Source of the DNA: Fibrobacter sp. UWR2
GTDB lineage: Bacteria > Fibrobacterota > Fibrobacteria > Fibrobacterales > Fibrobacteraceae
Assembly: GCF_002210285.1 (NCBI RefSeq)
Contig: NZ_MWQE01000002.1
Coordinates: forward strand, 1-64,000
Reading direction: 5' to 3'
Length of the DNA stretch: 64,000 nucleotides
The position numbers were made by a program, and so were the translations under genes. Position 1 is the stretch's first letter; the number at the start of each line of letters is the position of its first letter. Positions 1 to 64,000 of the stretch are shown here, piece after piece. The notes below the pieces were generated by a model. The model saw only the letters and a list, made by a program, of their open reading frames with translations. It was not told where the DNA came from and ran no database searches.

Positions 1-9
1 GGAGGAAAT

Positions 10-717
10 ATGCGTTCCCTTTGGCTTGGAATTCTTGCTTGTGCGGCGATGCTTGTCGCTTGCGGTGACGACGGTAGTGATTTCTCGACCCGTCCTTCGG
101 ACGGTTCGTCCTCTTCCCGCGCCAAATCCAGCAGTTCTGCGAAGTCTTCGGATTCTGTCGTCGGTTGTAAGACAGAAAAGGAAGACAATTGCGAATATAG
201 CGAGTTGGCGGACGACCGCGATGGCCAGATTTACAAGACCGTTAAAATCGGCGACCAGTGGTGGATGGCGGAGAACCTCAACTATGAAACGGACTCTAGC
301 TTCTGCTACAAGGATTCTGCCGAGTTTTGCGAAAAGTATGGCCGACTATACACTTGGGATGCTGTGGTTGATGTTTGCCCCGACGGCTGGCATTTGCCTA
401 GCAAGGCCGAATGGGAAACGTTGATCACTGCTGTTGGTGGACAAGCGACCGCAGGCAAAATGCTCAAGTCCACATCCGGTGGCAAAGGAACGGATGCATT
501 CGGATTCTCGGCGCTCCCTGCTGGCTACAGGGTTAAAGGTGGGGGATATCTCTACGCGGGCGCCCACACGTTCTTCCGGAGTTCTACTGTGAGTTCTACT
601 GAAATCAATAACGGTCCGTACAGCGCGTTCTTGGACTTCAACGCCGACTATGCTGCGGGTATGTCCAGCGACGATTACAATAGCTACGGGTTCTCGGTTC
701 GCTGTCTTAAAGACTAA
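10..717 (+). CDS. FISUMP-domain lipoprotein
   Basis: Predicted secreted lipoprotein of 235 aa. The N-terminus is a lipoprotein signal peptide with lipobox LVAC (Cys18), followed by an acidic, Ser-rich linker (about residues 20-50). The rest matches the Fibrobacter succinogenes major paralogous (FISUMP) domain: 'GDQWWMAENLNY', 'CPDGWHLPSKAEWETL', 'FSALPAGYR', and a closing 'YGFSVRCLKD'. FISUMP domains are numerous in Fibrobacter and are thought to sit at the cell surface; their biochemical role is not established. A strong Shine-Dalgarno (ggagg, 1-5) supports the ATG at 10. Family call is firm, function is open. Confidence 0.9.
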   Translation: MRSLWLGILACAAMLVACGDDGSDFSTRPSDGSSSSRAKSSSSAKSSDSVVGCKTEKEDNCEYSELADDRDGQIYKTVKIGDQWWMAENLNYETDSSFCYKDSAEFCEKYGRLYTWDAVVDVCPDGWHLPSKAEWETLITAVGGQATAGKMLKSTSGGKGTDAFGFSALPAGYRVKGGGYLYAGAHTFFRSSTVSSTEINNGPYSAFLDFNADYAAGMSSDDYNSYGFSVRCLKD

Positions 718-732
718 CAAGCCGAGTGAAGC

Positions 733-781
733 GGTCGCCAAGTTTACTTGAGCGACCATTTCCGAGGCGCAGTGTCTGCGC
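733..781 (+). terminator. Two hairpins after the FISUMP gene
   Basis: GGTCGC (733-738) pairs with GCGACC (752-757), with a further AAGT/ACTT inside, and GCGCAG (767-772) pairs perfectly with CTGCGC (776-781). Neither is followed by a clear T-run, so this is a possible factor-dependent stop or processed 3' end rather than a classical intrinsic terminator. Confidence 0.4.
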
Positions 782-808
782 TACGTAGTAGCGCCAGGAC
801 TAGTTTAC

Positions 809-814
809 TATCTT
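809..814 (+). promoter_or_regulatory. Candidate -10 hexamer (TATCTT)
   Basis: TATCTT lies 22 nt before the ATG at 837 and resembles the TATATT-type hexamers before many genes in this window. No convincing -35 element was recognised. Confidence 0.35.
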
Positions 815-836
815 TACCGCATAAACAAGAGGTTTT

Positions 837-1535
837 ATGCAGTCCTGGACTGAAATCAAGAAGATCGAGAACCCGACCGAAGAACAGCAACTCGAGGCGA
901 TTGCTCTCAACTGGTATGCAATCAGTCTTATCGAGAATCCGACTGTGGCCGCGCAGAAGGCGGCGTTTGCACAGAATGTGCAGGCGATTCTCTACATCAA
1001 GAACGGCCTTTGCGAAGATTTGAAGGTAGCGCTCAACGCCCTCGACGAGCCCGCGCTCCTTGCCGCGGTAAACGGCGACCCGAATATATTGAAGTTCGTG
1101 ACGAACCCCGACCTGCTCAAGGCCGCGGTGCGTAGCGACTGGAAAATCGTGAAGAAGATTGACAACGCGGGCGAAGACCTGTGGGCCGAGGCGGTACGCG
1201 CAAGTGCCGATGCGGTCAAGGCCGTGCCGTTCATGGGCGAAAAGATCCAGGCGGCGCTCGTGGAACGTGACTGGCATGCATTGCAAGATATTGTGCGCCC
1301 GTCGGCCGCCATCGTGATTGCCGCGGTGAAGCAGGACTACCATGCTTTCGAATTTGTGAGTATCAAGGACCGTACGGAGCCGGTGCAGCTTGCCGCCGTG
1401 CGTACAGACTGGCGCTGCATCCAGTACCTGCAGCGTGCAAGCGAAAAGGTGCAGATGGAGGCCGTGCGCCAGACGAAGGATGCGTTTGCCCTCATCAAGA
1501 ACCCGTCAGAGGCGGTCAAGGAATTCTGCAAGTAA
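837..1535 (+). CDS. DUF4116-like repeat protein
   Basis: Soluble protein of 232 aa without a signal peptide or membrane segment. It consists of degenerate repeats of about 25-30 residues with the pattern 'xxAAVxxDxxAxxxIxNPxxxVxxxA', for example 'PALLAAVNGDPNILKFVTNPD', 'LKAAVRSDWKIVKKIDN' and 'QLAAVRTDWRCIQYLQRAS'. This resembles the DUF4116 helical repeat found in bacterial proteins of unknown role; I infer an alpha-solenoid interaction scaffold. A Shine-Dalgarno-like 'aagagg' precedes the ATG. The next gene, an ABC ATPase, starts 18 nt after its stop, so the two may share a transcript. No function can be assigned. Confidence 0.7.
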   Translation: MQSWTEIKKIENPTEEQQLEAIALNWYAISLIENPTVAAQKAAFAQNVQAILYIKNGLCEDLKVALNALDEPALLAAVNGDPNILKFVTNPDLLKAAVRSDWKIVKKIDNAGEDLWAEAVRASADAVKAVPFMGEKIQAALVERDWHALQDIVRPSAAIVIAAVKQDYHAFEFVSIKDRTEPVQLAAVRTDWRCIQYLQRASEKVQMEAVRQTKDAFALIKNPSEAVKEFCK

Positions 1536-1553
1536 ACTCGCAGGGTGTGCGCG

Positions 1554-2414
1554 ATGGATAATTCGAACCCGCTGGTGAAACTCGAAAACGTCTCGTTCCG
1601 TTACCCGAAATCGGGCGTGGATGCGCTTTCGGATGTTTTGCTTGAAATCCCGCGGGGGAGTTTCTTTGCATTGCTGGGCCCGAATGGGGCGGGGAAGACG
1701 ACGCTGCTCCGCCTGTTGTGCGGGCGTTTCGCGAAATTCTCGGGAACGATTGTGCTGGCGGACGATGTGCGCGGCACGAATGCTTTCCTCGACCCGATTG
1801 CCTGCGGCATTTTGCTCGAGAATCCGGGCGTATACCCGAAACTTTCGATAAACGAGTACGTGGACTATTTCGTGGGGTTCTATGCGGCCCGTATCCCGAC
1901 GTGGAATACGACCGAGGCCCGCGAACGCATGGCCCGCATCGCGAAGAGCCTGGAACTCCCGCCGCTCGATACCCGCATGGGCAAGCTTTCGCTCGGAAAC
2001 CGCCAGAAGGTGCAGTTGCTGCGTGCGATGGCACCTGCACCGCGCCTGCTGATTTTGGACGAGCCGGTGGCGAATCTCGACCCGATGTCGCGCGAGGCCG
2101 TGTGGAAACTCATTGCGGACTGGCGCAAACAGGAAGGTGGTACGGCCATCGTGTGCTCGCATATCCTAGCCGAGATGGAAGAGGAGGCGACCGACTTCGC
2201 GATTATCGACCGCGGGCATGTGCTCAGGAGCGGGCGGGTCGCCGACCTTGTAAGCGAAACGGCGACATTCAAGGTAGAGGTCCGCGGCAATGCGCCTGAA
2301 ATTCCGACTCCTGAAAAAATTCGCGCGGCCCTCGCCGCCGCCGGAATCGATGCCAGCGTGAACCGCGCCGGCACAGGCCTTTCTTCTCTCTATAAAAAGA
2401 CCGTTGCGGGCTAG
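1554..2414 (+). CDS. ABC transporter ATP-binding protein
   Basis: ATPase subunit of an ABC exporter-type system (CcmA/NatA-like class). From the ATG at 1554 (286 aa) it has Walker A GPNGAGKTT (42-50), an unusual signature LSLGNRQ (145-151) instead of LSGGQ, Walker B LLILDEP (165-171) and the switch His in 'VCSH'. An in-frame GTG at 1545 is an alternative start. No permease lies beside it, so it is an orphan ATPase whose partner must be encoded elsewhere. Its stop codon overlaps the stop of the convergent tamA-like gene in the palindrome ctag (2411-2414), leaving no room for a terminator between them. Confidence 0.88.
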   Translation: MDNSNPLVKLENVSFRYPKSGVDALSDVLLEIPRGSFFALLGPNGAGKTTLLRLLCGRFAKFSGTIVLADDVRGTNAFLDPIACGILLENPGVYPKLSINEYVDYFVGFYAARIPTWNTTEARERMARIAKSLELPPLDTRMGKLSLGNRQKVQLLRAMAPAPRLLILDEPVANLDPMSREAVWKLIADWRKQEGGTAIVCSHILAEMEEEATDFAIIDRGHVLRSGRVADLVSETATFKVEVRGNAPEIPTPEKIRAALAAAGIDASVNRAGTGLSSLYKKTVAG

Positions 2415-4312
2415 AACGTCTGCGAAAGGTCGAATGCGAACCTGCCCCAAGCGAAGTTTTCCATGTTCCAGTGTGAAAGGTTCTTCTTGAACGCGTAATC
2501 CAGACGGAACGTGAGGAACTGCCAGCGGTATCGAACTCCGAGGCCGAGCGCTTCTTTCGTCTTCTCCTTGTACAGGTCTTTCTCGTTGTCCATCACGCGT
2601 GTCCAGTCATAGAACTGAACAATCTGCCAGTGTTTCCAGTTTTTCCATGGGAATGTCCAGCGGATTTCCTCGTTGATGCGCAGATACATCGGCGTTAGGC
2701 CCGTATTGATGATTGTATCGATGACTTCGTTGCCTTCGTCGTCGGTGCTGGTGGTGTAGCTTTCGTAACTCGCAAAAATACTGCGGAATCGGTATCCGCG
2801 TACGGAACGTGTGCCGCCTTGGTAGAATACGCGTGCGTCATCTTCGAGTGCCTTCTCGAAGAACCTGCCTACACTGCCGCTCAATGCGCCGTAGAATGTC
2901 CAGAACAGCGGGTGGTACAGGTTTACGGTCGCTTCCCCGTAGGTGTAGGGGTTGCCTATCATGGTGAGCTTTTCAAGGTCGGCGTTAAGGTTGGTGCCTG
3001 CACCGACTGTGGGCGCGAAGCGGACACCCTTCGTGGGGTTGAAGTAGTCGTCGGTGTAGTCGAAGGTGAGGGCTATTTCTCCCTTCACCTTGTACATGTC
3101 CTTGTCGTTCTTGCTCACGAATCGCGTATCGAGCGTTCCGCGGAATCGGATATGGTCGGTAATGCCGAAGGTAAGGTCTCCGCGGTTAATGATTTCGTAA
3201 CGTTCTTCGATGCTGTCGGGGTAGGCGGGCGGAGCAATCTTTTCGTGGTTGAAACTCAAGCGGTCTTCGAAGCGGATGGCCGTCGGGATGAACGAGAACG
3301 ATGTCCCGAACAGGAGCGGGTTTGCGTAACCGAGCGAGATTTCCTGCTTGTTCTGTGCAATCTGGAATGTGGTAGAAAATTCGTTAAATGTTCCGAAGAA
3401 GTTCTTGTGCTTTGCATACGCGAGAGCGCCGAATCCATACATTTCTTCGAAGAACAGCCCGTAGCGTGCCTCGCCGGGGATTCGCTCAACGACATCGAGG
3501 TGTACGTCCGAAAGCCCGTCGGCTCGTAGGGAGTCCGTGAGCTTGATCTGCGTGAACAGCTGTGTGGAGAGGAGCTTACTCTTGAAGGAGTTGTACTTGT
3601 TACCGTCGATGATTTCGCCTTTAGGCGTTTTCCAGAGCGAAGAAAGCCATGCGGTGTCCGAAAGCCCGGCCTCCTGCTCCTTGCGCCCCTTGTCGCTTGC
3701 CTTCTGCGTGGTGCTAATCATGTTACCCATGGTGACGATAGCACCCGGGTTGACGATAATTTCTACGATGATTACTTTGTTTGTAGTGTCGATTAGTTCG
3801 CCGGGCATCACGTAGGTGTGCAGGTAGCCTGCCTTGCGGTATGTCTGCTGGATAAACTGGATGTCTTCGGCGATGTCGTCTTGCGAGAATATACGGTCGG
3901 TCTTGTTTGTCCTGAGTTGCTTTTCGCTTATCTCGATTTTGGAACTATCAGGGACAATGATGTTCGTGCCGCCGAATCGGTATCGTTCCCCTTCGCGCAG
4001 GTAAATTGCGTAGCCGCGCTTGCGCTTGTTCTCTTCGTCGACTTCGCGCTTGATTTCGAGCTTCATGTCGAGGCTGAAGAACCCTTGCGAGTAGTAGAGG
4101 GCACGAATGTTTTCGACGGCGAGGCCCATCATGAAGTCCTGCTTTGTCGTGTCGAGGTTGCCGAATTCATCGGGAATCTCGAGCTGCTCTGTCAACTGAA
4201 AATTCGAGAACACCGCGTTGCCTTCGAACGTGACGTACCATGGATTCTTCTCCACCTCTTCGGCAAGAACGAATGCGCTAAAAAGGAACAGGAAGGCTAG
4301 AATCTTTTTCAT
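2411..4312 (-). CDS. Omp85-family outer-membrane protein (TamA/BamA-like)
   Basis: A 633 aa Omp85-superfamily barrel. A signal peptide (residues 1-17) is followed by POTRA-like segments (about 25-270, e.g. 'ALYYSQGFFSLDMKLEIKREVDE' with the beta-alpha-beta pattern) and a C-terminal 16-strand-type barrel with family hallmarks ('VRGYRF' in the lid-lock loop region, and a terminal Phe in 'FDLSQTF'). Omp85 proteins insert or translocate proteins at the outer membrane. Its ATG overlaps the 3' end of the tamB-like gene by 4 bp, so the two are translationally coupled. Context makes TamA the best reading; the housekeeping BamA cannot be excluded from sequence alone. Confidence 0.85.
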   Translation of the reverse strand: MKKILAFLFLFSAFVLAEEVEKNPWYVTFEGNAVFSNFQLTEQLEIPDEFGNLDTTKQDFMMGLAVENIRALYYSQGFFSLDMKLEIKREVDEENKRKRGYAIYLREGERYRFGGTNIIVPDSSKIEISEKQLRTNKTDRIFSQDDIAEDIQFIQQTYRKAGYLHTYVMPGELIDTTNKVIIVEIIVNPGAIVTMGNMISTTQKASDKGRKEQEAGLSDTAWLSSLWKTPKGEIIDGNKYNSFKSKLLSTQLFTQIKLTDSLRADGLSDVHLDVVERIPGEARYGLFFEEMYGFGALAYAKHKNFFGTFNEFSTTFQIAQNKQEISLGYANPLLFGTSFSFIPTAIRFEDRLSFNHEKIAPPAYPDSIEERYEIINRGDLTFGITDHIRFRGTLDTRFVSKNDKDMYKVKGEIALTFDYTDDYFNPTKGVRFAPTVGAGTNLNADLEKLTMIGNPYTYGEATVNLYHPLFWTFYGALSGSVGRFFEKALEDDARVFYQGGTRSVRGYRFRSIFASYESYTTSTDDEGNEVIDTIINTGLTPMYLRINEEIRWTFPWKNWKHWQIVQFYDWTRVMDNEKDLYKEKTKEALGLGVRYRWQFLTFRLDYAFKKNLSHWNMENFAWGRFAFDLSQTF

Positions 4313-7300
4313 TTGTCTGTCTCCTGTTTATCGTCGGTTGTTTCCTTGAACGACGCGTTGGGCGAAATGGTCTCACAGCGCCCAATGCCGAGTAGGCACG
4401 GGTTCCAGAATCTGTAACTGTAGTTGAAGCCGACGTTCTTTTCGAGGCGGTTTTCGTTTCCGCCGGCACCCGTGTTGGTGTAGTATTGCTTGGATATCAG
4501 CAGCCCATTCAGGTTGAGAGACGGATTGATATGGTTCTTGTGCGAGAATTGCTTGTCCTTGAATACGGGGAGCGTGTAGTTCACGCCGAATTGCAGCGCC
4601 TGGTCGTATGTCGGGTTTTCGCTCTGGTCCTGCGTGTAACCGAAAATAAGGCTTAGGTCCTTAACCCAGCGGTCTAGGGAAATAGGTATCTTGAAGTAAC
4701 TTGAATCCTTGTCGCTTGTGGTGTTGTTGCTGAACAGCATCACCTTCATGTCGATATCGCCGATGTATTCGCTGCCCAGGGCCTTGTTTGCCGTGGTCGA
4801 AAGCACCTTGCCGATAGCCTTGCCTGCAATCTTGTTCCAGTCCGTAGATTCGTCGTTGTTGTCGGCGATACATCCGAGGATGATGTTGTAGTACGTTGCC
4901 GCTGCGCTCGATTCCGTACCGCAGTTGCTGCTCGGCGTTGGCTGCGGGTTTGTAATCGTGCCGGTGATGTCGAAGTTGATGGGGCAGGTTTCGCCTTCCT
5001 TGTCGCCGGAGTCGTCACAGTAGGGGAGTTCCTGTGTACTGGAAACTTCGACGACGCCTTGCTGCCACGGAACGTCCATCCACGAAATGCTGAACGAATT
5101 CAGGTCGAACTCGTAGAGTTCCTGCACGCCGATGAACCCGGTGTTCGAATTGATGACGTCTCCACGCAATAGGGGCCTGTTCGTGTTGCCGAGTACCCAG
5201 AAGTCGAAGGTGAACGGGAACGTGGCGAACGGGGTTACGATGGCAATGGAATCACGCTGGGAATCGTTTACGTGCACCATGAGGTTAATCGGGCTTGCCG
5301 TAGAAATCTTGGCTTCTTGCGCTTCGGTGGTGCGGAGTCTTGTGATGAAGTTGTTGAACATCGTGAGAATACGGTTCAGCGATGCTGGCGTAATCTGGAA
5401 CTCGAGTGCCTTGTGGTAGATCATCTTGTCGACAATCAGCTTGCCCGATATGGAGTTGTTCTGCAGGCGGTCGCCAGTTAAACGCGGCATGGTAAAATCG
5501 AGGTCGCTCTGGGCGAGCACTTCACCTTCGCCGAATGTCTCGTCGAAGAAGTTGTACTGGATGTAGGGGAGGCTCACCGAGACGACGAGTTCGTTTTCGT
5601 AGTCGCTAAGAGACCCGGCGACATCCCTGACAAGAATGGAATGCTGGCCGGACTTGAAACTGAACTGCTCTGACGAGATGTTGAACCGTTCCAGTTTCAT
5701 GCTGTCGAGGTTGAATGCCGCCGAAGCATTGATGATTTCGCCCTGGCTGTTTTGTGTCGAGAGGTCTGTAATCTCGGCTAGCCCGTTTTCGATGTGGCCC
5801 ACGATGCTGAATGGAATCTTGCGCCCCATCTTGGGCGGCTGGATGAATGTGGAATCTGACTTGATTTCGGCTGTGATGCCCTTCAGGCCTTCGCGGATGT
5901 TTGCCGAGATGTCGACCTGCAGGTCAGTCCTTGTGATTTCGGCTGTTGTGCCCGGAATGAACCACGAACCCGAAACATTCAGTTTGCCATCGAACACGAA
6001 TGCGGAATCGACGTCGCCTTCTAGTGTGACATCGCCGCCGTTGTCCGTACTGTGGACGACGCTCACGTGGCGCTTGTTGTCGAAGATGTTGTTGATGATG
6101 ACTTGCGAGGAACCCGCCCATCCACCGTTTCCGATGTTCACGTAGGCGTTAAGTTCCATGCGGTCACCTTCCGCGAACAGGTTCATCTTGTCTACCTTCA
6201 GGGCGCTAGTCGGAATCTTGCTCAGGCTTAGCTTGGTAAAGTCGATGTTGCCGAGCAGTCCCTTACCGGCTTCGTAAGATACGTCACCGTTCATGAAGCC
6301 TTCGGAAAGTGTCGTGTCGTTGAGCGGCTCAAGAAGGGTCGGGATGCTGAAGTCCTTTGCTGACGCCCATGCATGCACGACCTGTATGGGGAGGAATCCG
6401 GTGGGCTTGAAGTCGGGGTTCGAGTCGTTGGGCAGAATGAATACGGCTTCGGCTTCAACCCTGTTCTTGTCTTGCATGGCCTGGAACTTGTCTATGAAAA
6501 CCGTATCGCCGTTCTGCCTTGCCTTGATGCGGGCGCGGATATCGAAGGGCTGATAGTTGCCGTCGGCAATCACGTCGATTGCACCGACGTTGTCTGTGAA
6601 GTTATGCCGCCACGTTCCCGTGACTTCGCCGTTCATCTCGTTGCCGATTTTAATCTTCGCGAATGGGATGGTGCTCACGTCTACGCTGTCCGCCATTACC
6701 TGAAGGGTTATAGAGTCCGTCCACGTGATGTAGGCGAACGCATGTCCACCATTCCTTTGCGTCACGTCCCATGAGGTGTGCGGCTCCTCGTGGTTCCACA
6801 TCACGTCTCCAAAGAAGTCGAATGTTTCCTTCTCGGTGTAGATGATGCCGTTGCTGAACTGGATGCCCTTCTTGTTCAGGTCAAGTTCGACTTCGAGCGA
6901 GTCGGCCTTCATCTGGTAGGCGAAGTCTACGTTCGGAATTTTCACCTTGGAATGCATTACGCCGTTCCTGAAAGAGCCGACAATGTTAAAGCGGTTGCGC
7001 AGAATCAGGTTCCCGAAGTTCCAGTCCAGCGCCCATGGTTCGTATGGAGACATGTCGCCTGTGAACGTGATGTTCAGGTCCTTCTTTAGGTCTATGGTCG
7101 CATTGATGTCGGAACCCTGTCTTGTCTCGATGCCGACCTTGATAATGTCGCCTTCCTTGTGCGCGGTATGGATCTTCATGTCGAGAGGCATCATGTGCGG
7201 TCCGAAGATGGAACTCATGTATTCTACGTATCCGGTGATATCTCCGTTGAGGTCCTTGTCGGCATCGCCTTCAAGTCGAATGTGCCCGCCTTCGTCGTTG

Positions 7301-8229
7301 TACAGGTCTATGCCGAAGTGGTAGTTCTCGTCGTCGCCTTTTACTTTGATTTTCGCATTGCAGGCCATGAGGGGCCAGAACTCGCCGATCCGGGTCTCAA
7401 GGTTCAGGTCGTACAGCGGTTTCTGCGTCTTGGGGTCGAACTTTACATCGCCCTTCACCTTTACGGCACCGATGGTCGGTACTGCAGGCGGTATATCGAC
7501 CGGAATCCACTTCTTGGGATCCTTGACTTCCATGTCTACGCTAGTCTTGACTGCTGCTAGGTTGTTCTTGGGCGTGCTTACGTCGAGTTTTATAGCGTCG
7601 CTGCCGGCCTTGACGTTTCCTTTGACCTTTACGTTGTCACCTTCGAAGTTAGCCTTGATGTCGATGCTTGTGGTTTCGCTGATGTAGTCGCCCTGGATGG
7701 AATCGAGCTTTACGGAAGCTCCCTGTAGGCCTTCGCTCTTGACCTTGAAATTCTCGGCTTGCCAGTGCATTTGCTGTGGCGAGTCCTTGTCTACATCCAC
7801 GGAAATCTTCTTGGCCGAAACCTCGACGGGCAGGTAGAACTTCGCCTTCTCCGGGAACTCGATTGCCTCCATCGGGGTCTTGGGCTTCTTTTCGGACTTT
7901 GCATTCGGGTCGGTCTTGATCTGGGCCTCGAATTCCCCGAGGTCGACACTTGCTCCCTTGCTATTGCCGAGCAGGGTCACGTCCATCTTGAAGTCGCGTA
8001 CGGTGTAGGTGTTTTCGCCCTGCTTGACGGTTACGGAATCCCAGGAGTGGGTGAGCAGACCGTCCATCTGGTGCCCGTAGGGCGTTACCTCGACATCGCC
8101 GTATGTATGCGGGGTCGAAAGGTAGGTGTCGAAGGCAATATACGCAAACCAGGCGCTCAGTGCAAGAACACCCACAACGACCGTCACGATTGCGGCGGTC
8201 AATGAAAATGTCGAAGTTCCGTTCTTCAA
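4309..8229 (-). CDS. tamB: TamB-like translocation/assembly module protein
   Basis: Very large (1306 aa) AsmA/TamB-type protein. One N-terminal membrane anchor (about residues 8-33) is followed by about 1,000 residues of repeating beta-rich 'L.ldG.v' units typical of the hydrophobic-groove lipid-transfer family. The C-terminal part matches the TamB domain (DUF490) with 'LYEFDLNSFSISWMDVPWQQG' and 'LNLETRIGEF'-type repeats. It would span the periplasm from the inner membrane to its Omp85 partner, encoded immediately downstream with a 4 bp overlap. The frame opens with TTG at 8229; no in-frame ATG lies near, and cytosine-rich sequence replaces a ribosome-binding site. A TATTAT hexamer sits 8 nt before the TTG. 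Confidence 0.85.
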   Translation of the reverse strand: MKNGTSTFSLTAAIVTVVVGVLALSAWFAYIAFDTYLSTPHTYGDVEVTPYGHQMDGLLTHSWDSVTVKQGENTYTVRDFKMDVTLLGNSKGASVDLGEFEAQIKTDPNAKSEKKPKTPMEAIEFPEKAKFYLPVEVSAKKISVDVDKDSPQQMHWQAENFKVKSEGLQGASVKLDSIQGDYISETTSIDIKANFEGDNVKVKGNVKAGSDAIKLDVSTPKNNLAAVKTSVDMEVKDPKKWIPVDIPPAVPTIGAVKVKGDVKFDPKTQKPLYDLNLETRIGEFWPLMACNAKIKVKGDDENYHFGIDLYNDEGGHIRLEGDADKDLNGDITGYVEYMSSIFGPHMMPLDMKIHTAHKEGDIIKVGIETRQGSDINATIDLKKDLNITFTGDMSPYEPWALDWNFGNLILRNRFNIVGSFRNGVMHSKVKIPNVDFAYQMKADSLEVELDLNKKGIQFSNGIIYTEKETFDFFGDVMWNHEEPHTSWDVTQRNGGHAFAYITWTDSITLQVMADSVDVSTIPFAKIKIGNEMNGEVTGTWRHNFTDNVGAIDVIADGNYQPFDIRARIKARQNGDTVFIDKFQAMQDKNRVEAEAVFILPNDSNPDFKPTGFLPIQVVHAWASAKDFSIPTLLEPLNDTTLSEGFMNGDVSYEAGKGLLGNIDFTKLSLSKIPTSALKVDKMNLFAEGDRMELNAYVNIGNGGWAGSSQVIINNIFDNKRHVSVVHSTDNGGDVTLEGDVDSAFVFDGKLNVSGSWFIPGTTAEITRTDLQVDISANIREGLKGITAEIKSDSTFIQPPKMGRKIPFSIVGHIENGLAEITDLSTQNSQGEIINASAAFNLDSMKLERFNISSEQFSFKSGQHSILVRDVAGSLSDYENELVVSVSLPYIQYNFFDETFGEGEVLAQSDLDFTMPRLTGDRLQNNSISGKLIVDKMIYHKALEFQITPASLNRILTMFNNFITRLRTTEAQEAKISTASPINLMVHVNDSQRDSIAIVTPFATFPFTFDFWVLGNTNRPLLRGDVINSNTGFIGVQELYEFDLNSFSISWMDVPWQQGVVEVSSTQELPYCDDSGDKEGETCPINFDITGTITNPQPTPSSNCGTESSAAATYYNIILGCIADNNDESTDWNKIAGKAIGKVLSTTANKALGSEYIGDIDMKVMLFSNNTTSDKDSSYFKIPISLDRWVKDLSLIFGYTQDQSENPTYDQALQFGVNYTLPVFKDKQFSHKNHINPSLNLNGLLISKQYYTNTGAGGNENRLEKNVGFNYSYRFWNPCLLGIGRCETISPNASFKETTDDKQETDK

Positions 8230-8237
8230 CGGCCCTA

Positions 8238-8243
8238 ATAATA
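8238..8243 (-). promoter_or_regulatory. Candidate -10 hexamer for the tamB-tamA pair
   Basis: TATTAT on the minus strand, 8 nt upstream of the TTG start at 8229. The spacing would place the transcript start at or next to the initiation codon. Confidence 0.35.
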
Positions 8244-8470
8244 GAAAAATATCAGTCTATCCCCAGCCGCCAGACCATGCTTGGGAGTGCTCTAATTCGT
8301 TGTTGCTCAACGAGTTATGTTTGATATGACGGTATAGGGTTATTTATTGCTTACAAAGTGCTCTTTTGTGTAGTAGTTTGGTTTCGCCATTTTTTACGCA
8401 TGGTGAAGCGCCTCGGAATGCGCAATTGACTATATTTATGCCGGTTTTTTAAGCATTTCATGAGGATTAG
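8244..8470. other. Divergent intergenic region
   Basis: About 227 bp between tamB (minus) and the foldase gene (plus). It holds the two candidate promoters: TATTAT for tamB at its left edge and TATATT at 8431-8436 for the foldase. No gene, tRNA or strong hairpin was seen in the rest. Confidence 0.5.
8431..8436 (+). promoter_or_regulatory. Candidate -10 hexamer (TATATT)
   Basis: TATATT preceded by 'ttgac' (8426-8430), 34 nt before the ATG at 8471. It matches the -10-like hexamer seen before ndk, purB, ahbC and others here. Confidence 0.5.
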
Positions 8471-10504
8471 ATGAATAAGAAAGTTCTTTTTCTCTGTTCC
8501 CTTTGTTGCTTTGCCCTGGTGGGCTGCAACGGGATTGGTTCGGGCGAAGAAAGGCTTGCCCGTGTTGACAACGAGACAGTCTATGTCGAAGATTTGGACC
8601 TTGCGTTGAAGCTTTCTGGCTCTGACCGCGCCCAGGTCGAGATGCTTACTAACGACCTCCTTTATCGTGCTGCCATGGTTTCCAAGGCGCTGCAGGATTT
8701 TCCGGAACTTGCCACGCGCTGGGAATCTTACTCGAAGAACTTGCAAGATCGTGTTCTTACGCTCGTTTACCAGCGCTACTACTCGATGGAAAACCTCACG
8801 TTCTCCGACTCGGAACTCCGCAAATACTTCAATGCGCACAAGAGCGAGTTCGCGAAGGATTCTGCCGATGTCGAGTTCCTCGATGTCCGCGGTACGGTTG
8901 CCGAACACCTGCTCCTTTCGCGTGAAGCTGACAAATTCAAGGAATCCGGCCTCGATACCGTGACCTACCTTCACCAGTTCAGGCAGAACCTGATGGAAAC
9001 CTCCATCAAGTCCGTCAACGAGAAGTACCCGGTCAAGATCGAGAAGATCATTCCGCCGAACCAGGAAGCATACTACGAAAAGCACAAGGAAGAATTCAAG
9101 ACTGCACCTGCATTTGAAGTCTATCATGTGCAGATGGAAGATTCCGCAGCGCTTGCTAAGTTGTTCGCCAAGCCAGTGAAGGACCTTGAACAGTTCAAGG
9201 AAATCGCTACCAAGTATAGCGAGAACAAGGAAACTGCGGCGAATGGCGGTTATGTGGGAAAGGTGAAGGATGGATTTGCGTTCCCCTATGGTATCGGCAT
9301 TATCAACGGGCTGGGCAAGGCGTTTACGGGCATGCCCGAAGGGACTATCTCTCCGGTCCTAGCGACGACAAGGACGCCTGGTCGCCACGTGTTCTACCTC
9401 GTGAAGGAATTCCCGCCCGAAGTCAAGCCCTTTGACCGCGTGAAGGGCGAGGTCGAGGCCCGCATGCTGAACGTGGGCTACCTGGAACTCGATCCCGGTT
9501 ATGTGCTGATTTCCAAGAACGGCGAGCCGTTTATTACCGAGAAGGATATCCTCCAGATTTTTGAAGAGGAACCGGGCCTTCCGAAGACGAACCGCTCCAG
9601 GGACCGCTTTATCGCAAGCATTGCCGAAAGTGCCTCGTTTGCCGAAGCGGCACGCGCGCTTAAGCTCGACCACTCCTGGGAGTACCGTGCGTTTATGCGC
9701 CAGACCCGCGGCAACTATATTCTCGCGCATTACGAGGAGATGGCACCAGCCAAGGACATGCTTCCGGAGGATTCCCTGAAGGCGTACTTCGAGAAGAACG
9801 GCAACCCTGTCCGCCCGGATATCCCGTTCGAAGATTCGAAGGAAGACTTGAACGACTACATCAAGTTCCCCGAGAATATCCTGAAGCACGAATACTACTT
9901 CAATTACGTGCTCTACGGCAAGAGGAACATCGAGGATATCCGCAGGTCTGTATTCAACATGAATTTCAGGGCGCTTCGCGCTACCCGTAAGGAAATGAGG
10001 GAAGCCTCCATATGGTCGAAGGCCAACGTGCGCCTGTACAAGGAAAATATTACTGTTAAGCCTGCCGAGTCCTTTGCCGCCGAAGACCTAATCCGTGCTG
10101 CGGACTCGCTTTACAAGGCCCGTGCATACGAGGCCTCGCTCGCAAAGTGGCGCAAGGTCCGCGACGTCTATCCGGATGTCGATTCCCTCTATGCCCAGGC
10201 CACGTTCCAGATTGCGCAGGTTGAATCCGAAGCCGAACAGTTCTCCTTTGCGGAAGCTGAGTATTACGCGTACTACAGGATGTGGCCCAAGTCTCCGGAT
10301 GCCGAAAAGGCCATGTTCAGTCGCGGGTTTATCCTGAACGAGAATATGCATAAGGATTCTCTCGCCCTTGAGGTCCTGGAGGAATTCCAGAAGACCTATC
10401 CCAATAGCGAAATGGGCAAGGACGTGAGCTGGCTCATCGAGAACATCAAGTCCGGCGGAAAACTCGCCGAAGACCTGATGAAGAAGATAGAGGCGGAAGA
10501 GTAA
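8471..10504 (+). CDS. Parvulin-type peptidyl-prolyl isomerase lipoprotein
   Basis: A 677 aa envelope lipoprotein (lipobox LVGC, Cys19) of the SurA/PrsA class. An N-terminal chaperone-like helical region is followed by a PpiC parvulin domain (about 205-330: 'FKEIATKYSENKETAANGGYVG', 'AFTGMPEGTISPVL', 'GRHVFYLVKEF'). The C-terminal third (about 545-665) is TPR-like ('AADSLYKARAYEASLAKWRKV', 'LALEVLEEFQKTYPNSEMGK'), an unusual extension for this family. It probably helps fold or escort outer-membrane proteins, which fits its divergent position next to tamB-tamA. 'tgagga' before the ATG acts as the ribosome-binding site. Confidence 0.85.
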   Translation: MNKKVLFLCSLCCFALVGCNGIGSGEERLARVDNETVYVEDLDLALKLSGSDRAQVEMLTNDLLYRAAMVSKALQDFPELATRWESYSKNLQDRVLTLVYQRYYSMENLTFSDSELRKYFNAHKSEFAKDSADVEFLDVRGTVAEHLLLSREADKFKESGLDTVTYLHQFRQNLMETSIKSVNEKYPVKIEKIIPPNQEAYYEKHKEEFKTAPAFEVYHVQMEDSAALAKLFAKPVKDLEQFKEIATKYSENKETAANGGYVGKVKDGFAFPYGIGIINGLGKAFTGMPEGTISPVLATTRTPGRHVFYLVKEFPPEVKPFDRVKGEVEARMLNVGYLELDPGYVLISKNGEPFITEKDILQIFEEEPGLPKTNRSRDRFIASIAESASFAEAARALKLDHSWEYRAFMRQTRGNYILAHYEEMAPAKDMLPEDSLKAYFEKNGNPVRPDIPFEDSKEDLNDYIKFPENILKHEYYFNYVLYGKRNIEDIRRSVFNMNFRALRATRKEMREASIWSKANVRLYKENITVKPAESFAAEDLIRAADSLYKARAYEASLAKWRKVRDVYPDVDSLYAQATFQIAQVESEAEQFSFAEAEYYAYYRMWPKSPDAEKAMFSRGFILNENMHKDSLALEVLEEFQKTYPNSEMGKDVSWLIENIKSGGKLAEDLMKKIEAEE

Positions 10505-10510
10505 AAAATC

Positions 10511-10516
10511 TATATT
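10511..10516 (+). promoter_or_regulatory. Candidate -10 hexamer for ndk
   Basis: TATATT 30 nt before the ndk ATG, within the 42 bp gap after the foldase gene. Confidence 0.45.
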
Positions 10517-10546
10517 TCCCACATCTTAAACCAAAAGGTACCTACT

Positions 10547-10999
10547 ATGGAAATGACATTCGCCATGATCAAGCCCAATGCCGTAAAATCCGGCTTGGTT
10601 GGTCGTATTATTGACCGTTACATCAGTGCTGGCCTCTCCGTTTGCGCCGTGAAGATGCACCAGATGACTTCCGAAGACGCCCGCGGTTTCTACGCCGAAC
10701 ACGTGGAAAAGCCGTTCTTCGGCGAACTCGAAGCCTACATGACCAAGGGCCCGTCCGTGATGCTCGCCCTTGGCGGTGAAAATGCCATTGCCAAGGTCCG
10801 CGCCATCAACGGTGCAACCAATCCGGCTAAGGCGGAACCCGGTACCCTCCGCTACGACTTTGCCCCTTCCATGACCGAAAACGTCGTGCACAGCTCCGAC
10901 AGTCCTGAATCCGCCGCTCGCGAGCTCGACTTCTGGTTCACGAAGGAAGAACGCTACGCCTACGAGATGCCGTCTCTCAAGGCCTGCTGCGTCCTCTAA
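10547..10999 (+). CDS. ndk: Nucleoside diphosphate kinase
   Basis: Cytoplasmic enzyme that transfers the gamma phosphate of NTPs to NDPs through a phospho-histidine. The 150 aa chain is full length for the family and has the N-terminal 'FAMIKPNAV', 'KPFFGELEAYMTKGP', 'ALGGENAI' and 'GATNPAKAEPGTLRYDF' blocks. The catalytic His115 lies in 'ENVVHSSDS'. The gene is followed 36 bp later by the succinate dehydrogenase/fumarate reductase operon and could be read into it. No anomalies. Confidence 0.97.
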   Translation: MEMTFAMIKPNAVKSGLVGRIIDRYISAGLSVCAVKMHQMTSEDARGFYAEHVEKPFFGELEAYMTKGPSVMLALGGENAIAKVRAINGATNPAKAEPGTLRYDFAPSMTENVVHSSDSPESAARELDFWFTKEERYAYEMPSLKACCVL

Positions 11000-11035
11000 G
11001 TTTCAAAAATAACCCTCTCAAGGAGACACAACTCA

Positions 11036-11887
11036 ATGCAATGGATCGTCAAGTATCTTACCTCTTCCATCGGTAAGAAGCAGATCATGGGATGCACGGG
11101 CGCCTTTTTGGCTCTGTTCATCTTGGGCCACATGTGTGGTAACTTCCAGCTCCTGAACTTCGACCAGGCGTCGGCGCAGGCATCCTACAATGCCTATACC
11201 GAGTTCCTGACCGGGTTCAACCCGCTTCACTTCCCGGTGAAGCTGATTTACCTTGTCGAGCTCGTGCTCGTGGGCGCCTTCGCCCTCCACATCTTCCTCG
11301 CGGTGACGCTGAAGATCGAGAACAAGAAGGCCCGCGGCGGAATCGAATACGAAGTCAGCGCTCGCAAGGGCAAGAAGACTTTCGCGACCTTCACCATGAT
11401 CTGGTCCGGCCTCTTCATCGTCGGCTTCCTCATCCAGCACCTCATGATGCTCAAGTTCGGCGAACACTACCTCTACATGAACGACAAGGGCGAAATCGTC
11501 CGCGACATGTGGCTCACCACCATCCAGATGTTTGCAAACCCGGCTTGGGCTGCATTCTACGTGATCAGCATGTTCGTTATCGGCATGCACCTGTTCCACG
11601 CCATTTCTTCTGCGTTCCAGACCATGGGTATCGCTCACCAGAAGTGGACTCCGATTATCGACATCTGCGGTATCGTCTACAGCGTCGTTGTGGCCCTCGG
11701 CTTCGGCATTACCGCGATTGCCGCCTTCTACCTGGGCAACCAGCCGGGTACGCAGGCCCTCATCGAAAAGTCTCGCGCCCTCCAGCCGCAGTACGAACAG
11801 CAGCTCAAGGACAAGGCTGCCGCCAAGACTTCCTTCGTGATTCCCTCTGTCGGCGAAGTACAAGTTTCTTTCAACGTTGAAAAGTAA
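11036..11887 (+). CDS. sdhC: Succinate dehydrogenase/fumarate reductase cytochrome b subunit
   Basis: Membrane anchor of the complex, cytochrome b558 family, 283 aa. Five hydrophobic segments are visible, the first with '[15 protein letters not shown]', whose His is a likely heme ligand; further His residues in 'QHLMML' and 'GMHLFHAI' suit the remaining ligands. It links quinone/quinol to the iron-sulfur subunit. The gene order sdhC-sdhA-sdhB, with gaps of 11 bp and then a 1 bp overlap, is that of the three-subunit type in epsilonproteobacteria, Bacillus and Bacteroidetes. In a succinate-producing fermenter the complex probably runs as a fumarate reductase; sequence alone cannot fix the direction. 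Confidence 0.93.
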
Positions 11888-11898
11888 GGAGACCACTA

Positions 11899-14588
<2,690 letters not shown>

Positions 14589-14656
14589 TGTGTGATGTGG
14601 AGTGTGGAATGACTGATTAAATTCATTTCACATTACTCATTGCAAATTACACATTG

Positions 14657-14689
14657 CAAAAAAGGGACCGCAGCGATGCGGCCCTTTTT
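14657..14689. terminator. Intrinsic terminator after sdhB
   Basis: AAAAAGGG and CCGCA pair with TGCGG and CCCTTTTT around a gcga loop, with an A-run on one side and a T-run on the other. It ends the sdh operon and could work in both directions. Confidence 0.85.
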
Positions 14690-14690
14690 C

Positions 14691-14696
14691 TATATT
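14691..14696 (+). promoter_or_regulatory. Candidate -10 hexamer for the amino-acid ABC operon
   Basis: TATATT directly after the sdhB terminator and 27 nt before the ATG at 14724. Confidence 0.5.
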
Positions 14697-14723
14697 TCTC
14701 TTGTAAATGAAAAAGGAGCGTTT

Positions 14724-15515
14724 ATGAAAAAGATTCTTGCGATGTTTGCGGCGTTTGCGTGTGCCGCGGTTCTTTCTGCCTGTAATGACCAGAAGGCAGA
14801 ATCCAAGGCTCAGGCCGATGAATCCCTGAACAAGGTGAAGGCGGCGGGCGAGTTCGTGCTCGGCCTCGACGATTCCTTCCCGCCGATGGGTTTCCGCGAC
14901 AAGGACAACAACATCGTGGGCTTTGATATCGACCTCGCCACGGAAGTTTGCGCGCGTTTGGGCGTAAAGCTCAAGACGCAGCCGATTTCGTGGGATGCGA
15001 AGGAACAGGAACTGAACACCGGTAAGATTGATTGCATCTGGAACGGCATGAGCGTGGACAGCGCACGCGCGAAGGCCATGAACCTGAGCGACCCGTATCT
15101 CAAGAACCGCATGATTTTCACGGTGAAGGACAAGGCTCTTGCAAGTCTCGCGGCACTCGCCGGTAAGAAGATTGCCGTGCAGAACGGCTCTACCGCCCAG
15201 AAGCTTTTGGATGCCTCCGAAGCGGGCAAGGCCGCCAAGGAAATCGTCCCGTTTGACGACAACCAGACGGCGCTCATGGATTTGGACAAGGGCGGTGTGG
15301 ACGCCGTGTTCCTGGACGAAATCGTGGCCAAGTATTGGATTGTGACGAACGCGAAGGACTACACTGTGCTCGAAGAAGGCCTCTCCGACGAAGTCTATGC
15401 CGTGGGTTTCCGCAAAAAAGACCAGGCCCTGCGTGATGCCGTGAATTCTACCCTGGCTGCCATGAAGGCCGACGGCAAGTTCGACGAAATCTCTGCCAAG
15501 TGGTTCGGCAAGTAA
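14724..15515 (+). CDS. Polar amino-acid ABC transporter, substrate-binding lipoprotein
   Basis: Family-3 solute-binding protein of 263 aa. Signal peptide with lipobox LSAC (Cys20), then the bilobal PBPb fold: 'FVLGLDDSFPPMGFRDKDNNIVGFDIDLATEV', 'CIWNGMSVDSARA', and the Asp of 'DAVFLDEIVA'. It should bind an amino acid at the outer face of the inner membrane and deliver it to the permease encoded next. The ATG at 14724 is preceded by 'aaaggag' at ideal spacing; an upstream in-frame start at 14640 lies inside the sdhB terminator and was rejected. First gene of a three-gene importer operon. The ligand is not predictable by eye. Confidence 0.92.
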   Translation: MKKILAMFAAFACAAVLSACNDQKAESKAQADESLNKVKAAGEFVLGLDDSFPPMGFRDKDNNIVGFDIDLATEVCARLGVKLKTQPISWDAKEQELNTGKIDCIWNGMSVDSARAKAMNLSDPYLKNRMIFTVKDKALASLAALAGKKIAVQNGSTAQKLLDASEAGKAAKEIVPFDDNQTALMDLDKGGVDAVFLDEIVAKYWIVTNAKDYTVLEEGLSDEVYAVGFRKKDQALRDAVNSTLAAMKADGKFDEISAKWFGK

Positions 15516-15533
15516 CGGCCGGCGCGCGGTTCC

Positions 15534-16193
15534 ATGTCTGACCTGAGCAATTTACTCCCAATTCTCTGGGGCGGCTTCTGCACGACGCTCGCCATTTTCG
15601 GGCTCACGCTCCTGTTCTCGATTCCGCTGGGCTTGCTTATTGCGGTCCTCAAGATGAGCAAGTGGCGCGTGGTGCGTTACCCGGTGTCGTTCTACATCTC
15701 GGTGATGCGCGGTACCCCATTGCTGCTCCAGATTGTGGCGATTTATTTCGGCTCCTACTACCTGAGCGAATATGCGGGCGTGGATTTTTCGTTTGACCGC
15801 TTCCCGGCGGTAATCGTGGCGTTCTCGATAAACTATGCGGCGTACTTTGCCGAAATTTTCCGCGGGGGAATCCAGTCCATACCCAAGGGGCAGTACGAGG
15901 CCGCCTACATGCTGGGCATGACCCGCACGCAGACGTTCTTCCGCATCATCCTCCCGCAGGTGGTCAAGCGCGTGGTACCCGCGAGCGCGAACGAAGTCAT
16001 TACGCTGGTGAAGGACACCTCGCTTGCGCAGGTGATTGCGGTGACGGAACTTTTTGCGCTGGCCAAGAAACAGCAGGCCGCCTACGCAAGCATTTACCCG
16101 CTGTTCGTGGCGGGCGTATTCTACTATGTGGCGAACCTTTTGCTGAGCGTGCTTTTTGCCTACGTGGAACGCAGGCTCAATTACTATAAGTGA
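15534..16193 (+). CDS. Polar amino-acid ABC transporter permease
   Basis: Inner-membrane permease of the HisM/GlnP type, 219 aa, with about five membrane segments. The EAA loop that docks on the ATPase is clear: 'YEAAYMLGMTRTQTFFRIILPQ'. 'VMRGTPLLLQIVAIYFG' is the usual N-terminal family signature. It begins 18 bp after the binding protein and is followed 8 bp later by the ATPase, so all three are co-transcribed. A single permease gene suggests a homodimer. Confidence 0.93.
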   Translation: MSDLSNLLPILWGGFCTTLAIFGLTLLFSIPLGLLIAVLKMSKWRVVRYPVSFYISVMRGTPLLLQIVAIYFGSYYLSEYAGVDFSFDRFPAVIVAFSINYAAYFAEIFRGGIQSIPKGQYEAAYMLGMTRTQTFFRIILPQVVKRVVPASANEVITLVKDTSLAQVIAVTELFALAKKQQAAYASIYPLFVAGVFYYVANLLLSVLFAYVERRLNYYK

Positions 16194-16201
16194 GGCGTGG
16201 A

Positions 16202-16996
16202 ATGGAAAATGTGAATGAATCTGCGCCGATCCTCAAGGTAGAACACGTCAAGAAGTCCTTTGGCGACTTGCATGTACTCAAGGATATCTCGTTTGACCTG
16301 AAGGCGGGCGAGGTGCTTTCGATTATCGGGCCCAGCGGCTCCGGCAAGAGTACGCTGTTGCGTTGCCTTACCCAGCTTGAAACGGTTGACGGCGGCCTGG
16401 TGCAGGTCGACGGCAAGGATATGGTGGTGCCGAGTGATTCGGCGAAGGGCCCGGCAGTTAAGTATGCACCGGCGAAAACGCTCCGTGAAATCCGCCTTTC
16501 TACGGGGCTTGTGTTCCAGAACTTCAACCTTTTCCCGCACCTGACGGTGCTGCAGAATATCTGCCTCGCTCCGGTGCGCGTGTTGGGGGACGAGCGCAAG
16601 GACGCACGAGCTATGGGGCGGTTCCTGCTCAAGCGCATGGGCCTTGAAGGTAAGGAAAACTCTTACCCCTGTGAACTCAGCGGCGGCCAGCAGCAGCGCG
16701 TGTCTATTGCCCGCGCGCTCGCGATGAACCCGAAGATTCTTTTCTTTGACGAGCCGACGAGTGCGCTGGACCCGGAACTCACCGGCGAGGTGCTCAAGAT
16801 TATCAAGAAACTTGCCGAAGACAAGATGACCATGGTCATTGTGACTCACGAGATGGCCTTTGCCCGCGATGTGGCCGACAAGGTCATCTTCATGGACGGC
16901 GGCGTCATCGTGGAGCAAGGAACTCCCGACCACGTGTTCCGCGAATCGGGCAACGAGCGCCTGGCGCAGTTCCTGAGTCGGTTTGCCGAGGCATAA
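16202..16996 (+). CDS. Polar amino-acid ABC transporter ATPase
   Basis: ATPase of the GlnQ/HisP family, 264 aa from the ATG at 16202 (an upstream in-frame GTG at 16190 overlaps the permease stop and is less likely). Walker A GPSGSGKST, Q-loop 'GLVFQNFNLFPHLT', signature LSGGQQQRV, Walker B 'KILFFDEPTSALDPE' and switch His 'IVTHEM' are intact. An extra 15-20 residues between Walker A and the Q-loop ('VPSDSAKGPAVKYAPAKT') is a small insertion relative to GlnQ. Completes the importer. Confidence 0.94.
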   Translation: MENVNESAPILKVEHVKKSFGDLHVLKDISFDLKAGEVLSIIGPSGSGKSTLLRCLTQLETVDGGLVQVDGKDMVVPSDSAKGPAVKYAPAKTLREIRLSTGLVFQNFNLFPHLTVLQNICLAPVRVLGDERKDARAMGRFLLKRMGLEGKENSYPCELSGGQQQRVSIARALAMNPKILFFDEPTSALDPELTGEVLKIIKKLAEDKMTMVIVTHEMAFARDVADKVIFMDGGVIVEQGTPDHVFRESGNERLAQFLSRFAEA

Positions 16997-17053
16997 GGGG
17001 ATGGCGAAAAACTGCCGAGTCTTTACCGCCCAGGCGGTAGAACCCGAAGAACT

Positions 17054-17719
17054 CTAGTAGTGGCCAAAGAAGTCGGTCACGTCAAAATAGAATTGATAAT
17101 TTCTTCCTTCTTCGTCTACGGCCTTCATAAGGTCGTACTGGCGACCGTTCTCTTCGACTAGGGCTTGGCCCGTTGGCTTCAACCCGCCTAGAAGAATGAA
17201 GTCGTATTCCTCGCCGATGTTTATGACATACATGGCGTTTTGGGGGGAGGTTCCTTTTCCTGAATTTCGAATGGAATTGAGTATCGCCATGATGATTTGT
17301 TTATGGAATTCCTTGACAGTAGTGTCGGTTGAAGGATTGGAAACGATGGCGTAATGTGCCGAGATGTTGGTAAAATCAACATCCAGTAGTTCCTGGGCGA
17401 CTTTCAATTCCTGCTTGCTGTCGCCGTTTTTTCTAGCAAGGTTCATGACGGCTTCTTGCCCCGTAATGCCAAAGCGTTTTGGTTGGGAAAGCTTGCATTT
17501 TAGGAACTCCTTGCGGAATTTAAGCCAGTCTGTGGTTTCTACGGCTTTTAATGAATCCTTTTTAATGACCTTTAGTTGCTGCATATAGTAGGAGGCCTCG
17601 ATTGCGGCGTCGTCATACGCTGGCTCTCCGCTGGGGAGCGTCGCGGGGCCGCGACTGCCGGCACAGGCAGCCAACATCCACACTGACAAAGAGATAAGAA
17701 TAACCTTGATTTTAGACAT
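17054..17719 (-). CDS. Hypothetical lipoprotein
   Basis: A 221 aa predicted lipoprotein (signal peptide with 'MLAACAG', lipid Cys at about 19). No family was recognised. The mature part is mixed alpha/beta; the central region ('VMNLARKNGDSKQELKVAQELLDVDFTNISAHYAIV') is reminiscent of TPR-like helices, and the C-terminus ('YDFILLGGLKPTGQALVEENGRQYDLMKAVDEE') has the beta-strand look of a small ligand- or protein-binding domain. It lies convergently to the ABC importer and divergently from purB, alone on its strand, so context gives no role. Confidence 0.75.
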   Translation of the reverse strand: MSKIKVILISLSVWMLAACAGSRGPATLPSGEPAYDDAAIEASYYMQQLKVIKKDSLKAVETTDWLKFRKEFLKCKLSQPKRFGITGQEAVMNLARKNGDSKQELKVAQELLDVDFTNISAHYAIVSNPSTDTTVKEFHKQIIMAILNSIRNSGKGTSPQNAMYVINIGEEYDFILLGGLKPTGQALVEENGRQYDLMKAVDEEGRNYQFYFDVTDFFGHY

Positions 17720-17784
17720 GGGGCCACTCCGCTGTTTTGGTGATGGTTCTCAATATTTCCCTATAGGGGAATATACATAATTTC

Positions 17785-17790
17785 TATATT
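17785..17790 (+). promoter_or_regulatory. Candidate -10 hexamer for purB
   Basis: TATATT ('ttctatatttga') 32 nt before the purB ATG. A weak Shine-Dalgarno ('aaagga') sits 6 nt from the start. Confidence 0.5.
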
Positions 17791-17822
17791 TGAACTCGTA
17801 AAAATTCAAAAAAGGATAAATC

Positions 17823-19265
17823 ATGCGCGATCAGTTCGAAAGCCCGCTTATCAAGCGTTACGCCAGCAAGGAAATGAGTTTCATCTTCAGCCCGCAGTAC
17901 AAGTTCCAGACTTGGCGCAAGCTGTGGATTTACCTCGCCGAATCCGAAATGGAACTCGGCCTCCCGATTACGCAGGAGCAGGTGGACGAACTGAAGGCCC
18001 ACGAGAAGGACATCAACTTCGAAGTCGCCGAAGAAGAAGAAAAGCGCCGCCGTCACGACGTGATGAGCCACGTCTACGCTTACGGCGTGCAGTGCCCGAA
18101 GGCCAAGGGCATCATCCACCTCGGTGCAACATCTGCATTCGTGGGTGACAACACCGACCTTATCCAGATGCAGCAGGCGATGATTCTCGTCCGCAAGCGC
18201 CTTTGCCGCGTGATGGACAAGCTTTCCAAGTTTGCGATGGAATACAAGGACATGGCCCAGCTCGGTGCCACGCACTTCCAGGCCGCCCAGCTCACCACCG
18301 TGGGCAAGCGTGCTTGCCTCTGGCTCCAGGACATGCTTATCGACCTTGAAGAATTGAACTTCCTCATTGAAGTGCTTCCGTTCCGCGGCGTGAAGGGCAC
18401 GACCGGTACGCAGGCTAGCTTCATGGACTTGTTCAACGGCGACGAAGAAAAGATTATGGAACTCGACCGCCGCGTGACCGCCAAGGCTGGCTTCAAGCGC
18501 GTGCTTACCATCACCGGTCAGACCTACACCCGTAAGTGGGACAACCGCGTGAACCAGGTGCTCAGCTCCATCGCTCAGTCTCTGCACAAGTTCGCTACCG
18601 ACATGCGCCTCATGCAGGGCGTCAAGGAAGTGGAAGAACCGTTCGAAAAGACCCAGATTGGTTCCAGCGCCATGGCTTACAAGCGTAACCCGATGCGCAG
18701 CGAACGTATTTGCTCCCTGGCTCGTTTCGTGATGGCTCAGGTCAACAGCACCGCCTTCACGCAGGCAACGCAGTGGTTCGAACGTACGCTCGACGACAGT
18801 GCGAACAAGCGCTTGGCAATTCCTGAAGCATTCCTCGCCATGGATGCCATGCTCATCATCGCCGAGAACGTCACCAACGGCCTCGTCGTTTATCCGAAGG
18901 TTATCGAAAAGCGTATCATGGCCGAACTCCCGTTCATGGCCACCGAAAACATCATCATGGAAGGCGTGAAGAATGGCGGCGACCGTCAGGAACTCCACGA
19001 AGAAATCCGCGTGATGTCCATGGAAGCGGGCAAGGTCGTGAAGGAACAGGGTAAGGACAACGACTTGCTCGAACGCGTGCTGAAGAACGAAAAGTTCCAG
19101 AAGCTCGGCATCACCGAAGCAAAGCTCAAGGAAATCCTCGACCTCCGCAAGTTCGTGGGTCGCGCTCCGGGACAAGTCGTGAAGTTTGTTACCGAAGAGG
19201 TTCGTCCCGCTATCGAGGCTGTTCCGGATTGGAGCAACATCGATGCTGGAGAGTTGAAGGTTTAA
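17823..19265 (+). CDS. purB: Adenylosuccinate lyase
   Basis: Cleaves adenylosuccinate and SAICAR in purine synthesis, releasing fumarate. The 480 aa chain has the superfamily signature '[17 protein letters not shown]' (catalytic Ser loop), '[14 protein letters not shown]' and '[10 protein letters not shown]'. Length and N-terminus ('[18 protein letters not shown]') resemble the longer eukaryote-like ADSL subgroup rather than the 430-455 aa B. subtilis/E. coli forms. Monocistronic: it has its own -10-like hexamer and an intrinsic terminator. Confidence 0.95.
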
Positions 19266-19286
19266 TTATAAACCTCAATCCCGTAT

Positions 19287-19320
19287 GTCACCCCCGCCTT
19301 GAGCGGGGGTCTTTTGTTTT
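19287..19320 (+). terminator. purB terminator built from a GTCA-type palindrome
   Basis: CCCCCGC and GCGGGGG around a cttga loop, followed by a T-rich tract. The 5' flank GTCA and 3' flank TCT match the dispersed palindromes seen at 37936 and 48637, so a repeat copy seems to serve as the terminator. Confidence 0.85.
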
Positions 19321-19428
19321 ATATGAAACGCACTGTATAGTATATTGCTTTTGGCGTATTATGCGGCATTTTTCGCACATTTTTTTGTAAAACAACCCCT
19401 TGCTTGCGTTTAGGGATTTTTTTTAATT

Positions 19429-19434
19429 TATATT
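19429..19434 (+). promoter_or_regulatory. Candidate -10 hexamer for the Ser-rich lipoprotein/rSAM pair
   Basis: TATATT 20 nt before the ATG at 19455; a strong ribosome-binding site (gaaaggag) lies between them. Confidence 0.5.
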
Positions 19435-19454
19435 ATTGCAGAAAGGAGAAGAAA

Positions 19455-20102
19455 ATGGAAATTAAAAAGGGAAAAGTTTTAAAGGACCGCGACTGGTCTT
19501 TAAAGACACAGAAAAATCTTGCTTCCATGCTCGGGATTACGGCGGCGCTCTCGCTTTCGGGTGCTGCGTTGACGGCGTGTAACGAAGTGGTAGCATCCGG
19601 GGGGGATATCGAAGACGCCGATTCATCGTCGTCCGAACAGATGACTTGCGGGGAAATGCCTTGCGATGGCGATATCAGGCCGGAATCAAGTTCCTCCCAG
19701 ACAAAATTTTCGTCGAGTATTGACCCTGTTGGTGGGATTTCGTCCAGCAGCATTGCTCCTCGGCCAAACTCCAGCAGTTCCGAGGATCCTCCGCTGTCGG
19801 CGGGGATCTTGCCGCCGTCGTCCAGCAGTTATGAAATAGACACGCTGGAAGTGACTTCGGGTGAGGTTATTCCGCCGGAGATTGTCGGCCCGGAATCGGG
19901 CTGCAACATCGATACCGGGCATCTGGAGTCCAGTTCATCGATAGCGGAACCATCGAGTTCGTCGTATCAGCGGATAGAATCCAGTTCTGCGACGTCTGGC
20001 CTGCCGCTTTCTTCTTGGGAAGAGGTTCCGCCATCTTCGTCTTCTGCGGAAACTGAACCATTGCCAGGCGAGCCGATTGAACTGGACGACCCTAAAGACT
20101 GA
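19455..20102 (+). CDS. Ser-rich repeat lipoprotein, candidate substrate of the adjacent radical SAM enzyme
   Basis: A 215 aa protein starting at the ATG at 19455 behind 'gaaaggag'. Residues 1-24 are basic ('MEIKKGKVLKDRDWSLKTQK'), followed by a hydrophobic stretch ending 'AALTAC', which looks like a lipobox. The remainder is low-complexity: about ten Ser runs (mostly SSSS) separated by acidic, Pro-rich segments, with three Cys in 'MTCGEMPC' and 'SGCNID'. Its TGA overlaps the ATG of the radical SAM gene (TGATG), so the two are translationally coupled. Such coupling of a small repetitive protein to a SPASM enzyme is the usual layout of peptide-modification cassettes; I recall a Fibrobacter/Ruminococcus system called 'FibroRumin' with this look, not verified here. 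It may instead be an unmodified surface lipoprotein. Confidence 0.7.
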   Translation: MEIKKGKVLKDRDWSLKTQKNLASMLGITAALSLSGAALTACNEVVASGGDIEDADSSSSEQMTCGEMPCDGDIRPESSSSQTKFSSSIDPVGGISSSSIAPRPNSSSSEDPPLSAGILPPSSSSYEIDTLEVTSGEVIPPEIVGPESGCNIDTGHLESSSSIAEPSSSSYQRIESSSATSGLPLSSWEEVPPSSSSAETEPLPGEPIELDDPKD

Positions 20103-21223
20103 TGAATCTAGTCCTTTCGCTAACTGAACGGTGCAACCTGCGCTGCACCTACTGCTACTACAAGGTGAGCCATGAGGCCCGCAGCCAGGTGATGTCGAAT
20201 GACATCATGGAGGCGGCGATTAGGCTTGCTTTTGAACGCACCCTGAAACTCGGACAGAGATTCCTGAATATCACGTTCTTCGGTGGCGAACCTTTACTTT
20301 GTATGGACGCTATCCACAGGGGAGTGGATTTTGCGAAAAAACTGGCTCATGAACGTTTTGGCGAAGACGTGTTGCTCGGACCGCCGACTACGAATACGAC
20401 ATCGTCAAAGTTCCGCCTGCGCTTTGCCGTAAATACTAACGCGACGCTCCTGAATGCGGAAATCATCGATTACCTGAAACGCGAAAAGTTCCGCATATAC
20501 CTTTCGCTTGACGGCCCGGAGGCGCACCACAATATCTGCCGCAAGCAGGTGGGTGGGGAGGGTTCCTTCAAACTGATTGAACCGCATATTCCAGTGCTCA
20601 CCAAACTCGATACCGTCGTGCTTTCGGTGGTGACCCGCGAGAACATGCATTCGCTTTCGGAGGCTGTCCGCTGGATTCAGGCGCAAGGGTTCAGGAACAT
20701 GACTGCTGCAGTGGATTTCGACGGCAAGTGGACGGGGGAGGAATTCGATGTCCTGGCCGCGGAATACGAGAAACTGGCCGAATTCTGGCTCGAAATCAAG
20801 CGAAAGAATATTCCCTTCTACCTGGGGACCATCCAGGACAAGCTGAAGTTCAGGCTTACGGGGCAGCGCCACCGTACGTCGAGCTGCCAGGTGGCCGAAG
20901 GCATCGTCGCCTGCGCCGCGAACGGGAACCTTTTCCCCTGCACGCGGTTCATTACGAGCAAGCCGGATGCTCCTTACATCCTAGGGCGCGTATTTGACGA
21001 CTCGGAGCAGATCTGGAACGGTCCGGTCGCCCGCGATATCCAGGATTTTTTCAATCGCGACAAGGAAGATTGCAAGGGCTGCGCCATCCGTTTCCGTTGC
21101 CACGCGCACGAATGCGCCTGCACGTCGTTCTATTCCACGGGCAGTGTTCACGGGGTTTTGCCCGAGGTGTGCACGCATGAACGCATGCTCGCCGCCATAT
21201 GTGATTCTGCGATATGTGATTAA
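20102..21223 (+). CDS. Radical SAM/SPASM peptide maturase-like protein
   Basis: A 373 aa radical SAM enzyme. The [4Fe-4S] SAM motif is at the very N-terminus (CNLRCTYCYY, about residues 12-21), with the SAM-binding 'FFGGEP' and 'YLSLDGPEAHHNICR' further on. The C-terminal SPASM/twitch region carries the expected Cys cluster ('SSCQVAEGIVACAANGNLF' then 'CTRF', 'DCKGCAIRFRCHAHECACTSF', 'EVCTHER'), enough for two auxiliary clusters. The family modifies peptides (for example thioether or C-C crosslinks) and relatives of sulfatase-maturing enzymes. The only gene coupled to it is the Ser-rich lipoprotein just upstream, its probable substrate. No peptidase or transporter accompanies them. Confidence 0.85.
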   Translation: MNLVLSLTERCNLRCTYCYYKVSHEARSQVMSNDIMEAAIRLAFERTLKLGQRFLNITFFGGEPLLCMDAIHRGVDFAKKLAHERFGEDVLLGPPTTNTTSSKFRLRFAVNTNATLLNAEIIDYLKREKFRIYLSLDGPEAHHNICRKQVGGEGSFKLIEPHIPVLTKLDTVVLSVVTRENMHSLSEAVRWIQAQGFRNMTAAVDFDGKWTGEEFDVLAAEYEKLAEFWLEIKRKNIPFYLGTIQDKLKFRLTGQRHRTSSCQVAEGIVACAANGNLFPCTRFITSKPDAPYILGRVFDDSEQIWNGPVARDIQDFFNRDKEDCKGCAIRFRCHAHECACTSFYSTGSVHGVLPEVCTHERMLAAICDSAICD

Positions 21224-21254
21224 ATAAAAAAGATCCCCACCTTGGTGGCCACGC

Positions 21255-21280
21255 GCACTAAGCACTAAAGTGCTAAGTGC
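21255..21280. repeat. Inverted repeat downstream of the radical SAM gene
   Basis: GCACTAAGCAC (21255-21265) and GTGCTAAGTGC (21270-21280) pair with one mismatch around taaa. A second hairpin follows at once (21284-21307). Together they probably end the radical SAM transcript. Confidence 0.6.
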
Positions 21281-21283
21281 TGT

Positions 21284-21307
21284 CCGCCCGCCTTCGCGGG
21301 GATGACA
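21284..21307 (-). repeat. GTCAT-type palindrome, minus orientation
   Basis: Read on the minus strand: GTCAT, then CCCCGC, a gaag loop and GCGGG. It fits the dispersed GTCAT palindromes of this window and lies between the converging radical SAM and M23 peptidase genes. Confidence 0.5.
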
Positions 21308-21331
21308 TCTACGTCGGAGGATGTTTTTTTT

Positions 21332-22270
21332 CTACGAGCAGCGGAGTGTCTGTCCGATACGGAGTATTGACGTGCGCTTGATGCCGTTCAGGCGGCAGAG
21401 CTTTTCGATAGTTGTACCGTAAAGGCGGGCAATCTTCCCGAGGGTATCGCCCGAGCGAATCCTGTGGTAACGGTGCTTCGAAAGTTCTTTCTGGATTTCG
21501 TTGTGGCTGTCGACGGCGCTTGCGATGGAGAAGTGGTTTGCGTTCTCCAAGAGGGTTCCTTCTTCGATGTTGAAGACGGTTGCCGGGTCGATGTTCACTT
21601 CGCCGTAACGGATTTCGAAATGCAGGTGCGGGCCGCTGGAACGTCCGGTATTGCCGCCCCAACCGACGAGTTGACCGCCTTCAACGACGTCGCCCACGTT
21701 CACTAGGCGCTTCTTGAGGTGGCCGTAAAGGGTGCGGGTTCCGTTTTCGTGTTCAATCATCACGTAGTGGCCGTATCCACGACGGTTGTACTTGGAAACA
21801 ATCACTTTACCGGGATATGCGGCGACAATGGAATCTCCGATGGAAATATGCATGTCGACACCCCTGTGCAGGCGGTGCTTGCGAATACCGTAGGGTGAAT
21901 TCAGACGAGTCCCGTGAATGGTGGGGAAGTGGGCTCCGCTGAAATCTAGGAAAGCCGTGGCGCTTTCGTCGAGGGTGGATTCTTGCAGGGTGTCAAGTTC
22001 TTCGGAGTCTTCGGACTCTGCGCTGGCGACATTTTCGTCCGCATTCGCATCTTCGGCGTTTTCTGCGTTGGCGAAATTTTCTTCGTCGGCAGTAGCGACA
22101 TTTTCTTCAGAGGTGGTTTCGACAGATGCCGCATTCAGTGTGGAATCGGCGATGGCGCCTTCCTTGATTGCTTCGGTTTCATCGGTCGATGCCATAGCCA
22201 GCACATCGTTTGCTGCAGAAATAGCGGGCAGCATGGCTATACTCAGTATGAATGCGTTCACGAATTTCAT
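21332..22270 (-). CDS. M23 metallopeptidase with C-terminal LysM
   Basis: Predicted secreted peptidoglycan endopeptidase, 312 aa from the ATG at 22270 (an in-frame ATG 27 bp upstream would spoil the signal peptide). Order: signal peptide (to about residue 20), a long acidic Glu/Ala/Asn/Ser linker (about 25-105) that probably reaches through the periplasm, an M23 domain with 'HRGVDMHI' and 'GPHLHFEIRYG' zinc ligands, and a C-terminal LysM ('YHRIRSGDTLGKIARLYGTTIEKLCRLNG'). The zinc ligands H..D and HxH are intact, so it should be active. It is divergent from a second M23 protein at 22437, suggesting a joint role in wall remodelling. Confidence 0.9.
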   Translation of the reverse strand: MKFVNAFILSIAMLPAISAANDVLAMASTDETEAIKEGAIADSTLNAASVETTSEENVATADEENFANAENAEDANADENVASAESEDSEELDTLQESTLDESATAFLDFSGAHFPTIHGTRLNSPYGIRKHRLHRGVDMHISIGDSIVAAYPGKVIVSKYNRRGYGHYVMIEHENGTRTLYGHLKKRLVNVGDVVEGGQLVGWGGNTGRSSGPHLHFEIRYGEVNIDPATVFNIEEGTLLENANHFSIASAVDSHNEIQKELSKHRYHRIRSGDTLGKIARLYGTTIEKLCRLNGIKRTSILRIGQTLRCS

Positions 22271-22436
22271 GTCGGCGTGTAAGATAGAAATTTTCAATTA
22301 CCCCTGCAAGATTAGATGTTCTTTAAAAGGTTTACAGAATGTCTAAATCTGCGTTTTTCGCTTAAAATCGGGGTTTGCACTTTTTGCCGAAGTGATGTGC
22401 GATACGTTTTTTTTCTAGATTTCCAAAAAACAATTT
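22271..22436. other. Divergent promoter region between two M23 peptidase genes
   Basis: 166 bp without a gene. A T-rich tract with TAGATT (about 22416-22421) precedes the plus-strand gene; no clear Shine-Dalgarno is visible for either gene. Nothing else recognised. Confidence 0.35.
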
Positions 22437-23777
22437 ATGGTACCTGTCGCGATGATTTTTCGAAAAATTGCATTTTTTGCCATTGCAGTGTCGTTTACGG
22501 CGTTTCTGGCCGGCTGCAACGAAGACGAAAAGATTATGGAACTCCAGAGGGAGGTCTCGATTCTTGAAACCCGCTCCGATTCTCTTGGTGTCGCCGTCCG
22601 TACCATGAGCGATGTCAAGCCGCTGACGATTATATACGATACAGTGCGCGCTGGCGAGGGCCCGTTCCATGTATTCTCGCGCTTGAAGGCCATGGTAGAA
22701 GGTGGCGATGCCGATTTGGGCAAGGTGTACCTCGCCATGCAGGACAGTGTGGAGTTCAAGCTCCGCGTCGGCGAAAAGTTCTATATCGCGGTTGACGGGG
22801 ACAAGCATGTGCAGCGCTTCCGCTATGCTCCGAACGTTATCACGTCGCATGTGGTCGTGAGGACGGACAGCGGTTTTGTCTACAAGTTGGTGGAAAAGCC
22901 GGTCGTGAAAAAGCAGTCGGCTTACGAGGGCGCACTCGAAGAGGGCTCTACCCTGAACGGAATCTTGCTGAAGGTCGGTATCCCGCGCCGCATGGTGGGC
23001 GTGGTGAGTGGCGTTTTGCAGTGCAAGGTGGCGTTCCCGCTGGCCCGTGCGGGCGACCGGTTCCGCATTCTGCTCGAGGATTCCTACTACAAGGATACAT
23101 GGGTCTCGGGCAAGGTTGTCTATGCTGAATTCGATGGGCGCATTGTCGGCCATCACGAAGCCTTCAGGTACGAAGATCCTGATCCGAAGAGTTCCTATAA
23201 TGCGCATTACACGGAAACAGGCGACGCTCTTGTCTTTGACGGCCTGCGCTACCCGCTGGAACACTTGCGCATAACGAGCTCCTATGGCTCTCGCGTGCAT
23301 CCGATTACGGGGCAGGTCAAGGTCCATTACGGCGTGGACTACGGGGCACCTACGGGTACTGTCGTGCATGCTGTCGCAGAAGGCGAGGTGATTGTCTCGG
23401 GTTACGACGAGTTTAGCGGCAACAAGATTGCCATCCGTCATAGGGATGGTACGAGCAGCTGGTACATGCACCTGTCTGCGCGCGGTGTGGGGGTCGGGGC
23501 AAAAGTTGCCCCGGGCCAGGCCATCGGGCGTGTCGGCTCTACGGGCCGCAGTACGGGTCCGCACCTCCATTACGGGTTCAAGAATGCACAGGGTGCCTGG
23601 ATAAACCCGCTCTCGAAGACGATGATTGCGACTCCGAAACTTTCGGGGGAGCGCCTTGCTCGCCTCAAGACGCAGGTTGCGGAAATCCGCAAGCAGACAG
23701 AAATTACATTCGCTTCGCCGGCAGTGAAAGCGAACGATACTACCGACGTGATGGTACATACCCGCGTGTTGCAGTGA
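22437..23777 (+). CDS. M23 metallopeptidase lipoprotein
   Basis: A 446 aa envelope lipoprotein (lipobox LAGC, Cys24), starting at the ATG at 22437 or at the in-frame ATG at 22452. A short coiled coil ('KIMELQREVSILETRSDSL') follows the lipid anchor, then a CsgA/YebA-like beta-rich region with a weak LysM/opacity-like feel ('RAGEGPFHVFSRLKAM'), then the M23 domain: 'HYGVDYGAPTGT', 'IAIRHRDGTSSWYMHLS', 'STGPHLHYGF'. Zinc ligands are present. Architecture is like E. coli MepM, a D,D-endopeptidase that opens peptide crosslinks for wall growth. rsgA starts 9 bp downstream. Confidence 0.9.
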   Translation: MVPVAMIFRKIAFFAIAVSFTAFLAGCNEDEKIMELQREVSILETRSDSLGVAVRTMSDVKPLTIIYDTVRAGEGPFHVFSRLKAMVEGGDADLGKVYLAMQDSVEFKLRVGEKFYIAVDGDKHVQRFRYAPNVITSHVVVRTDSGFVYKLVEKPVVKKQSAYEGALEEGSTLNGILLKVGIPRRMVGVVSGVLQCKVAFPLARAGDRFRILLEDSYYKDTWVSGKVVYAEFDGRIVGHHEAFRYEDPDPKSSYNAHYTETGDALVFDGLRYPLEHLRITSSYGSRVHPITGQVKVHYGVDYGAPTGTVVHAVAEGEVIVSGYDEFSGNKIAIRHRDGTSSWYMHLSARGVGVGAKVAPGQAIGRVGSTGRSTGPHLHYGFKNAQGAWINPLSKTMIATPKLSGERLARLKTQVAEIRKQTEITFASPAVKANDTTDVMVHTRVLQ

Positions 23778-23786
23778 TTTTGAATT

Positions 23787-24935
23787 ATGCTTGATGACGA
23801 TGAACTGAGCGAGATAAGGACATCGAGACGCGCCCACAGGTCGCGCCGCATCGACGCCTTACGCGAATGGCATTCGGGTGTCGTGGATGAACGCCCGACC
23901 AAGGAGCGCTTCAGTCGCGAGTTCAAGAAGGCTAAAATCAAGCAGCTGAAGAACCCGGTCGCGAATATCGGTGAAGAAAATTGCGTGGAGGGACTTGTAA
24001 TTGAAGTCCACCGTCGCACTTGCGAGGTAAGGCTTGCTGCTCCCGCGGAGGGCGGTGTGCCTGAAGCTGTCACGGCGATGTACCGTGCGACAACCTCCAA
24101 GCAGTTGGGCGAGTTCCCGGCGGTGGGCGACAACGTGCTCCTCGGTCTCGTGAACGATGGCGATGATGACGGCGCGGGCGTGGGGTCCCAGAAGTATTGC
24201 GTGGTGCGTGTCTTGCCCCGCAAAAGTGAACTCAAGCGGCCTGGTCCCCGCGATAGTTTCTACAAGCAGCAGACTCTTGCTGCGAACATTGACCAGGTGG
24301 TGATTGTCGCGAGCGTGACGCAGCCAGAATTCAATTACGGGTTCATGGACCGATTCTTGCTGGCGGCGAACCTGAACAGCCTGCCGTTCATCCTGGTGCT
24401 TACCAAGATGGACTTGCTCCCGAATGGCGAAGCGGACCTCTCCGATGATATCCGCGATTTTATGAGCATTGCCGACAAGGTGATTCCCGTGAGCGTTAAG
24501 TCGGGGACTGGGCTCGGTGAACTGCGTGCAGAACTGCAGGGCAAGTCCTCGGTTTTTAGCGGCATGAGCGGGGTCGGCAAGTCTACGCTTGTGAATGCCC
24601 TTGTGCCTTCGGCATCCCTTGCGACCGGAGAGGTGCGTGAACGCGATGGCAAGGGGCGCCATACCACCATTTCTTCGAGTCTTTTTGACCTGCCGGGTGG
24701 CGGCTACGTTATCGATACTCCGGGCATAAGGAGTATCGGCCTCATGGACATGGAACCGGAGACTCTTGCGAAAATTTTCCCTGGATTCTTCGATAGTGAC
24801 CTTTTTACGTGTAAATTCAGCAATTGTTTGCATGTCAAGGAAACCGGATGTGCGGTCTTGAAGGCGTTGGACGAGGGAAAACTCTCCAAAGCACGTTACC
24901 AGAGCTATTTGCGAATATTGAAATCCAGAGATTGA
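23787..24935 (+). CDS. rsgA: Ribosome small-subunit GTPase RsgA
   Basis: Circularly permuted GTPase that assists late 30S maturation. In the permuted order: G4 'VLTKMDLL', G5 'SVKSGTG', then G1 'GMSGVGKSTLVN', the switch-I Thr in 'RHTT' and G3 'DTPGIRSIG'. The C-terminal zinc knuckle is present ('CKFSNCLHVKETGCAV'). At 382 aa it is longer than E. coli RsgA (about 350) owing to a charged N-terminal extension before the OB domain (to about residue 60, 'RRAHRSRRIDALREWHSG'). The start is an ATG shortly after the M23 gene. Confidence 0.94.
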   Translation: MLDDDELSEIRTSRRAHRSRRIDALREWHSGVVDERPTKERFSREFKKAKIKQLKNPVANIGEENCVEGLVIEVHRRTCEVRLAAPAEGGVPEAVTAMYRATTSKQLGEFPAVGDNVLLGLVNDGDDDGAGVGSQKYCVVRVLPRKSELKRPGPRDSFYKQQTLAANIDQVVIVASVTQPEFNYGFMDRFLLAANLNSLPFILVLTKMDLLPNGEADLSDDIRDFMSIADKVIPVSVKSGTGLGELRAELQGKSSVFSGMSGVGKSTLVNALVPSASLATGEVRERDGKGRHTTISSSLFDLPGGGYVIDTPGIRSIGLMDMEPETLAKIFPGFFDSDLFTCKFSNCLHVKETGCAVLKALDEGKLSKARYQSYLRILKSRD

Positions 24936-24964
24936 TTATATTGTCTAGAATACGGAAATGTGAT

Positions 24965-25567
24965 ATGAGAAACGTTCTTTTCTATGCATTGTGTGTTCTT
25001 GCCCTGTGCTGCGGTTCGGCGTTTGCACAAGCTACGGGTTCATCCGAAAAGGCTTCAACCGCAAGTACGTCTGGTTCCGAGACGACCGGGATTCATACGC
25101 CACTGTTTGTGGGCGGCGCCCTCGGGTTTGGCTCGGGTACGGGTGTCGGCACGGAACGTGGCCTTGGCCTGCAACAGATAGAGCCTATGGCTGGCATCTG
25201 GTTCCCGCATGTGGCTTTTTTCCGTGCTGGTTACGGTTTCTATGATTTTACCGGTGAAAGCGACGATGGCGAAAAGACCGAAATCGAGCATGTCAACCTG
25301 GATGTCGAACTGGGCGTCCACTTGCTTGGTGATGTCTACTTGGTCGGCAATTTCTCGAGAGTAAAGGAACTTTCTGATGTGGGCGATGTCTCCTGGAACG
25401 AATGGGGCGTTGGAATCGGAAGTGTAATCAATATCCTCTCCAAGACGATGCTTTTTGCAGAAATTGGTTACAGGAATGTCCTCGACCATTATGATCCGTT
25501 CCTGGATAAGAACATCTCGGGGAGTCGCCTGCAGATGAACCTCGGCTTTGTCGCGTATGTGTACTAG
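24965..25567 (+). CDS. Predicted outer-membrane beta-barrel protein
   Basis: A 200 aa protein beginning at the ATG at 24965 with a clean signal peptide (cleavage after 'GSAFA'). The mature chain has alternating hydrophobic strands with aromatic girdles ('VAFFRAGYGFYDFTG', 'VYLVGNFSRV', 'RLQMNLGFVAYVY') and ends in an aromatic residue, as OmpW/OmpA-like small barrels do. No enzyme motif is seen. It lies between rsgA and nadD on the same strand; the 3 bp gap to nadD suggests co-transcription, but the neighbours do not reveal a role. Confidence 0.7.
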   Translation: MRNVLFYALCVLALCCGSAFAQATGSSEKASTASTSGSETTGIHTPLFVGGALGFGSGTGVGTERGLGLQQIEPMAGIWFPHVAFFRAGYGFYDFTGESDDGEKTEIEHVNLDVELGVHLLGDVYLVGNFSRVKELSDVGDVSWNEWGVGIGSVINILSKTMLFAEIGYRNVLDHYDPFLDKNISGSRLQMNLGFVAYVY

Positions 25568-25582
25568 GGAATGGAAACGGCG

Positions 25583-26212
25583 ATGAAGAACGTTGCTGTG
25601 ATGGGTGGGGCGTTTGACCCGATTCATGAAGATCACATTACGGTCGCAAGGCTTTGCCTACAGCGGGGATTCTGCGACGAGGTCTGGTTCATGCCTAGCC
25701 CGGACCGTTGGGACAAGACTCTCAATGCCTCTCCGGATGACCGTTTCGCGATGCTGGAACTCGTGACATCCGATGAACCGCGCTTTATTCTTTCGGACCT
25801 GGAAATCCAGCAGGGAGATTTCCGCGGCTCGTACGTATTCCTGATGAGCCTCAAGGAAAAGTTCCCGAATACGGATTTCAGGCTACTGGTCGGTGCCGAC
25901 AGTTACGGCAATATCCCGCATTGGCGTGATCCGCTCCATTTTTATGGCACGGAGTACAACGGACACTTGCTCCTGCGCGACATTGGACTCATCGTGTTTG
26001 CGCGTAATGGGTATCCGAAACCCGATGTGGCTGAACACCTCGCAAAAGGGTATGCGCCGCTCTACTGGCTTGGCGCAGAGGAAGGCTTTGTCGGGAAATA
26101 TTCCAGCACGCAGATTCGCAAGGATCTTTGGCGCAACAGGAACGAGAAACCGGCGGGGCTCGATCCGAAGGTTTACCGCTATATCATAGAGAACGATTTG
26201 TACAGAGCGTAA
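25583..26212 (+). CDS. nadD: Nicotinate-nucleotide adenylyltransferase-like protein
   Basis: Nucleotidyltransferase of the NadD family (nicotinate mononucleotide to deamido-NAD). The family N-terminus 'VAVMGGAFDPIHEDHITVAR' is clear, but the usual HxGH reads HEDH. 'FMPSPDRWDKT', 'DFRLLVGADSY', 'RDIGLIVFARNGY' and the closing 'YSSTQIRKDL' (ISSTxIR motif) agree with NadD. I chose the ATG at 25583 (209 aa); an ATG at 25571 adds four residues. It may act on another nucleotide, given the changed motif. Confidence 0.8.
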   Translation: MKNVAVMGGAFDPIHEDHITVARLCLQRGFCDEVWFMPSPDRWDKTLNASPDDRFAMLELVTSDEPRFILSDLEIQQGDFRGSYVFLMSLKEKFPNTDFRLLVGADSYGNIPHWRDPLHFYGTEYNGHLLLRDIGLIVFARNGYPKPDVAEHLAKGYAPLYWLGAEEGFVGKYSSTQIRKDLWRNRNEKPAGLDPKVYRYIIENDLYRA

Positions 26213-26228
26213 GGATTGTGGGGTAGGA

Positions 26229-27677
26229 ATGCAATTTGTTGATAAGTTAAGAGCGAAACCGGCGGTGCAGAAAGCCGAGAAGTTTTTCCCGGCTGTGGCT
26301 TTTCTTGCCGGTTTCAGCTGGGATTCCATAACACTCGGGCAGCGCATCGACCAGACGGACCTCGCATTCCTACTGGCGTATTATGTTGGGGCCTTTATTC
26401 TGGTGTTGCTGCTTTCGGCTCACCTGGAACATCCGGAAGGTTGGACCAAGGAACGCCTGAAGGCGGCAAAGTCCATGACTCCGGCCCAGAGCGCAAAGCC
26501 TGCGACGCAGACGGTGGCTACAGTGGATGCCGGTGCGGATAACATCAAGGCTGCTGAACCCGCTGAGAAGCCCGCGCCATTTGCCGCATCGTCCAGATTT
26601 TCTACGGTTGCGGGCAAGATGGCGAACTTGACAAAGCCTGCGACAACCGCTGTTGCGTCAAAAATCAAGAATGTAGCCGATGCTTCCGCATCCAAAATCA
26701 AGAATGCGGCAGACGCTTCGACTGCAGGAGCCAAGAAGTTTGCCGGCAAGATGGGTTACGAATCCACATCTGTCCCGAAGAACGCTATTGTCGTGCACCA
26801 TCGGTTCCTTGACCGCGAATGGAGCGAAGCCTGGAAATCCCGCTTCACGTGGATGATGCAGTTCTGTTTCGGTAGCATGTACAGTGCGCTTGTTGTGTGC
26901 TATTTCAAGAGTAGTGGCTCGCTTGCTTCCCTTATCCTCGTGTTGATGCTTGCTGTTCTTTTGGTGGGTAACGAATTCCTGCAGAAGAAGTATGAAAGTT
27001 TTGGAGTGAGTCTCGCGTTCTTCTGCCTGCTCGGGACGATGTTCATGAATTTCACGATTCCGCACTTGGTACACCGTATCGGATTCCTGTGGTTCTTCTT
27101 GAGTACGCTTGCTTCTTTCGGGGTGTGCATAGGTATCCAGAGGCTTTCGCATCACAAGAAGCGCGTGCTCATCGCGCCCGCCGTTATAAGCACGGCGCTT
27201 ATCGTTGCCTACGTGATGAACTGGGTCCCGCCTGTACCGCTTGTCCTGAAACAGCAGATGGTATGCCAGAATTTCGACAGGACGAACTATTCCTGCGATA
27301 TCGATGACCCGACATTCTTGCAGACCATCGGGGTGAAACTCCCGTCGGTACATCGCATCGATGGGGCCGAGGTCTATTACCTGTCGTCGGTCTACGCTCC
27401 GGCTGACCTGAAGGCGGAACTGGAATACCGTTGGTACATGAAGGACGAGGCAACTGGCGACTACAAGCTTATCGACAAGGTGTCCTCGGGCCGGATGGTG
27501 ATGCGTGGCGGGCGCGAGGCAGGCTACCGCAGTTATACGAAGAAAAAGGATCCCGCTCCAGGCCGTTACCTTGTGGAAACGGCCTACAAGAACGGCGCTG
27601 TCATTGGATCGCAGAAGTTTGAAATCTTTAATGATTCTCCTGCGAAAAACGGCTATGTCCGTGATTCCCTACAGTAA
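26229..27677 (+). CDS. DUF2914 membrane protein
   Basis: A 482 aa inner-membrane protein. Two hydrophobic segments near the N-terminus (about 20-65) are followed by a long Ala/Lys-rich cytoplasmic insertion with a duplicated 'ASKIKN(V/A)ADAS' motif (about 105-155), a cluster of about five membrane segments (195-325), and a C-terminal soluble DUF2914 domain ('VYYLSSVYAPADLKAELEYRWYMKD', 'GYRSYTKKKDPAPGRYLVETAY'). DUF2914 has no established function. The next gene (RluA-type synthase) starts 3 bp after its stop. Confidence 0.85.
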   Translation: MQFVDKLRAKPAVQKAEKFFPAVAFLAGFSWDSITLGQRIDQTDLAFLLAYYVGAFILVLLLSAHLEHPEGWTKERLKAAKSMTPAQSAKPATQTVATVDAGADNIKAAEPAEKPAPFAASSRFSTVAGKMANLTKPATTAVASKIKNVADASASKIKNAADASTAGAKKFAGKMGYESTSVPKNAIVVHHRFLDREWSEAWKSRFTWMMQFCFGSMYSALVVCYFKSSGSLASLILVLMLAVLLVGNEFLQKKYESFGVSLAFFCLLGTMFMNFTIPHLVHRIGFLWFFLSTLASFGVCIGIQRLSHHKKRVLIAPAVISTALIVAYVMNWVPPVPLVLKQQMVCQNFDRTNYSCDIDDPTFLQTIGVKLPSVHRIDGAEVYYLSSVYAPADLKAELEYRWYMKDEATGDYKLIDKVSSGRMVMRGGREAGYRSYTKKKDPAPGRYLVETAYKNGAVIGSQKFEIFNDSPAKNGYVRDSLQ

Positions 27678-27680
27678 CGC

Positions 27681-28646
27681 ATGAAGGCTCCCCGCGACAT
27701 GTACTTCGAAAGCGAGGTCCGGCCGGAACAGAACGGCCGCCCCCTGCTTGATTCCCTTGTCGACCGATTCACCTACCATAGCCGTGAGGAATGGATAGAC
27801 CGTTTTGAACGGGGCCTAGTTTCGGTCAACGGCGTTGTTGCAAACCTTGAAACCATAGCGCATAAGGGTGACAAGGTCGTGTATCATGTGGAAAACTACG
27901 AGGAGCCGGAAGTCCCGACGGATTTCGATACGGTATTCGAGGACGACGAGTTTATCTTGGTTGCAAAGCCTGCGGGTATTCCGGTTCACCACACGGGGCG
28001 CATTTTTTACAACACGTTTGCCTCCGTTGTCCGGCGTGCGACCGACTGCGAGACCGCGACCCCGATGCACCGGCTTGACCGAGATACGGGTGGCCTCATG
28101 CTTTTTGCAAAATACGCGGAGACGGCAGCCCGGTTCCAGAAGAACCTGGATCGTATCCTGCTCCGAAAATTCTATCTCGCGGTAGTTCGTGGCGACTTTC
28201 CTCACCAGGAATTCCGCTGCGATTTTCCCTTGCGCGAAGATCCGGCGAGCCCCTTGCGAGTAAAGATGTTCCGGTTCGAAGACGGTAAACCCTGCTCGAC
28301 CGTTTTTCGCAAGTTAGTTGTCTTTGAACGCGACGGTCAGACGTATACCGTGCTAGAATGTGAACTTCTGACCGGGCGCAAGCACCAGATCCGTGCCCAC
28401 CTTGCCGAACTCGGGTTCCCGATCGTCGCCGACCGCCTCTACGCCCAGAACGGCTTCTATTATGATAAACTAGCCCGTGAGGGCCTGACTGAAGAAGATT
28501 ATCGCGTTCTCGGGGCCCGCTACCACATGCTTTATGCATATAAGGTGGAACTGCGTCTCCCGTACTGGGATACCCCCCGCGATTTCAAGAGTGTCAATTT
28601 CCCCACAGAAATGAAAAATCTTTTAGCAGATTTTGCTATTTTTTAG
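27681..28646 (+). CDS. RluA-family pseudouridine synthase
   Basis: RNA pseudouridine synthase, 321 aa. An S4-like RNA-binding segment (about 25-75, 'VDRFTYHSREEWIDRFERGLVSVNGVV') precedes the catalytic domain with 'HRLDRDTGGLMLFAK' (catalytic Asp in RLD), 'RKFYLAVVRG' and the 'LLTGRKHQIRAHLAELGFPIVADRLY' signature. It probably isomerises uridines in rRNA or tRNA; RluC, RluD or TruC specificity cannot be told by eye. It is tightly packed behind the DUF2914 gene. Confidence 0.9.
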   Translation: MKAPRDMYFESEVRPEQNGRPLLDSLVDRFTYHSREEWIDRFERGLVSVNGVVANLETIAHKGDKVVYHVENYEEPEVPTDFDTVFEDDEFILVAKPAGIPVHHTGRIFYNTFASVVRRATDCETATPMHRLDRDTGGLMLFAKYAETAARFQKNLDRILLRKFYLAVVRGDFPHQEFRCDFPLREDPASPLRVKMFRFEDGKPCSTVFRKLVVFERDGQTYTVLECELLTGRKHQIRAHLAELGFPIVADRLYAQNGFYYDKLAREGLTEEDYRVLGARYHMLYAYKVELRLPYWDTPRDFKSVNFPTEMKNLLADFAIF

Positions 28647-28685
28647 CCTGAAAAGTCGAACCTATGTGGTTCAAGGAGTAGAAAA

Positions 28686-29978
28686 ATGAAATGTAAAGTC
28701 CTGCTGGGCCTTGCCACCGCCGCCTTGGTGATGACTGCCTGTGATAATGTTCCTGCTGGTAAGACTGCTGCTGAGATTAAGCTGACTTCGACGGACGACC
28801 AGAAGTTCGCCTACATGCTGGGTGCCCAGTTTGCTCTCCAGAATTTCAAGATGATTCCGCTGCAGATGGGCGAGGAACTCGACGAGGACGCCCTTGTCCA
28901 GGGTATTGTGGATGGCTACAAGTCCGATAAGGATTCGAGCTTCAAGCTGCAGGTGGAAGCCGATTCTCTGAGGAGTATCGGCTTTGACTACAATTCCAAC
29001 GCCCGTACCCGTATGGAAAAGATCCGTCCGGATAGCGCTACGGTGGCTTCCTTTAACGGTGACCAGTCCAAGTTCCGCGCCTACATGGATTCTGCCATGA
29101 AGGCCCAGCCTGTCGTGAAGGCTCCTGCTCCTACGAGGCAGCCTGTGGTTCTCGGTGCCGAGGCTACCCGCAACCAGAAGTTCTCTTACTTTATCGGTGT
29201 GCAGTTCGAAAACCAGTTTGTCAACATCGGTGCCCAGTTCCAGACGGAATTCGACTTGGATTACTTTGTAATCGGTGTACGTGAAGCTGCCGCGAAGGTG
29301 CGCGATACGACGCTCGCCCTTACGCTCCCCGACGATTCCCTCAGGGCTGTGGGCGAACGCTATAACGAGAAGATGAAGGTTCTCCGTGAAGAAGCCGTGA
29401 AGAAGGCTCAGGAAGAAGAAGCCAAGCTCAAGGAAGCAGTGAAGGGCCTCCGTGGCGACACGCTCGTGAACGGCATGCCTGCCAAGATGAACTACAAGGT
29501 GAAGGTTACCGGCATTACGAACAAGGCCGAAAACCTCGAGACCTGGGCTGGCAAGCCTCTCCTGATTTTCTACTTCTCCGCAACTTGCGGCCACTGCGCC
29601 CATGCTGCTCCGCAGATCCTCGAAATTGCAAAGGAATTTGCCCCGAAGGGCCTGACCACGGTGGCTGTTGCAAGCGGTGGAAACAACAAGTCTGGCATCC
29701 GCAAGTTTGCCGACAACGCCAAGTTTGACGATACCATCAACATCGTGTGGGATGAAGCCCGTCAGTTCGGTGAACTCTACAGCGATGGCTACGTCCCGAA
29801 GGTCTACCTCGTGAATCCGGATGCATCGTACAAGGAATACGTTGCTTTCGAAAGCGAGAAGGATACCCTCAAGCAGGAAATTGCCGCCCTCATGGAAGGC
29901 AAGCCTGTCGTGTGGAATATCGAACCGCCGAAGCCCGCAGTGGTTGACACGCTCAAGCCCGCTGCCGCAACGAAGTAG
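28686..29978 (+). CDS. Lipoprotein with tandem FKBP N-terminal-like segments and a thioredoxin domain
   Basis: A 430 aa lipoprotein (lipobox 'MTAC', Cys at about 19). Two copies of an FKBP_N-like helical segment lie at about 35-80 ('QKFAYMLGAQFALQNFKM') and 160-205 ('QKFSYFIGVQFENQFVNIG'), but no FKBP isomerase domain follows. Instead, after a charged helix (about 225-255), the C-terminus is a TlpA/ResA-like thioredoxin with active site CGHC ('FYFSATCGHCAHAAP') and 'VPKVYLVNPD' (cis-Pro region). I infer an envelope disulfide/thiol enzyme that binds clients through the helical part. mnmG starts inside its stop codon (TAGTG). Confidence 0.85.
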   Translation: MKCKVLLGLATAALVMTACDNVPAGKTAAEIKLTSTDDQKFAYMLGAQFALQNFKMIPLQMGEELDEDALVQGIVDGYKSDKDSSFKLQVEADSLRSIGFDYNSNARTRMEKIRPDSATVASFNGDQSKFRAYMDSAMKAQPVVKAPAPTRQPVVLGAEATRNQKFSYFIGVQFENQFVNIGAQFQTEFDLDYFVIGVREAAAKVRDTTLALTLPDDSLRAVGERYNEKMKVLREEAVKKAQEEEAKLKEAVKGLRGDTLVNGMPAKMNYKVKVTGITNKAENLETWAGKPLLIFYFSATCGHCAHAAPQILEIAKEFAPKGLTTVAVASGGNNKSGIRKFADNAKFDDTINIVWDEARQFGELYSDGYVPKVYLVNPDASYKEYVAFESEKDTLKQEIAALMEGKPVVWNIEPPKPAVVDTLKPAAATK

Positions 29979-31891
29979 TGTCTATAAACGCACAATACGA
30001 TGTCGTCGTAGTCGGTGGCGGTCATGCCGGCATCGAGGCGACGCACGCCGCCTGGAAACTCGGTGTAAAGACCGCCATGCTTACGATGGATATTAACGCC
30101 ATCGGGCGTATGAGCTGTAACCCGGCCGTAGGCGGGGTGGCGAAAGGCCAGATTGTGCGCGACATCGATGCACTCGGTGGCCTGATGGGGCTTTTGACCG
30201 ACAAGGCCGGCATCCAGTTCCGCATGCTCAACATGAGCAAGGGGCCTGCCGTGTGGGGCCCACGCGCCCAGTGTGACATGAAGTATTACAGCGAGATTGC
30301 CCGAGAGGTCATTACGAACCTTCCCGGGCTTTCCGTTATCCAGGGGGAACTTGCCGCGTTTGAACGCATGGCAGATGGCCGCCTGGAACTCACGCTTTTG
30401 AATGGCGACCGCTACGTGACCCGTGCACTCGTTGTTACGAGTGGTACCTTCCTTGCCTCCAAGATGTTTACTGGGCTCGAGACGAGCATCGGTGGGCGAG
30501 TGGGCGAGCCGAGTGCGGACAAACTTTCGGAATGCCTTGCGTTTAACGGCATTGCGTTACGCAGACTCAAGACGGGTACGCCGAGCCGACTTGATCCGGA
30601 TTCCATCGACTTTAACGAATGCGACGTGCAGCGCGGCGACGATGTCGCCTGGCCCATGAGTGACCGTCACGTTGCCGAGACTGTTCCCGGTCGCGATGCG
30701 GACTATTTCTGGGGCGATGCTCTAAACAAGTTTGTACGTAACGATTGCGTTTGCTGGATTACACGTACCAACATCAAGACGCACGACATTCTGCGGAGCG
30801 GGTTCAAGGATAGCCCGATGTTTAGCGGGCGTATCCACGGCAAGGGCCCGCGCTATTGCCCGAGTATCGAGGACAAGATCAACCGCTTTGGCGACCGTGA
30901 CGGCCACCAGCTATTCCTTGAACCGGAACAGGCGGATATCGGTCGTGTTTACATCAACGGGTTCAGCTCGAGCCTCCCTGCAGATATCCAGCTTGCAGCC
31001 ATCCACACGATTCCGGGCCTTACGCGCGCCCGTGTGTTGCAGATTGGCTATGCGGTAGAATACGATTCTGTCGATGCTACGCAGCTTTACCCGACGTTCG
31101 AATGCAAGAAGGTTCCGGGCCTGTACTTTGCTGGCCAGGTCTGCGGTACGAGCGGCTATGAAGAGGCCGCGGGTCAGGGACTCCTGGCGGGAATCAACGC
31201 GGCTCTGAAAATAAAGGGCGAAGGGCCCTTTATTTTAGGTCGTTCCGACAGTTACCTAGGGGTGATGGCGGACGACCTCACGAACATCCTGCTGGACGAA
31301 CCGTACAGGATGTTCACGAGCCGCGCCGAATACAGGCTTTTCCTCCGTAGCGACAATGCGGAAACGCGTCTGAAGGAGCGCGCTCACGAAATCGGGATGA
31401 TTTCGGATAGCGACTATGCCGACTGGAAACATCGCCTTGACCTGATGGATGCCGCTCGCAAGCGCCTTGCTGAAGAATCAGCCACTCCGGACCAGGCGAA
31501 TATTATCCTTGCCAGCGGGGGACAGGCCCTTGCGAGCGAACGCTGCCGCTGGATTAACGTATTGCGCCGTCCAGGAATTGATCCGGAACTGTTTTTCCGG
31601 ACCGCGCTCCCGGATATGACTCTTGCCCGCCGTGACCAGTGGTTCATGTATGCCGAGGAAATCTATGCCGGCTTCTTCGACAGGCAGGCCCGCGAAATCG
31701 ACGACCAGAAGAAGATGGAAGCGGTTCGCCTGCCCGAGAACCTGGACTACATGCAGGTGACTGCCATCAGCATCGAGAGTCGCCAGCGCCTGAACGCCCA
31801 CAAGCCGCTTACTCTCGGCCAGGCTAGCCGCGTGCCTGGCGTACGCCCTGCCGATATCACGGTCCTTGCGCATTGGCTTGAAAATCGCTAG
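29978..31891 (+). CDS. mnmG: tRNA uridine-5-carboxymethylaminomethyl modification enzyme MnmG
   Basis: FAD enzyme that, with MnmE, installs the cmnm5 group at U34 of several tRNAs. The 637 aa chain has the N-terminal dinucleotide fold 'VVVVGGGHAGIEATHAAWKLG', the family blocks 'SCNPAVGGVAKGQIVREI'-like (here 'CNPAVGGVAKGQIVRDID'), 'RRLKTGTPSRLD', and 'GQVCGTSGYEEAAGQGLLAGINAAL'. The start is GTG at 29978, overlapping the upstream TAG by one base; no in-frame ATG lies close. Otherwise standard. Confidence 0.96.
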   Translation: MSINAQYDVVVVGGGHAGIEATHAAWKLGVKTAMLTMDINAIGRMSCNPAVGGVAKGQIVRDIDALGGLMGLLTDKAGIQFRMLNMSKGPAVWGPRAQCDMKYYSEIAREVITNLPGLSVIQGELAAFERMADGRLELTLLNGDRYVTRALVVTSGTFLASKMFTGLETSIGGRVGEPSADKLSECLAFNGIALRRLKTGTPSRLDPDSIDFNECDVQRGDDVAWPMSDRHVAETVPGRDADYFWGDALNKFVRNDCVCWITRTNIKTHDILRSGFKDSPMFSGRIHGKGPRYCPSIEDKINRFGDRDGHQLFLEPEQADIGRVYINGFSSSLPADIQLAAIHTIPGLTRARVLQIGYAVEYDSVDATQLYPTFECKKVPGLYFAGQVCGTSGYEEAAGQGLLAGINAALKIKGEGPFILGRSDSYLGVMADDLTNILLDEPYRMFTSRAEYRLFLRSDNAETRLKERAHEIGMISDSDYADWKHRLDLMDAARKRLAEESATPDQANIILASGGQALASERCRWINVLRRPGIDPELFFRTALPDMTLARRDQWFMYAEEIYAGFFDRQAREIDDQKKMEAVRLPENLDYMQVTAISIESRQRLNAHKPLTLGQASRVPGVRPADITVLAHWLENR

Positions 31892-32001
31892 ACTGGCTTT
31901 GCGGTTTGAGGGGCCTCACTTGCAAATTTCGCCAAAAAATGCTATCTTTGGGCCGTCAAATTAACATAATTGTCTAAAGACAAATTTCCAAGAGGTACAT
32001 T

Positions 32002-32307
32002 ATGGCAGAAGAAACAGAAGTCAAATCCACCGAAGAAGTCAAGCCTCAGGAACCGAAATCCAAAGAAAAAGCTCAAGAAAAGAAGGCTCCGGCCAAGAAG
32101 AAGCGCCCCCTGAACGCCAAGCGCAAGGGGGCAGCTCCTGCTGCCAAGAAGCCGGCCGTTTTCAGTGATTCCCTGGAAGACCGTTTCCCCGCCCTCGCCG
32201 CCAAGCTCAAGAAGCAGATCGAGGACGGCATCAAGCAGAAGATCAAGGATGCGCAGAACGACCCGAAGGTCAAGGCTGCCTCCAAGAAGTTCGCTGCCGA
32301 AAAGTAA
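32002..32307 (+). CDS. Small Lys/Ala-rich basic protein
   Basis: A 101 aa protein with an acidic N-terminus (about residues 1-20), a Lys/Ala/Pro-rich middle ('KKAPAKKKRPLNAKRKGAAPAAKK') similar in composition to histone-H1-like or HU-tail proteins, and a helical C-terminus ('ALAAKLKKQIEDGIKQKIKDA'). No family assigned. Nucleic-acid binding is an inference from composition only. It has its own TATCTT hexamer (about 31943), a good ribosome-binding site (aagagg) and an intrinsic terminator, and so is a genuine single gene. Confidence 0.75.
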   Translation: MAEETEVKSTEEVKPQEPKSKEKAQEKKAPAKKKRPLNAKRKGAAPAAKKPAVFSDSLEDRFPALAAKLKKQIEDGIKQKIKDAQNDPKVKAASKKFAAEK

Positions 32308-32330
32308 TCTAGATTTCTTTGACTTTTGAC

Positions 32331-32358
32331 GCCCTCGGTTCGCCGAGGGTGTTTTTTT
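32331..32358 (+). terminator. Intrinsic terminator of the basic-protein gene
   Basis: CCCTCGG, ttcg loop, CCGAGGG, then a run of seven T. Confidence 0.9.
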
Positions 32359-32380
32359 ATGTCCGGCATTCTTGAATTTC

Positions 32381-32386
32381 TATATT
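32381..32386 (+). promoter_or_regulatory. -10-like hexamer abutting ahbC
   Basis: TATATT with only 7 nt (tgcgttc) before the ahbC ATG at 32394 and no Shine-Dalgarno. This suggests a leaderless or near-leaderless transcript. Confidence 0.5.
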
Positions 32387-32393
32387 TGCGTTC

Positions 32394-33569
32394 ATGATTA
32401 GCATTACCAAGCTTTTGATGGATTCCCCGAATTACGGCGACCAACTGCGCTACGAACCAAAGGCGCACGAATGCAAGAACGGAGTGGCGCCGGGTCGCGG
32501 TCCCGTTGTGGTGTGGAACTGCACCAAGACCTGCAATCTGAGTTGCGTGCACTGCTATGCTCGCTCCGAGGCCATCAAGTACCAGAACGAATTGACTCAC
32601 GAAGAGGGAATCGCCCTCATAGATCAGTTGGCCGATTTCAAGGTGCCGGTAATCCTCTTTAGCGGTGGCGAGCCTTTGCTTCGTCCCGATTTTTTTGAAC
32701 TTGCGAACTATGCGGCAAGCAAGGGAATCCGCCCGACCATCAGCACGAACGGAACCTGCATTACGCCCGATGTTGCCCAGAAACTCAAGGACATGGGTGT
32801 GGGCTACGTGGGTATCAGCCTCGATGGCTGCGAAGCAACGCACGACAAGTTCCGCGGCAAGGAGGGCGCCTACAGGCTTGCACTCTGTGGCATCCGCAAC
32901 TGCGTAGCGACCGGTCAGAAGGTGGGCCTGCGTTTTACGATTACGCGCTACAATGTTCAGGATCTGAATGCAATTTTTGACCTGCTTGAAAGTGAAAATA
33001 TTGACCGTGTGTGCTTCTACCACTTGGTGTATAGCGGGCGCGGTTCCGCGATGGTTGCAAACGATTTGAACCATGAAGAAAGCCGCAAGGCGATGGACTT
33101 GATTATCGACCGCACGCTCGATTTCAAGAAGCGCGGGATCGACAAGGAAATTCTGACGGTAGATAATCACGCTGACGCTGTTTACCTGTACCTGCGCATG
33201 AAGCGCGAAGACCCTGCCCGTGCCGAGAAAGTACTGGAACTTATTCAGCGTAACGGCGGAAACCGCAGCGGCATGGCCTTTGGCAACATCGACAGCATTG
33301 GCAACGTTCACCCTGACCAGTTCACGCAGTACATTACGCTCGGCAACGTGCGCGAACGCAGCTTCGGTGAAATCTGGAGCGATGAAAGTAACCCGATTAT
33401 GGCGGGTCTCAAGAACCGCAAGCCGATTCTGAAGGGACGCTGCCCCAAGTGCACCTACCTGAACCTTTGCAACGGGAACTTCCGCACCCGCGCCGAAGCC
33501 GTGACGGGCGACTTTTGGGAACAGGACCCGGCCTGCTATCTGACGGACGAGGAAATTACAAATGTGTAA
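32394..33569 (+). CDS. ahbC: Radical SAM heme-pathway enzyme AhbC (12,18-didecarboxysiroheme deacetylase)
   Basis: A 391 aa radical SAM/SPASM protein. It has the SAM cluster motif CNLSCVHCYA, 'LFSGGEPLLRPDFFELA' and 'YVGISLDG', and a C-terminal Cys set 'CPKCTYLNLCNGNFRTRAEAVTGD...DPACYLTDEEI' (paraphrased with a gap) that matches AhbC. The opening 'MISITKLLMDSP' and 'GGNRSGMAFGNIDSIGNVHPDQF' also fit AhbC better than AhbD. AhbC removes acetate side chains from didecarboxysiroheme to give iron-coproporphyrin III. The neighbour is the fused AhbA-AhbB decarboxylase that makes its substrate. NirJ of heme d1 synthesis is the nearest alternative, but no other nir gene is present. Confidence 0.88.
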   Translation: MISITKLLMDSPNYGDQLRYEPKAHECKNGVAPGRGPVVVWNCTKTCNLSCVHCYARSEAIKYQNELTHEEGIALIDQLADFKVPVILFSGGEPLLRPDFFELANYAASKGIRPTISTNGTCITPDVAQKLKDMGVGYVGISLDGCEATHDKFRGKEGAYRLALCGIRNCVATGQKVGLRFTITRYNVQDLNAIFDLLESENIDRVCFYHLVYSGRGSAMVANDLNHEESRKAMDLIIDRTLDFKKRGIDKEILTVDNHADAVYLYLRMKREDPARAEKVLELIQRNGGNRSGMAFGNIDSIGNVHPDQFTQYITLGNVRERSFGEIWSDESNPIMAGLKNRKPILKGRCPKCTYLNLCNGNFRTRAEAVTGDFWEQDPACYLTDEEITNV

Positions 33570-33617
33570 TGAGTAACTAATAATCTCACATCACACATTT
33601 CACATCTCACATTCTTT

Positions 33618-34574
33618 ATGACTGCTCTTGAACAAAATCTCCTCGCCATTATCCAGGACGCCTTCCCGCTGGAAGAGCGCCCGTACCAGGTATTGGCGGG
33701 GCGGCTTGGCTTCGACGAGCAGAGCACTTTTGCTGCGGTCGAGAGTCTGCGCAAGTCGGGTGTTATCCGCCGTATCGGTGGAGTGTACGATTCCCGTAGG
33801 CTCGGTTTTGTTTCGCGTCTTTGTGCGGGCAAGGTTGCCGATATTGATAGATTTGCGGCTACGGTCAACGAAATTTCTGCGATTACCCACAATTACGTCC
33901 GTTCCCACGAATACAATGTCTGGTTTACAGTTATTGCTCAGTCGGAAGGCGAAATCCATGCGATTGTGGACGGGCTTTGCGCAAACACGGACCTTCGCGA
34001 CGTGCATGTCCTTTCCGCAACGAAGAAGTTCAAGATAAACACGGTGATGGGTACTGCCGCGCTAAAAACTGAATCGTCAATGCGAGTGGAGAAAACTGAG
34101 TCTGCCGCGAGCGGAGCGTGGCGGAAGCAATCTCCTGTCTGCGTCTTGTCTGGTCCAGACCAATCACGAATCAGCCTCGCCTGTACCGATATTCCTCACA
34201 CGCTCACGCCCTTCAAGGACTGGGGCGTATCTACCGAAGAGCTCCGCGACGACCTCGCCCAAAAGAGAATGCGCCGCTTTGGGGCAATCCTCCGGCACCA
34301 GGATGCGGGCTTTGCCTACAATGCGATGGTCTGCTTTGCGACTCCTTCCGATGCCGGGACAGTTCTTGCGCAGAAGCCCTATGTTTCCCATTGTTACGAG
34401 CGGCCCGTATTTGAAGGCTTCCCGTACAATCTGTACGCCATGATGCATGCGCAGTCCGCTGCTGAACTCGACCAGTATATAAAAGATGCCGCAGCTTCTA
34501 TCGGCAATCCCGAATACGCTGTCCTCAATTCCGTGCGCGAACTCAAGAAAACGAGTTTCCGCTTTTTCGAATAG
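33618..34574 (+). CDS. ahbAB: Fused siroheme decarboxylase AhbA-AhbB
   Basis: Siroheme decarboxylase normally consists of two AsnC/Lrp-like proteins of about 150-170 aa; here both lie in one 318 aa chain. Residues 1-145 match AhbA: an HTH ('FPLEERPYQVLAGRLGFDEQSTFAAVESLRKSG') then 'VIRRIGGVYDSRRLGFVS' and 'THNYVRSHEYNVWFT'. Residues from about 195 match AhbB: 'MRRFGAILRHQDAGFAYNAMV', 'VSHCYERPVFEGFPYNLYAM', 'SVRELKKTSFRFFE'. The linker (about 150-190) is low-conservation and coincides with palindromic DNA (34095-34160), so the first helix of AhbB seems replaced by repeat-derived sequence. It removes two carboxyls from siroheme. Confidence 0.87.
   Translation: MTALEQNLLAIIQDAFPLEERPYQVLAGRLGFDEQSTFAAVESLRKSGVIRRIGGVYDSRRLGFVSRLCAGKVADIDRFAATVNEISAITHNYVRSHEYNVWFTVIAQSEGEIHAIVDGLCANTDLRDVHVLSATKKFKINTVMGTAALKTESSMRVEKTESAASGAWRKQSPVCVLSGPDQSRISLACTDIPHTLTPFKDWGVSTEELRDDLAQKRMRRFGAILRHQDAGFAYNAMVCFATPSDAGTVLAQKPYVSHCYERPVFEGFPYNLYAMMHAQSAAELDQYIKDAAASIGNPEYAVLNSVRELKKTSFRFFE
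34148..34160. repeat. Palindrome inside the ahbA-ahbB linker
   Basis: GTCTGG, t, CCAGAC is perfect. Just upstream lies a GC-rich block (34104-34124) with CCGC and GCGG ends, of the kind seen in dispersed intergenic repeats. All of it is translated in frame as linker. Confidence 0.5.
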
Positions 34575-34584
34575 GGCTCTTTAT

Positions 34585-35400
34585 TTACAACAGATTGAAG
34601 TACGCACCAATACGGTGACCAGTCTCGAACCCGAACAGCGTTCCCTTGTGAATTTCATAGTCTAGCCCGATTCCAATCGGGACTTTAAATAAACTAAATG
34701 AACGGGAAACGTCGAAGCGGAACTTGAAACCGGAATATCTGTCGTCCATGCTGCTGTATTTTTCCTCGAGATTCAGGTTCTTTGAATCATGAAACCGTGT
34801 CTGGAAAAGTGCAGTCTCGCTAATCTTCCAGCCCGTTCCTTTTTCCTCGTCCCACCGAAGTTTCCATACGAACGACGCCTTTATCCCGATTTCGTCGCCG
34901 GGCTTGTAGTTTTTGTCTTCAAGGAATCTGTTATAGCGTAGTGATGTCCCGAGCAGGAGAGACTTTGAAAAAGGTAGATACACGAATGGTTCTATGTTTA
35001 GCCTGTGGAATCTCTGAAGCCGGGATCCTTCGCCGGGCGGGAATCTCCACCCCCAATCAAGTCCGATGTGCCTGAATATTATGCTGCGGAATCCGACATA
35101 TGTCTCGTTGAAGCCGTTAGTGTGTAAGTTGCAGTAGTTGTGGACGTATCCTTTTGTGGAATATTCGTAACTGTATTCCATGAAACGGTACGAGACATCG
35201 GCATACAGGCTAAAGCGTTCCGTGGGGGCGAACTCTATCGAAAATCTTGTGTCGAAACTGTAAACGTCTTCGTCTAGCTCGAATGTGCCTTCGGCAATGG
35301 CATGGGTGGTGGGAGGGGTAATCGGATGCAATACCTCGGTAGCCACGCAGTGGAGCGTGGTACATAGCAATATCAGTCCGAGTCTCTTGAACATTGTCAT
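34585..35400 (-). CDS. Predicted outer-membrane beta-barrel protein
   Basis: A 271 aa protein with a signal peptide (about residues 1-20) and a mature part dominated by amphipathic beta-strands with aromatic residues ('RFSLYADVSYRFMEYSYEY', 'LLGTSLRYNRFLED', 'FGFETGHRIGAYFNLL'). No Cys-rich or catalytic motif is visible. It looks like a barrel of roughly ten to twelve strands with hydrophobic last residues. Start at the ATG at 35400 or at an in-frame ATG at 35394. It diverges from the CotH gene with only 25 bp between the starts. Confidence 0.7.
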   Translation of the reverse strand: MTMFKRLGLILLCTTLHCVATEVLHPITPPTTHAIAEGTFELDEDVYSFDTRFSIEFAPTERFSLYADVSYRFMEYSYEYSTKGYVHNYCNLHTNGFNETYVGFRSIIFRHIGLDWGWRFPPGEGSRLQRFHRLNIEPFVYLPFSKSLLLGTSLRYNRFLEDKNYKPGDEIGIKASFVWKLRWDEEKGTGWKISETALFQTRFHDSKNLNLEEKYSSMDDRYSGFKFRFDVSRSFSLFKVPIGIGLDYEIHKGTLFGFETGHRIGAYFNLL

Positions 35401-35425
35401 AAAAATATATTATTTTAACAAATGA
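35401..35425. promoter_or_regulatory. 25 bp divergent promoter, shared AT core
   Basis: The palindrome aatatatt (35404-35411) contains TATATT in both directions. It lies 14 nt from the CotH ATG and 9 nt from the second ATG of the minus-strand gene. Confidence 0.4.
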
Positions 35426-36685
35426 ATGAATTTCTTTTGGCGAAAACTTGCTGTTCCTGTGCTGCTGTCGTTGATTTTTAGCAGTTGCGTGTGGGACGTA
35501 CCCGAGGAAACGCCTGAATTTCTTCCGTTGAATGATTCTGAGTATCCGTATGCGGATTTGCCCCGCATTGTCATCGAAACAGAAGATTTCCGCGAAATTC
35601 GTGACCGTGAGACGGAATTCCCGTCGCATTTGCAGATTTATGGCCAAAGTGCCCCCGAAAGCGAGGTCTATTCGCTGACGGTACGTGGCCGAGGTAATTC
35701 CAGTTTTATGATGCCGAAGTATGGCATGAAACTGGAATTTGATGATAAAGTAAGCCTTCTGGGAATGCCGGAGAATCGCGATTGGGCATTGATTGCAAAT
35801 TACGGCGACAAGACCCATTTGCGAAACTTCATGATGACTCGCCTTTCGGAATGGCTTGGCGCCCGCTATACACCGCGCTGCCGGTATGTGGAACTCTATC
35901 TTAATCGCAAGTACATGGGGCTATATCTGCTTTCCGAGACGGTGAAGGTCGGGAAGAATCGCGTGAATATCGCCAAGAACGATTCTTCGTTCCTGTTCGA
36001 AAAGGAAAGCAGCAAAAAGCAGGATTCGCCGTTCGTCACGTCGTCGATGGGATTTTCGTTCCATGTAAAGAATCCGAAGAACCTTAAACCCGAGTCGGCT
36101 GCAATGCTTGTCGACCAACTGAACGAGTTCGAAGAGTTCATGCGTGATGGCGAATCCTCCAGCGGGAGACAGATGCGTGAATGGATTGACATAGACGATT
36201 TTATCCTTTATTACTGGGTACAGGAGTTCTCGAAAAATGAAGACGGTAATTTCGGTCGCAGCATATTTATTTCGTGGGAGAAGGGGAACCCGATGCGGTT
36301 TGGCCCTCTCTGGGATTTCGATATCTCGTTTGGGAACGAGTCGTATAAGAAGAACCGTGGCGCTGATGGCTGGTACATAGTCCGCTATAAATGGTTCAGC
36401 CGTATATTCAACAATCGGGAAGTTCGTCCCAAGGCGTTGGACTATTGGTTTTATCACAGGGATACGTTCCGTGCGCTTATTGACAGTGTTCCCTTGTATG
36501 CCTCGAATATTTCACGCGCGCTTAAAAATGAATACAAACGCTGGCCTATTATGGAAAATACAGAGAACTGGGCACTCAAGGAACCCTTCAAGGATTATGA
36601 CGAGGCCCTGGATTCGATGGTGGCTTGGATGAAAACTCGGTATAAGTGGATTAACAACGAACTGAGCAAGTCCGTCAAAAAATAA
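35426..36685 (+). CDS. CotH kinase-family protein
   Basis: A 419 aa secreted protein with an N-terminal lipoprotein-like signal ('LLSLIFSSCVWD', Cys at about 22). The CotH family blocks are present: 'VRGRGNSSFMMPKYGMKLEF', 'WALIANYGDKTHLRNFMMTRLS', 'YVELYLNRKYMGLYLLSETVKVGKNRVNIAK' and 'FGPLWDFDISFGNE'. CotH proteins are atypical secreted kinases (B. subtilis CotH phosphorylates spore-coat proteins); in fibre degraders the domain is frequent in extracellular proteins. The metal-binding 'DFD' is intact, so activity is possible. It interrupts the heme cluster. Confidence 0.88.
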   Translation: MNFFWRKLAVPVLLSLIFSSCVWDVPEETPEFLPLNDSEYPYADLPRIVIETEDFREIRDRETEFPSHLQIYGQSAPESEVYSLTVRGRGNSSFMMPKYGMKLEFDDKVSLLGMPENRDWALIANYGDKTHLRNFMMTRLSEWLGARYTPRCRYVELYLNRKYMGLYLLSETVKVGKNRVNIAKNDSSFLFEKESSKKQDSPFVTSSMGFSFHVKNPKNLKPESAAMLVDQLNEFEEFMRDGESSSGRQMREWIDIDDFILYYWVQEFSKNEDGNFGRSIFISWEKGNPMRFGPLWDFDISFGNESYKKNRGADGWYIVRYKWFSRIFNNREVRPKALDYWFYHRDTFRALIDSVPLYASNISRALKNEYKRWPIMENTENWALKEPFKDYDEALDSMVAWMKTRYKWINNELSKSVKK

Positions 36686-36701
36686 CAGCCCCTTAATTTT
36701 C

Positions 36702-36707
36702 TAAATT
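36702..36707 (+). promoter_or_regulatory. -10-like hexamer abutting hemA
   Basis: TAAATT with 6 nt (gtctcc) before the hemA ATG at 36714; no Shine-Dalgarno. Candidate leaderless start. Confidence 0.45.
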
Positions 36708-36713
36708 GTCTCC

Positions 36714-37979
36714 ATGCGCAAAATCTACATGGCAGGCATGAGCCACAAGGTGGCAGAAATTGCAATCCGCGAAAAGTTCTACATCGCGATGGATGTCAAG
36801 ACTGCTGCGCTTGAAAAATCCCCGTTTGACGAACTCCTGATCCTTGCGACCTGCAACCGCACTGAAGTCTACGTGGCTTCTGACCGAGTAATTGACGAAT
36901 CGGAACTTGTGCGGTATGTGTGTGGGTTGGCAGGGCAGAACTACGACGATTTTGCCAAGTTTTTCTATTTCAAGTCGGGAGATGAGGTTGTCCACCATGT
37001 GATGAACGTGTGTGCCGGGCTCGATTCTGTGGCGGTGGGCGAGGACCAGATATTACACCAGATTGGCCGTGCATACGAGACGGCACATTCGCTCCAAGCG
37101 ACGGGCAATACCCTGAACAAGTTGTTCCAGGGGGCAATCCACACCACCAAGCGCATCAAGACCGAGACGAACCTGAGTAAGCTTAGTTGCAACATCCCGT
37201 TCTTGGCGATGAAGCAGGTGCTGCATACGTTTAACGACCTTGAAAACCGTACCGTGTATATTGTTGGGCTTGGCGAAATGGGTTCGCTGATGCTCAAGTA
37301 TGTGCAGGAATACACGACGAACATCTATGCTAGCAGCAAGACATTTGCGAATGCCGAAAAGTTCGCGGACGTGCTTACCCCCGTGAAGTACGAGGACCGC
37401 TATAGCGTGCTGGGCAAATGCGACGTGGTTATCCTCTGCAGTGCCTGCCAGGAACCCATCGTCACGAAGAATGAATTTTCCGGCGCCGGAAATACATGCC
37501 ACTTGGTAGTTGACCTCGGTAGCCCGCGCAATGCGGAAGCAAGCGTCGGGGAATTGCCTGGCGTGGAATACGTGTGTGTCGATGACCTGGAAAAGATTGT
37601 TTCCGAGAACCGCCGCCTGCGCATGGAAGAATTAGATGCCGCGCAGAAGATTCTGAAGGAAGGCATTGACGAGTTCGTGCACTGGAACAGCATGGATGAG
37701 GTCTCGAAAGAGATAAATGTGTATGCGGAACGCATGGTGCGCTCGGCAAACGAAGATGCCGAAAAATTGTTGCGGTCGATGCCGGACTTGCCGGAAGAAG
37801 ACTGTAGGCGGATTGCGATGATGTACGAGCGCTTTGCCAAGAAGATGGCAAATGACTACCTGTACAAGGTGAAGGCCGGCAATTCGCCCGAAGACGTGAA
37901 AATTTTCCTTAAATGTCTAGATCAGTCTGACAAACGTCATTCCGCACTTGATGCGGAATCTCTGGGAGGGGAGAATTAG
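36714..37979 (+). CDS. hemA: Glutamyl-tRNA reductase
   Basis: First committed step of C5 tetrapyrrole synthesis: glutamyl-tRNA to glutamate semialdehyde, NADPH-dependent. The catalytic Cys47 is in 'LATCNRTEVY'; 'GLDSVAVGEDQILHQIGRAYE', the NADPH fold 'VYIVGLGEMGSLML' and the C-terminal dimer helix are present. The last ~13 residues ('RHSALDAESLGGEN') are encoded by a perfect palindrome (37939-37959) and lie beyond the natural end of the family, so the tail is repeat-derived. hemC starts directly at the next base. First gene of the hemA-hemC-cobA/hemD-chelatase operon. Confidence 0.95.
   Translation: MRKIYMAGMSHKVAEIAIREKFYIAMDVKTAALEKSPFDELLILATCNRTEVYVASDRVIDESELVRYVCGLAGQNYDDFAKFFYFKSGDEVVHHVMNVCAGLDSVAVGEDQILHQIGRAYETAHSLQATGNTLNKLFQGAIHTTKRIKTETNLSKLSCNIPFLAMKQVLHTFNDLENRTVYIVGLGEMGSLMLKYVQEYTTNIYASSKTFANAEKFADVLTPVKYEDRYSVLGKCDVVILCSACQEPIVTKNEFSGAGNTCHLVVDLGSPRNAEASVGELPGVEYVCVDDLEKIVSENRRLRMEELDAAQKILKEGIDEFVHWNSMDEVSKEINVYAERMVRSANEDAEKLLRSMPDLPEEDCRRIAMMYERFAKKMANDYLYKVKAGNSPEDVKIFLKCLDQSDKRHSALDAESLGGEN
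37936..37961 (+). repeat. GTCAT palindrome in the hemA 3' end
   Basis: GTC then ATTCCGCA (37939-37946), loop cttga, TGCGGAAT (37952-37959), then CT. Perfect 8 bp stem, translated in frame as the HemA tail. Confidence 0.8.
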
Positions 37980-38918
37980 ATGCGAGACTCCTTGCTACGC
38001 ATTGCGACCCGCAAGAGCGCCCTTGCCGTGGCGCAGACTACGCTTGCCGCCAAGGTCCTCGTGTCGTCGAACCCTGGGCTTGAATACGAACTCGTGCCGA
38101 TGACGACCGAGGGCGACCGAAGGCTCGACAAGTCCCTTGCGAGCTTCGGTGGCAAGGGCGTGTTCATCAAGGAACTCGAAGTTGCCCTGCTCGAAGGCCG
38201 CGCCGACATTGCGGTGCATAGCCTCAAGGACATGCCGGCAGAAGTTATGCCGGAATTCAAGTTGGCCGCAGTCCTGAAGCGTGAGGACCCGCGCGATGCG
38301 TTTATTGCCCACGGGGGAGTGAACGGCAAAAGGTTCATGGACTTGCCCTCAGGTGCCCGCGTCGGTACGGGCAGCATCCGCAGGGTAGTGCAACTCAAGG
38401 CGCTCCGTCCGGACCTGGAATACGTGCCTATCCGCGGGAACATCCAGACGCGTCTCTCGAAACTTGAAGAACTTGACGGCGTCGTGCTGGCGGCTGCCGG
38501 CCTCAAGCGCATGGGCCTTGCTGACCAGGTGACGGAGTATTTCGATACGGACAAGGTATTGCCGGCTTCTGGCCAGGGAATTTTGGCCATAGAGACTCTG
38601 GCGGATAACGCGCAGGTTGCGGGCATCCTCGCTCGTGTAAACGACGCTCCCACCTATTGCATTGCCGTTGCCGAGATGGCCTTCCTCAAGGCGCTCAATG
38701 CGGGTTGTCAGTTCCCGGTGGCGAGTTTTGCGGAATTCGTCCAGGGTTCGGGTGCCGAGAATGCGGACGCTGCGCCGGTAATGAAAATTCGCGGAATCTA
38801 CTGGGACGAGGCGTCTAAACGGTTGCTCCGTGCGGAATGTTGCGGTCCGGTTATGACAATTGAGGCGGCGCGCGAGGCGGGAATTGCTCTTGCGGGCAAG
38901 ATTCGCGAACAGCTATAG
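37980..38918 (+). CDS. hemC: Hydroxymethylbilane synthase
   Basis: Polymerises four porphobilinogens into hydroxymethylbilane. The 312 aa chain has the opening 'LLRIATRKSALAVAQT', the 'DIAVHSLKDMPAE' loop with the catalytic Asp, 'RVGTGSIRRVVQLKALRPDL' and the dipyrromethane cofactor attachment Cys243 in 'LNAGCQFPVASF'. The family's usual EGGC is NAGC here. Start ATG follows the hemA stop without a gap; cobA-hemD follows 17 bp later. Confidence 0.95.
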   Translation: MRDSLLRIATRKSALAVAQTTLAAKVLVSSNPGLEYELVPMTTEGDRRLDKSLASFGGKGVFIKELEVALLEGRADIAVHSLKDMPAEVMPEFKLAAVLKREDPRDAFIAHGGVNGKRFMDLPSGARVGTGSIRRVVQLKALRPDLEYVPIRGNIQTRLSKLEELDGVVLAAAGLKRMGLADQVTEYFDTDKVLPASGQGILAIETLADNAQVAGILARVNDAPTYCIAVAEMAFLKALNAGCQFPVASFAEFVQGSGAENADAAPVMKIRGIYWDEASKRLLRAECCGPVMTIEAAREAGIALAGKIREQL

Positions 38919-38935
38919 TGTATTGAGGGTTTGTA

Positions 38936-40459
38936 ATGAGCGGTGCTGGAAAGGTTTACTTGATTGGTGCGGGTCCTGGCGATCCGGGGCTCTTGACGCT
39001 CCGCGGTAAGGAAATTATTGAGAAGGCCGATGTTGTGGTCTATGACCGCCTTGTTTCGCCCGCGATTCTTTCGTTCTGCAATCCCAAGGCGAAGATGGTG
39101 GATGTGGGCAAGATGCCGACGCATCACAAGGTCAAACAGTCCGAAATCAACAAACTTCTGGTGCAGTTCGCCAACGAGATGCCCGGCGCGACTATTGCGC
39201 GCCTCAAGGGAGGCGACCCGTTCGTGTTCGGGCGTGGCGGCGAGGAGGCTCTGGAACTTGTTGCTGCCGGTATAGAATTTGAGGTGGTTCCGGGCATTAC
39301 GTCTGCAATCTCGGTGCCTGCGTATGCGGGTATCCCCGTAAGTCATCGTGGCATTGCGACGAGTTTTCATATCATCACCGGGCATGAAAAGGCGGAGTCG
39401 AACGGAGAACTTTCCCTCGACTTCGAGGCGCTCGCGAAGTGTCCCGGTACCCTCATCTTCCTGATGGGTATTGCCAACATGGACTTTATTGCGCACCGGC
39501 TTATGGAATGCGGTAAGGCCCCGAAAACTCCGCTCGCCTTTATCGAGAAGGGCACGACCCCGTACCAGCGCACTGTCATGGCGACGCTCGAGACTGCGGG
39601 GGAGACGATTGCTCGCGAAAACGTGACGGCGCCCGCGATTACAATCATGGGCGGCGTCGTGGAACTCGGCAACAAGCTTGCATGGAAAAAGAACTTGCCG
39701 CTTTCGGGCAAGCGCCTCGTGGTGACGCGTGCCGCAAAGCAGTCTAGCGGGATTACCGCACGCCTCACGGCCCTCGGTGCCGAAGTTATCGAAACTCCGA
39801 TGATCGAGACCCGCGCGCTCGATTGCCCGCACGTCATTCCGGCCTCCGAGCCGGAATCTGTCGACTTCAACACTCTCGCGAATTTTGACATCCTTGCCTT
39901 CACGAGCACGAACGGCGTGGAAAGTTTCTTCAGACAGTTGTTCGCCGCGGGCTTTGACGTGCGCGTGCTTGCCGGCAAGAAGATTGTGAGTGTGGGGAAG
40001 ATTACCGAAAAGAAGTTGCTGGAATATGGCATTCGCTGCGATTACGTGCCCGAAGACCATACCGGCGAAGGCCTCGGAAAGCTGCTGGCCTCGCTCCCTG
40101 TGGACCAGTCTCGCATCCTTCTGCTGCAGGGCAATCTTGCCGACGATACCCTGCTCAAACTGCTCCCGCAGGCGACCCGCTGGGTGGTCTACGAAACGCT
40201 CCCGGTGGCTGAACTCCCCGAATGGAAGCGAGATGCAGTTGCCGGCGCCGATTCCGTCGTGTTCGCGAGCACCAGCGCCGTCGAAAATTTCAGTGCCCTA
40301 GCCGCACCCATCGACAGCGAACCCCGTCTCGCTTTCTGCATCGGCCGCATGACAGAATCTGCCGCCCGCAAGCACGGCTTTGAAACCGTCACCTCCGACG
40401 AAACGACGATGGATTCCCTCGTAAAGAAGATTGTTGATTTTTATTCCCAGGAATCTTGA
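38936..40459 (+). CDS. cobA-hemD: Fused uroporphyrinogen-III C-methyltransferase / uroporphyrinogen-III synthase
   Basis: Bifunctional 507 aa protein. Residues 1-250 are SUMT (CobA): 'VYLIGAGPGDPGLLTLRGKEII', 'ARLKGGDPFVFGRGGEEAL', 'VVPGITSAISVPAYAGIPVSHR'. Residues about 255-507 are HemD: 'RLVVTRAAKQSSGITARLTALGAEVIETP', 'FDILAFTSTNGVESFF', 'DSVVFASTSAVENF'. HemD closes hydroxymethylbilane to uroporphyrinogen III and SUMT methylates it to precorrin-2, so the fusion channels flux to siroheme. Between the first HemD strand and 'FDILAF' sits an extra stretch 'CPHVIPASEPESVDFNTLAN' coded by a palindrome (39833-39859). Confidence 0.93.
   Translation: MSGAGKVYLIGAGPGDPGLLTLRGKEIIEKADVVVYDRLVSPAILSFCNPKAKMVDVGKMPTHHKVKQSEINKLLVQFANEMPGATIARLKGGDPFVFGRGGEEALELVAAGIEFEVVPGITSAISVPAYAGIPVSHRGIATSFHIITGHEKAESNGELSLDFEALAKCPGTLIFLMGIANMDFIAHRLMECGKAPKTPLAFIEKGTTPYQRTVMATLETAGETIARENVTAPAITIMGGVVELGNKLAWKKNLPLSGKRLVVTRAAKQSSGITARLTALGAEVIETPMIETRALDCPHVIPASEPESVDFNTLANFDILAFTSTNGVESFFRQLFAAGFDVRVLAGKKIVSVGKITEKKLLEYGIRCDYVPEDHTGEGLGKLLASLPVDQSRILLLQGNLADDTLLKLLPQATRWVVYETLPVAELPEWKRDAVAGADSVVFASTSAVENFSALAAPIDSEPRLAFCIGRMTESAARKHGFETVTSDETTMDSLVKKIVDFYSQES
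39833..39859 (+). repeat. GTCAT palindrome inside the hemD part
   Basis: GTC then ATTCCGGC (39836-39843), loop ctccga, GCCGGAAT (39850-39857), CT. Perfect 8 bp stem inserted in frame within a structural domain. Confidence 0.8.
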
Positions 40460-40477
40460 TTCTTCATTCCACATTTT

Positions 40478-41419
40478 ATGAAAGCTATTCTGATTATCGC
40501 GCATCACTGCATTCTACCTGGGGCCTACAAGGGCTTCGAAGGTATTTTGGACAAACTTCATCATGATTTGCCCGGCACGCGTGTCGCAAGTACGAGCCTG
40601 TTGGATTTGGAAAACGACCTGCGCACACTCCTCCGCGAAGATGTAGAATCGGTGACGCTCCTGCCGTTCCTGCTTTTGAACGGCCAGCATACGAAAAACG
40701 ATGTTCCCCGTGTGGTCGCTAAGCTGCAGGAGGAATTTCCGCAGATTCCTATAACGCTTATGCCTTGCCTCGGCGACTGGAAGGAATTTGCCGGTATGGT
40801 TGTGAACGGCATCCGCAATGCGCAATTAGACGAAAGAACGCCCGCTGACGCGGGCTACAGACGAAAGACGAAAGAAAATAATGGCATTGTTGAAGGAAAT
40901 CGTCTTTCGTCTAAAACATCAAACCTTTTTTCCATCGAGCTGAATCTCGAAGGTCGTAACGTTCTCGTGGTGGGCGGTGGCCGTATTGCATTGCGTAAGG
41001 TCAGGACGCTCCTGCCGACGGGAGCCCGCATCACCGTGGTTGCGCCGCAGTTCGACCCTGAATTTGATGCGCTTAAGTTCGGCGAAGGCGCTGACCCGTC
41101 GGCTTCGATTACTTTAAAGAATCGTCCTTACGAACCGCTCGACCTCCGAGGCATCTTCATGGTCTTTATCTGCACGGACCATCCGGCAGTCAATGCACAG
41201 GTTTCTAACGATGCCCGCGCCCGCCGTATTTTGGTCAATAACGCCTGCGACTACCTCGATGGCGACTTCATCGTGCCCGCCCGTATGGATTTTGGCGAAA
41301 ATATCGCCGTGACCGTCTCCACGCAGGGCCGTGCCCCCTCGCTTGCCAAGAAACTCAAGCAGCACATCCAGGAAACCTGGCGCGACGCCCTGGAAAAAAT
41401 CGAGCGCGAATTCAAATAG
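40478..41419 (+). CDS. Fused sirohydrochlorin chelatase-like / precorrin-2 dehydrogenase
   Basis: A 313 aa bifunctional protein. Residues 1-115 resemble CbiK/SirB-type chelatases: 'ILIIAHHCILPGAYKGFE' supplies one His and 'LLPFLLLNGQHTKNDVP' the second. Residues about 150-313 are the SirC/CysG N-terminal dehydrogenase: 'LNLEGRNVLVVGGGRIALRKVRTLLPTGARITVVAP', 'VNNACDYLDGDFIVPA', 'VTVSTQGRAPSLAKKLK'. Together they turn precorrin-2 into siroheme, the substrate of AhbAB. The linker (about 117-148) is encoded by a palindromic element (40828-40912). This domain order, chelatase first, is unusual. An intrinsic terminator follows. Confidence 0.87.
   Translation: MKAILIIAHHCILPGAYKGFEGILDKLHHDLPGTRVASTSLLDLENDLRTLLREDVESVTLLPFLLLNGQHTKNDVPRVVAKLQEEFPQIPITLMPCLGDWKEFAGMVVNGIRNAQLDERTPADAGYRRKTKENNGIVEGNRLSSKTSNLFSIELNLEGRNVLVVGGGRIALRKVRTLLPTGARITVVAPQFDPEFDALKFGEGADPSASITLKNRPYEPLDLRGIFMVFICTDHPAVNAQVSNDARARRILVNNACDYLDGDFIVPARMDFGENIAVTVSTQGRAPSLAKKLKQHIQETWRDALEKIEREFK
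40828..40912. repeat. Palindromic element in the chelatase-dehydrogenase linker
   Basis: AGACGAAAGACG (40859-40870) and CGTCTTTCGTCT (40901-40912) are perfectly inverted; GCCCGC/GCGGGC (40840-40855) form another hairpin and agacgaaag recurs at 40828-40836. The whole block is translated in frame. Confidence 0.75.
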
Positions 41420-41436
41420 TGCGAACTTAAAGCAAA

Positions 41437-41463
41437 AAAACGGCCGCGAAATGCTGCCGTTTT
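41437..41463. terminator. Bidirectional terminator between the heme operon and argS
   Basis: AAAACGGC and GCCGTTTT around an 11-nt loop, between converging genes; works on either strand. Confidence 0.85.
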
Positions 41464-41483
41464 AATATTTGCAGGAGCCTTCC

Positions 41484-43211
41484 TTACATTTGCCTGATGG
41501 GGAAGAGTCCGAGCAGGTCGAGCACGTTTTCGAGCACAATCTGCGTGGCCTGAACCAGGAACAGGCGGGACTTCTCTTCGGCGGAACCGAGCACACGGTC
41601 TTCGTGGATGAACTTGTGCGCGGCTTCTGCGATTTCAAGGGCGTACTGGGCGAGAACGCTCGGTTCGTCACCGGCGACAGCGTCCAGAATCTTCTTGCCC
41701 TTCTTTGACAGGATGTTGATGAGGCTGTATGCGGCATCGTCGCTGAGTTCGGCAAAGTTCACGTCCTTGATTGCGGCGGCGAGGTCCGCGCGTTCAATGC
41801 CGGCCTTGCGCATAATGCTGCAGAGGCGCACGTGGGCGTTCTGCACATACGGACCAGTATCGCCTTCGAAGCTCATCACGGCATCCCAATCGAAGCGCAC
41901 GTCCTTCAGGCGGCTGTTCTTCAAGTCGTTGAAGGTGAGTGCAGAAATACCGATCTGGCGGGCGATGAGTTCCTTGTTTTCAAGATTCGGATTCTTCTCG
42001 TCGATGAATTCGAGAATCTTCTTCTGGGCGGCTTCAATCACGTCGCGAAGCAGGCTTGCGGTACCCGTACGGGTCTTGCCCTTTTCCCACTTGCCGTCCA
42101 CCAGCTGCAGAATCACGCCGAACGGAATGTGGTACATGTCCTTGTACCATTCGCGGCCCATCTTCTTAAGCACGTGGAACACTTGCTTAAAGTGCAGAGC
42201 CTGTCCGAGGTCCACCACGTAAAGGCACTTGTCGAAGTTGTATTCCTTCTTGCGGTAGCAGGCGGCAGCGAGGTCGCGGGTTGCGTACAAGGTAGAACCG
42301 TCGCTCTTGCGGATAAGGCAGGGGTTCAGGTCGAATTCGTCGAGCATCACCACGTCCAAATCCTGGCTCTTGACCATCAGGTTCTTTTCGCGGAGTTCGT
42401 CGAGAATGGCGGGAATCTTGTCTTCGAAGAAGGATTCGCCGGTGTAGTGGTCAAAGCCCACGCCCATCATGTCGTAGATGCGCATGAGTTCTTTGAGCGT
42501 TGCGGCGCGGAAAGCGGTCCAGAGCTTGCGGTAGAATTCGTCACCCTGTTCGAGCTTGGTGAAAGCGGCGCGGGCTTCGTCTTCGAGGCCCGGCTCTTCC
42601 TTGCTGGCCTTGGAGAAGGCGGCATAAAGGATGTTGAGTTCCTTCACGGTGAGGCTATCGAGCGTGGCGTCGTCCGTCGGGCGGTTTTCACGCAGGTACA
42701 TCACGATGAGCTTGCCGAATGCGGTACCCCAGTCGCCCAGGTGATTGATGCGTTCCACCTTGTAGCCTGCGGCCTTGTAGATGCGGGAAAGCGAGTTTCC
42801 GATCATCGTGGAGCGCAGGTGGTGGAAGGCGAGTTCCTTGCCGATGTTCGGGGAACTGAAGTCGATGCACACGACCTTGCCATTCGGGTCGGCGTGCCCG
42901 TATTCCAAACCCTTCGCGGCGATTTCTTCGAGAGTCGACTTCGCGAGGAATCCGCGGTCGATGAAGAAGTTCAGGTAGCCGTTCACGGCTTCCACCTTCG
43001 AAAGTCCTGCGGGGAGCTTCACCTGGGCGGCGAGGTCTTCCGCAATCATCTTCGGGGCCTTGCGCATCACCTTCGCGAGCGAAAAGCAAGGGATGGTGAA
43101 GTTGCCGTGGCTGGTGTCAGGCGGCACGGAGATAAGCTTTAAAGCGGCTTCCTTCTCGAAGGAACCGGTGGCGGCGAGCGCCTCTGCGATTTCTTGCTCA
43201 AACGAGTTCAT
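41484..43211 (-). CDS. argS: Arginyl-tRNA synthetase
   Basis: Class I synthetase, 575 aa from the ATG at 43211 (a GTG two codons upstream is possible). The N-terminal Add1 domain ('GYLNFFID'), catalytic fold ('FSSPNIGKEL', 'HLGDWGTAFGKLI', 'YATRDLAAACYR', 'FHVLKKMG') and the anticodon-binding DALR domain with final 'PIRQM' are all present. The HIGH motif is strongly altered: residues 128-131 read AFHH, losing the first His and the Gly. The KMSK loop reads 'KGKTRTGT', which is common for ArgS. Its start overlaps the end of rsfS by 14 bp. Confidence 0.93.
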   Translation of the reverse strand: MNSFEQEIAEALAATGSFEKEAALKLISVPPDTSHGNFTIPCFSLAKVMRKAPKMIAEDLAAQVKLPAGLSKVEAVNGYLNFFIDRGFLAKSTLEEIAAKGLEYGHADPNGKVVCIDFSSPNIGKELAFHHLRSTMIGNSLSRIYKAAGYKVERINHLGDWGTAFGKLIVMYLRENRPTDDATLDSLTVKELNILYAAFSKASKEEPGLEDEARAAFTKLEQGDEFYRKLWTAFRAATLKELMRIYDMMGVGFDHYTGESFFEDKIPAILDELREKNLMVKSQDLDVVMLDEFDLNPCLIRKSDGSTLYATRDLAAACYRKKEYNFDKCLYVVDLGQALHFKQVFHVLKKMGREWYKDMYHIPFGVILQLVDGKWEKGKTRTGTASLLRDVIEAAQKKILEFIDEKNPNLENKELIARQIGISALTFNDLKNSRLKDVRFDWDAVMSFEGDTGPYVQNAHVRLCSIMRKAGIERADLAAAIKDVNFAELSDDAAYSLINILSKKGKKILDAVAGDEPSVLAQYALEIAEAAHKFIHEDRVLGSAEEKSRLFLVQATQIVLENVLDLLGLFPIRQM

Positions 43212-43614
43212 CTTCACTGCTCTTCTTCTTGGTGGTCTTCTTCACAAAGTCATTTTCTTCGAGTTCCACAATCTTGCCGTCGGCGTACAGGCGGTCAAGC
43301 GAAATCTCGTTGCGCTTTTCTTCTTCGAACAGGTGGACCATCAGGTCTAATCCGGCATCGAACACGGCCCAGCGCACGCCTTCCTTGTATTCCACGCCCA
43401 CGGACGGGAGCTTGTTGGCCTTGAACTCCTTGCGCAGTTCGTTCAGAATAGCCTGCATCTGGGCTTCGCTCTCGCAGGTGGCCACGAGGAAGTAGTCGGT
43501 CACGTCCTTGATGCCGCGCAGGTCAATCAACTGCACGTTCTGGGCGCGCAACTCAAACAGGATGCTTGCGCCAATCTGGACGGATTCTGGCAAATCTTGC
43601 TTATTCTTTGTCAT
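43198..43614 (-). CDS. rsfS: Ribosome silencing factor RsfS
   Basis: RsfS/Iojap protein of 138 aa that binds uL14 and blocks subunit joining in poor growth. 'DLRGIKDVTDYFLVATCESEAQM', 'GVRWAVFDAGLDLMVHLF' and 'RNEISLDRLYAD' match the family. A charged C-terminal tail ('KKTTKKKSSEDE') extends past the usual end. It overlaps argS downstream and the LytR_C lipoprotein gene upstream (14 bp each), so the three are translationally coupled. Confidence 0.92.
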   Translation of the reverse strand: MTKNKQDLPESVQIGASILFELRAQNVQLIDLRGIKDVTDYFLVATCESEAQMQAILNELRKEFKANKLPSVGVEYKEGVRWAVFDAGLDLMVHLFEEEKRNEISLDRLYADGKIVELEENDFVKKTTKKKSSEDELV

Positions 43615-44038
43615 TTGTTTCTCCCTGTTCGGGTTCTATTATTTGTTTAAAATCCTTGCCTATATACACGGCTGCGTCTACGTACGAACGCTTGCTTACG
43701 ACGGTGAGGACATTCTTTGTCTGGAGCGTCTTGGCCAGTGCCTGAGCGCCTTCCCATTCCGGGTTGCGGAGCACCACGATGGTTTCGTCGTAGTTCTGCA
43801 ACTTGTCGTTTCCGAAACTTACCACGTCAAAACCGTTCTTGCGCAGGAATGTGCGCATCTTGGCGGCAGCACCCGGTTCACCGCAGCTGTTCAGCACTTC
43901 GATGTCGCCCTTGTAGCTACGTACAATATGTTCGACCGGAGTCTTCTTTTCTTCTTCGCAGCCTAGCAAAAGGAACGCCGCACATGCGGCTCCAGCGATG
44001 AAAGAGTAGTGAGTTGACTTGGCGAATTTTCTGTACAT
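43601..44038 (-). CDS. LytR_C-domain lipoprotein
   Basis: A 145 aa lipoprotein (lipobox 'LLLGC', Cys at about 27). The mature part matches the LytR/CpsA/Psr C-terminal domain: 'IEVLNSCGEPGAAAKMRTFLRKNGFDVVSFGN', 'ETIVVLRNPEWEGAQALAKTL', 'AAVYIGKDF'. This domain often lies beside rsfS in other bacteria, attached to LytR; here it is free-standing and lipid-anchored without the phosphotransferase domain. Role in the envelope is unknown. Confidence 0.85.
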   Translation of the reverse strand: MYRKFAKSTHYSFIAGAACAAFLLLGCEEEKKTPVEHIVRSYKGDIEVLNSCGEPGAAAKMRTFLRKNGFDVVSFGNDKLQNYDETIVVLRNPEWEGAQALAKTLQTKNVLTVVSKRSYVDAAVYIGKDFKQIIEPEQGETNDKE

Positions 44039-44066
44039 TTTCTATCGCCAAATTTAGAAAAATTTT

Positions 44067-44636
44067 TTACCTACACCAGAAGGATTCGCGCCATGGCGAG
44101 CATGGCCCGTATAGGCGGAATGGTCCGTAGGCCCTCAATGCGTCCTTTTCGTTCATGAGTACAAGCCTTATATAACTGTTTTCGGTGGGCTTGTATTCTA
44201 GAGCCAGCGCAGGCAGCACGAACTGGGGCTTCCCTTGCCGCATATCTTCCTTGCTGAACGGGCCGTCGTTAAACGTGGAACGAAACGGCATCCATAGGCC
44301 TAGATCCGCATACAGGTGCAAATCGGGTGTGAATTCGTAGGCGATGTGTGCGAGGAGACTGTTCTGGCTGATGCTTCCGAACGGTGTAGATAAAAAACTC
44401 ACGGAGTACGAGTAGGCGATTTTTAGGGCCGGGTCGAATGTGTCGTGCCTTACAAGGCGGTTCGGGTCGAAGCGGTCGTGGTTCCAGGGAATTCCGTCTT
44501 CGGGGATGGCGCTTGTAGTGTCTGCTACGGAATCCTGCCTGGCTGTGTCGGGTACACGAGCTATTGAATCCTTTGCAGGGCTTTCCGCAAAGGCCAGTGC
44601 TGCCGAGAATATGACAAAAAACAGCGTTGACCGCAT
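44067..44636 (-). CDS. Predicted outer-membrane protein
   Basis: A 189 aa protein from the ATG at 44636. A signal peptide (cleaved near 'AFA', residue 18) is followed by a Ser/Asp-rich segment and amphipathic strands ('FDPALKIAYSYSVSFLST', 'AHIAYEFTPDLHLYADLGLW', 'ALALEYKPTENSYIRLVLM'). An in-frame start further upstream would put a charged segment before the signal peptide and was rejected. TATATT sits 6 nt before the ATG, suggesting a leaderless transcript. No family assigned; a small barrel or barrel-like lipid-facing protein is likely. Confidence 0.7.
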   Translation of the reverse strand: MRSTLFFVIFSAALAFAESPAKDSIARVPDTARQDSVADTTSAIPEDGIPWNHDRFDPNRLVRHDTFDPALKIAYSYSVSFLSTPFGSISQNSLLAHIAYEFTPDLHLYADLGLWMPFRSTFNDGPFSKEDMRQGKPQFVLPALALEYKPTENSYIRLVLMNEKDALRAYGPFRLYGPCSPWRESFWCR

Positions 44637-44642
44637 GCCAAG

Positions 44643-44648
44643 AATATA
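44643..44648 (-). promoter_or_regulatory. -10-like hexamer abutting 44636 ATG
   Basis: TATATT on the minus strand, 6 nt (cttggc) before the start codon, inside the short gap after panD. Confidence 0.5.
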
Positions 44649-44659
44649 GCAAATGCTGA

Positions 44660-45007
44660 TTAGACGATTTCGTTCTTCGCGTTCACATGGACCACGGTGG
44701 GTTTCCATGTCTTCGCTTCGTCTTCGCTCATGGTGGCGTAGGCGACAATAATCACGAGGTCCCCGGGTTGTACCAGGCGTGCAGCCGCTCCGTTCAGGCA
44801 GATGACGCCGGAACCGGCGGGGCCTTCGATGACGTAGGTGTCCAGGCGATTGCCGTTATTCACGTCGAGCACGCCGACCTTTTCGAAGGGGAGGATGTTT
44901 GCGGCATCCATCAGGTCGCGCGCAATCGTAATCGAGCCTTCGTAATTGAGGTTCGCGTCTGTAACTGTTGCGCGATGGATTTTCGATTTTAGAAGTTCAA
45001 GCTGCAT
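44660..45007 (-). CDS. panD: Aspartate 1-decarboxylase
   Basis: Makes beta-alanine for pantothenate and CoA. The 115 aa chain is the right length; the self-cleaving Gly-Ser that generates the pyruvoyl group is in 'LNYEGSITI' (Ser at about 25). '[13 protein letters not shown]'-like (here '[13 protein letters not shown]'), '[26 protein letters not shown]' and 'PTVVHVN' follow the family. It is 9 bp after the upstream membrane-protein gene on the same strand. Confidence 0.96.
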
Positions 45008-45016
45008 GGCGCTTGT

Positions 45017-45742
45017 CTAGAACTTGACCTGGAATGCGCCAAGCACGCCCTTTTCGGGAGTGGGGAGGATTCCGAAGCTGAATCGGTTTGCATCCGGGTT
45101 GCTATCCCACTGCGTGCCGAAGAATGCGTCTGCGAACGACCAAATATGGGCACTTGCGACGAAGAGAAGTCCGTACCACCAGGCAGTGCTCTTGTCAACG
45201 GCCAGGTAAACCGTGACGCCAGCGCTTACGCCCCAAAGGACATCCATCCAGATGGCCTTCATGGATTGGTTGGTCTTCCACTGGTAGAAACTCGGAACGA
45301 GGAGAGAAACGTAGGCGTAACCCTGGTTTCCGGATTTGTGTCTGTAAGAACGGTCGATGTCGGCATCTTCGAGGCCCTGGGAACGCTGGGAAAGCCAGTC
45401 TTCCTCGCTCACGCCGAGTTTGCTCCAGGGCTTCTGGAGGTATTCAGAAATGCGGACCCCGAGCTCGACGAGACGTGTCAGTTTGTCTCTCGAAATCCCC
45501 TCTTCCTTAGCCTGCTGGAACTCCCACTGGGTAAGTCCGAGGTCTTCGTAGCGGAAACCGTCCCACTGGTCTCCCGTAGCCTGGGCTTCGCCCGCAGATT
45601 CCGTTTCGTCGGCGGATTCGCTGTCCCCGTACGAGTAGGACTGCTCGCTAGAATCGTCACTGGACGGTTCATCATCGAACTGCGCGAAAGACATCGCGCC
45701 GATAAGGAACACTGCTAATACAATTTTGGTCCATAGAGACAT
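45017..45742 (-). CDS. Hypothetical envelope protein with DUF5683-like membrane part
   Basis: A 241 aa protein with a signal peptide (cleavage near 'SFA', residue 20), an acidic low-complexity segment (about 22-58), a helical middle with 'GLTQWEFQQAKEEGISRDKLTRLVELG' (short-repeat-like), and two hydrophobic segments in the C-terminal part ('AYVSLLVPSFYQWK', 'WGVSAGVTVYLAV'). The 'PSFYQW' and 'GxxFGxxP' feel recalls DUF5683-like proteins, with low certainty. It begins 24 nt after the 3' end of tRNA-Leu and has a Shine-Dalgarno (aggag), so it is probably processed from a joint transcript. Confidence 0.65.
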   Translation of the reverse strand: MSLWTKIVLAVFLIGAMSFAQFDDEPSSDDSSEQSYSYGDSESADETESAGEAQATGDQWDGFRYEDLGLTQWEFQQAKEEGISRDKLTRLVELGVRISEYLQKPWSKLGVSEEDWLSQRSQGLEDADIDRSYRHKSGNQGYAYVSLLVPSFYQWKTNQSMKAIWMDVLWGVSAGVTVYLAVDKSTAWWYGLLFVASAHIWSFADAFFGTQWDSNPDANRFSFGILPTPEKGVLGAFQVKF

Positions 45743-45766
45743 TAGGTACCTACTCCTATCCTATAG

Positions 45767-45850
45767 TGCCGGGGGAGGGAATCGAACCCTCACACTCTCG
45801 CGAGTACCGGATTTTGAGTCCGGCGCGTCTACCAATTTCACCACCCCGGC
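45767..45850 (-). tRNA. tRNA-Leu (anticodon CAA)
   Basis: Cloverleaf of 84 nt: acceptor GCCGGGG/CCCCGGC, anticodon stem around loop CTCAAAA giving CAA, a long variable arm (TACTCGCGAGAGT region) as in class II tRNAs, and T-loop GGTTCGATTCC. CCA is not encoded. TATATT lies 16 nt upstream of the 5' end (45866-45871). Confidence 0.95.
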
Positions 45851-45915
45851 TTTGGGGGTAACACAAATATAGAACAATTTCTGTTTTTTTGTAGGGGAAT
45901 TTGGGCAAAAACGGC

Positions 45916-46926
45916 TTATTTTGACGATTTTTTCAGAATCGCACGGAATTCCACATTGAGGGGTGCTAGTTTTTTTGCCCCGAAATCAATGGCGTTTTCC
46001 TTTGTCTCGAACTTGCCCGTCTGGACAAGGTAGAGTGTCTTGGTTTCTCCTACGCGTTCCTCGATAGAGCCGGTGATACCCTGCTTTTTCAGATTGTTTA
46101 CCAGGAGATCTGCATTGCTTTTCATGCCGAAGGCTCCTAACTGTAGAATCCAGTATTCCTTGGCGTTGTTCCCGCTCTCCGTTTTTACAGGTTGGACTAC
46201 CGGTGCCGGTGCTACGGCGGCCGGCTGCTCATTAGGCTTGGTTTCTTCGGTTTTTTTGGCCTGCTGTGCTGGGACTTCTACAGAATTCGGGACGGTTTGT
46301 TCCGTTTTTTCGCTTGCGGCTGGCGTTGTTTCCGGTTCGTGGGCCGGCTCGGCTTGGACAGAAGGTTCGCTTAGGCGCTTGCAGGTTTCGTCGAGAGTTG
46401 GGTTCTTGACCTTGGACTGGACAACAGAACAGACCTTTTGCAACACGACCGCCTGGTGTGGCTGGGATGTCTCGATGGCGTGAATCAGGGCCTCGGCGGC
46501 CTTCTCGTTGCGGCCCATGTACAGCTGGAACTGTGCCTTGGTCATCATGAGGTCCGCGTAGACGGCCTTTTGCGGGTTCGTCTTGTTGATGAGGCTGTCG
46601 AGGCGCTTGCCTGCCTTGCTGAAATCCTTTGCGGCGCCGATCTGCGAGAGCGCGAGTACGTTCCACAGGTAGCATTCCGTACGTACGGAATCGGGTTCGT
46701 TGGGGCAAACCTGTTCGAAAAGTGTCGCGGCCTGTTTCCAGTTACCGGCCACGTATGCCTTCTGCGCATCGGCAATGGTTATGGTCGCCTGCGTATCGGT
46801 GGGGGCGGCTGCTGCGGGCTGTGCTTTCGTTGCCGATTGTGTCTCTGTAGTAGACTGTGCGAATGAATTTGTACTGAAAAAAGCGGATAAAATAACCGCG
46901 ATAAAGCAGACCTTGTTGAATTTCAT
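45916..46926 (-). CDS. SPOR-domain protein with TPR-like N-terminal region
   Basis: A 336 aa protein from the ATG at 46926, which gives a proper signal peptide ('FNKVCFIAVILSAFFSTNSFA'). The middle (about 45-190) is TPR/Sel1-like helical ('AQKAYVAGNWKQAATLFEQVC', 'AALIHAIETSQPHQ'-like), then a Pro/Glu/Ala/Thr-rich linker (195-250), then a SPOR domain ('YWILQLGAFGMKSNADLLVNNLKKQG', 'YLVQTGKFETKENAIDFG'). SPOR domains bind denuded glycan at division sites. It lies 28 bp after miaB on the same strand. Confidence 0.87.
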   Translation of the reverse strand: MKFNKVCFIAVILSAFFSTNSFAQSTTETQSATKAQPAAAAPTDTQATITIADAQKAYVAGNWKQAATLFEQVCPNEPDSVRTECYLWNVLALSQIGAAKDFSKAGKRLDSLINKTNPQKAVYADLMMTKAQFQLYMGRNEKAAEALIHAIETSQPHQAVVLQKVCSVVQSKVKNPTLDETCKRLSEPSVQAEPAHEPETTPAASEKTEQTVPNSVEVPAQQAKKTEETKPNEQPAAVAPAPVVQPVKTESGNNAKEYWILQLGAFGMKSNADLLVNNLKKQGITGSIEERVGETKTLYLVQTGKFETKENAIDFGAKKLAPLNVEFRAILKKSSK

Positions 46927-46954
46927 TTTAAATCCCACATTCCACATTTCAAAT

Positions 46955-48277
46955 TTAGACCAGTTTACCTCGAATCGTCCAACCCCGGATATCATCCAAT
47001 TTAACTTTCACGTAGTCGCCTGGCTTCACGGTGTGGCCTTCTGCGGGCTTGAAAACGACCTTCTTGAAGTTGTCGGTGCGGCCTCGCAGTTCCGTCTCGT
47101 CGCGAGCGGAATTCTTTTCCACCAGGAGTTCCTCGGTGCGGCCGAGCATCATCTGGTTACGCTTGAGGGTAATGGCGTTCTGCAGTTCCACCAGGCGCGT
47201 GTGGCGCTCGTTCTTTTCGGCCTCGGTGAGCGTCTCCGCTTCCTTGTACGATTCCGTGCCCTTGCGCGGGCTGTAGATGAACATAAAGGCGGAGTCGAAC
47301 TGGCAGGTTTCAAAAGCCTTGAGCGTCTGCTCGAAATCCTCTTCCGTTTCGCCCACGAATCCGCAAATTACGTCCGTCGAAATCCCGTAGAACGGGTCCT
47401 TGCTTCGCAGCTGTTCGATAATCGAGAGGTACTGCTCCATATTGTGCTGGCGGCGCATCTTCTTGAGCATGGCGTCGGAGCCGCTCTGGATGGGGATGTG
47501 CGCGTAATGGCAGACCTTCGGGTTGTTCAGCAGCACGTCGATGAGTTCGTTCGTGTAGTGCCTCGGGTGCGGGCTCGTAAAGCGGATGCGGCGGATGCCA
47601 CCGATTTCAGAAACCTTCGTGAGCAGGTCGGCAAAATTTCCGCCTTCCGTCTTGTAGGCGTTCACCGTCTGGCCAAGGAGCGTCACCTCGGTAATGCCCT
47701 TGTCGGCCGCCTTGCGCACTTCGGCAAGAACGTCTTCCATGTCGCGGTACTTTTCCGGCCCGCGCAGGTACGGCACAATACAGTAACTGCAGCGCTTGTT
47801 GCAACCGCGCTGGATGGCGACGAAGGTGGTGAAGTCGTTCTGGAGTTTCGCGTATTCGCCCAGGTAGTTCTCGCTCAGGTCCTCGTCGATGAACATCTTG
47901 TGGTGCGTCAGGTGCAAGGGACTTTTGGTATCGCCCAGCAGCAACTCCGGAATTTTCTTGTACTGGTCCGGGCCTACGATGTAGCTCACGTTCGGGAGGC
48001 GCTTCAAAAGTTCCGGCCCGCGATTCTTCGCCATGCAACCGCATACCACGACTTTCACATCGGGATTCTTTTTGCGCAAGTACTTGAGCTTGCTGATGTT
48101 GACGATGGCGGTTTCCTCGGCCTTTTCACGCACGCTGCAGGTGTTCACGATGATGATGTCGGCGTCTTCCTGGTTGTTCGTCTCGACGCAACCGCACATG
48201 TCGAGCTCCTGGGCAATCATCGCCGAGTCATACTCGTTCATCTGGCAGCCGTATGTGGCCAAGTGGTATTTTTTCAT
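46955..48277 (-). CDS. miaB: tRNA-2-methylthio-N6-dimethylallyladenosine synthase
   Basis: Radical SAM methylthiotransferase acting at A37 of tRNA. The 440 aa chain has the N-terminal MTTase domain with its three Cys ('ATYGCQMNEYDS', 'NTCSVREKA', 'VVCGCMAKN'), the SAM cluster motif 'GCNKRCSYCIVPYLRGPEKYR', 'GQTVNAY', and a C-terminal TRAM domain. Start is the ATG at 48277, with TATCTT 7 nt upstream (48285-48290) and no Shine-Dalgarno; a GTG at 48283 is an alternative. Confidence 0.96.
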   Translation of the reverse strand: MKKYHLATYGCQMNEYDSAMIAQELDMCGCVETNNQEDADIIIVNTCSVREKAEETAIVNISKLKYLRKKNPDVKVVVCGCMAKNRGPELLKRLPNVSYIVGPDQYKKIPELLLGDTKSPLHLTHHKMFIDEDLSENYLGEYAKLQNDFTTFVAIQRGCNKRCSYCIVPYLRGPEKYRDMEDVLAEVRKAADKGITEVTLLGQTVNAYKTEGGNFADLLTKVSEIGGIRRIRFTSPHPRHYTNELIDVLLNNPKVCHYAHIPIQSGSDAMLKKMRRQHNMEQYLSIIEQLRSKDPFYGISTDVICGFVGETEEDFEQTLKAFETCQFDSAFMFIYSPRKGTESYKEAETLTEAEKNERHTRLVELQNAITLKRNQMMLGRTEELLVEKNSARDETELRGRTDNFKKVVFKPAEGHTVKPGDYVKVKLDDIRGWTIRGKLV

Positions 48278-48332
48278 GCGCACAAAGATAGCATTTTTAG
48301 TTGGCAGAACTTAGAACTTAGAACTTAGAAAA

Positions 48333-48360
48333 GTCATTCTGGAGCGCAGCGATAGAATCT
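48333..48360 (+). repeat. GTCAT palindrome
   Basis: ATTCT (48336-48340) pairs with AGAAT (48354-48358); the loop ggagcgcagcgat is nearly identical to the copy at 54120, where the stem is ATCCT/AGGAT, i.e. a compensatory change. Confidence 0.7.
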
Positions 48361-48370
48361 TTTTATTATG

Positions 48371-48525
48371 AAAGGGGGAGGCTTCCCCCTCGTCAAAGCC
48401 TTGCCCCTTCTGCGTCATCCTGGAGCCATGAAATGGCGACGGGATCCATACATTTCATTCCACAGCGTGATAAGGGCAAGTCTTTGCCTACCCTCTCTCC
48501 TAGGAGGCTCCGCCCCCTAACACCC
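48371..48525 (+). repeat. Composite intergenic repeat, copy 1
   Basis: Order: AGGGGGA/TCCCCCT hairpin, then AAAGCCTTGCCC (48395-48406), a GTCAT palindrome, the near-inverse GGGCAAGTCTTT (48474-48485), 'gcctaccct', and 'ggctccgccccctaa'. The same order recurs at 53047-53155 in the same orientation, on the other side of the R-M/TA genes. Confidence 0.85.
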
Positions 48526-48636
48526 CCGAATGCACTTTTTCGACCCACTTTTGTGCGTTTGAATACACTTTTTCAAGGGAGTTTTGAAAAAGTGGGCGAT
48601 TTCAGGTGAAAATCGCCATTCGTGCTTGTGCGAATT

Positions 48637-48662
48637 GTCATGCCGGGCATGACCCGGCATCT
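48637..48662 (+). repeat. GTCAT palindrome with T-run
   Basis: ATGCCGGG (48640-48647), loop catga, CCCGGCAT (48653-48660), then ctcc and seven T. It could terminate incoming plus-strand transcription ahead of the structured region. Confidence 0.8.
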
Positions 48663-48703
48663 CCTTTTTTTATTCCTAATTATGTATATTTTTCATTGAC
48701 ATA

Positions 48704-48997
48704 GCCCTGAACCGCAAGGTGAAGGGCGACCGGTTTTAGAGTAATTTGCTCTTATTCTCGCGTCCTTAAAACACGACCAAAGTTTTACGCAATAAGAATA
48801 AGGCTTACAACGCACACCCGAATTAGGGCGTGGGTCGTTTGCTTGTTTTGCGTAGGGCTTCTTGGTCGTTGCCTAAGGACGAACAGGTATTCGATACCAC
48901 GCTTTTTTTGTTTTATCGAATATTGAGGGTAGGAACAAAGACAAACGTTTTTGCTCCCGTTCTTGCGTCCTTAAAATACGACCAAATTTTTAACGCA
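48704..48997 (+). ncRNA. Candidate structured RNA region of unknown class
   Basis: No coding potential, but dense structure. GCCCT-ga-ACC-gcaa-GGT-ga-AGGGC (48704-48727) is a symmetric hairpin with a GNRA-type tetraloop. Hairpin A (48751-48802) has an 8 bp outer stem CTTATTCT/AGAATAAG, then GCGT/ACGC and AAAC/GTTT around loop ACGACCAAA. Hairpin C (48964-48997) repeats this: TGCGT/ACGCA, AAAA/TTTT, same loop. Segment B (48862-48881) reads TTGGTCGT-tgcc-TAAGGACG, complementary to loop plus 5' arm of both A and C. GGTAT-tcg-ATACC (48886-48898) followed closely by seven T may be a weak terminator. No known RNA family was recognised; strand is inferred from the downstream gene. Confidence 0.55.
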
Positions 48998-49017
48998 GCA
49001 GGAATTGGACAAATGGG

Positions 49018-49038
49018 ACTCACCTCATTGGGGTGAGT
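49018..49038. repeat. Hairpin ACTCACC/GGTGAGT
   Basis: A 7 bp perfect stem between the structured region and the methyltransferase leader; followed by 'tctattt'. It may be a terminator or processing site. Confidence 0.5.
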
Positions 49039-49069
49039 TCTATTTGGGCATTCTCTTGTCGAAGCATGT

Positions 49070-49130
49070 CGATGTTTCGTGAACAGAAGTGAAAACAGAA
49101 CATTTCACCTGTTCCGTAGGAACATCGAGG
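49070..49130 (+). promoter_or_regulatory. Leader stem-loop overlapping the methyltransferase ribosome-binding site
   Basis: Nested stems: CGATGTT (49070-49076) with AACATCG (49121-49127); GAACAG (49081-49086) with CTGTTC (49109-49114); GTGAAA (49089-49094) with TTTCAC (49103-49108). The outer stem runs into the gagg Shine-Dalgarno (49127-49130) four bases before the ATG at 49135. Confidence 0.6.
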
Positions 49131-49134
49131 CATT

Positions 49135-50361
49135 ATGGCTTCTGGCAAGAATGCACTTCGTGTGCTTTCTCTGTTCTCCGGCTGCGGAGGACTCGATCTT
49201 GGGCTTGAGGGTGGCTTTACCACTCTCAAGAAATCTGTTAATGAAAAAATCCATCCGGATTGGATTGAAGAAAATATTAACCGAAATTTTATTCGCTTGA
49301 ATAAGAATCGTTTTCAGACCGTTTTCGCAAATGACATCCTGCCCTGTGCGCAAAAGGCGTGGAACCACTTCTTCGGCAACAGAAAGAAAATCGAAGGGAT
49401 ATACAGAGTAGAATCTATTGTAGATCTAGTCAAGAAGTGTAAGTCGGGCGAATTCCAATTTCCTAAAAATATTGACGTTGTTACAGGCGGTTTTCCTTGT
49501 CAGGACTTCTCAGTTGCAGGAAAGCGGCTTGGTTTTGATTCTGCCAAAAGCCACAATGGTGTAAACGAAGAACACGCTGAAAATGAATCAAGGGGCACCC
49601 TGTATCTCTGGATGAAACAGGTCATCGAAATCGTCAAACCAAAAGTTTTTATCGCTGAAAACGTAAAAGGTCTTGTTTCATTAGGCGATGCCAAGAAGAT
49701 TATTGAAACCGACTTCCGCAACATCGACAAAGGGTATTGCGTTGTTGATGCCCAAGTTTTGAAGGCGTGGGAATACGGCGTTCCTCAAAGTCGCGAGCGT
49801 GTTGTTTTCATAGGCATTTCTAGAAAATACGCTAATCCCAAAATTCTTGCCGACATAGAAAAGAACTCCGAAAAATCGCCGTATTATCCATATCCGATAA
49901 AGACGCATGGAGAGGAACTTCAAAAAATCGTCACCTGCAAGGATGCCTTCGTTGGATTAAAGGAGCCTGACGAAAGTTCCGATGCCGCACAACAAGCTTA
50001 TTCAAAAGCGAAATACTATGGTAAAATGCAGGGCAGTTCTGAAATTGATATGGACGGTGTCGGTCCGACAATCCGAAGCGAACATCATGGCAATATCGAA
50101 TATCGTCGGTTGAGCGAAGAACATGGCGGAAAGATTTCATCTGAATTGACCAAAGGGTTGCGAGAGCGTCGTTTGAGTGTTCGTGAATGCGCAAGAATTC
50201 AGACATTCCCCGATGATTATGAATTCATCTTTAACGACGGAACCAATAAAGTCAATTCATCTGATGCCTATAAAGTTATTGGAAATGCGGTCCCGCCTTT
50301 GCTGGGATACTCTATTGGGAAAAGACTTGAATTTCTTTGGAATGATTTATTTGGGGAATAA
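49135..50361 (+). CDS. DNA (cytosine-5-)-methyltransferase
   Basis: Modification enzyme of a restriction-modification pair, 408 aa. Ordered m5C motifs: I 'LSLFSGCGGLDLGLEGG', IV 'TGGFPCQDFSVAGKR' with catalytic Cys122, VI 'FIAENVKGL', VIII 'GVPQSRERVVFIG', IX 'RRLSVRECARIQTFPDDYEF', X 'YKVIGNAVPP'. The target-recognition region (about 270-345) is not assignable to a sequence. The gene is visibly more AT-rich at third positions than its neighbours, as expected for a transferred gene. The endonuclease begins 2 bp after its stop. Expression may be checked by the leader stem-loop. Confidence 0.95.
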   Translation: MASGKNALRVLSLFSGCGGLDLGLEGGFTTLKKSVNEKIHPDWIEENINRNFIRLNKNRFQTVFANDILPCAQKAWNHFFGNRKKIEGIYRVESIVDLVKKCKSGEFQFPKNIDVVTGGFPCQDFSVAGKRLGFDSAKSHNGVNEEHAENESRGTLYLWMKQVIEIVKPKVFIAENVKGLVSLGDAKKIIETDFRNIDKGYCVVDAQVLKAWEYGVPQSRERVVFIGISRKYANPKILADIEKNSEKSPYYPYPIKTHGEELQKIVTCKDAFVGLKEPDESSDAAQQAYSKAKYYGKMQGSSEIDMDGVGPTIRSEHHGNIEYRRLSEEHGGKISSELTKGLRERRLSVRECARIQTFPDDYEFIFNDGTNKVNSSDAYKVIGNAVPPLLGYSIGKRLEFLWNDLFGE

Positions 50362-50363
50362 AC

Positions 50364-51455
50364 ATGTCTATTTCCGTTGGAGAAAAACTGGTCTGCGATC
50401 CAAGGACGTTGGAGAACTTCAATAATCTGCTCTCGTGTGCGAAAGAACGGCTGCAGAGGGATTCTTCCCGATTTGCTAGCGGCGATTTTTGGAAAATCTT
50501 TGAAGGCGAAGTTTGCAAAGCTCTAGACAAGTCAAAAGAATTTGTAGGGGTTCCCGATTGGAATATCGAATATATTGGCGGCCATAAATTTCCTGATATT
50601 GTCGCAAGAATCAACAAAAATCAAGCCTTGGGCATAGAAGTCAAAACACTCAGTACTCGAAATGATTCATGGAAGGTAATGGGCGGCAGCATTATGGAAT
50701 CTACAAGGATCCCCAATGTCAGCAGAATCCATGTATTTTGCGGCAAGCAAAACCCTTTTGAAATTAAATATCGTTCGTTTGAAGATTGCGTGGAGGACGT
50801 TGCCGTTACGCATAGTCCTCGCTATATGTTGGATATGAATGTTGCAAGAGAAAAGTCTCTTTTTAAGAGATTGGGTAAATCATATGATGAAATCCGTCAT
50901 ATGAAAAATCCTTTTGATGCGTTCAGAACCTATATGGTCGATTCTAAAATGAAGCGTAACGCAACAAGTGAAGGCGAAGACTTATGGTGGTTTAGCCCAA
51001 ATATTGATGAATTTTCAAAACTTGATTTGGCGGAAGAAAAAATCGCAAGTTCACTTGTTAACAATAAGGTGAAATTTTGGAATAAGCTTTCGGCAGATGA
51101 AAAACAAGAGATAAAAATTGAAATGCTTATCGCCTCTCCGAGTGTTTTGGAGGGCGATTATGAATACGCTTGTCAATGGTTGTTGCAGAGGAAAGGCGTT
51201 GTTTGTCCATCATTCCGCGATAATTTTTCCGCTGGCGGTCGCACTGTCGTAAATGGAGTGAACGTTCCGCAGGTAATAGGCAAAATTAACGAATGGAAAG
51301 CTGATATTACCAAAGCATTCAATAAAAAGGAACTCCCACAACAACATTTTGAACATTGGAAAACAAGAGTCTTGTCTATCGGCAAGTTTTCAAGTGTAGA
51401 AAAAGATGTCCTCAAAAAAATTGTAGCCGATATAGGGAAAGGGATTTCTCGTTAA
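50364..51455 (+). CDS. PD-(D/E)xK restriction endonuclease, type II
   Basis: Partner endonuclease, 363 aa. The catalytic core reads 'KFPDIVARINKNQALGIEVKT': Asp78, Glu92 and Lys94 form a PD-(D/E)xK site. The rest ('GGSIMESTRIPNVSRIHVFCGKQNPFE', 'EDCVEDVAVTHSPRYMLDM', a C-terminal 'KSFNKKELPQQHF'-like region) resembles type II enzymes that accompany m5C methylases, but I do not recognise a named isoschizomer family. It lies 2 bp after the methyltransferase in the same AT-rich composition and must be co-expressed with it. Confidence 0.85.
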   Translation: MSISVGEKLVCDPRTLENFNNLLSCAKERLQRDSSRFASGDFWKIFEGEVCKALDKSKEFVGVPDWNIEYIGGHKFPDIVARINKNQALGIEVKTLSTRNDSWKVMGGSIMESTRIPNVSRIHVFCGKQNPFEIKYRSFEDCVEDVAVTHSPRYMLDMNVAREKSLFKRLGKSYDEIRHMKNPFDAFRTYMVDSKMKRNATSEGEDLWWFSPNIDEFSKLDLAEEKIASSLVNNKVKFWNKLSADEKQEIKIEMLIASPSVLEGDYEYACQWLLQRKGVVCPSFRDNFSAGGRTVVNGVNVPQVIGKINEWKADITKAFNKKELPQQHFEHWKTRVLSIGKFSSVEKDVLKKIVADIGKGISR

Positions 51456-51530
51456 AAGAGCATTCGTAAATGTCCGAGTTCCTTCCTGATCAAACGTTTT
51501 CCATCGTTTCCAAATCGCTGAGTTCGTGTA

Positions 51531-51582
51531 CAAAAGTCATAGGACTTTTGCAACAGAAATTACATTTTTCATAGGACTTTTG
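51531..51582. repeat. Inverted and direct repeats between endonuclease and higA-like gene
   Basis: CAAAAGTC-atag-GACTTTTG (51531-51550) is a perfect 8 bp inverted repeat; CATAGGACTTTTG occurs at 51538-51550 and again at 51570-51582. Sits between converging genes, so a terminator is the simplest reading. Confidence 0.5.
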
Positions 51583-51599
51583 AAAAAGGGCCTTTCCCC

Positions 51600-52610
51600 C
51601 TAGACTTCTAGCCCTGCCTGCATCATGTATTTTTGCGCAAATGCGTTTGCCTCGTCGTCCTTCTGCTGGTTCTTGTTGCCGTAATAGACGTTCTTGATGA
51701 AGATGTCCTTCTTGCCGTGGAGCACGATGTGGCCGAGCTCGTGGAAGAACGTGAACCAGAACGCATTGCGGTCTTTGAAACGGTCGTGCAGCTGAATGAC
51801 GGGGATGTCCTTGTACCAGCGGGCCATGCCATGAATCGGCGCCGACTTGAAGTTCTGCGCGTAGAGCACCTTGATTCCGAGCTTTGCGCCCAGTTCCTGC
51901 AACTTGTGCATGCCGTCGTCAATGAAATCTTCGCCCACCTTCGGCTTGGGCAAGGCCTTCTTGCGGCGTAAATCTTCCCATGCGGCAACATCGTTTTTGG
52001 CCAGTTCCACAAATTGCGGCATCGCCTTCTTGATGGCGGAACGCACCTTCTTGTCGTTCTGCTTTTCCATCTTGATTTCGTCGGCGAGGATTTCGCCGCG
52101 GCGCATCCACACGGAGGCCGCGTACGGGTCTTCGGTTTCGGCCAGCGAAATGCGGAAGGCCACCTTCAGACGGTTCTTGTAATAGTAATTTTCCCACGCC
52201 TTGGGGCTTGCCACCCCGAAGAACTTGAGGATGGGCGATACGCCGTCTTCTTTGTTGTTGAAGTCCTTGATCCATGTGCGCGGATTGAGTTCACTGATAG
52301 GGAAGAACTTGCGCCAACCGGCCTGGTTCTTGACGGCTTCTTTGACCTGAAGTCTCATAAGTTCTTCTTCGTACCCTTTTTGGGCGTTAAGCCAGAAACT
52401 GACCGGGATTCCGGTGGCGTAATCCAGGGAATGCGCGACTTCGATTGTTATGCAGCACTTGCCCTTCAAGATTTCATTCACCGTTTTGGGCGTGTAGCCG
52501 ATACGAGCTGCAAAATCATTGACGTCGATACCCATTTCTTGAATCTTTTCTTCAAGAAACGCACCCGGCGGGGTAATTCCCCAAACGATAGCATCCTTAT
52601 TCTTCTGCAT
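51600..52610 (-). CDS. higA: HigA-type HTH antitoxin fused to an ImmA/IrrE metallopeptidase
   Basis: A 336 aa protein. Residues about 10-75 are an XRE helix-turn-helix of the HigA/VapI type ('PPGAFLEEKIQEMGIDVNDFAARIGYTPKTVNEILKGK'); about 235-336 are an ImmA/IrrE domain with 'FFHELGHIVLHG' (HExxH-like zinc site HELGH, about residue 288) and the distal Glu in 'DDEANAFAQKYM'. It begins 11 bp after the higB-like toxin gene, in toxin-first order as in higBA. The fused protease could control its own turnover or cleave a repressor. A good Shine-Dalgarno (agagg) precedes the ATG. Confidence 0.87.
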   Translation of the reverse strand: MQKNKDAIVWGITPPGAFLEEKIQEMGIDVNDFAARIGYTPKTVNEILKGKCCITIEVAHSLDYATGIPVSFWLNAQKGYEEELMRLQVKEAVKNQAGWRKFFPISELNPRTWIKDFNNKEDGVSPILKFFGVASPKAWENYYYKNRLKVAFRISLAETEDPYAASVWMRRGEILADEIKMEKQNDKKVRSAIKKAMPQFVELAKNDVAAWEDLRRKKALPKPKVGEDFIDDGMHKLQELGAKLGIKVLYAQNFKSAPIHGMARWYKDIPVIQLHDRFKDRNAFWFTFFHELGHIVLHGKKDIFIKNVYYGNKNQQKDDEANAFAQKYMMQAGLEV

Positions 52611-52621
52611 GTTAACCTCTG

Positions 52622-52936
52622 CTAATGATAATCCACGATTTCCATAATTTCGGCATTGTGCCGTTCTGCCCAGATAACAAATTCGTTCGGTTCTGCGCCT
52701 TTGATTATAAGACGATAAGGCTGGTCAAGACTACAGGCCCATTGACCCTTGCGGTTGCCCACAAGTTCGTGGAAATTTCCGGGCACAGTTTTCAGAATTT
52801 CAAAGTTCTCGGCATATTTGATTGCCTTTATTCGCAAATTGTAGCACGCCGCCCGTTTTTTACCCATACGTCGTAAGGCGAATGCTTCGTCTAGCGCGCA
52901 CAACTCTAGTTCCTTGTTCCTATATTCAATTTTCAC
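52622..52936 (-). CDS. higB: HigB-like RelE/ParE-superfamily toxin
   Basis: A 104 aa protein from the GTG at 52936, which is preceded by ggagg; a TTG at 52957 is a weaker start. 'AACYNLRIKAIKYAENFEILKTVPGNFHELVGNRKGQWACSLDQPYRLII' with the closing 'IVDYH' matches HigB-type ribosome-dependent mRNA interferases. It is followed by the HigA-type regulator. The pair stands back to back with the R-M genes across a convergent junction, as an addiction-type neighbour. Confidence 0.85.
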   Translation of the reverse strand: MKIEYRNKELELCALDEAFALRRMGKKRAACYNLRIKAIKYAENFEILKTVPGNFHELVGNRKGQWACSLDQPYRLIIKGAEPNEFVIWAERHNAEIMEIVDYH

Positions 52937-53046
52937 AAAACCTCCACCGTTAATCAAAAGTCCTGTTTTCTAATATAATAAAAACTTTTATGAAACGCAA
53001 GGGGTGTCTTGTTTTTATAAAAATAGGGTCGATTTTATTGATAACT

Positions 53047-53155
53047 AAAGGGGGAGGGGTCCCCCTCGTCAAAGCCTTGCCCGGCGTCATCCTGAACGAA
53101 GGATCCAGAGCAAGTCTTTGCCTACCCCCACGCCTAGTGGCTCCGCCCCTAAAAC
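53047..53155 (+). repeat. Composite intergenic repeat, copy 2
   Basis: AGGGGGA/TCCCCCT hairpin, AAAGCCTTGCCC (53071-53082), GTCAT palindrome ATCCT/AGGAT (53089-53104), 'gagcaagtctttgcctaccc' and 'ggctccgcccctaa'. Shorter than copy 1 because the palindrome arm is smaller; same order and orientation. Confidence 0.85.
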
Positions 53156-53181
53156 CCTGTTGTTCGCGAAAATATTTTTGC

Positions 53182-53187
53182 TATACT
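53182..53187 (+). promoter_or_regulatory. -10-like hexamer abutting 53194 ATG
   Basis: TATACT with 6 nt (taaaat) before the ATG and no Shine-Dalgarno; candidate leaderless start. Confidence 0.45.
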
Positions 53188-53193
53188 TAAAAT

Positions 53194-53895
53194 ATGGCTA
53201 AACTCTTTAGCAGATGTCTTGGGAAGATTGTTCTGATGACCGCAGCGGCGCTATGGGCAGGTTGCAGCGATTCCGAAAAAAACGATGATGCTGCCAAGCA
53301 GGATAATCCCAAATTGATTCATCCCTGGGACACGAAGAAATTTTTCGACGAAAAGCCCGAAGGCAATCTCCTTGAGAAAAAGGAAAAGCGGAGATTGGAT
53401 TCCCTAAAGAATATCGGCAAACTGATTGACACGGGTGTAACTGCTCTTTATGGAGTTTATGTGGCGGATTCTATGGTGGTCGCCAATGCGTCTGCAAAAA
53501 CTCCGCAAAATTCGAAAGGCCTTGCCGAATTTCCGGTTAGAGAAAAAATATCTGTTGCTGAAGGTAGCTCGCTTGACAAAGAATCTATTTTTAATGTCTT
53601 GGTTTCTTTCACGCCAGGATTGCGCCATATATACAGTATCAGGTATTTAAAGAAAAATCCTGATAAACATTTTGAAGGCGAAATCACCTTGAAGTTGACA
53701 ATCGCTGCGGACGGCTCGGTTAAAGAAAATCAAATTAAATCTTCGACTACAGGTTATAAAGAATTTGATGAAGATATTCAAAAAGCTGTAAGTCGCTGGA
53801 AATTTCCGAAAGTGAAATCGGGTGAGACGATTGCGACTTTCCCGATTACGTTTCACGAAAATCCGGCTGAATCAAAGACTTCTCGGCTTGAATAA
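53194..53895 (+). CDS. Lipoprotein with TonB-like C-terminal domain
   Basis: A 233 aa lipoprotein (lipobox 'LWAGC', Cys24). The first part is charged and unstructured; the C-terminal 90 residues match the TonB/AgmX C-terminal fold ('FEGEITLKLTIAADGSVKENQIKSSTTGYKEFDEDIQKAVSRWKF', written here in pieces: 'GEITLKLTIAADGSV' and 'FDEDIQKAVSRWKFP'). In myxobacteria and Fibrobacter this fold often appears outside classical TonB energy coupling. It has no N-terminal transmembrane anchor like TonB, so a role as an envelope adaptor is inferred. The next lipoprotein gene starts 12 bp later. Confidence 0.83.
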   Translation: MAKLFSRCLGKIVLMTAAALWAGCSDSEKNDDAAKQDNPKLIHPWDTKKFFDEKPEGNLLEKKEKRRLDSLKNIGKLIDTGVTALYGVYVADSMVVANASAKTPQNSKGLAEFPVREKISVAEGSSLDKESIFNVLVSFTPGLRHIYSIRYLKKNPDKHFEGEITLKLTIAADGSVKENQIKSSTTGYKEFDEDIQKAVSRWKFPKVKSGETIATFPITFHENPAESKTSRLE

Positions 53896-53907
53896 GGATT
53901 TTTACCT

Positions 53908-55578
53908 ATGCGTCAAGATTCAAAATTTTTAGTAGTGGTAGCTCTCTTTGCATGCGTCAGCCTTGTCGCCTGTGGCGATGACGGGAGTAGTGCCGCTTCG
54001 GAGGGCGGCGAAAGCGGTGCGGTTGAAGAATCGAATTCTTCTGATTCCGTGCCGTTCTCGTCTGTTGTTCAGTTGAGCTCGTCGGCGGATGTTTTGTCCA
54101 GTAGTTCGTTTACCTCATCGTCATCCTGGAGCGGAGCGATAGGATCCAGTAGCGCAGACTCTTCCGTCGCAATCAAAGCAGACACTACCAAAATCACCTA
54201 CGCGCTCAAGCCTTTTGACGGGCCGCTTTCCAACCCGCACAAGGGATTCACGGTGCCGACAGGTGGAGCATGGACTTTTGTCCCGGAGTTCGAATATGGC
54301 CCTTACGGTTCCCTGAACAACAAGGCGTGGGACCTGGTTTCGTATGGTTCCGGTTACCAACAGTGGTACAAGTTGAACCCGGCTAAGGGCGTTTACGACT
54401 GGACGGAACTGGAAAAACTGCTGAACGCACTTGCCGAGCACAACATGACTTACGCCTTGCGCGTGCTGCCGTACACGCCTTCGTTTATCAAGAGCGATTT
54501 CCCGCCGCAAGAAGAATACGACTGGACTCCGCCCTTTGTCTACGAGATGGGCGCGAAGAAAATCCAGATTGACTTGCGCGGGACAGAATACCATGCGTAC
54601 GCTCCCGTCTGGGACGATTCCATCTACATCTGGGCGGCGAAGGAATTCGCGAAGGCCCTGGCCGAAAAATACGATGGTGACCCGCGCATTGAATACATCG
54701 ATGTCCGCACCTTTGGCGAATGGGGTGAATGGCACACCTCGCACATATTGGGGAGCGTGATGCCCGCCGACTCGGTGCTGAAGGACATGCTGGACTATTA
54801 TGCGTCCGTGTTCAAGAAGACCCAGCTGGTTCTGCCATCTAACGGTTTTGGCGATGTCTATACGCATGCGCTCAACCTCGGCATTACCAAGCGCGACGAC
54901 GGGTTCATTGGCATTCCCGGCAGGCCGGATACCTTGCTGCGGGCTTACAATGCGAACCTCCCGACCATCGCCGAAAACATCGCCGGTTACAGGACGATGC
55001 TGGCCAATGACGACCTGATTCCCGGAGGCACCCAGAAGTGGACTGCGGAACGCTGGGTGAATGCGATTACTACGGCGCACCTGACCTACTATGTTCTAGA
55101 CCAGGACAACGACTGCGGATACTATTTCTACAAGGACAACAAGGCGTTGGCCGATTCCATGAGCAAGGTCATCGGCTACAACTTTACCGTGACGCAGGCG
55201 GAACTGGTGACCGTCGCAAGCACGAAGGATACCACGAGTACGCTGAACATTACCGTCAAGAACACCGGCGTTGCACCCTGCTTCTTCGATGTCTACATGG
55301 TGGCGGAATTCGTGGATTCTACGGGCAAGGCCCTCGCGCAAATCGGCGAGATGGTCCGCATTCCCAAGGGGACTTTCAAGGATGGCACATCAAAGGAATT
55401 CTCCTTTACATATAAAGTTGATGCAGGACAAGCGAATGTCGTGACACAATCGGGCGTTTCCGTGGCGCTCTCCCTCTACGAGAGCGAAGATGCCTACAAG
55501 AGCGGCAAGAATCCCACCGTCCGCTTCGACAACGACGGCCTTCAAGGGAATAATAAGCTACTATTGAAATCCCGATAA
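53908..55578 (+). CDS. DUF4832-type glycoside-hydrolase-like lipoprotein
   Basis: A 556 aa surface lipoprotein (lipobox 'LVAC', Cys22). A Ser-rich linker (about 27-85) leads to a (beta/alpha)8-like catalytic part starting 'PLSNPHKGFTVP', with 'LPYTPSFIK', 'IEYIDVRTFGEWGEWH' (candidate acid/base Glu), and 'LDYYASVFKKTQLVLP', and a C-terminal beta-sandwich ('LNITVKNTGVAPCFFDVYMVAEF'). This matches the DUF4832/DUF4874 group, which looks like glycoside hydrolases but lacks an assigned substrate. Part of the Ser linker is encoded by a GTCAT palindrome (54120-54147), suggesting the linker grew by repeat insertion. Confidence 0.82.
   Translation: MRQDSKFLVVVALFACVSLVACGDDGSSAASEGGESGAVEESNSSDSVPFSSVVQLSSSADVLSSSSFTSSSSWSGAIGSSSADSSVAIKADTTKITYALKPFDGPLSNPHKGFTVPTGGAWTFVPEFEYGPYGSLNNKAWDLVSYGSGYQQWYKLNPAKGVYDWTELEKLLNALAEHNMTYALRVLPYTPSFIKSDFPPQEEYDWTPPFVYEMGAKKIQIDLRGTEYHAYAPVWDDSIYIWAAKEFAKALAEKYDGDPRIEYIDVRTFGEWGEWHTSHILGSVMPADSVLKDMLDYYASVFKKTQLVLPSNGFGDVYTHALNLGITKRDDGFIGIPGRPDTLLRAYNANLPTIAENIAGYRTMLANDDLIPGGTQKWTAERWVNAITTAHLTYYVLDQDNDCGYYFYKDNKALADSMSKVIGYNFTVTQAELVTVASTKDTTSTLNITVKNTGVAPCFFDVYMVAEFVDSTGKALAQIGEMVRIPKGTFKDGTSKEFSFTYKVDAGQANVVTQSGVSVALSLYESEDAYKSGKNPTVRFDNDGLQGNNKLLLKSR
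54120..54147 (+). repeat. GTCAT palindrome in the Ser-rich linker
   Basis: ATCCT (54123-54127) pairs with AGGAT (54141-54145) around ggagcggagcgat. Translated as 'SSWSGAIGSS'. Compensatory relative of the copy at 48333. Confidence 0.7.
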
Positions 55579-55589
55579 CGAACGCTTCT

Positions 55590-55784
55590 ATGTCCCTTCT
55601 GCTTGCATTAATTTTCTTGGCGCTTTTTATAAGCGCCATTGTCCGTGGGAGTTTCTCCTACGGCAAGGCGGATTACGATTTCCATGAACATCCCGTGCAG
55701 TTCGTAATTGTGCTTGTGTTTATCTTGGGCGTGTCGGCGCTCTGTTTTTACCGATTCCTCGTCGAGATGGAAATTTTGCGATAG
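55590..55784 (+). CDS. Small two-helix membrane protein
   Basis: A 64 aa protein with two hydrophobic segments (about residues 3-20 and 38-56) joined by a charged loop ('RGSFSYGKADYDFHEHP'). It starts 11 bp after the glycoside-hydrolase-like gene. No family recognised and no clear Shine-Dalgarno, so the call rests on the membrane pattern and position only. Confidence 0.55.
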   Translation: MSLLLALIFLALFISAIVRGSFSYGKADYDFHEHPVQFVIVLVFILGVSALCFYRFLVEMEILR

Positions 55785-55845
55785 ACTCTTTGAATTGGGT
55801 TATGTTGTGCTGAAAAAATCATAGAAAAAATGTATATTCGTTGAA

Positions 55846-55851
55846 TATATT
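55846..55851 (+). promoter_or_regulatory. Candidate -10 hexamer (TATATT), doubled
   Basis: TATATT occurs at 55833-55838 and again at 55846-55851, 17 nt before the ATG at 55869. Confidence 0.4.
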
Positions 55852-55868
55852 CTTTGTGGATTATTGTT

Positions 55869-56708
55869 ATGAGTTTAGAAAAGAGAATTGCCTTCCTGAC
55901 GAGCCTATTGGCTTTCGCCTTTATGTTGTTTGCGTGTGCCGGACAGAAAAAGAGCGACCCCGTTGAAGGCAAGGAGATGACTCCGGCTGATCATGCCCTG
56001 ATGGCGTCGGAATTCTTGATTATGGATTCACTTTCGCAAATTGGTGTAATGCTGGCGAATCAGGATGGGCTTGCCTGGGTGGCCTCTGATTCCTTGAATG
56101 TCGATTTGCCGGAGCCGCAATGGAATGAATTGAAGGGCTGGGTCGCACAGGGAAGCCTTACTAATGGATTCTGCCTCTTCTACGGACGGTCTGATTCTGG
56201 ATTTGTTCAGCTTGCCCGTTATGATTTCGTGAATGGGGTAATGAGCCGTGCTGTGGGAAATATCGAAATCCCGGAAGGGAAAATTCTTGATTTGGTGCGG
56301 ATGAACGACTCTGCAAGTACTTTTTTCCGTAATTCCAAGGAAAAGGAAGAAATCCGATACAATTCCTATATCCTGGAAAAGGATGGCAAGTATATCTTCT
56401 ATGTCATGCCGGCATCGACGAATGAATATGTAGTTTACGGTGGCTCAATGAAACTTACGATGGTGGATGGCTCGTGGGTTATTGAAAAACTTCACAAGGG
56501 GCCGATAGGTTTGAAATGGGAGTCTGTCCGGAACGGGGATGAAGTCGTCAGGACCTCAACGATGGGGCCGTTGTTGAACGAGGCCGATTTCGCCCAATAC
56601 TACATTACAAGACAAGCGGTGCCTAAACAGTTTATTCGAACCAGTAAGTATACCATCCTCCTAACAAAAGACAAGGATGGAAAAATGGCCATTATTGTTG
56701 CTAGGTGA
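55869..56708 (+). CDS. Hypothetical lipoprotein
   Basis: A 279 aa lipoprotein from the ATG at 55869 (lipobox 'LFAC', Cys at about 20); a GTG further upstream is less likely. The mature part is beta-rich with no recognised domain. Repeated patterns such as 'ESVRNGDEVVRTSTMG' and 'YIFYVMPASTNEYVVYGGSMKL' suggest a small barrel or sandwich fold. It lies between the glycoside-hydrolase-like and DUF1573-like genes, all on the plus strand with their own promoters. Confidence 0.7.
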   Translation: MSLEKRIAFLTSLLAFAFMLFACAGQKKSDPVEGKEMTPADHALMASEFLIMDSLSQIGVMLANQDGLAWVASDSLNVDLPEPQWNELKGWVAQGSLTNGFCLFYGRSDSGFVQLARYDFVNGVMSRAVGNIEIPEGKILDLVRMNDSASTFFRNSKEKEEIRYNSYILEKDGKYIFYVMPASTNEYVVYGGSMKLTMVDGSWVIEKLHKGPIGLKWESVRNGDEVVRTSTMGPLLNEADFAQYYITRQAVPKQFIRTSKYTILLTKDKDGKMAIIVAR

Positions 56709-56738
56709 TTTTTTCAGATAATCTTGCAAAGAGTTTGC

Positions 56739-56744
56739 TATATT
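56739..56744 (+). promoter_or_regulatory. -10-like hexamer abutting 56751 ATG
   Basis: TATATT with 6 nt (ctacct) before the ATG, in the context tttgctatattct that also precedes the gene at 44636. Candidate leaderless start. Confidence 0.5.
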
Positions 56745-56750
56745 CTACCT

Positions 56751-57485
56751 ATGATGAAAAAGAATTCAATTTTTTTGCTTTCTACGATGTTTGCTTTCGC
56801 TGCAGCATCCTTTGCCGACGAGGCAATCCGCTTTGTTCCTGAAGTCTACCCCATAGGTGAGGTTGCCCAGGGCGATCAGAAGCACTTTGTGCTCCAGGGA
56901 GCAAACACCACGGGCACAGAAATTGTGCTCGAGAACGTGTTCGGCCAGGGAATCGGCATGTCGAACTTCAAGTTCCCGACAAAGATTGCTCCGAATGCTG
57001 CCGTGACCATCGAGTTCGACATGGACTTCTCGGGAATGGACGGAAAGGTCGAACCTGTCGTGGTACTTGTCGCGGAAGGCGGAAAGCCCTATACCGCAAG
57101 GCTTTCCGGCCTGGTGAAGGCTCCGGTATTCTTCGGTGAAAAACTTTTCGACGCTGGCTTCTACAAGGCGGGCGAGAAGCGTGAGTGGACGTTCTACGTA
57201 TGGGAGACCGACAAGAAGGCTCGCCCCGATATCGAACTTTCGCCCGAGTCGGCGAAGCAGTTCTCCATCAAGACGAAGAACGTGATGCTCAACGTGGATA
57301 AGCTCGACAAGATAAAGGAAGGCGGCAAGGTTCCTGGAATCAAGGTGACTCTCTCGACGAAGGGGCTTACCCGCGAGGGTTGGGAACTCAAGCAGAAGAG
57401 CATCCGCAAGATTGTCTCCTTCAAGAGCAAGAAATACCCGAAGGCGACTCCGGAGGTGCTCATCGTCGGCTACTGGAACGAGTAG
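56751..57485 (+). CDS. DUF1573-like periplasmic protein
   Basis: A 244 aa exported protein (signal peptide cleaved near 'SFA', about residue 20) made of Ig-like beta-sandwich repeats. 'VYPIGEVAQGDQKHFVLQGANTTGTEIVLENVFG' and 'TKIAPNAAVTIEFDMDFSG' are typical of DUF1573, whose members are periplasmic ASPM/Hydin-like domains of unknown role. The second half is more divergent. ATG at 56751 or the adjacent ATG at 56754. Confidence 0.75.
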   Translation: MMKKNSIFLLSTMFAFAAASFADEAIRFVPEVYPIGEVAQGDQKHFVLQGANTTGTEIVLENVFGQGIGMSNFKFPTKIAPNAAVTIEFDMDFSGMDGKVEPVVVLVAEGGKPYTARLSGLVKAPVFFGEKLFDAGFYKAGEKREWTFYVWETDKKARPDIELSPESAKQFSIKTKNVMLNVDKLDKIKEGGKVPGIKVTLSTKGLTREGWELKQKSIRKIVSFKSKKYPKATPEVLIVGYWNE

Positions 57486-57584
57486 TCCGGCCTCGGAATG
57501 GCGAAATTTTTGCTTTTTTCGCTATTTCTGCCTTGAAAAAATGCCGGGGTTTAACTAACTTTGGCATACTCTTACGAGAGACCT

Positions 57585-57658
57585 CGGGATGTAGCTCAGC
57601 CTGGTAGAGCGCTTGAATGGGGTTCAAGAGGTCGCTGATTCGAATTCAGTCATCCCGA
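57585..57658 (+). tRNA. tRNA-Pro (anticodon GGG)
   Basis: Acceptor CGGGATG/CATCCCG, D-arm GTAGCTCAGCCTGGTAGAGC, anticodon loop ATGGGGT (anticodon GGG) and T-arm GATTCGAATTC. CCA is not encoded. Followed at once by a terminator. Confidence 0.96.
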
Positions 57659-57662
57659 TAAA

Positions 57663-57690
57663 AAAGTCCGCCAATCGGCGGGCTTTTTTT
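57663..57690. terminator. Bidirectional terminator between tRNA-Pro and the GGDEF gene
   Basis: GTCCGCC, aatc, GGCGGGC with A-run before and T-run after; the T-run includes the stop codon of the converging minus-strand gene. Confidence 0.88.
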
Positions 57691-59416
57691 ATTTCCTTGA
57701 GTCTCTTTCTATCTCGGCGGCCTTGTAGTCTTCTTGCGAGGTGCGTTCTGGCTCCCAGATGATAACCCTGTTGCGTCCGTTCTCCTTGCCTTCGTATAGG
57801 GCTCGGTCTGCCATTTGGATACTCCTGTCTGCCCCGAGGGCATGATCGTACTGGGAAACTCCCAGCGTAATGGTGACCTTGATGGAGAGCTTCCCGAATA
57901 TGACGGTCGTGTCTTCGATGGTCTTGCGGAAACGTTCTGCGGCAATCTTTGCGCCTTCGAGGTCTGTCTCGGGGAGCAGCGTGAGGAATTCCTCTCCGCC
58001 ATAGCGGGCGAGCACATCGTACTTGCGCAGCAGGTTACGGATTGTGGCCGCGACATGCTTGAGGACCTCGTCGCCACAGGCGTGCCCGTAGGTGTCATTC
58101 ACATTCTTGAAGTGGTCGATATCGATGAATATGAAGCAGAACGGTTTCCTAGTACGCGTCACGCGCTGGATTTCGTTGTCGATGGTGCGTAGCATGTCAC
58201 GACGGTTCGGTAGCCCGGTCAGTTCGTCTGTTCTCGAGATCAGGTCGAGTTTCTTGTTCGCTTCCTCGAGTTCCTTCGTGCGTTCCTGCACTTCCTGTTC
58301 CAGCATCTCCCGGTGCGCGTTCAGTTCGGCAATCTGGCGCTTGATGGTGTGGTGCATGATATTGAAGTGCTTCGCCAGGATACCTATTTCGTCTTGCCTC
58401 TTGCCGAGATCGATGTCCTCGGCCTCCATGTCACCTTCGGATATTTCGATGGTATGCTGGATGAGCCGCCCCATCGGGAGAACAAGCATACGGTAGAGCC
58501 AGAAAGATATGAGCAGGATAATGACGAGCGCTGCGGCGAGCATCACCTTGCTCACGAGCAGGAGCGAAGATACCTGCTCGTCGATTTCGGACTTGGGTTG
58601 CAGCGACAATAGTCCGATATCGTATGCGGCATCATATACGTAGTTCGCAAGGTAGGTTTCCCCGTTTGAAAGCGTATAGAACTTGATATTCTTGGTTTCA
58701 TCGTTCTTGGGGTTGAAGTTCTTGATTCCGAGTTCCGATATCTTGTGGTGGCCGGTAAGCCATGTCTCGAGGTCGGGATGGTATATAATCTCGCCGTCGG
58801 AATTGATGGCGACGTAGTAACCCTTTTTGCCGACCTTGCTTTCGGATAGGATTTTCCAGAGCCTCTGGGCCGAGAAACTTGCAATGAGGCTGCCGTTGCC
58901 TTTCGCATTGTCGGCGACGACGGTAGCGAAAGCGCGCTTGGGCCTCATGTTGTCGGAATCGCGGTACCAGCCCGAGATATGGAGCCTGTGAGGAGTAATC
59001 TTCGAGAAGTCGATGGGGTACTTTGTCGGTACCGACGCAATCATGGAATTGTCGCAGATGAGGCTGTTGTTGCGACCGAATAGCGAAATCTTTTCACCCG
59101 ATATGAATAGCGGCGAGATGTTGTAACTCTTGAGATAGCTTGTCGAGATGGAGGGGTCCATGCTCTTGATTTCCGACGTCTTGGCTAGCAGCATGAGCTG
59201 GTTGCCGAACTGGAACATCTCGTTGTGGAGGGTCGATGACATTTGCTGCAGGTGAACCTTGTTTGCCTCGTGGGTCGATTCCAGAGCCATCTGCGTCTGG
59301 CGGTTGGCAAAGTAGTACGTGCCACCGACGGTGACCGCGGCCATCGCGCACACCAGGAGCAGCAGGCTCTTGACAATAATGCTCTTGGATAGTTTTAGGA
59401 CTTTTGCTTTGCTCAT
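57689..59416 (-). CDS. Membrane-bound diguanylate cyclase with periplasmic sensor and HAMP
   Basis: A 575 aa protein. N-terminal membrane segment (about 12-32), periplasmic dCache-like sensor (about 35-275), second membrane segment ('VMLAAALVIILLISFWLYRM', about 290-310), HAMP (about 313-370, 'MGRLIQHTIEISEGDM'), coiled coil (about 375-400), then GGDEF (about 405-565): 'SRTDELTGLPNRRDML', 'DIDHFKNVNDTYGH', active site GGEEF. RKYD five residues before GGEEF is the RxxD inhibitory site. It makes c-di-GMP in response to an external ligand. Its start is 9 bp after the end of the binding-protein gene on the same strand. Confidence 0.92.
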   Translation of the reverse strand: MSKAKVLKLSKSIIVKSLLLLVCAMAAVTVGGTYYFANRQTQMALESTHEANKVHLQQMSSTLHNEMFQFGNQLMLLAKTSEIKSMDPSISTSYLKSYNISPLFISGEKISLFGRNNSLICDNSMIASVPTKYPIDFSKITPHRLHISGWYRDSDNMRPKRAFATVVADNAKGNGSLIASFSAQRLWKILSESKVGKKGYYVAINSDGEIIYHPDLETWLTGHHKISELGIKNFNPKNDETKNIKFYTLSNGETYLANYVYDAAYDIGLLSLQPKSEIDEQVSSLLLVSKVMLAAALVIILLISFWLYRMLVLPMGRLIQHTIEISEGDMEAEDIDLGKRQDEIGILAKHFNIMHHTIKRQIAELNAHREMLEQEVQERTKELEEANKKLDLISRTDELTGLPNRRDMLRTIDNEIQRVTRTRKPFCFIFIDIDHFKNVNDTYGHACGDEVLKHVAATIRNLLRKYDVLARYGGEEFLTLLPETDLEGAKIAAERFRKTIEDTTVIFGKLSIKVTITLGVSQYDHALGADRSIQMADRALYEGKENGRNRVIIWEPERTSQEDYKAAEIERDSRK

Positions 59417-59425
59417 GGGTCTAGT

Positions 59426-60932
59426 TTACCTTTTTCTTTTACGAGTGTACGAAAAAAGGAAACTAACGATTAGTACAAAGCAGAATATGAAAGGAGTCGG
59501 GTTTAACCCGCTTGCTTCGGCCTGGGCCGCAGCTTCGTCCGTGTTCTCGGACTTTCCGGCTTTGCCCATCGCTTTTTCCCAGACTTCCTGGAATTCGGCA
59601 AACGTCATGGTGCTTGTAGGGGTGTAGCCAAGTTGGTTATTGATGATGTCCGAGTAGTTCTTTATAATTTCGTAGAGTTTTTCTTCGGAGTAGGGAACGG
59701 GAAGTTCCAGGTGGTCCCAAATGGCGCTGAACATGGAGACGAGTGACTGCTCGATTTCGCCCCATTCGGGGAGAGCTGGGTATGTCTTGCCTGTCTCGAG
59801 TTGCGTGACGAGGTTCTTGTACGCCTCGTCTTCGGCCCAGGATTCAAGAACCTTCTTGGATGTGGGGAGGAACCCTATCTGTTTTGTGTATTCGTCGAGA
59901 GTCTTGTCCTCGGTCAGGAAGAGCAGTAGCTGGATAGCCTCCTTCCTATTGTTCTTTGCCGGAATGGCAAGGTTCGAACCTCCGATAAAGCTGACGCTAC
60001 CCGCTGTCCCCCTCGGGATGGGGAGTACGGCGACTCCGTCCGATCCGATTCGTGCATTCGACAGCCCGCCCTGCGAACTGTGGATGCGAGTCTGCATTAC
60101 GACTTCGGCTGTGCTTACGATAAAGGCCAGTTCGCCGTTGTTGAACTGCTGTGCAATCTCTGCCGAGTTTGCCTGTAGTGACTCGGTAGAGACAAGCGAA
60201 TCGATTACGAACGAGATGTATTTGGCAATCCCTTCGAGCGTGTGGGGGGGAGAGCATATTGGAGCACCATTTGCCGTTCTTGTCCTTGTCGACAAAGGAA
60301 CCGCCGTAACTCCATATCCAGGGGGCAAAGTTGTGGGGAATGTTCCAGTCGCTCTTGCCGGGGAGCGCGTAGCCGCGAATCCTGGCGCCGTCTTCAAGAA
60401 ATTCCTTGCCCTGGTTCACCTTCTTCACGGCTTCCGCGAAACCCTTGTAGTTCTGGATGTCTGCGGGCGTTATGCCGTATTTTTCCATGATGCGCTTGTT
60501 GCCGAGTACGGGGCGGATGTCGATAAACCAAGGGATGGAATAGATGTTTGTGTCGGCGTCGATGTGCGAGGTGTACCATGAAACCGGTACAAACCGGTTG
60601 GAGTCAATCTTGTCGAGACTTGCGTTCAGGGGCTTGAGCTCGCCACGTGCAGCGAAGTAGGGAACCCAAGTGGAGCCCAGCTGCAGTACGTCGGGTGCAT
60701 CGTTGCCGGTCTCGAGCATTGTAGAGATGCGGTTCCAGGCCACGCCCCAGTCGAGTACGGTTACCTTTGTTGGTATGCGCGTCTTCTGGGTGAAAGCTTC
60801 GAGCTGCTGTTCCAGTTTTTCTTGTGGGGTGGCCCCGTTGGGCATGATCCAGATGCTGAGCGAATCGGCCGCAAGCGCCTGCGACGCAAAAATCGCTGCA
60901 GATAGAGCGAGTCTCCTAAACCTAAACACCAT
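59426..60932 (-). pseudogene. Frameshifted extracellular solute-binding protein with C-terminal membrane anchor
   Basis: Family-1 sugar-type binding protein split into two frames. From the ATG at 60932: signal peptide ('FRRLALSAAIFASQALAA'), then 'SIWIMPNGATPQEKLEQQLEAFTQKTRIPTKVTVLDWGVAWNR' (pieces), 'DAPDVLQLGSTWVPYFAARGEL', to 'WIWSYGGSFVDKDKNGKW'. The second frame continues 'IAKYISFVIDSLVSTESL', 'FIGGSNLAIPAKNNRKEAIQLLLFL', and ends in a hydrophobic segment plus 'TRKRKR', an unusual inner-membrane anchor. The break is at a run of seven G on the plus strand (60244-60250); one base fewer restores one frame. Could be a sequencing or assembly error, true decay, or phase variation. No permease is near; the GGDEF gene follows. 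Confidence 0.82.
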
Positions 60933-61045
60933 ATGTTTTCCTTTTCCCTTTGGGGCTACCGGGCGATAGCGAGGTAATCCCTTGTTCAAATTATATAATA
61001 ATTTGTAGATTCTGCATGGTAAAATTTGATAAAAGGAGTGTCTTT

Positions 61046-61435
61046 ATGCTGGTTGCCTGTGGTATAGCCGAGCGTGACGGGAAGGTCCTTATTTGCAAAA
61101 GGCCGGCGGGAGTGCCGTATGCCGGGTGCTGGGAATTCCCTTCGGAGGTGGTGGAAGGCGATGAAACCCTTGAAAACTGCTTGGAAAAGGCTTTTTTCGG
61201 GAGGCTGTCGGTAAATTTGTACGTAACTCGCCTGATTGGCGCCCATGATTCCGTTTGCGATAAAAATTGCCGTATTTTTACGTTTAGGACCGATTTTTTG
61301 GGAAGAAAAACACTATTGACGGGCTATGATGGTGCTAAATGGGTGAGCGTCAACAAGTTACGCAACTTTAGGCTGTTCCCGGATACTGTGACATTTGTCA
61401 AAAAAATGGAAAATTTTTTTAAAATTTCTGTTTAA
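61046..61435 (+). CDS. Nudix-like protein with degenerate Nudix box
   Basis: A 129 aa protein of the MutT/Nudix fold, starting at the ATG at 61046 behind 'aaaaggag'; a start at 61016 would add ten residues. 'VACGIAERDGKVLICKRPAGVPYAGCWEFPSE' is the family N-terminus. The box that should read GX5EX7REUXEEXGU reads 'SEVVEGDETLENCLEKAFFGRL', which lacks the REUXEE acidic residues needed for Mg2+. It is therefore unlikely to hydrolyse nucleotides and may bind one, or act as a regulator. TATAAT-like sequence at about 60992-60999 is a possible -10. Confidence 0.72.
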   Translation: MLVACGIAERDGKVLICKRPAGVPYAGCWEFPSEVVEGDETLENCLEKAFFGRLSVNLYVTRLIGAHDSVCDKNCRIFTFRTDFLGRKTLLTGYDGAKWVSVNKLRNFRLFPDTVTFVKKMENFFKISV

Positions 61436-61505
61436 AAAGCTTTTTTTATTTATATTTTTCATGTCGTAAATACGATAAACTAAACCCCCTTAAGGAGATT
61501 GAAAA

Positions 61506-61943
61506 ATGAAAAAAGGTATCGCTGCTCTCGTTTGCGCCGGCATGATCACCCTCACGGGCTGCTATGGTAGCAACGCTTGCTTCGAAAAGCTTCACAAGTG
61601 GAACGGCACGCTTGGCAACAAGTGGCTCAACTCTATCGTCCACTTCTTCCTCAACATCTTTGGTGTTTACATCATCTGCCTTGGCCTCATTGACGGCCTC
61701 GTGCTCAACACCATCGAATTCTGGACCGGCTCCAACCCGCTCGCTTCTGGCGACTCCTACTTCGAACAGGACGCTCAGGGCAACTCCATTGCCGCCGTGA
61801 AGAACTCCGATGGCACGATGTCTGTTGAAGTGACCACCGCTGCTGGCGAAAAGGCCAACCTCACGCTCCAGCGCGATGAAAACGTTGTCCGCGCTCTCGA
61901 CGCCGAAGGCAACCTCGTCGCTCAGTACAACATCGAAAAGTAA
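61506..61943 (+). CDS. DUF3332 lipoprotein
   Basis: A 145 aa lipoprotein (lipobox 'LTGC', Cys at about 19). A membrane segment follows ('WLNSIVHFFLNIFGVYIICLGLIDGLVLNTIEFW', about 40-75), then a polar C-terminal part. 'CFEKLHKWNGTLGNKW' and 'VLNTIEFWTGSNP' match DUF3332, a family of bacterial lipoproteins of unknown role that are usually highly expressed. It has a strong Shine-Dalgarno (aaggag) and its own terminator. Confidence 0.88.
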   Translation: MKKGIAALVCAGMITLTGCYGSNACFEKLHKWNGTLGNKWLNSIVHFFLNIFGVYIICLGLIDGLVLNTIEFWTGSNPLASGDSYFEQDAQGNSIAAVKNSDGTMSVEVTTAAGEKANLTLQRDENVVRALDAEGNLVAQYNIEK

Positions 61944-61966
61944 TTCTGCTTTAGACATGTTTCTGG

Positions 61967-61993
61967 AACCCTGGCTCTTGCCAGGGTTTTTCT
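61967..61993 (+). terminator. Intrinsic terminator after the DUF3332 gene
   Basis: ACCCTGGC, tctt, GCCAGGGT, followed by T-run. Confidence 0.9.
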
Positions 61994-62056
61994 GTTTGTA
62001 AACCAAAAAATGCGCTTTTTTTACGGTCTGGGGCGCATTTTTCCTGTTTTTTAATG

Positions 62057-62062
62057 TATTTT
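62057..62062 (+). promoter_or_regulatory. -10-like hexamer abutting 62069 ATG (weak)
   Basis: TATTTT with 6 nt (gggggt) before the ATG. The G-run may also serve as a short Shine-Dalgarno, so the leaderless reading is weaker here. Confidence 0.3.
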
Positions 62063-62068
62063 GGGGGT

Positions 62069-62797
62069 ATGACAAGGCGTGTTTGTAACCAGACACATCT
62101 TTTTTGGCGTTTGGCATCATGGGCGGCAGTGTTTTTTACTGCAATCGCCCTTTGCGCCTGTGTAGATGACTATGTGAACCGTGGTAACGAGGCTTTGCGC
62201 ATCGGGGACTTTGACCGCGCCGTTACGAATTTTTCGAAGGCGCTCGATGAACAGCCCGCAAATAGGGATGCCCGTTATGGCTTGGCACTTTCTTACTATG
62301 CCATTGCCGAAGACCGTGAACACCTCAAGTCGGCGACGACCGAAATGTGGGAACGTACGGTCAATGAATTCCGCATCCTTTCGAAGGTCGATTCCACGGA
62401 CCGTATTGCACCGGCGTACTCGACAAGCCTTTTCTACCTAGCGCGTGCGACCCTGATGAAGAACGGGCGTGCCAACGTGATTTCGCTATTGGACCAGTCG
62501 ATACGGCTTGACAGTGCTAATTACTTTAGTCACAACTTGAAGGCGATTTTGCTCGGGAACATGGGCCGTATCGAAGAAGCGAAGAAGATTTTCGTGTTCA
62601 TCGTAACGAAGGAACCGAAGTTTGCATCGGCCTACCTGAACCTTGGAAACCTATACTGGGCCGAAGGCGACGTGGAGTCGGCGTGGGATATATGGTCGAT
62701 GGGCCACGAGGCTGTGCCCGCAGATGTTGAACTAGCACGCTGGACCGCCACTGCCGAGGATTCTCTAAAGGCGCTTGTCTCGTCGGGAGAACTATGA
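62069..62797 (+). CDS. TPR lipoprotein
   Basis: A 242 aa lipoprotein (lipobox 'LCAC', Cys at about 30) with about four TPR units: 'VNRGNEALRIGDFDRAVTNFSKALDEQP', 'RDARYGLALSYYAIA', 'LDSANYFSHNLKAILLGNMGRIEEAKKIF', 'ASAYLNLGNLYWAEGDVESAWDIW'. TPR lipoproteins commonly act as adaptors in envelope assembly or surface systems. Its stop overlaps the next ATG (ATGA at 62794-62797), tying it to the kinase-like gene. Confidence 0.85.
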   Translation: MTRRVCNQTHLFWRLASWAAVFFTAIALCACVDDYVNRGNEALRIGDFDRAVTNFSKALDEQPANRDARYGLALSYYAIAEDREHLKSATTEMWERTVNEFRILSKVDSTDRIAPAYSTSLFYLARATLMKNGRANVISLLDQSIRLDSANYFSHNLKAILLGNMGRIEEAKKIFVFIVTKEPKFASAYLNLGNLYWAEGDVESAWDIWSMGHEAVPADVELARWTATAEDSLKALVSSGEL

Positions 62798-63918
62798 GCG
62801 TACTTGCGGGGGTCGAACGTTGCGTGCTGTTGCACGAAGGCGGCGAGGCCCGCATTTACAAGGTATATTCCGGCTCCAAGGCGTATGCGCTCAAGTGGTA
62901 TGCCGAAGGTTCCCGTATAGATGCCCGTGTAATGGATTGCCTGAGTGGCGAAAAGTTTGCGGGGGTCTACCATGTGCTTGAAACAGGCGAGAAGGCGGGC
63001 CGGCCTTACCTAGTATACGATTATGTGGAAGGCGTTCCGCTTGCAGGTACGTTCTCGCTGCCCGTCCCGTTTGCTATCTCTGTGGTGAGGAGCCTGGTGC
63101 AGTCGCTTGCCGGGCTTGAAAAGCGCGGCATCCATCACGGAGACTTGAATCCATCGAACGTGCTACTTGACAGGGGTGGCGGTCCGACGCTCATCGATTG
63201 CGGGATTGTCGGGCCGGGCGCGCTCCCTTATGCGGCGCCGGAAAGGTTCCAGGGGAGGGCGGCCGACACGAAAAGCGACTTGTACAGCTTGGGCCTGTTG
63301 CTGTATCGCATGGTGGCGGGAGAAGACCTGCTCAACTGCGCCCGGTACGAGGACTACGCGCAGGCGGCCTCGCAGATAGAATCTATGGAACCGACCTCTC
63401 GCCTGTACGGCAAGCGGATCGATGTGCAGGCGCTGTCGGCGCTTGACCCCTTATGGGGAGCGACTTTGCGTGCAAATCCGGACGACCGCGCGGAAGATTT
63501 CGAGGAGTTGGACGAACTGCTCGAAATCGCATTTGACAAGATTTGCGGGGGGAGCGTCTCCTGGAATTCTTTACGGGCGGGCCTTCTTGCGACTCTTGCC
63601 CCAAAAATTGGAACGAATCGTGACGAATCGGCTCATATTTGCGAACTACCGCGTGAATTTGTTGTGAGGAAGCCCACAAGTAGGCGAAAGGCCTTCCTTT
63701 TTGCGGGTGTTTTTGGTACTATATTGATATTGTTGTTGCTTTTCCTGGCGCTTTGGCCTAGGAATCCTTCTATCGACGAGACTGGGGCGCTTCTGCTCCA
63801 GAATTCGAGGACGATGGAAGATTGGGGGGCGCCTTCCGATTCTTCTGTCGAAGGCGTTTCCGGAAAAGTACTCGAGTCGCTTCCTATGCCAGGGGAGAGC
63901 GGTGAGGATGTTGAATAA
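62794..63918 (+). CDS. Membrane-anchored Ser/Thr protein kinase
   Basis: A 374 aa eukaryotic-like kinase. ATP-binding lysine in 'KAYALKWY'; catalytic loop 'GIHHGDLNPSNVLL' with the Asp and Asn present; DFG is replaced by 'IDCG', keeping the metal-binding Asp; 'YAAPERFQG' and 'TKSDLYSLGLLLYRMVAGE' follow. A single membrane segment (about 300-320, 'FLFAGVFGTILILLLLFLALW') puts a short tail on the far side. Coupled to the TPR lipoprotein by a 4 bp overlap. The Gly-rich loop is poor ('HEGGEARIY'), so activity is likely but not certain. Confidence 0.85.
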   Translation: MSVLAGVERCVLLHEGGEARIYKVYSGSKAYALKWYAEGSRIDARVMDCLSGEKFAGVYHVLETGEKAGRPYLVYDYVEGVPLAGTFSLPVPFAISVVRSLVQSLAGLEKRGIHHGDLNPSNVLLDRGGGPTLIDCGIVGPGALPYAAPERFQGRAADTKSDLYSLGLLLYRMVAGEDLLNCARYEDYAQAASQIESMEPTSRLYGKRIDVQALSALDPLWGATLRANPDDRAEDFEELDELLEIAFDKICGGSVSWNSLRAGLLATLAPKIGTNRDESAHICELPREFVVRKPTSRRKAFLFAGVFGTILILLLLFLALWPRNPSIDETGALLLQNSRTMEDWGAPSDSSVEGVSGKVLESLPMPGESGEDVE

Positions 63919-63935
63919 CGAACGGAGTCATGTGT

Positions 63936-64000
63936 ATGAAATCGGAATCGATGCTTGCGACAGAGAAGATGCTGGATGTGGTCAAGACGCTCCTTGACGA
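63936..64000 (+). CDS. Partial gene at the right edge
   Basis: An open frame from the ATG at 63936 (or 63930) runs to the window end. 'aacggag' upstream is a plausible ribosome-binding site. The visible start reads MKSESMLATEKMLDVVKTLL. Too short to identify; it follows the kinase gene by 17 bp and may belong to the same operon. Confidence 0.5.
   Translation, partial: MKSESMLATEKMLDVVKTLLD

Follow-up and report, generated by a model that had tools for sequence, protein, structure and literature searches.

In plasmid pT181-type attenuators, a terminator is set against an antiterminator within the repC leader, and the antisense RNA is a separate countertranscript. The control of restriction-modification (R-M) systems has so far been explained mainly by C proteins and by antisense promoters. 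The loop complementarity of pT181 attenuators can be made orthogonal between copies (orthogonal pT181 attenuators are the subject of PMC3753616), and the EcoRI and Eco29kI R-M systems are subject to antisense-RNA control from reverse promoters located inside the R gene (reviewed in PMC3874152).

We analysed a window (the whole stretch of DNA under study) of 64,000 nucleotides from Fibrobacter sp. UWR2 (contig NZ_MWQE01000002.1, positions 1 to 64,000), in which a type II R-M operon is preceded by a structured leader (Table 1). This leader resembles that of pT181 repC in opposing a terminator to an antiterminator and in the orthogonal complementarity of its loops; however, its antisense segment B, together with C in the leaders of type II R-M genes, lies within the same transcript and not in a separate countertranscript, and the leader is chromosomal, occurs in many copies per genome and precedes R-M genes. 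With riboswitches, T-boxes and ribosomal-protein leaders it shares mutually exclusive terminator and antiterminator folds in the 5′ UTR, but it has neither an Rfam-matched aptamer nor a common metabolic target, and its pairing segments are hypervariable although self-complementary. As with the antisense control of EcoRI and Eco29kI, type II R-M would be restrained at the RNA level; there, the reverse promoters are in the R gene, whereas in Fibrobacter a sense-strand leader lies before the operon and serves several R-M types.

Table 1. Features of the leader RNA and of the downstream R-M cassette (window positions)
Feature	Position	Strand	Remarks
-10-like promoter box (TATATTT), putative	48685..48691	+	Putative start ~48697-48699
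Whole leader RNA / 5′ UTR of type II R-M operon	48697..49134	+	Covariance model R1 + C unit + hairpin
P1 hairpin	48704..48727	+	GCAA loop in window copy; 7/8 pairs with double changes
P2 hairpin (GAG...CTC)	48738..48752	+	
A unit	48751..48802	+	s1, h1 arm, kissing loop, s2
s1; s2 (arms of A unit)	48751-48758; 48795-48802		
Barcode helix h1 arm; kissing loop (A unit)	48761-48768; 48773-48781		
P4 hairpin	48811..48834	+	3′ arm overlaps 5′ arm of terminator T1
Terminator T1, 5′ arm	48828..48837	+	Stem paired in 100% of cells, 29 copies
s3 (CTTGTT)	48842..48847	+	Partner s2 in one fold, s4 (48882-48887) in the other
B	48862..48881	+	Antisense to both A and C
Intrinsic terminator T1, 3′ arm and U-tract	48892..48909	+	
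C, second copy of A unit, 3′ of T1	48960..49004 (approx.)	+	
17-bp hairpin after C, then poor U-tract	49010..49046	+	
C5-cytosine DNA methyltransferase (M)	49135..50361	+	PF00145 E 1.6e-53; PADLOC MTase_II
Type II restriction endonuclease (R)	50364..51455	+	PADLOC REase_II E 1.1e-21
Portable cassette: promoter, leader, M, R	48676..51456	+	Homology to other chromosomal places

The first-pass annotation of this locus had described two hairpins, A and C, with the same arm start and loop, and a segment B antisense to both. Direct reading of the sequence bears this out: A carries GCGTCCTTAAAA at 48760-48771 and the loop ACGACCAAA at 48773-48781, C carries the same two stretches at 48965-48976 and 48978-48986, and the stems differ as had been described, with AAAC/GTTT in A and AAAA/TTTT in C. 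Overall, A and C form an 86% direct repeat over 43 nt, and B is 80% complementary to each of them over 20 nt. The elements are ordered P1, P2, s1, A, s2, P4, s3, B, s4 and T1 with its U-tract, and long variants of 250–320 nt have an enlarged P4 and, for the most part, no P1. The upstream hairpin with a GNRA-type loop that had been reported is indeed present in the window as P1, but its GNRA loop is not conserved, most relatives having GAAU. P1 covaries but is missing in long variants (L119, L129 and others), and is dispensable. A 356-nt region folds on this strand with −139 kcal/mol, while its shuffled versions average −93.4 (z −8.0; 0/100 shuffles as good), and the opposite strand is likewise more stable than its shuffles (z −5.8); the z-score and the covariation described below rule out chance repeats.

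Comparison of 67 distinct upstream flanks, otherwise mostly unrelated, revealed a sole conserved feature, an AT-rich box ending in TT ca. 7 nt 5′ of GACATAG. The fixed distance of this -10-like box from the first conserved bases suggests that transcription starts there, and the box would be the promoter of the leader. Neither this box nor terminator T1, with its 5′ arm at 48828-48837, had been noticed in the first-pass annotation. At the other end, the hairpin that follows C in the window is a possible second terminator or spacer, which a crude terminator scan did not detect as a terminator; the same scan detected terminators after C in 15 of the 26 copies with C, the window not among them, and does not support a universal second terminator.

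Judged from sequence, the leader is a previously undescribed structured RNA family centred on the Fibrobacterota, and thus a larger finding than was first noted. When 80 genomes of the genus Fibrobacter were searched at the DNA level, 60 gave matches. A covariance model, R1, built from 29 aligned copies, recovered the RNA in 79 of the 80, and in all 40 of good quality, with 1 to 18 copies each and in most cases more than one; its match in the window, at 48696-48909, scores 130.7 bits (E 4.7e-30), the window copy being itself among the 29 model sequences. The highest count per genome, 26 copies under deeper scoring, corresponds to genome G139. Other genera also carry the leader RNA (91 of 168 genomes and 6 of 41 genera of the phylum). 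In a wider scan, an exact core pattern retrieved 97 stretches from 84,980 species, and among the matches listed (80 of the 97) all belong to Fibrobacter, Fibrobacteraceae or Fibrobacterales except three MAG contigs labelled Bacteroidales or Gastranaerophilales, one of which scores, weakly, with the model; these contigs may be mis-binned or transferred.

The first-pass annotation knew of no family with this layout, and indeed the whole library of Rfam release 15 gave no family above its gathering score at the locus, and only two tRNAs in the window, while permissive Rfam scans of the locus and six relatives returned chance-level matches only. A known RNA family was thus rejected for want of any Rfam match, and we found no description of the leader RNA in the literature. 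A phage-borne RNA was likewise discarded, since none turned up when 2.9 million viral contigs were scanned for the core motif and since the leader is absent from the one viral contig that contains a close relative of the window M gene (78% identity). In this predicted viral contig, IMGVR_UViG_3300002597_000004 (L333), the M relative is followed by an ORF where R would be. Weak, full-length second matches to the model adjoin the leader in L119 and L134 (in both, 3′ of T1) and in L126 (397-750), suggesting tandem or duplicated leader modules.

The first genes downstream of 110 copies fall into 36 clusters, the largest comprising C5 methyltransferases, HsdM, type III Mod and type IIG enzymes; others include EcoRI-type, D12, MmeI and Eco57I enzymes, HsdR, a Gabija-like helicase, JukA and NERD. 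The leader is common to type I, II, IIG and III R-M systems. In the genome that contains the window, it is carried by both strong N6-methyltransferase genes and by one of the two C5 methyltransferases. An R-M gene comes first in 41 of 84 copies, in a hand count of part of the copies of each of nine well-sampled genomes, so that a location before R-M or defence genes, which the first-pass annotation had put forward as a point to check, is true of about half of the copies, not of all. Non-R-M first genes include Fib_succ_major lipoproteins and other secreted proteins, DUF4417, EndoU, TerB-DnaJ and AAA/DUF4143. We observed no metabolic theme shared by the targets (R-M of several types, helicases, DUF4417, lipoproteins and others), and there was no reverse transcriptase gene, as would go with a retron or DRT ncRNA, among the first downstream gene families.

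Leaders preceding secreted or lipoprotein genes form a sub-group (L117, L118, L121, L123-L125, L182, L185, L198, L199, L207 and L213). Several genomes contain paired cassettes (L038-L044; e.g. L039 4587-6600), in which a leader with a DUF4417-like gene and two small ORFs is followed ca. 1.8 kb later by a second leader with an R-M gene. A CUCC...GGAG hairpin occurs after T1 in 16 of 124 UTRs, against 0.7 expected from shuffles (e.g. L113, L114, L123, L124), hinting at a second, translational layer in which the ribosome-binding site could be hidden.

The aligned copies have the complementarity for two folds. The A:B fold consists of three A:B helices, s2:s3 and P4, and the terminator fold of s1:s2, s3:s4 and T1, with B in the T1 loop; both use the same alignment columns and, consequently, cannot coexist. 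In counts that ignore relatedness, and with shuffle tests that related copies inflate, 94.8% of cells are paired in the A:B fold, with 26 pairs in which both partners change and a covariation score of 0.403 versus 0.160 for shuffles (0/500), on an alignment (A1) that served both to derive and to test this fold; the terminator fold has 95.8% of paired cells, 17 pairs with double changes and a score of 0.252 versus 0.168 (0/500). For these reasons the covariation is strong, but not formal proof. Slid controls lowered the paired cells to 35–46% (A:B fold) and 38–57% (T1 fold). One T1 pair is illustrative: among 102 distinct copies it is C-G in 74, U-A in 23, U-G in 5 and C-A in none. A U-tract follows T1 in 29 of the 29 aligned copies, and copies with T1 are in a 5′ leader, with a gene downstream. 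Mutually exclusive folds in a structured RNA had been anticipated by the first-pass annotation, although as a choice between A:B and C:B; the main alternative is not only this one, but that between A:B and an intrinsic terminator, and the leader is hence best read as a transcription attenuator.

Predictions on nascent RNAs of increasing length indicate that s1:s2 would form first (probability ~0.95 before B exists) and would then be displaced by A:B; in the window, s1:s2 has a probability of 0.85 in the nascent RNA ending at 48805. At the end of T1, the window RNA is predicted to favour the A:B fold by ca. 12 kcal/mol (−81.0 versus −68.8 kcal/mol for the terminator fold), using window-specific pairs because energies with all the alignment pairs enforced are unreliable for misaligned rows such as that of the window. 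Because A:B wins at equilibrium, read-through seems to be the default state, and for termination A would have to be held away from B by a kinetic or bound factor.

The two partners of the A:B fold, loop included, differ almost completely between copies and yet remain complementary. Examples of A/B loops are CUACCAC/GUGGUAG, CUUCGAC/GUCGAAG and UCUGGUAA/UUACCAGA, and a distant family of the phylum has UCUGCAAC/GUUGCAG. In homologous loci the layout of A, B and C is retained, and compensatory changes preserve the complementarity of A and of C to B, the loss of which would have counted against the first-pass annotation. Across 84 copies taken from ten genomes, self A:B duplexes have a mean energy of −30.4 kcal/mol, compared with −12.9 for non-self duplexes, in which A and B come from separate copies that differ in cargo, and self is the best partner in 79 of the 84. 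Among these 84 copies, non-self values are alike within and between genomes, with no sign that codes avoid each other within a genome; there is, therefore, no evidence of active divergence, and the specificity may be a simple outcome of drift with compensation.

Both folds, their covariation, the gene context and the match of C to B can be read in the sequences; we infer the promoter, attenuation and the direction of control. Our preferred reading, which we consider probable, is that the 5′ leader RNA acts in cis and regulates its operon through transcription attenuation, with the A:B fold as antiterminator. Transcription would begin at the first conserved base, and the s1-A-s2 hairpin would be the first to form. 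Once B is made, A would pair with it through the three helices, with s2:s3 formed and P4 closed; the closure of P4 and A:B would hide the 5′ arm of T1, allowing the polymerase to continue into the genes. If A is kept from B, s1:s2 would remain closed, s3:s4 and T1 would form with B in the loop, and transcription would stop. The A:B sequences would act as a copy-specific code by which each leader pairs with itself. If this is true, a genus-wide RNA family governs many accessory operons, half of them R-M, in plant-fibre degraders of the herbivore gut, and the leader provides a testable RNA mechanism by which mobile R-M cassettes might control dangerous enzymes. Likewise, naturally orthogonal, self-matching attenuators could be useful parts for the design of RNA circuits, and the leaders are relevant to genetic tools for Fibrobacter, restriction being a likely barrier there.

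It is possible, if on the unlikely side, that the leader is of the riboswitch type, with a metabolite or an RNA-binding protein stabilising s1:s2 or P4, and with C exerting a second-stage effect in cis, on translation or on a later terminator. The conservation of s1, s2, P4 and the terminator arms in sequence, beyond pairing, would fit such a sensor, as would the further hairpins that follow C in the copies read; however, each of s1 to s4 needs more than one partner, which by itself can fix the sequence, P1 is dispensable, and the target genes are unrelated, unlike those of most metabolite riboswitches. This reading is compatible with attenuation by A:B, from which it differs in the input only.

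The C of the window has an alignment score of 55, compared with at most 19 for shuffles; C is present in 26 of 143 copies, with a bimodal distribution of presence, and mostly lies ca. 40–60 nt after T1. Nearly all the C-bearing copies precede type II R-M genes: C occurs in the copies with a C5 methyltransferase in 15 of 15 cases in a first set and in 5 of 6 in a second, and the other genes behind it are an EcoRI-type methyltransferase, Tsp45I-type endonucleases, an N6/N4 methyltransferase, an Eco57I-family enzyme and, in one case, a hydrolase. Conversely, C is absent from all type I, IIG (ISP or MmeI) and typical type III leaders. The self C:B duplex averages −29.0 kcal/mol, compared with −15.9 for non-self, and is nearly as good as A:B (−31.8); since related copies have codes in common, C pairs best with its own B in only 13 of 22 distinct cases. 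By the time C is transcribed, the T1 decision has been taken, so that C can have no effect on T1 in cis and could only act in trans or in later steps. Speculatively, in the leaders of type II R-M genes C would exist in read-through mRNA only and, from a finished mRNA, might take the B of a nascent transcript in trans, freeing T1 and limiting that operon alone; any sensed signal is equally speculative. The complete RNA-only circuit, with operon-specific feedback of C on B, release of T1 and capped expression, and with codes that keep circuits independent, is a tentative proposal that we rate as rather unlikely, but it would give R-M systems an RNA equivalent of their protein C regulators.

The unit might instead be a stand-alone, trans-acting small RNA, the product being the ~210-nt terminated transcript, and the downstream genes having their own promoters. 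Indeed, the conserved unit is very stable, with its own promoter-like box and its own terminator. We nevertheless find this quite unlikely, because almost everywhere the leader is in the same orientation directly 5′ of a gene, with the start codon often 40–110 nt from T1, and the copies read by eye revealed no promoter-like box between T1 and the genes; besides, P4 keeps the terminator arms hideable, which is needless for a simple sRNA, and C lies beyond T1 and yet tracks A and B.

The cassette of leader and genes is portable, and its repeats could be recombination or integration sites for accessory cassettes, RNA folding being secondary. Homology to other chromosomal places starts at 48664-48678 or at 48724-48735, that is, at the -10 box and near the RNA start, or just after P1, and in L052 it ends at 51456. 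In G043 (L227) the site is empty, the sequence that matches the window up to 48300 nearly meeting that which matches it from 51601 onwards, and in G015 the same site holds a leader followed by a NERD-nuclease gene; moreover, there are tandem cassettes 1.8–2 kb apart. However, A, B and P4 vary between copies, and compensatory changes that maintain A:B and T1, U-G wobbles included, fit an RNA and not a DNA site, which makes this explanation very unlikely. Finally, attenuation by translation of a short leader ORF that chooses the fold was rejected as scarcely credible, since, although 51 ORFs with 8 or more codons begin within RNA positions 20–39 of the leaders, largely at an AUG in the P1 loop, the P1 of the window has no AUG, long variants lack P1, and neither a leader ORF, a start codon nor a peptide is conserved across variants.

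The window stretch 48284-48660, together with that upstream of a miaB-like gene in L220-L228, is a variable spot in several genomes, filled with short repeats (CATGCCGGGCATGACCCGGCA and similar). On the other side, window positions 51600-52957 contain, on the minus strand and flanking the cassette site, an HTH/IrrE-type peptidase gene and a small gene without a Pfam match that, from reading it, we take to be HigB-like; these two genes likely constitute a toxin-antitoxin pair.
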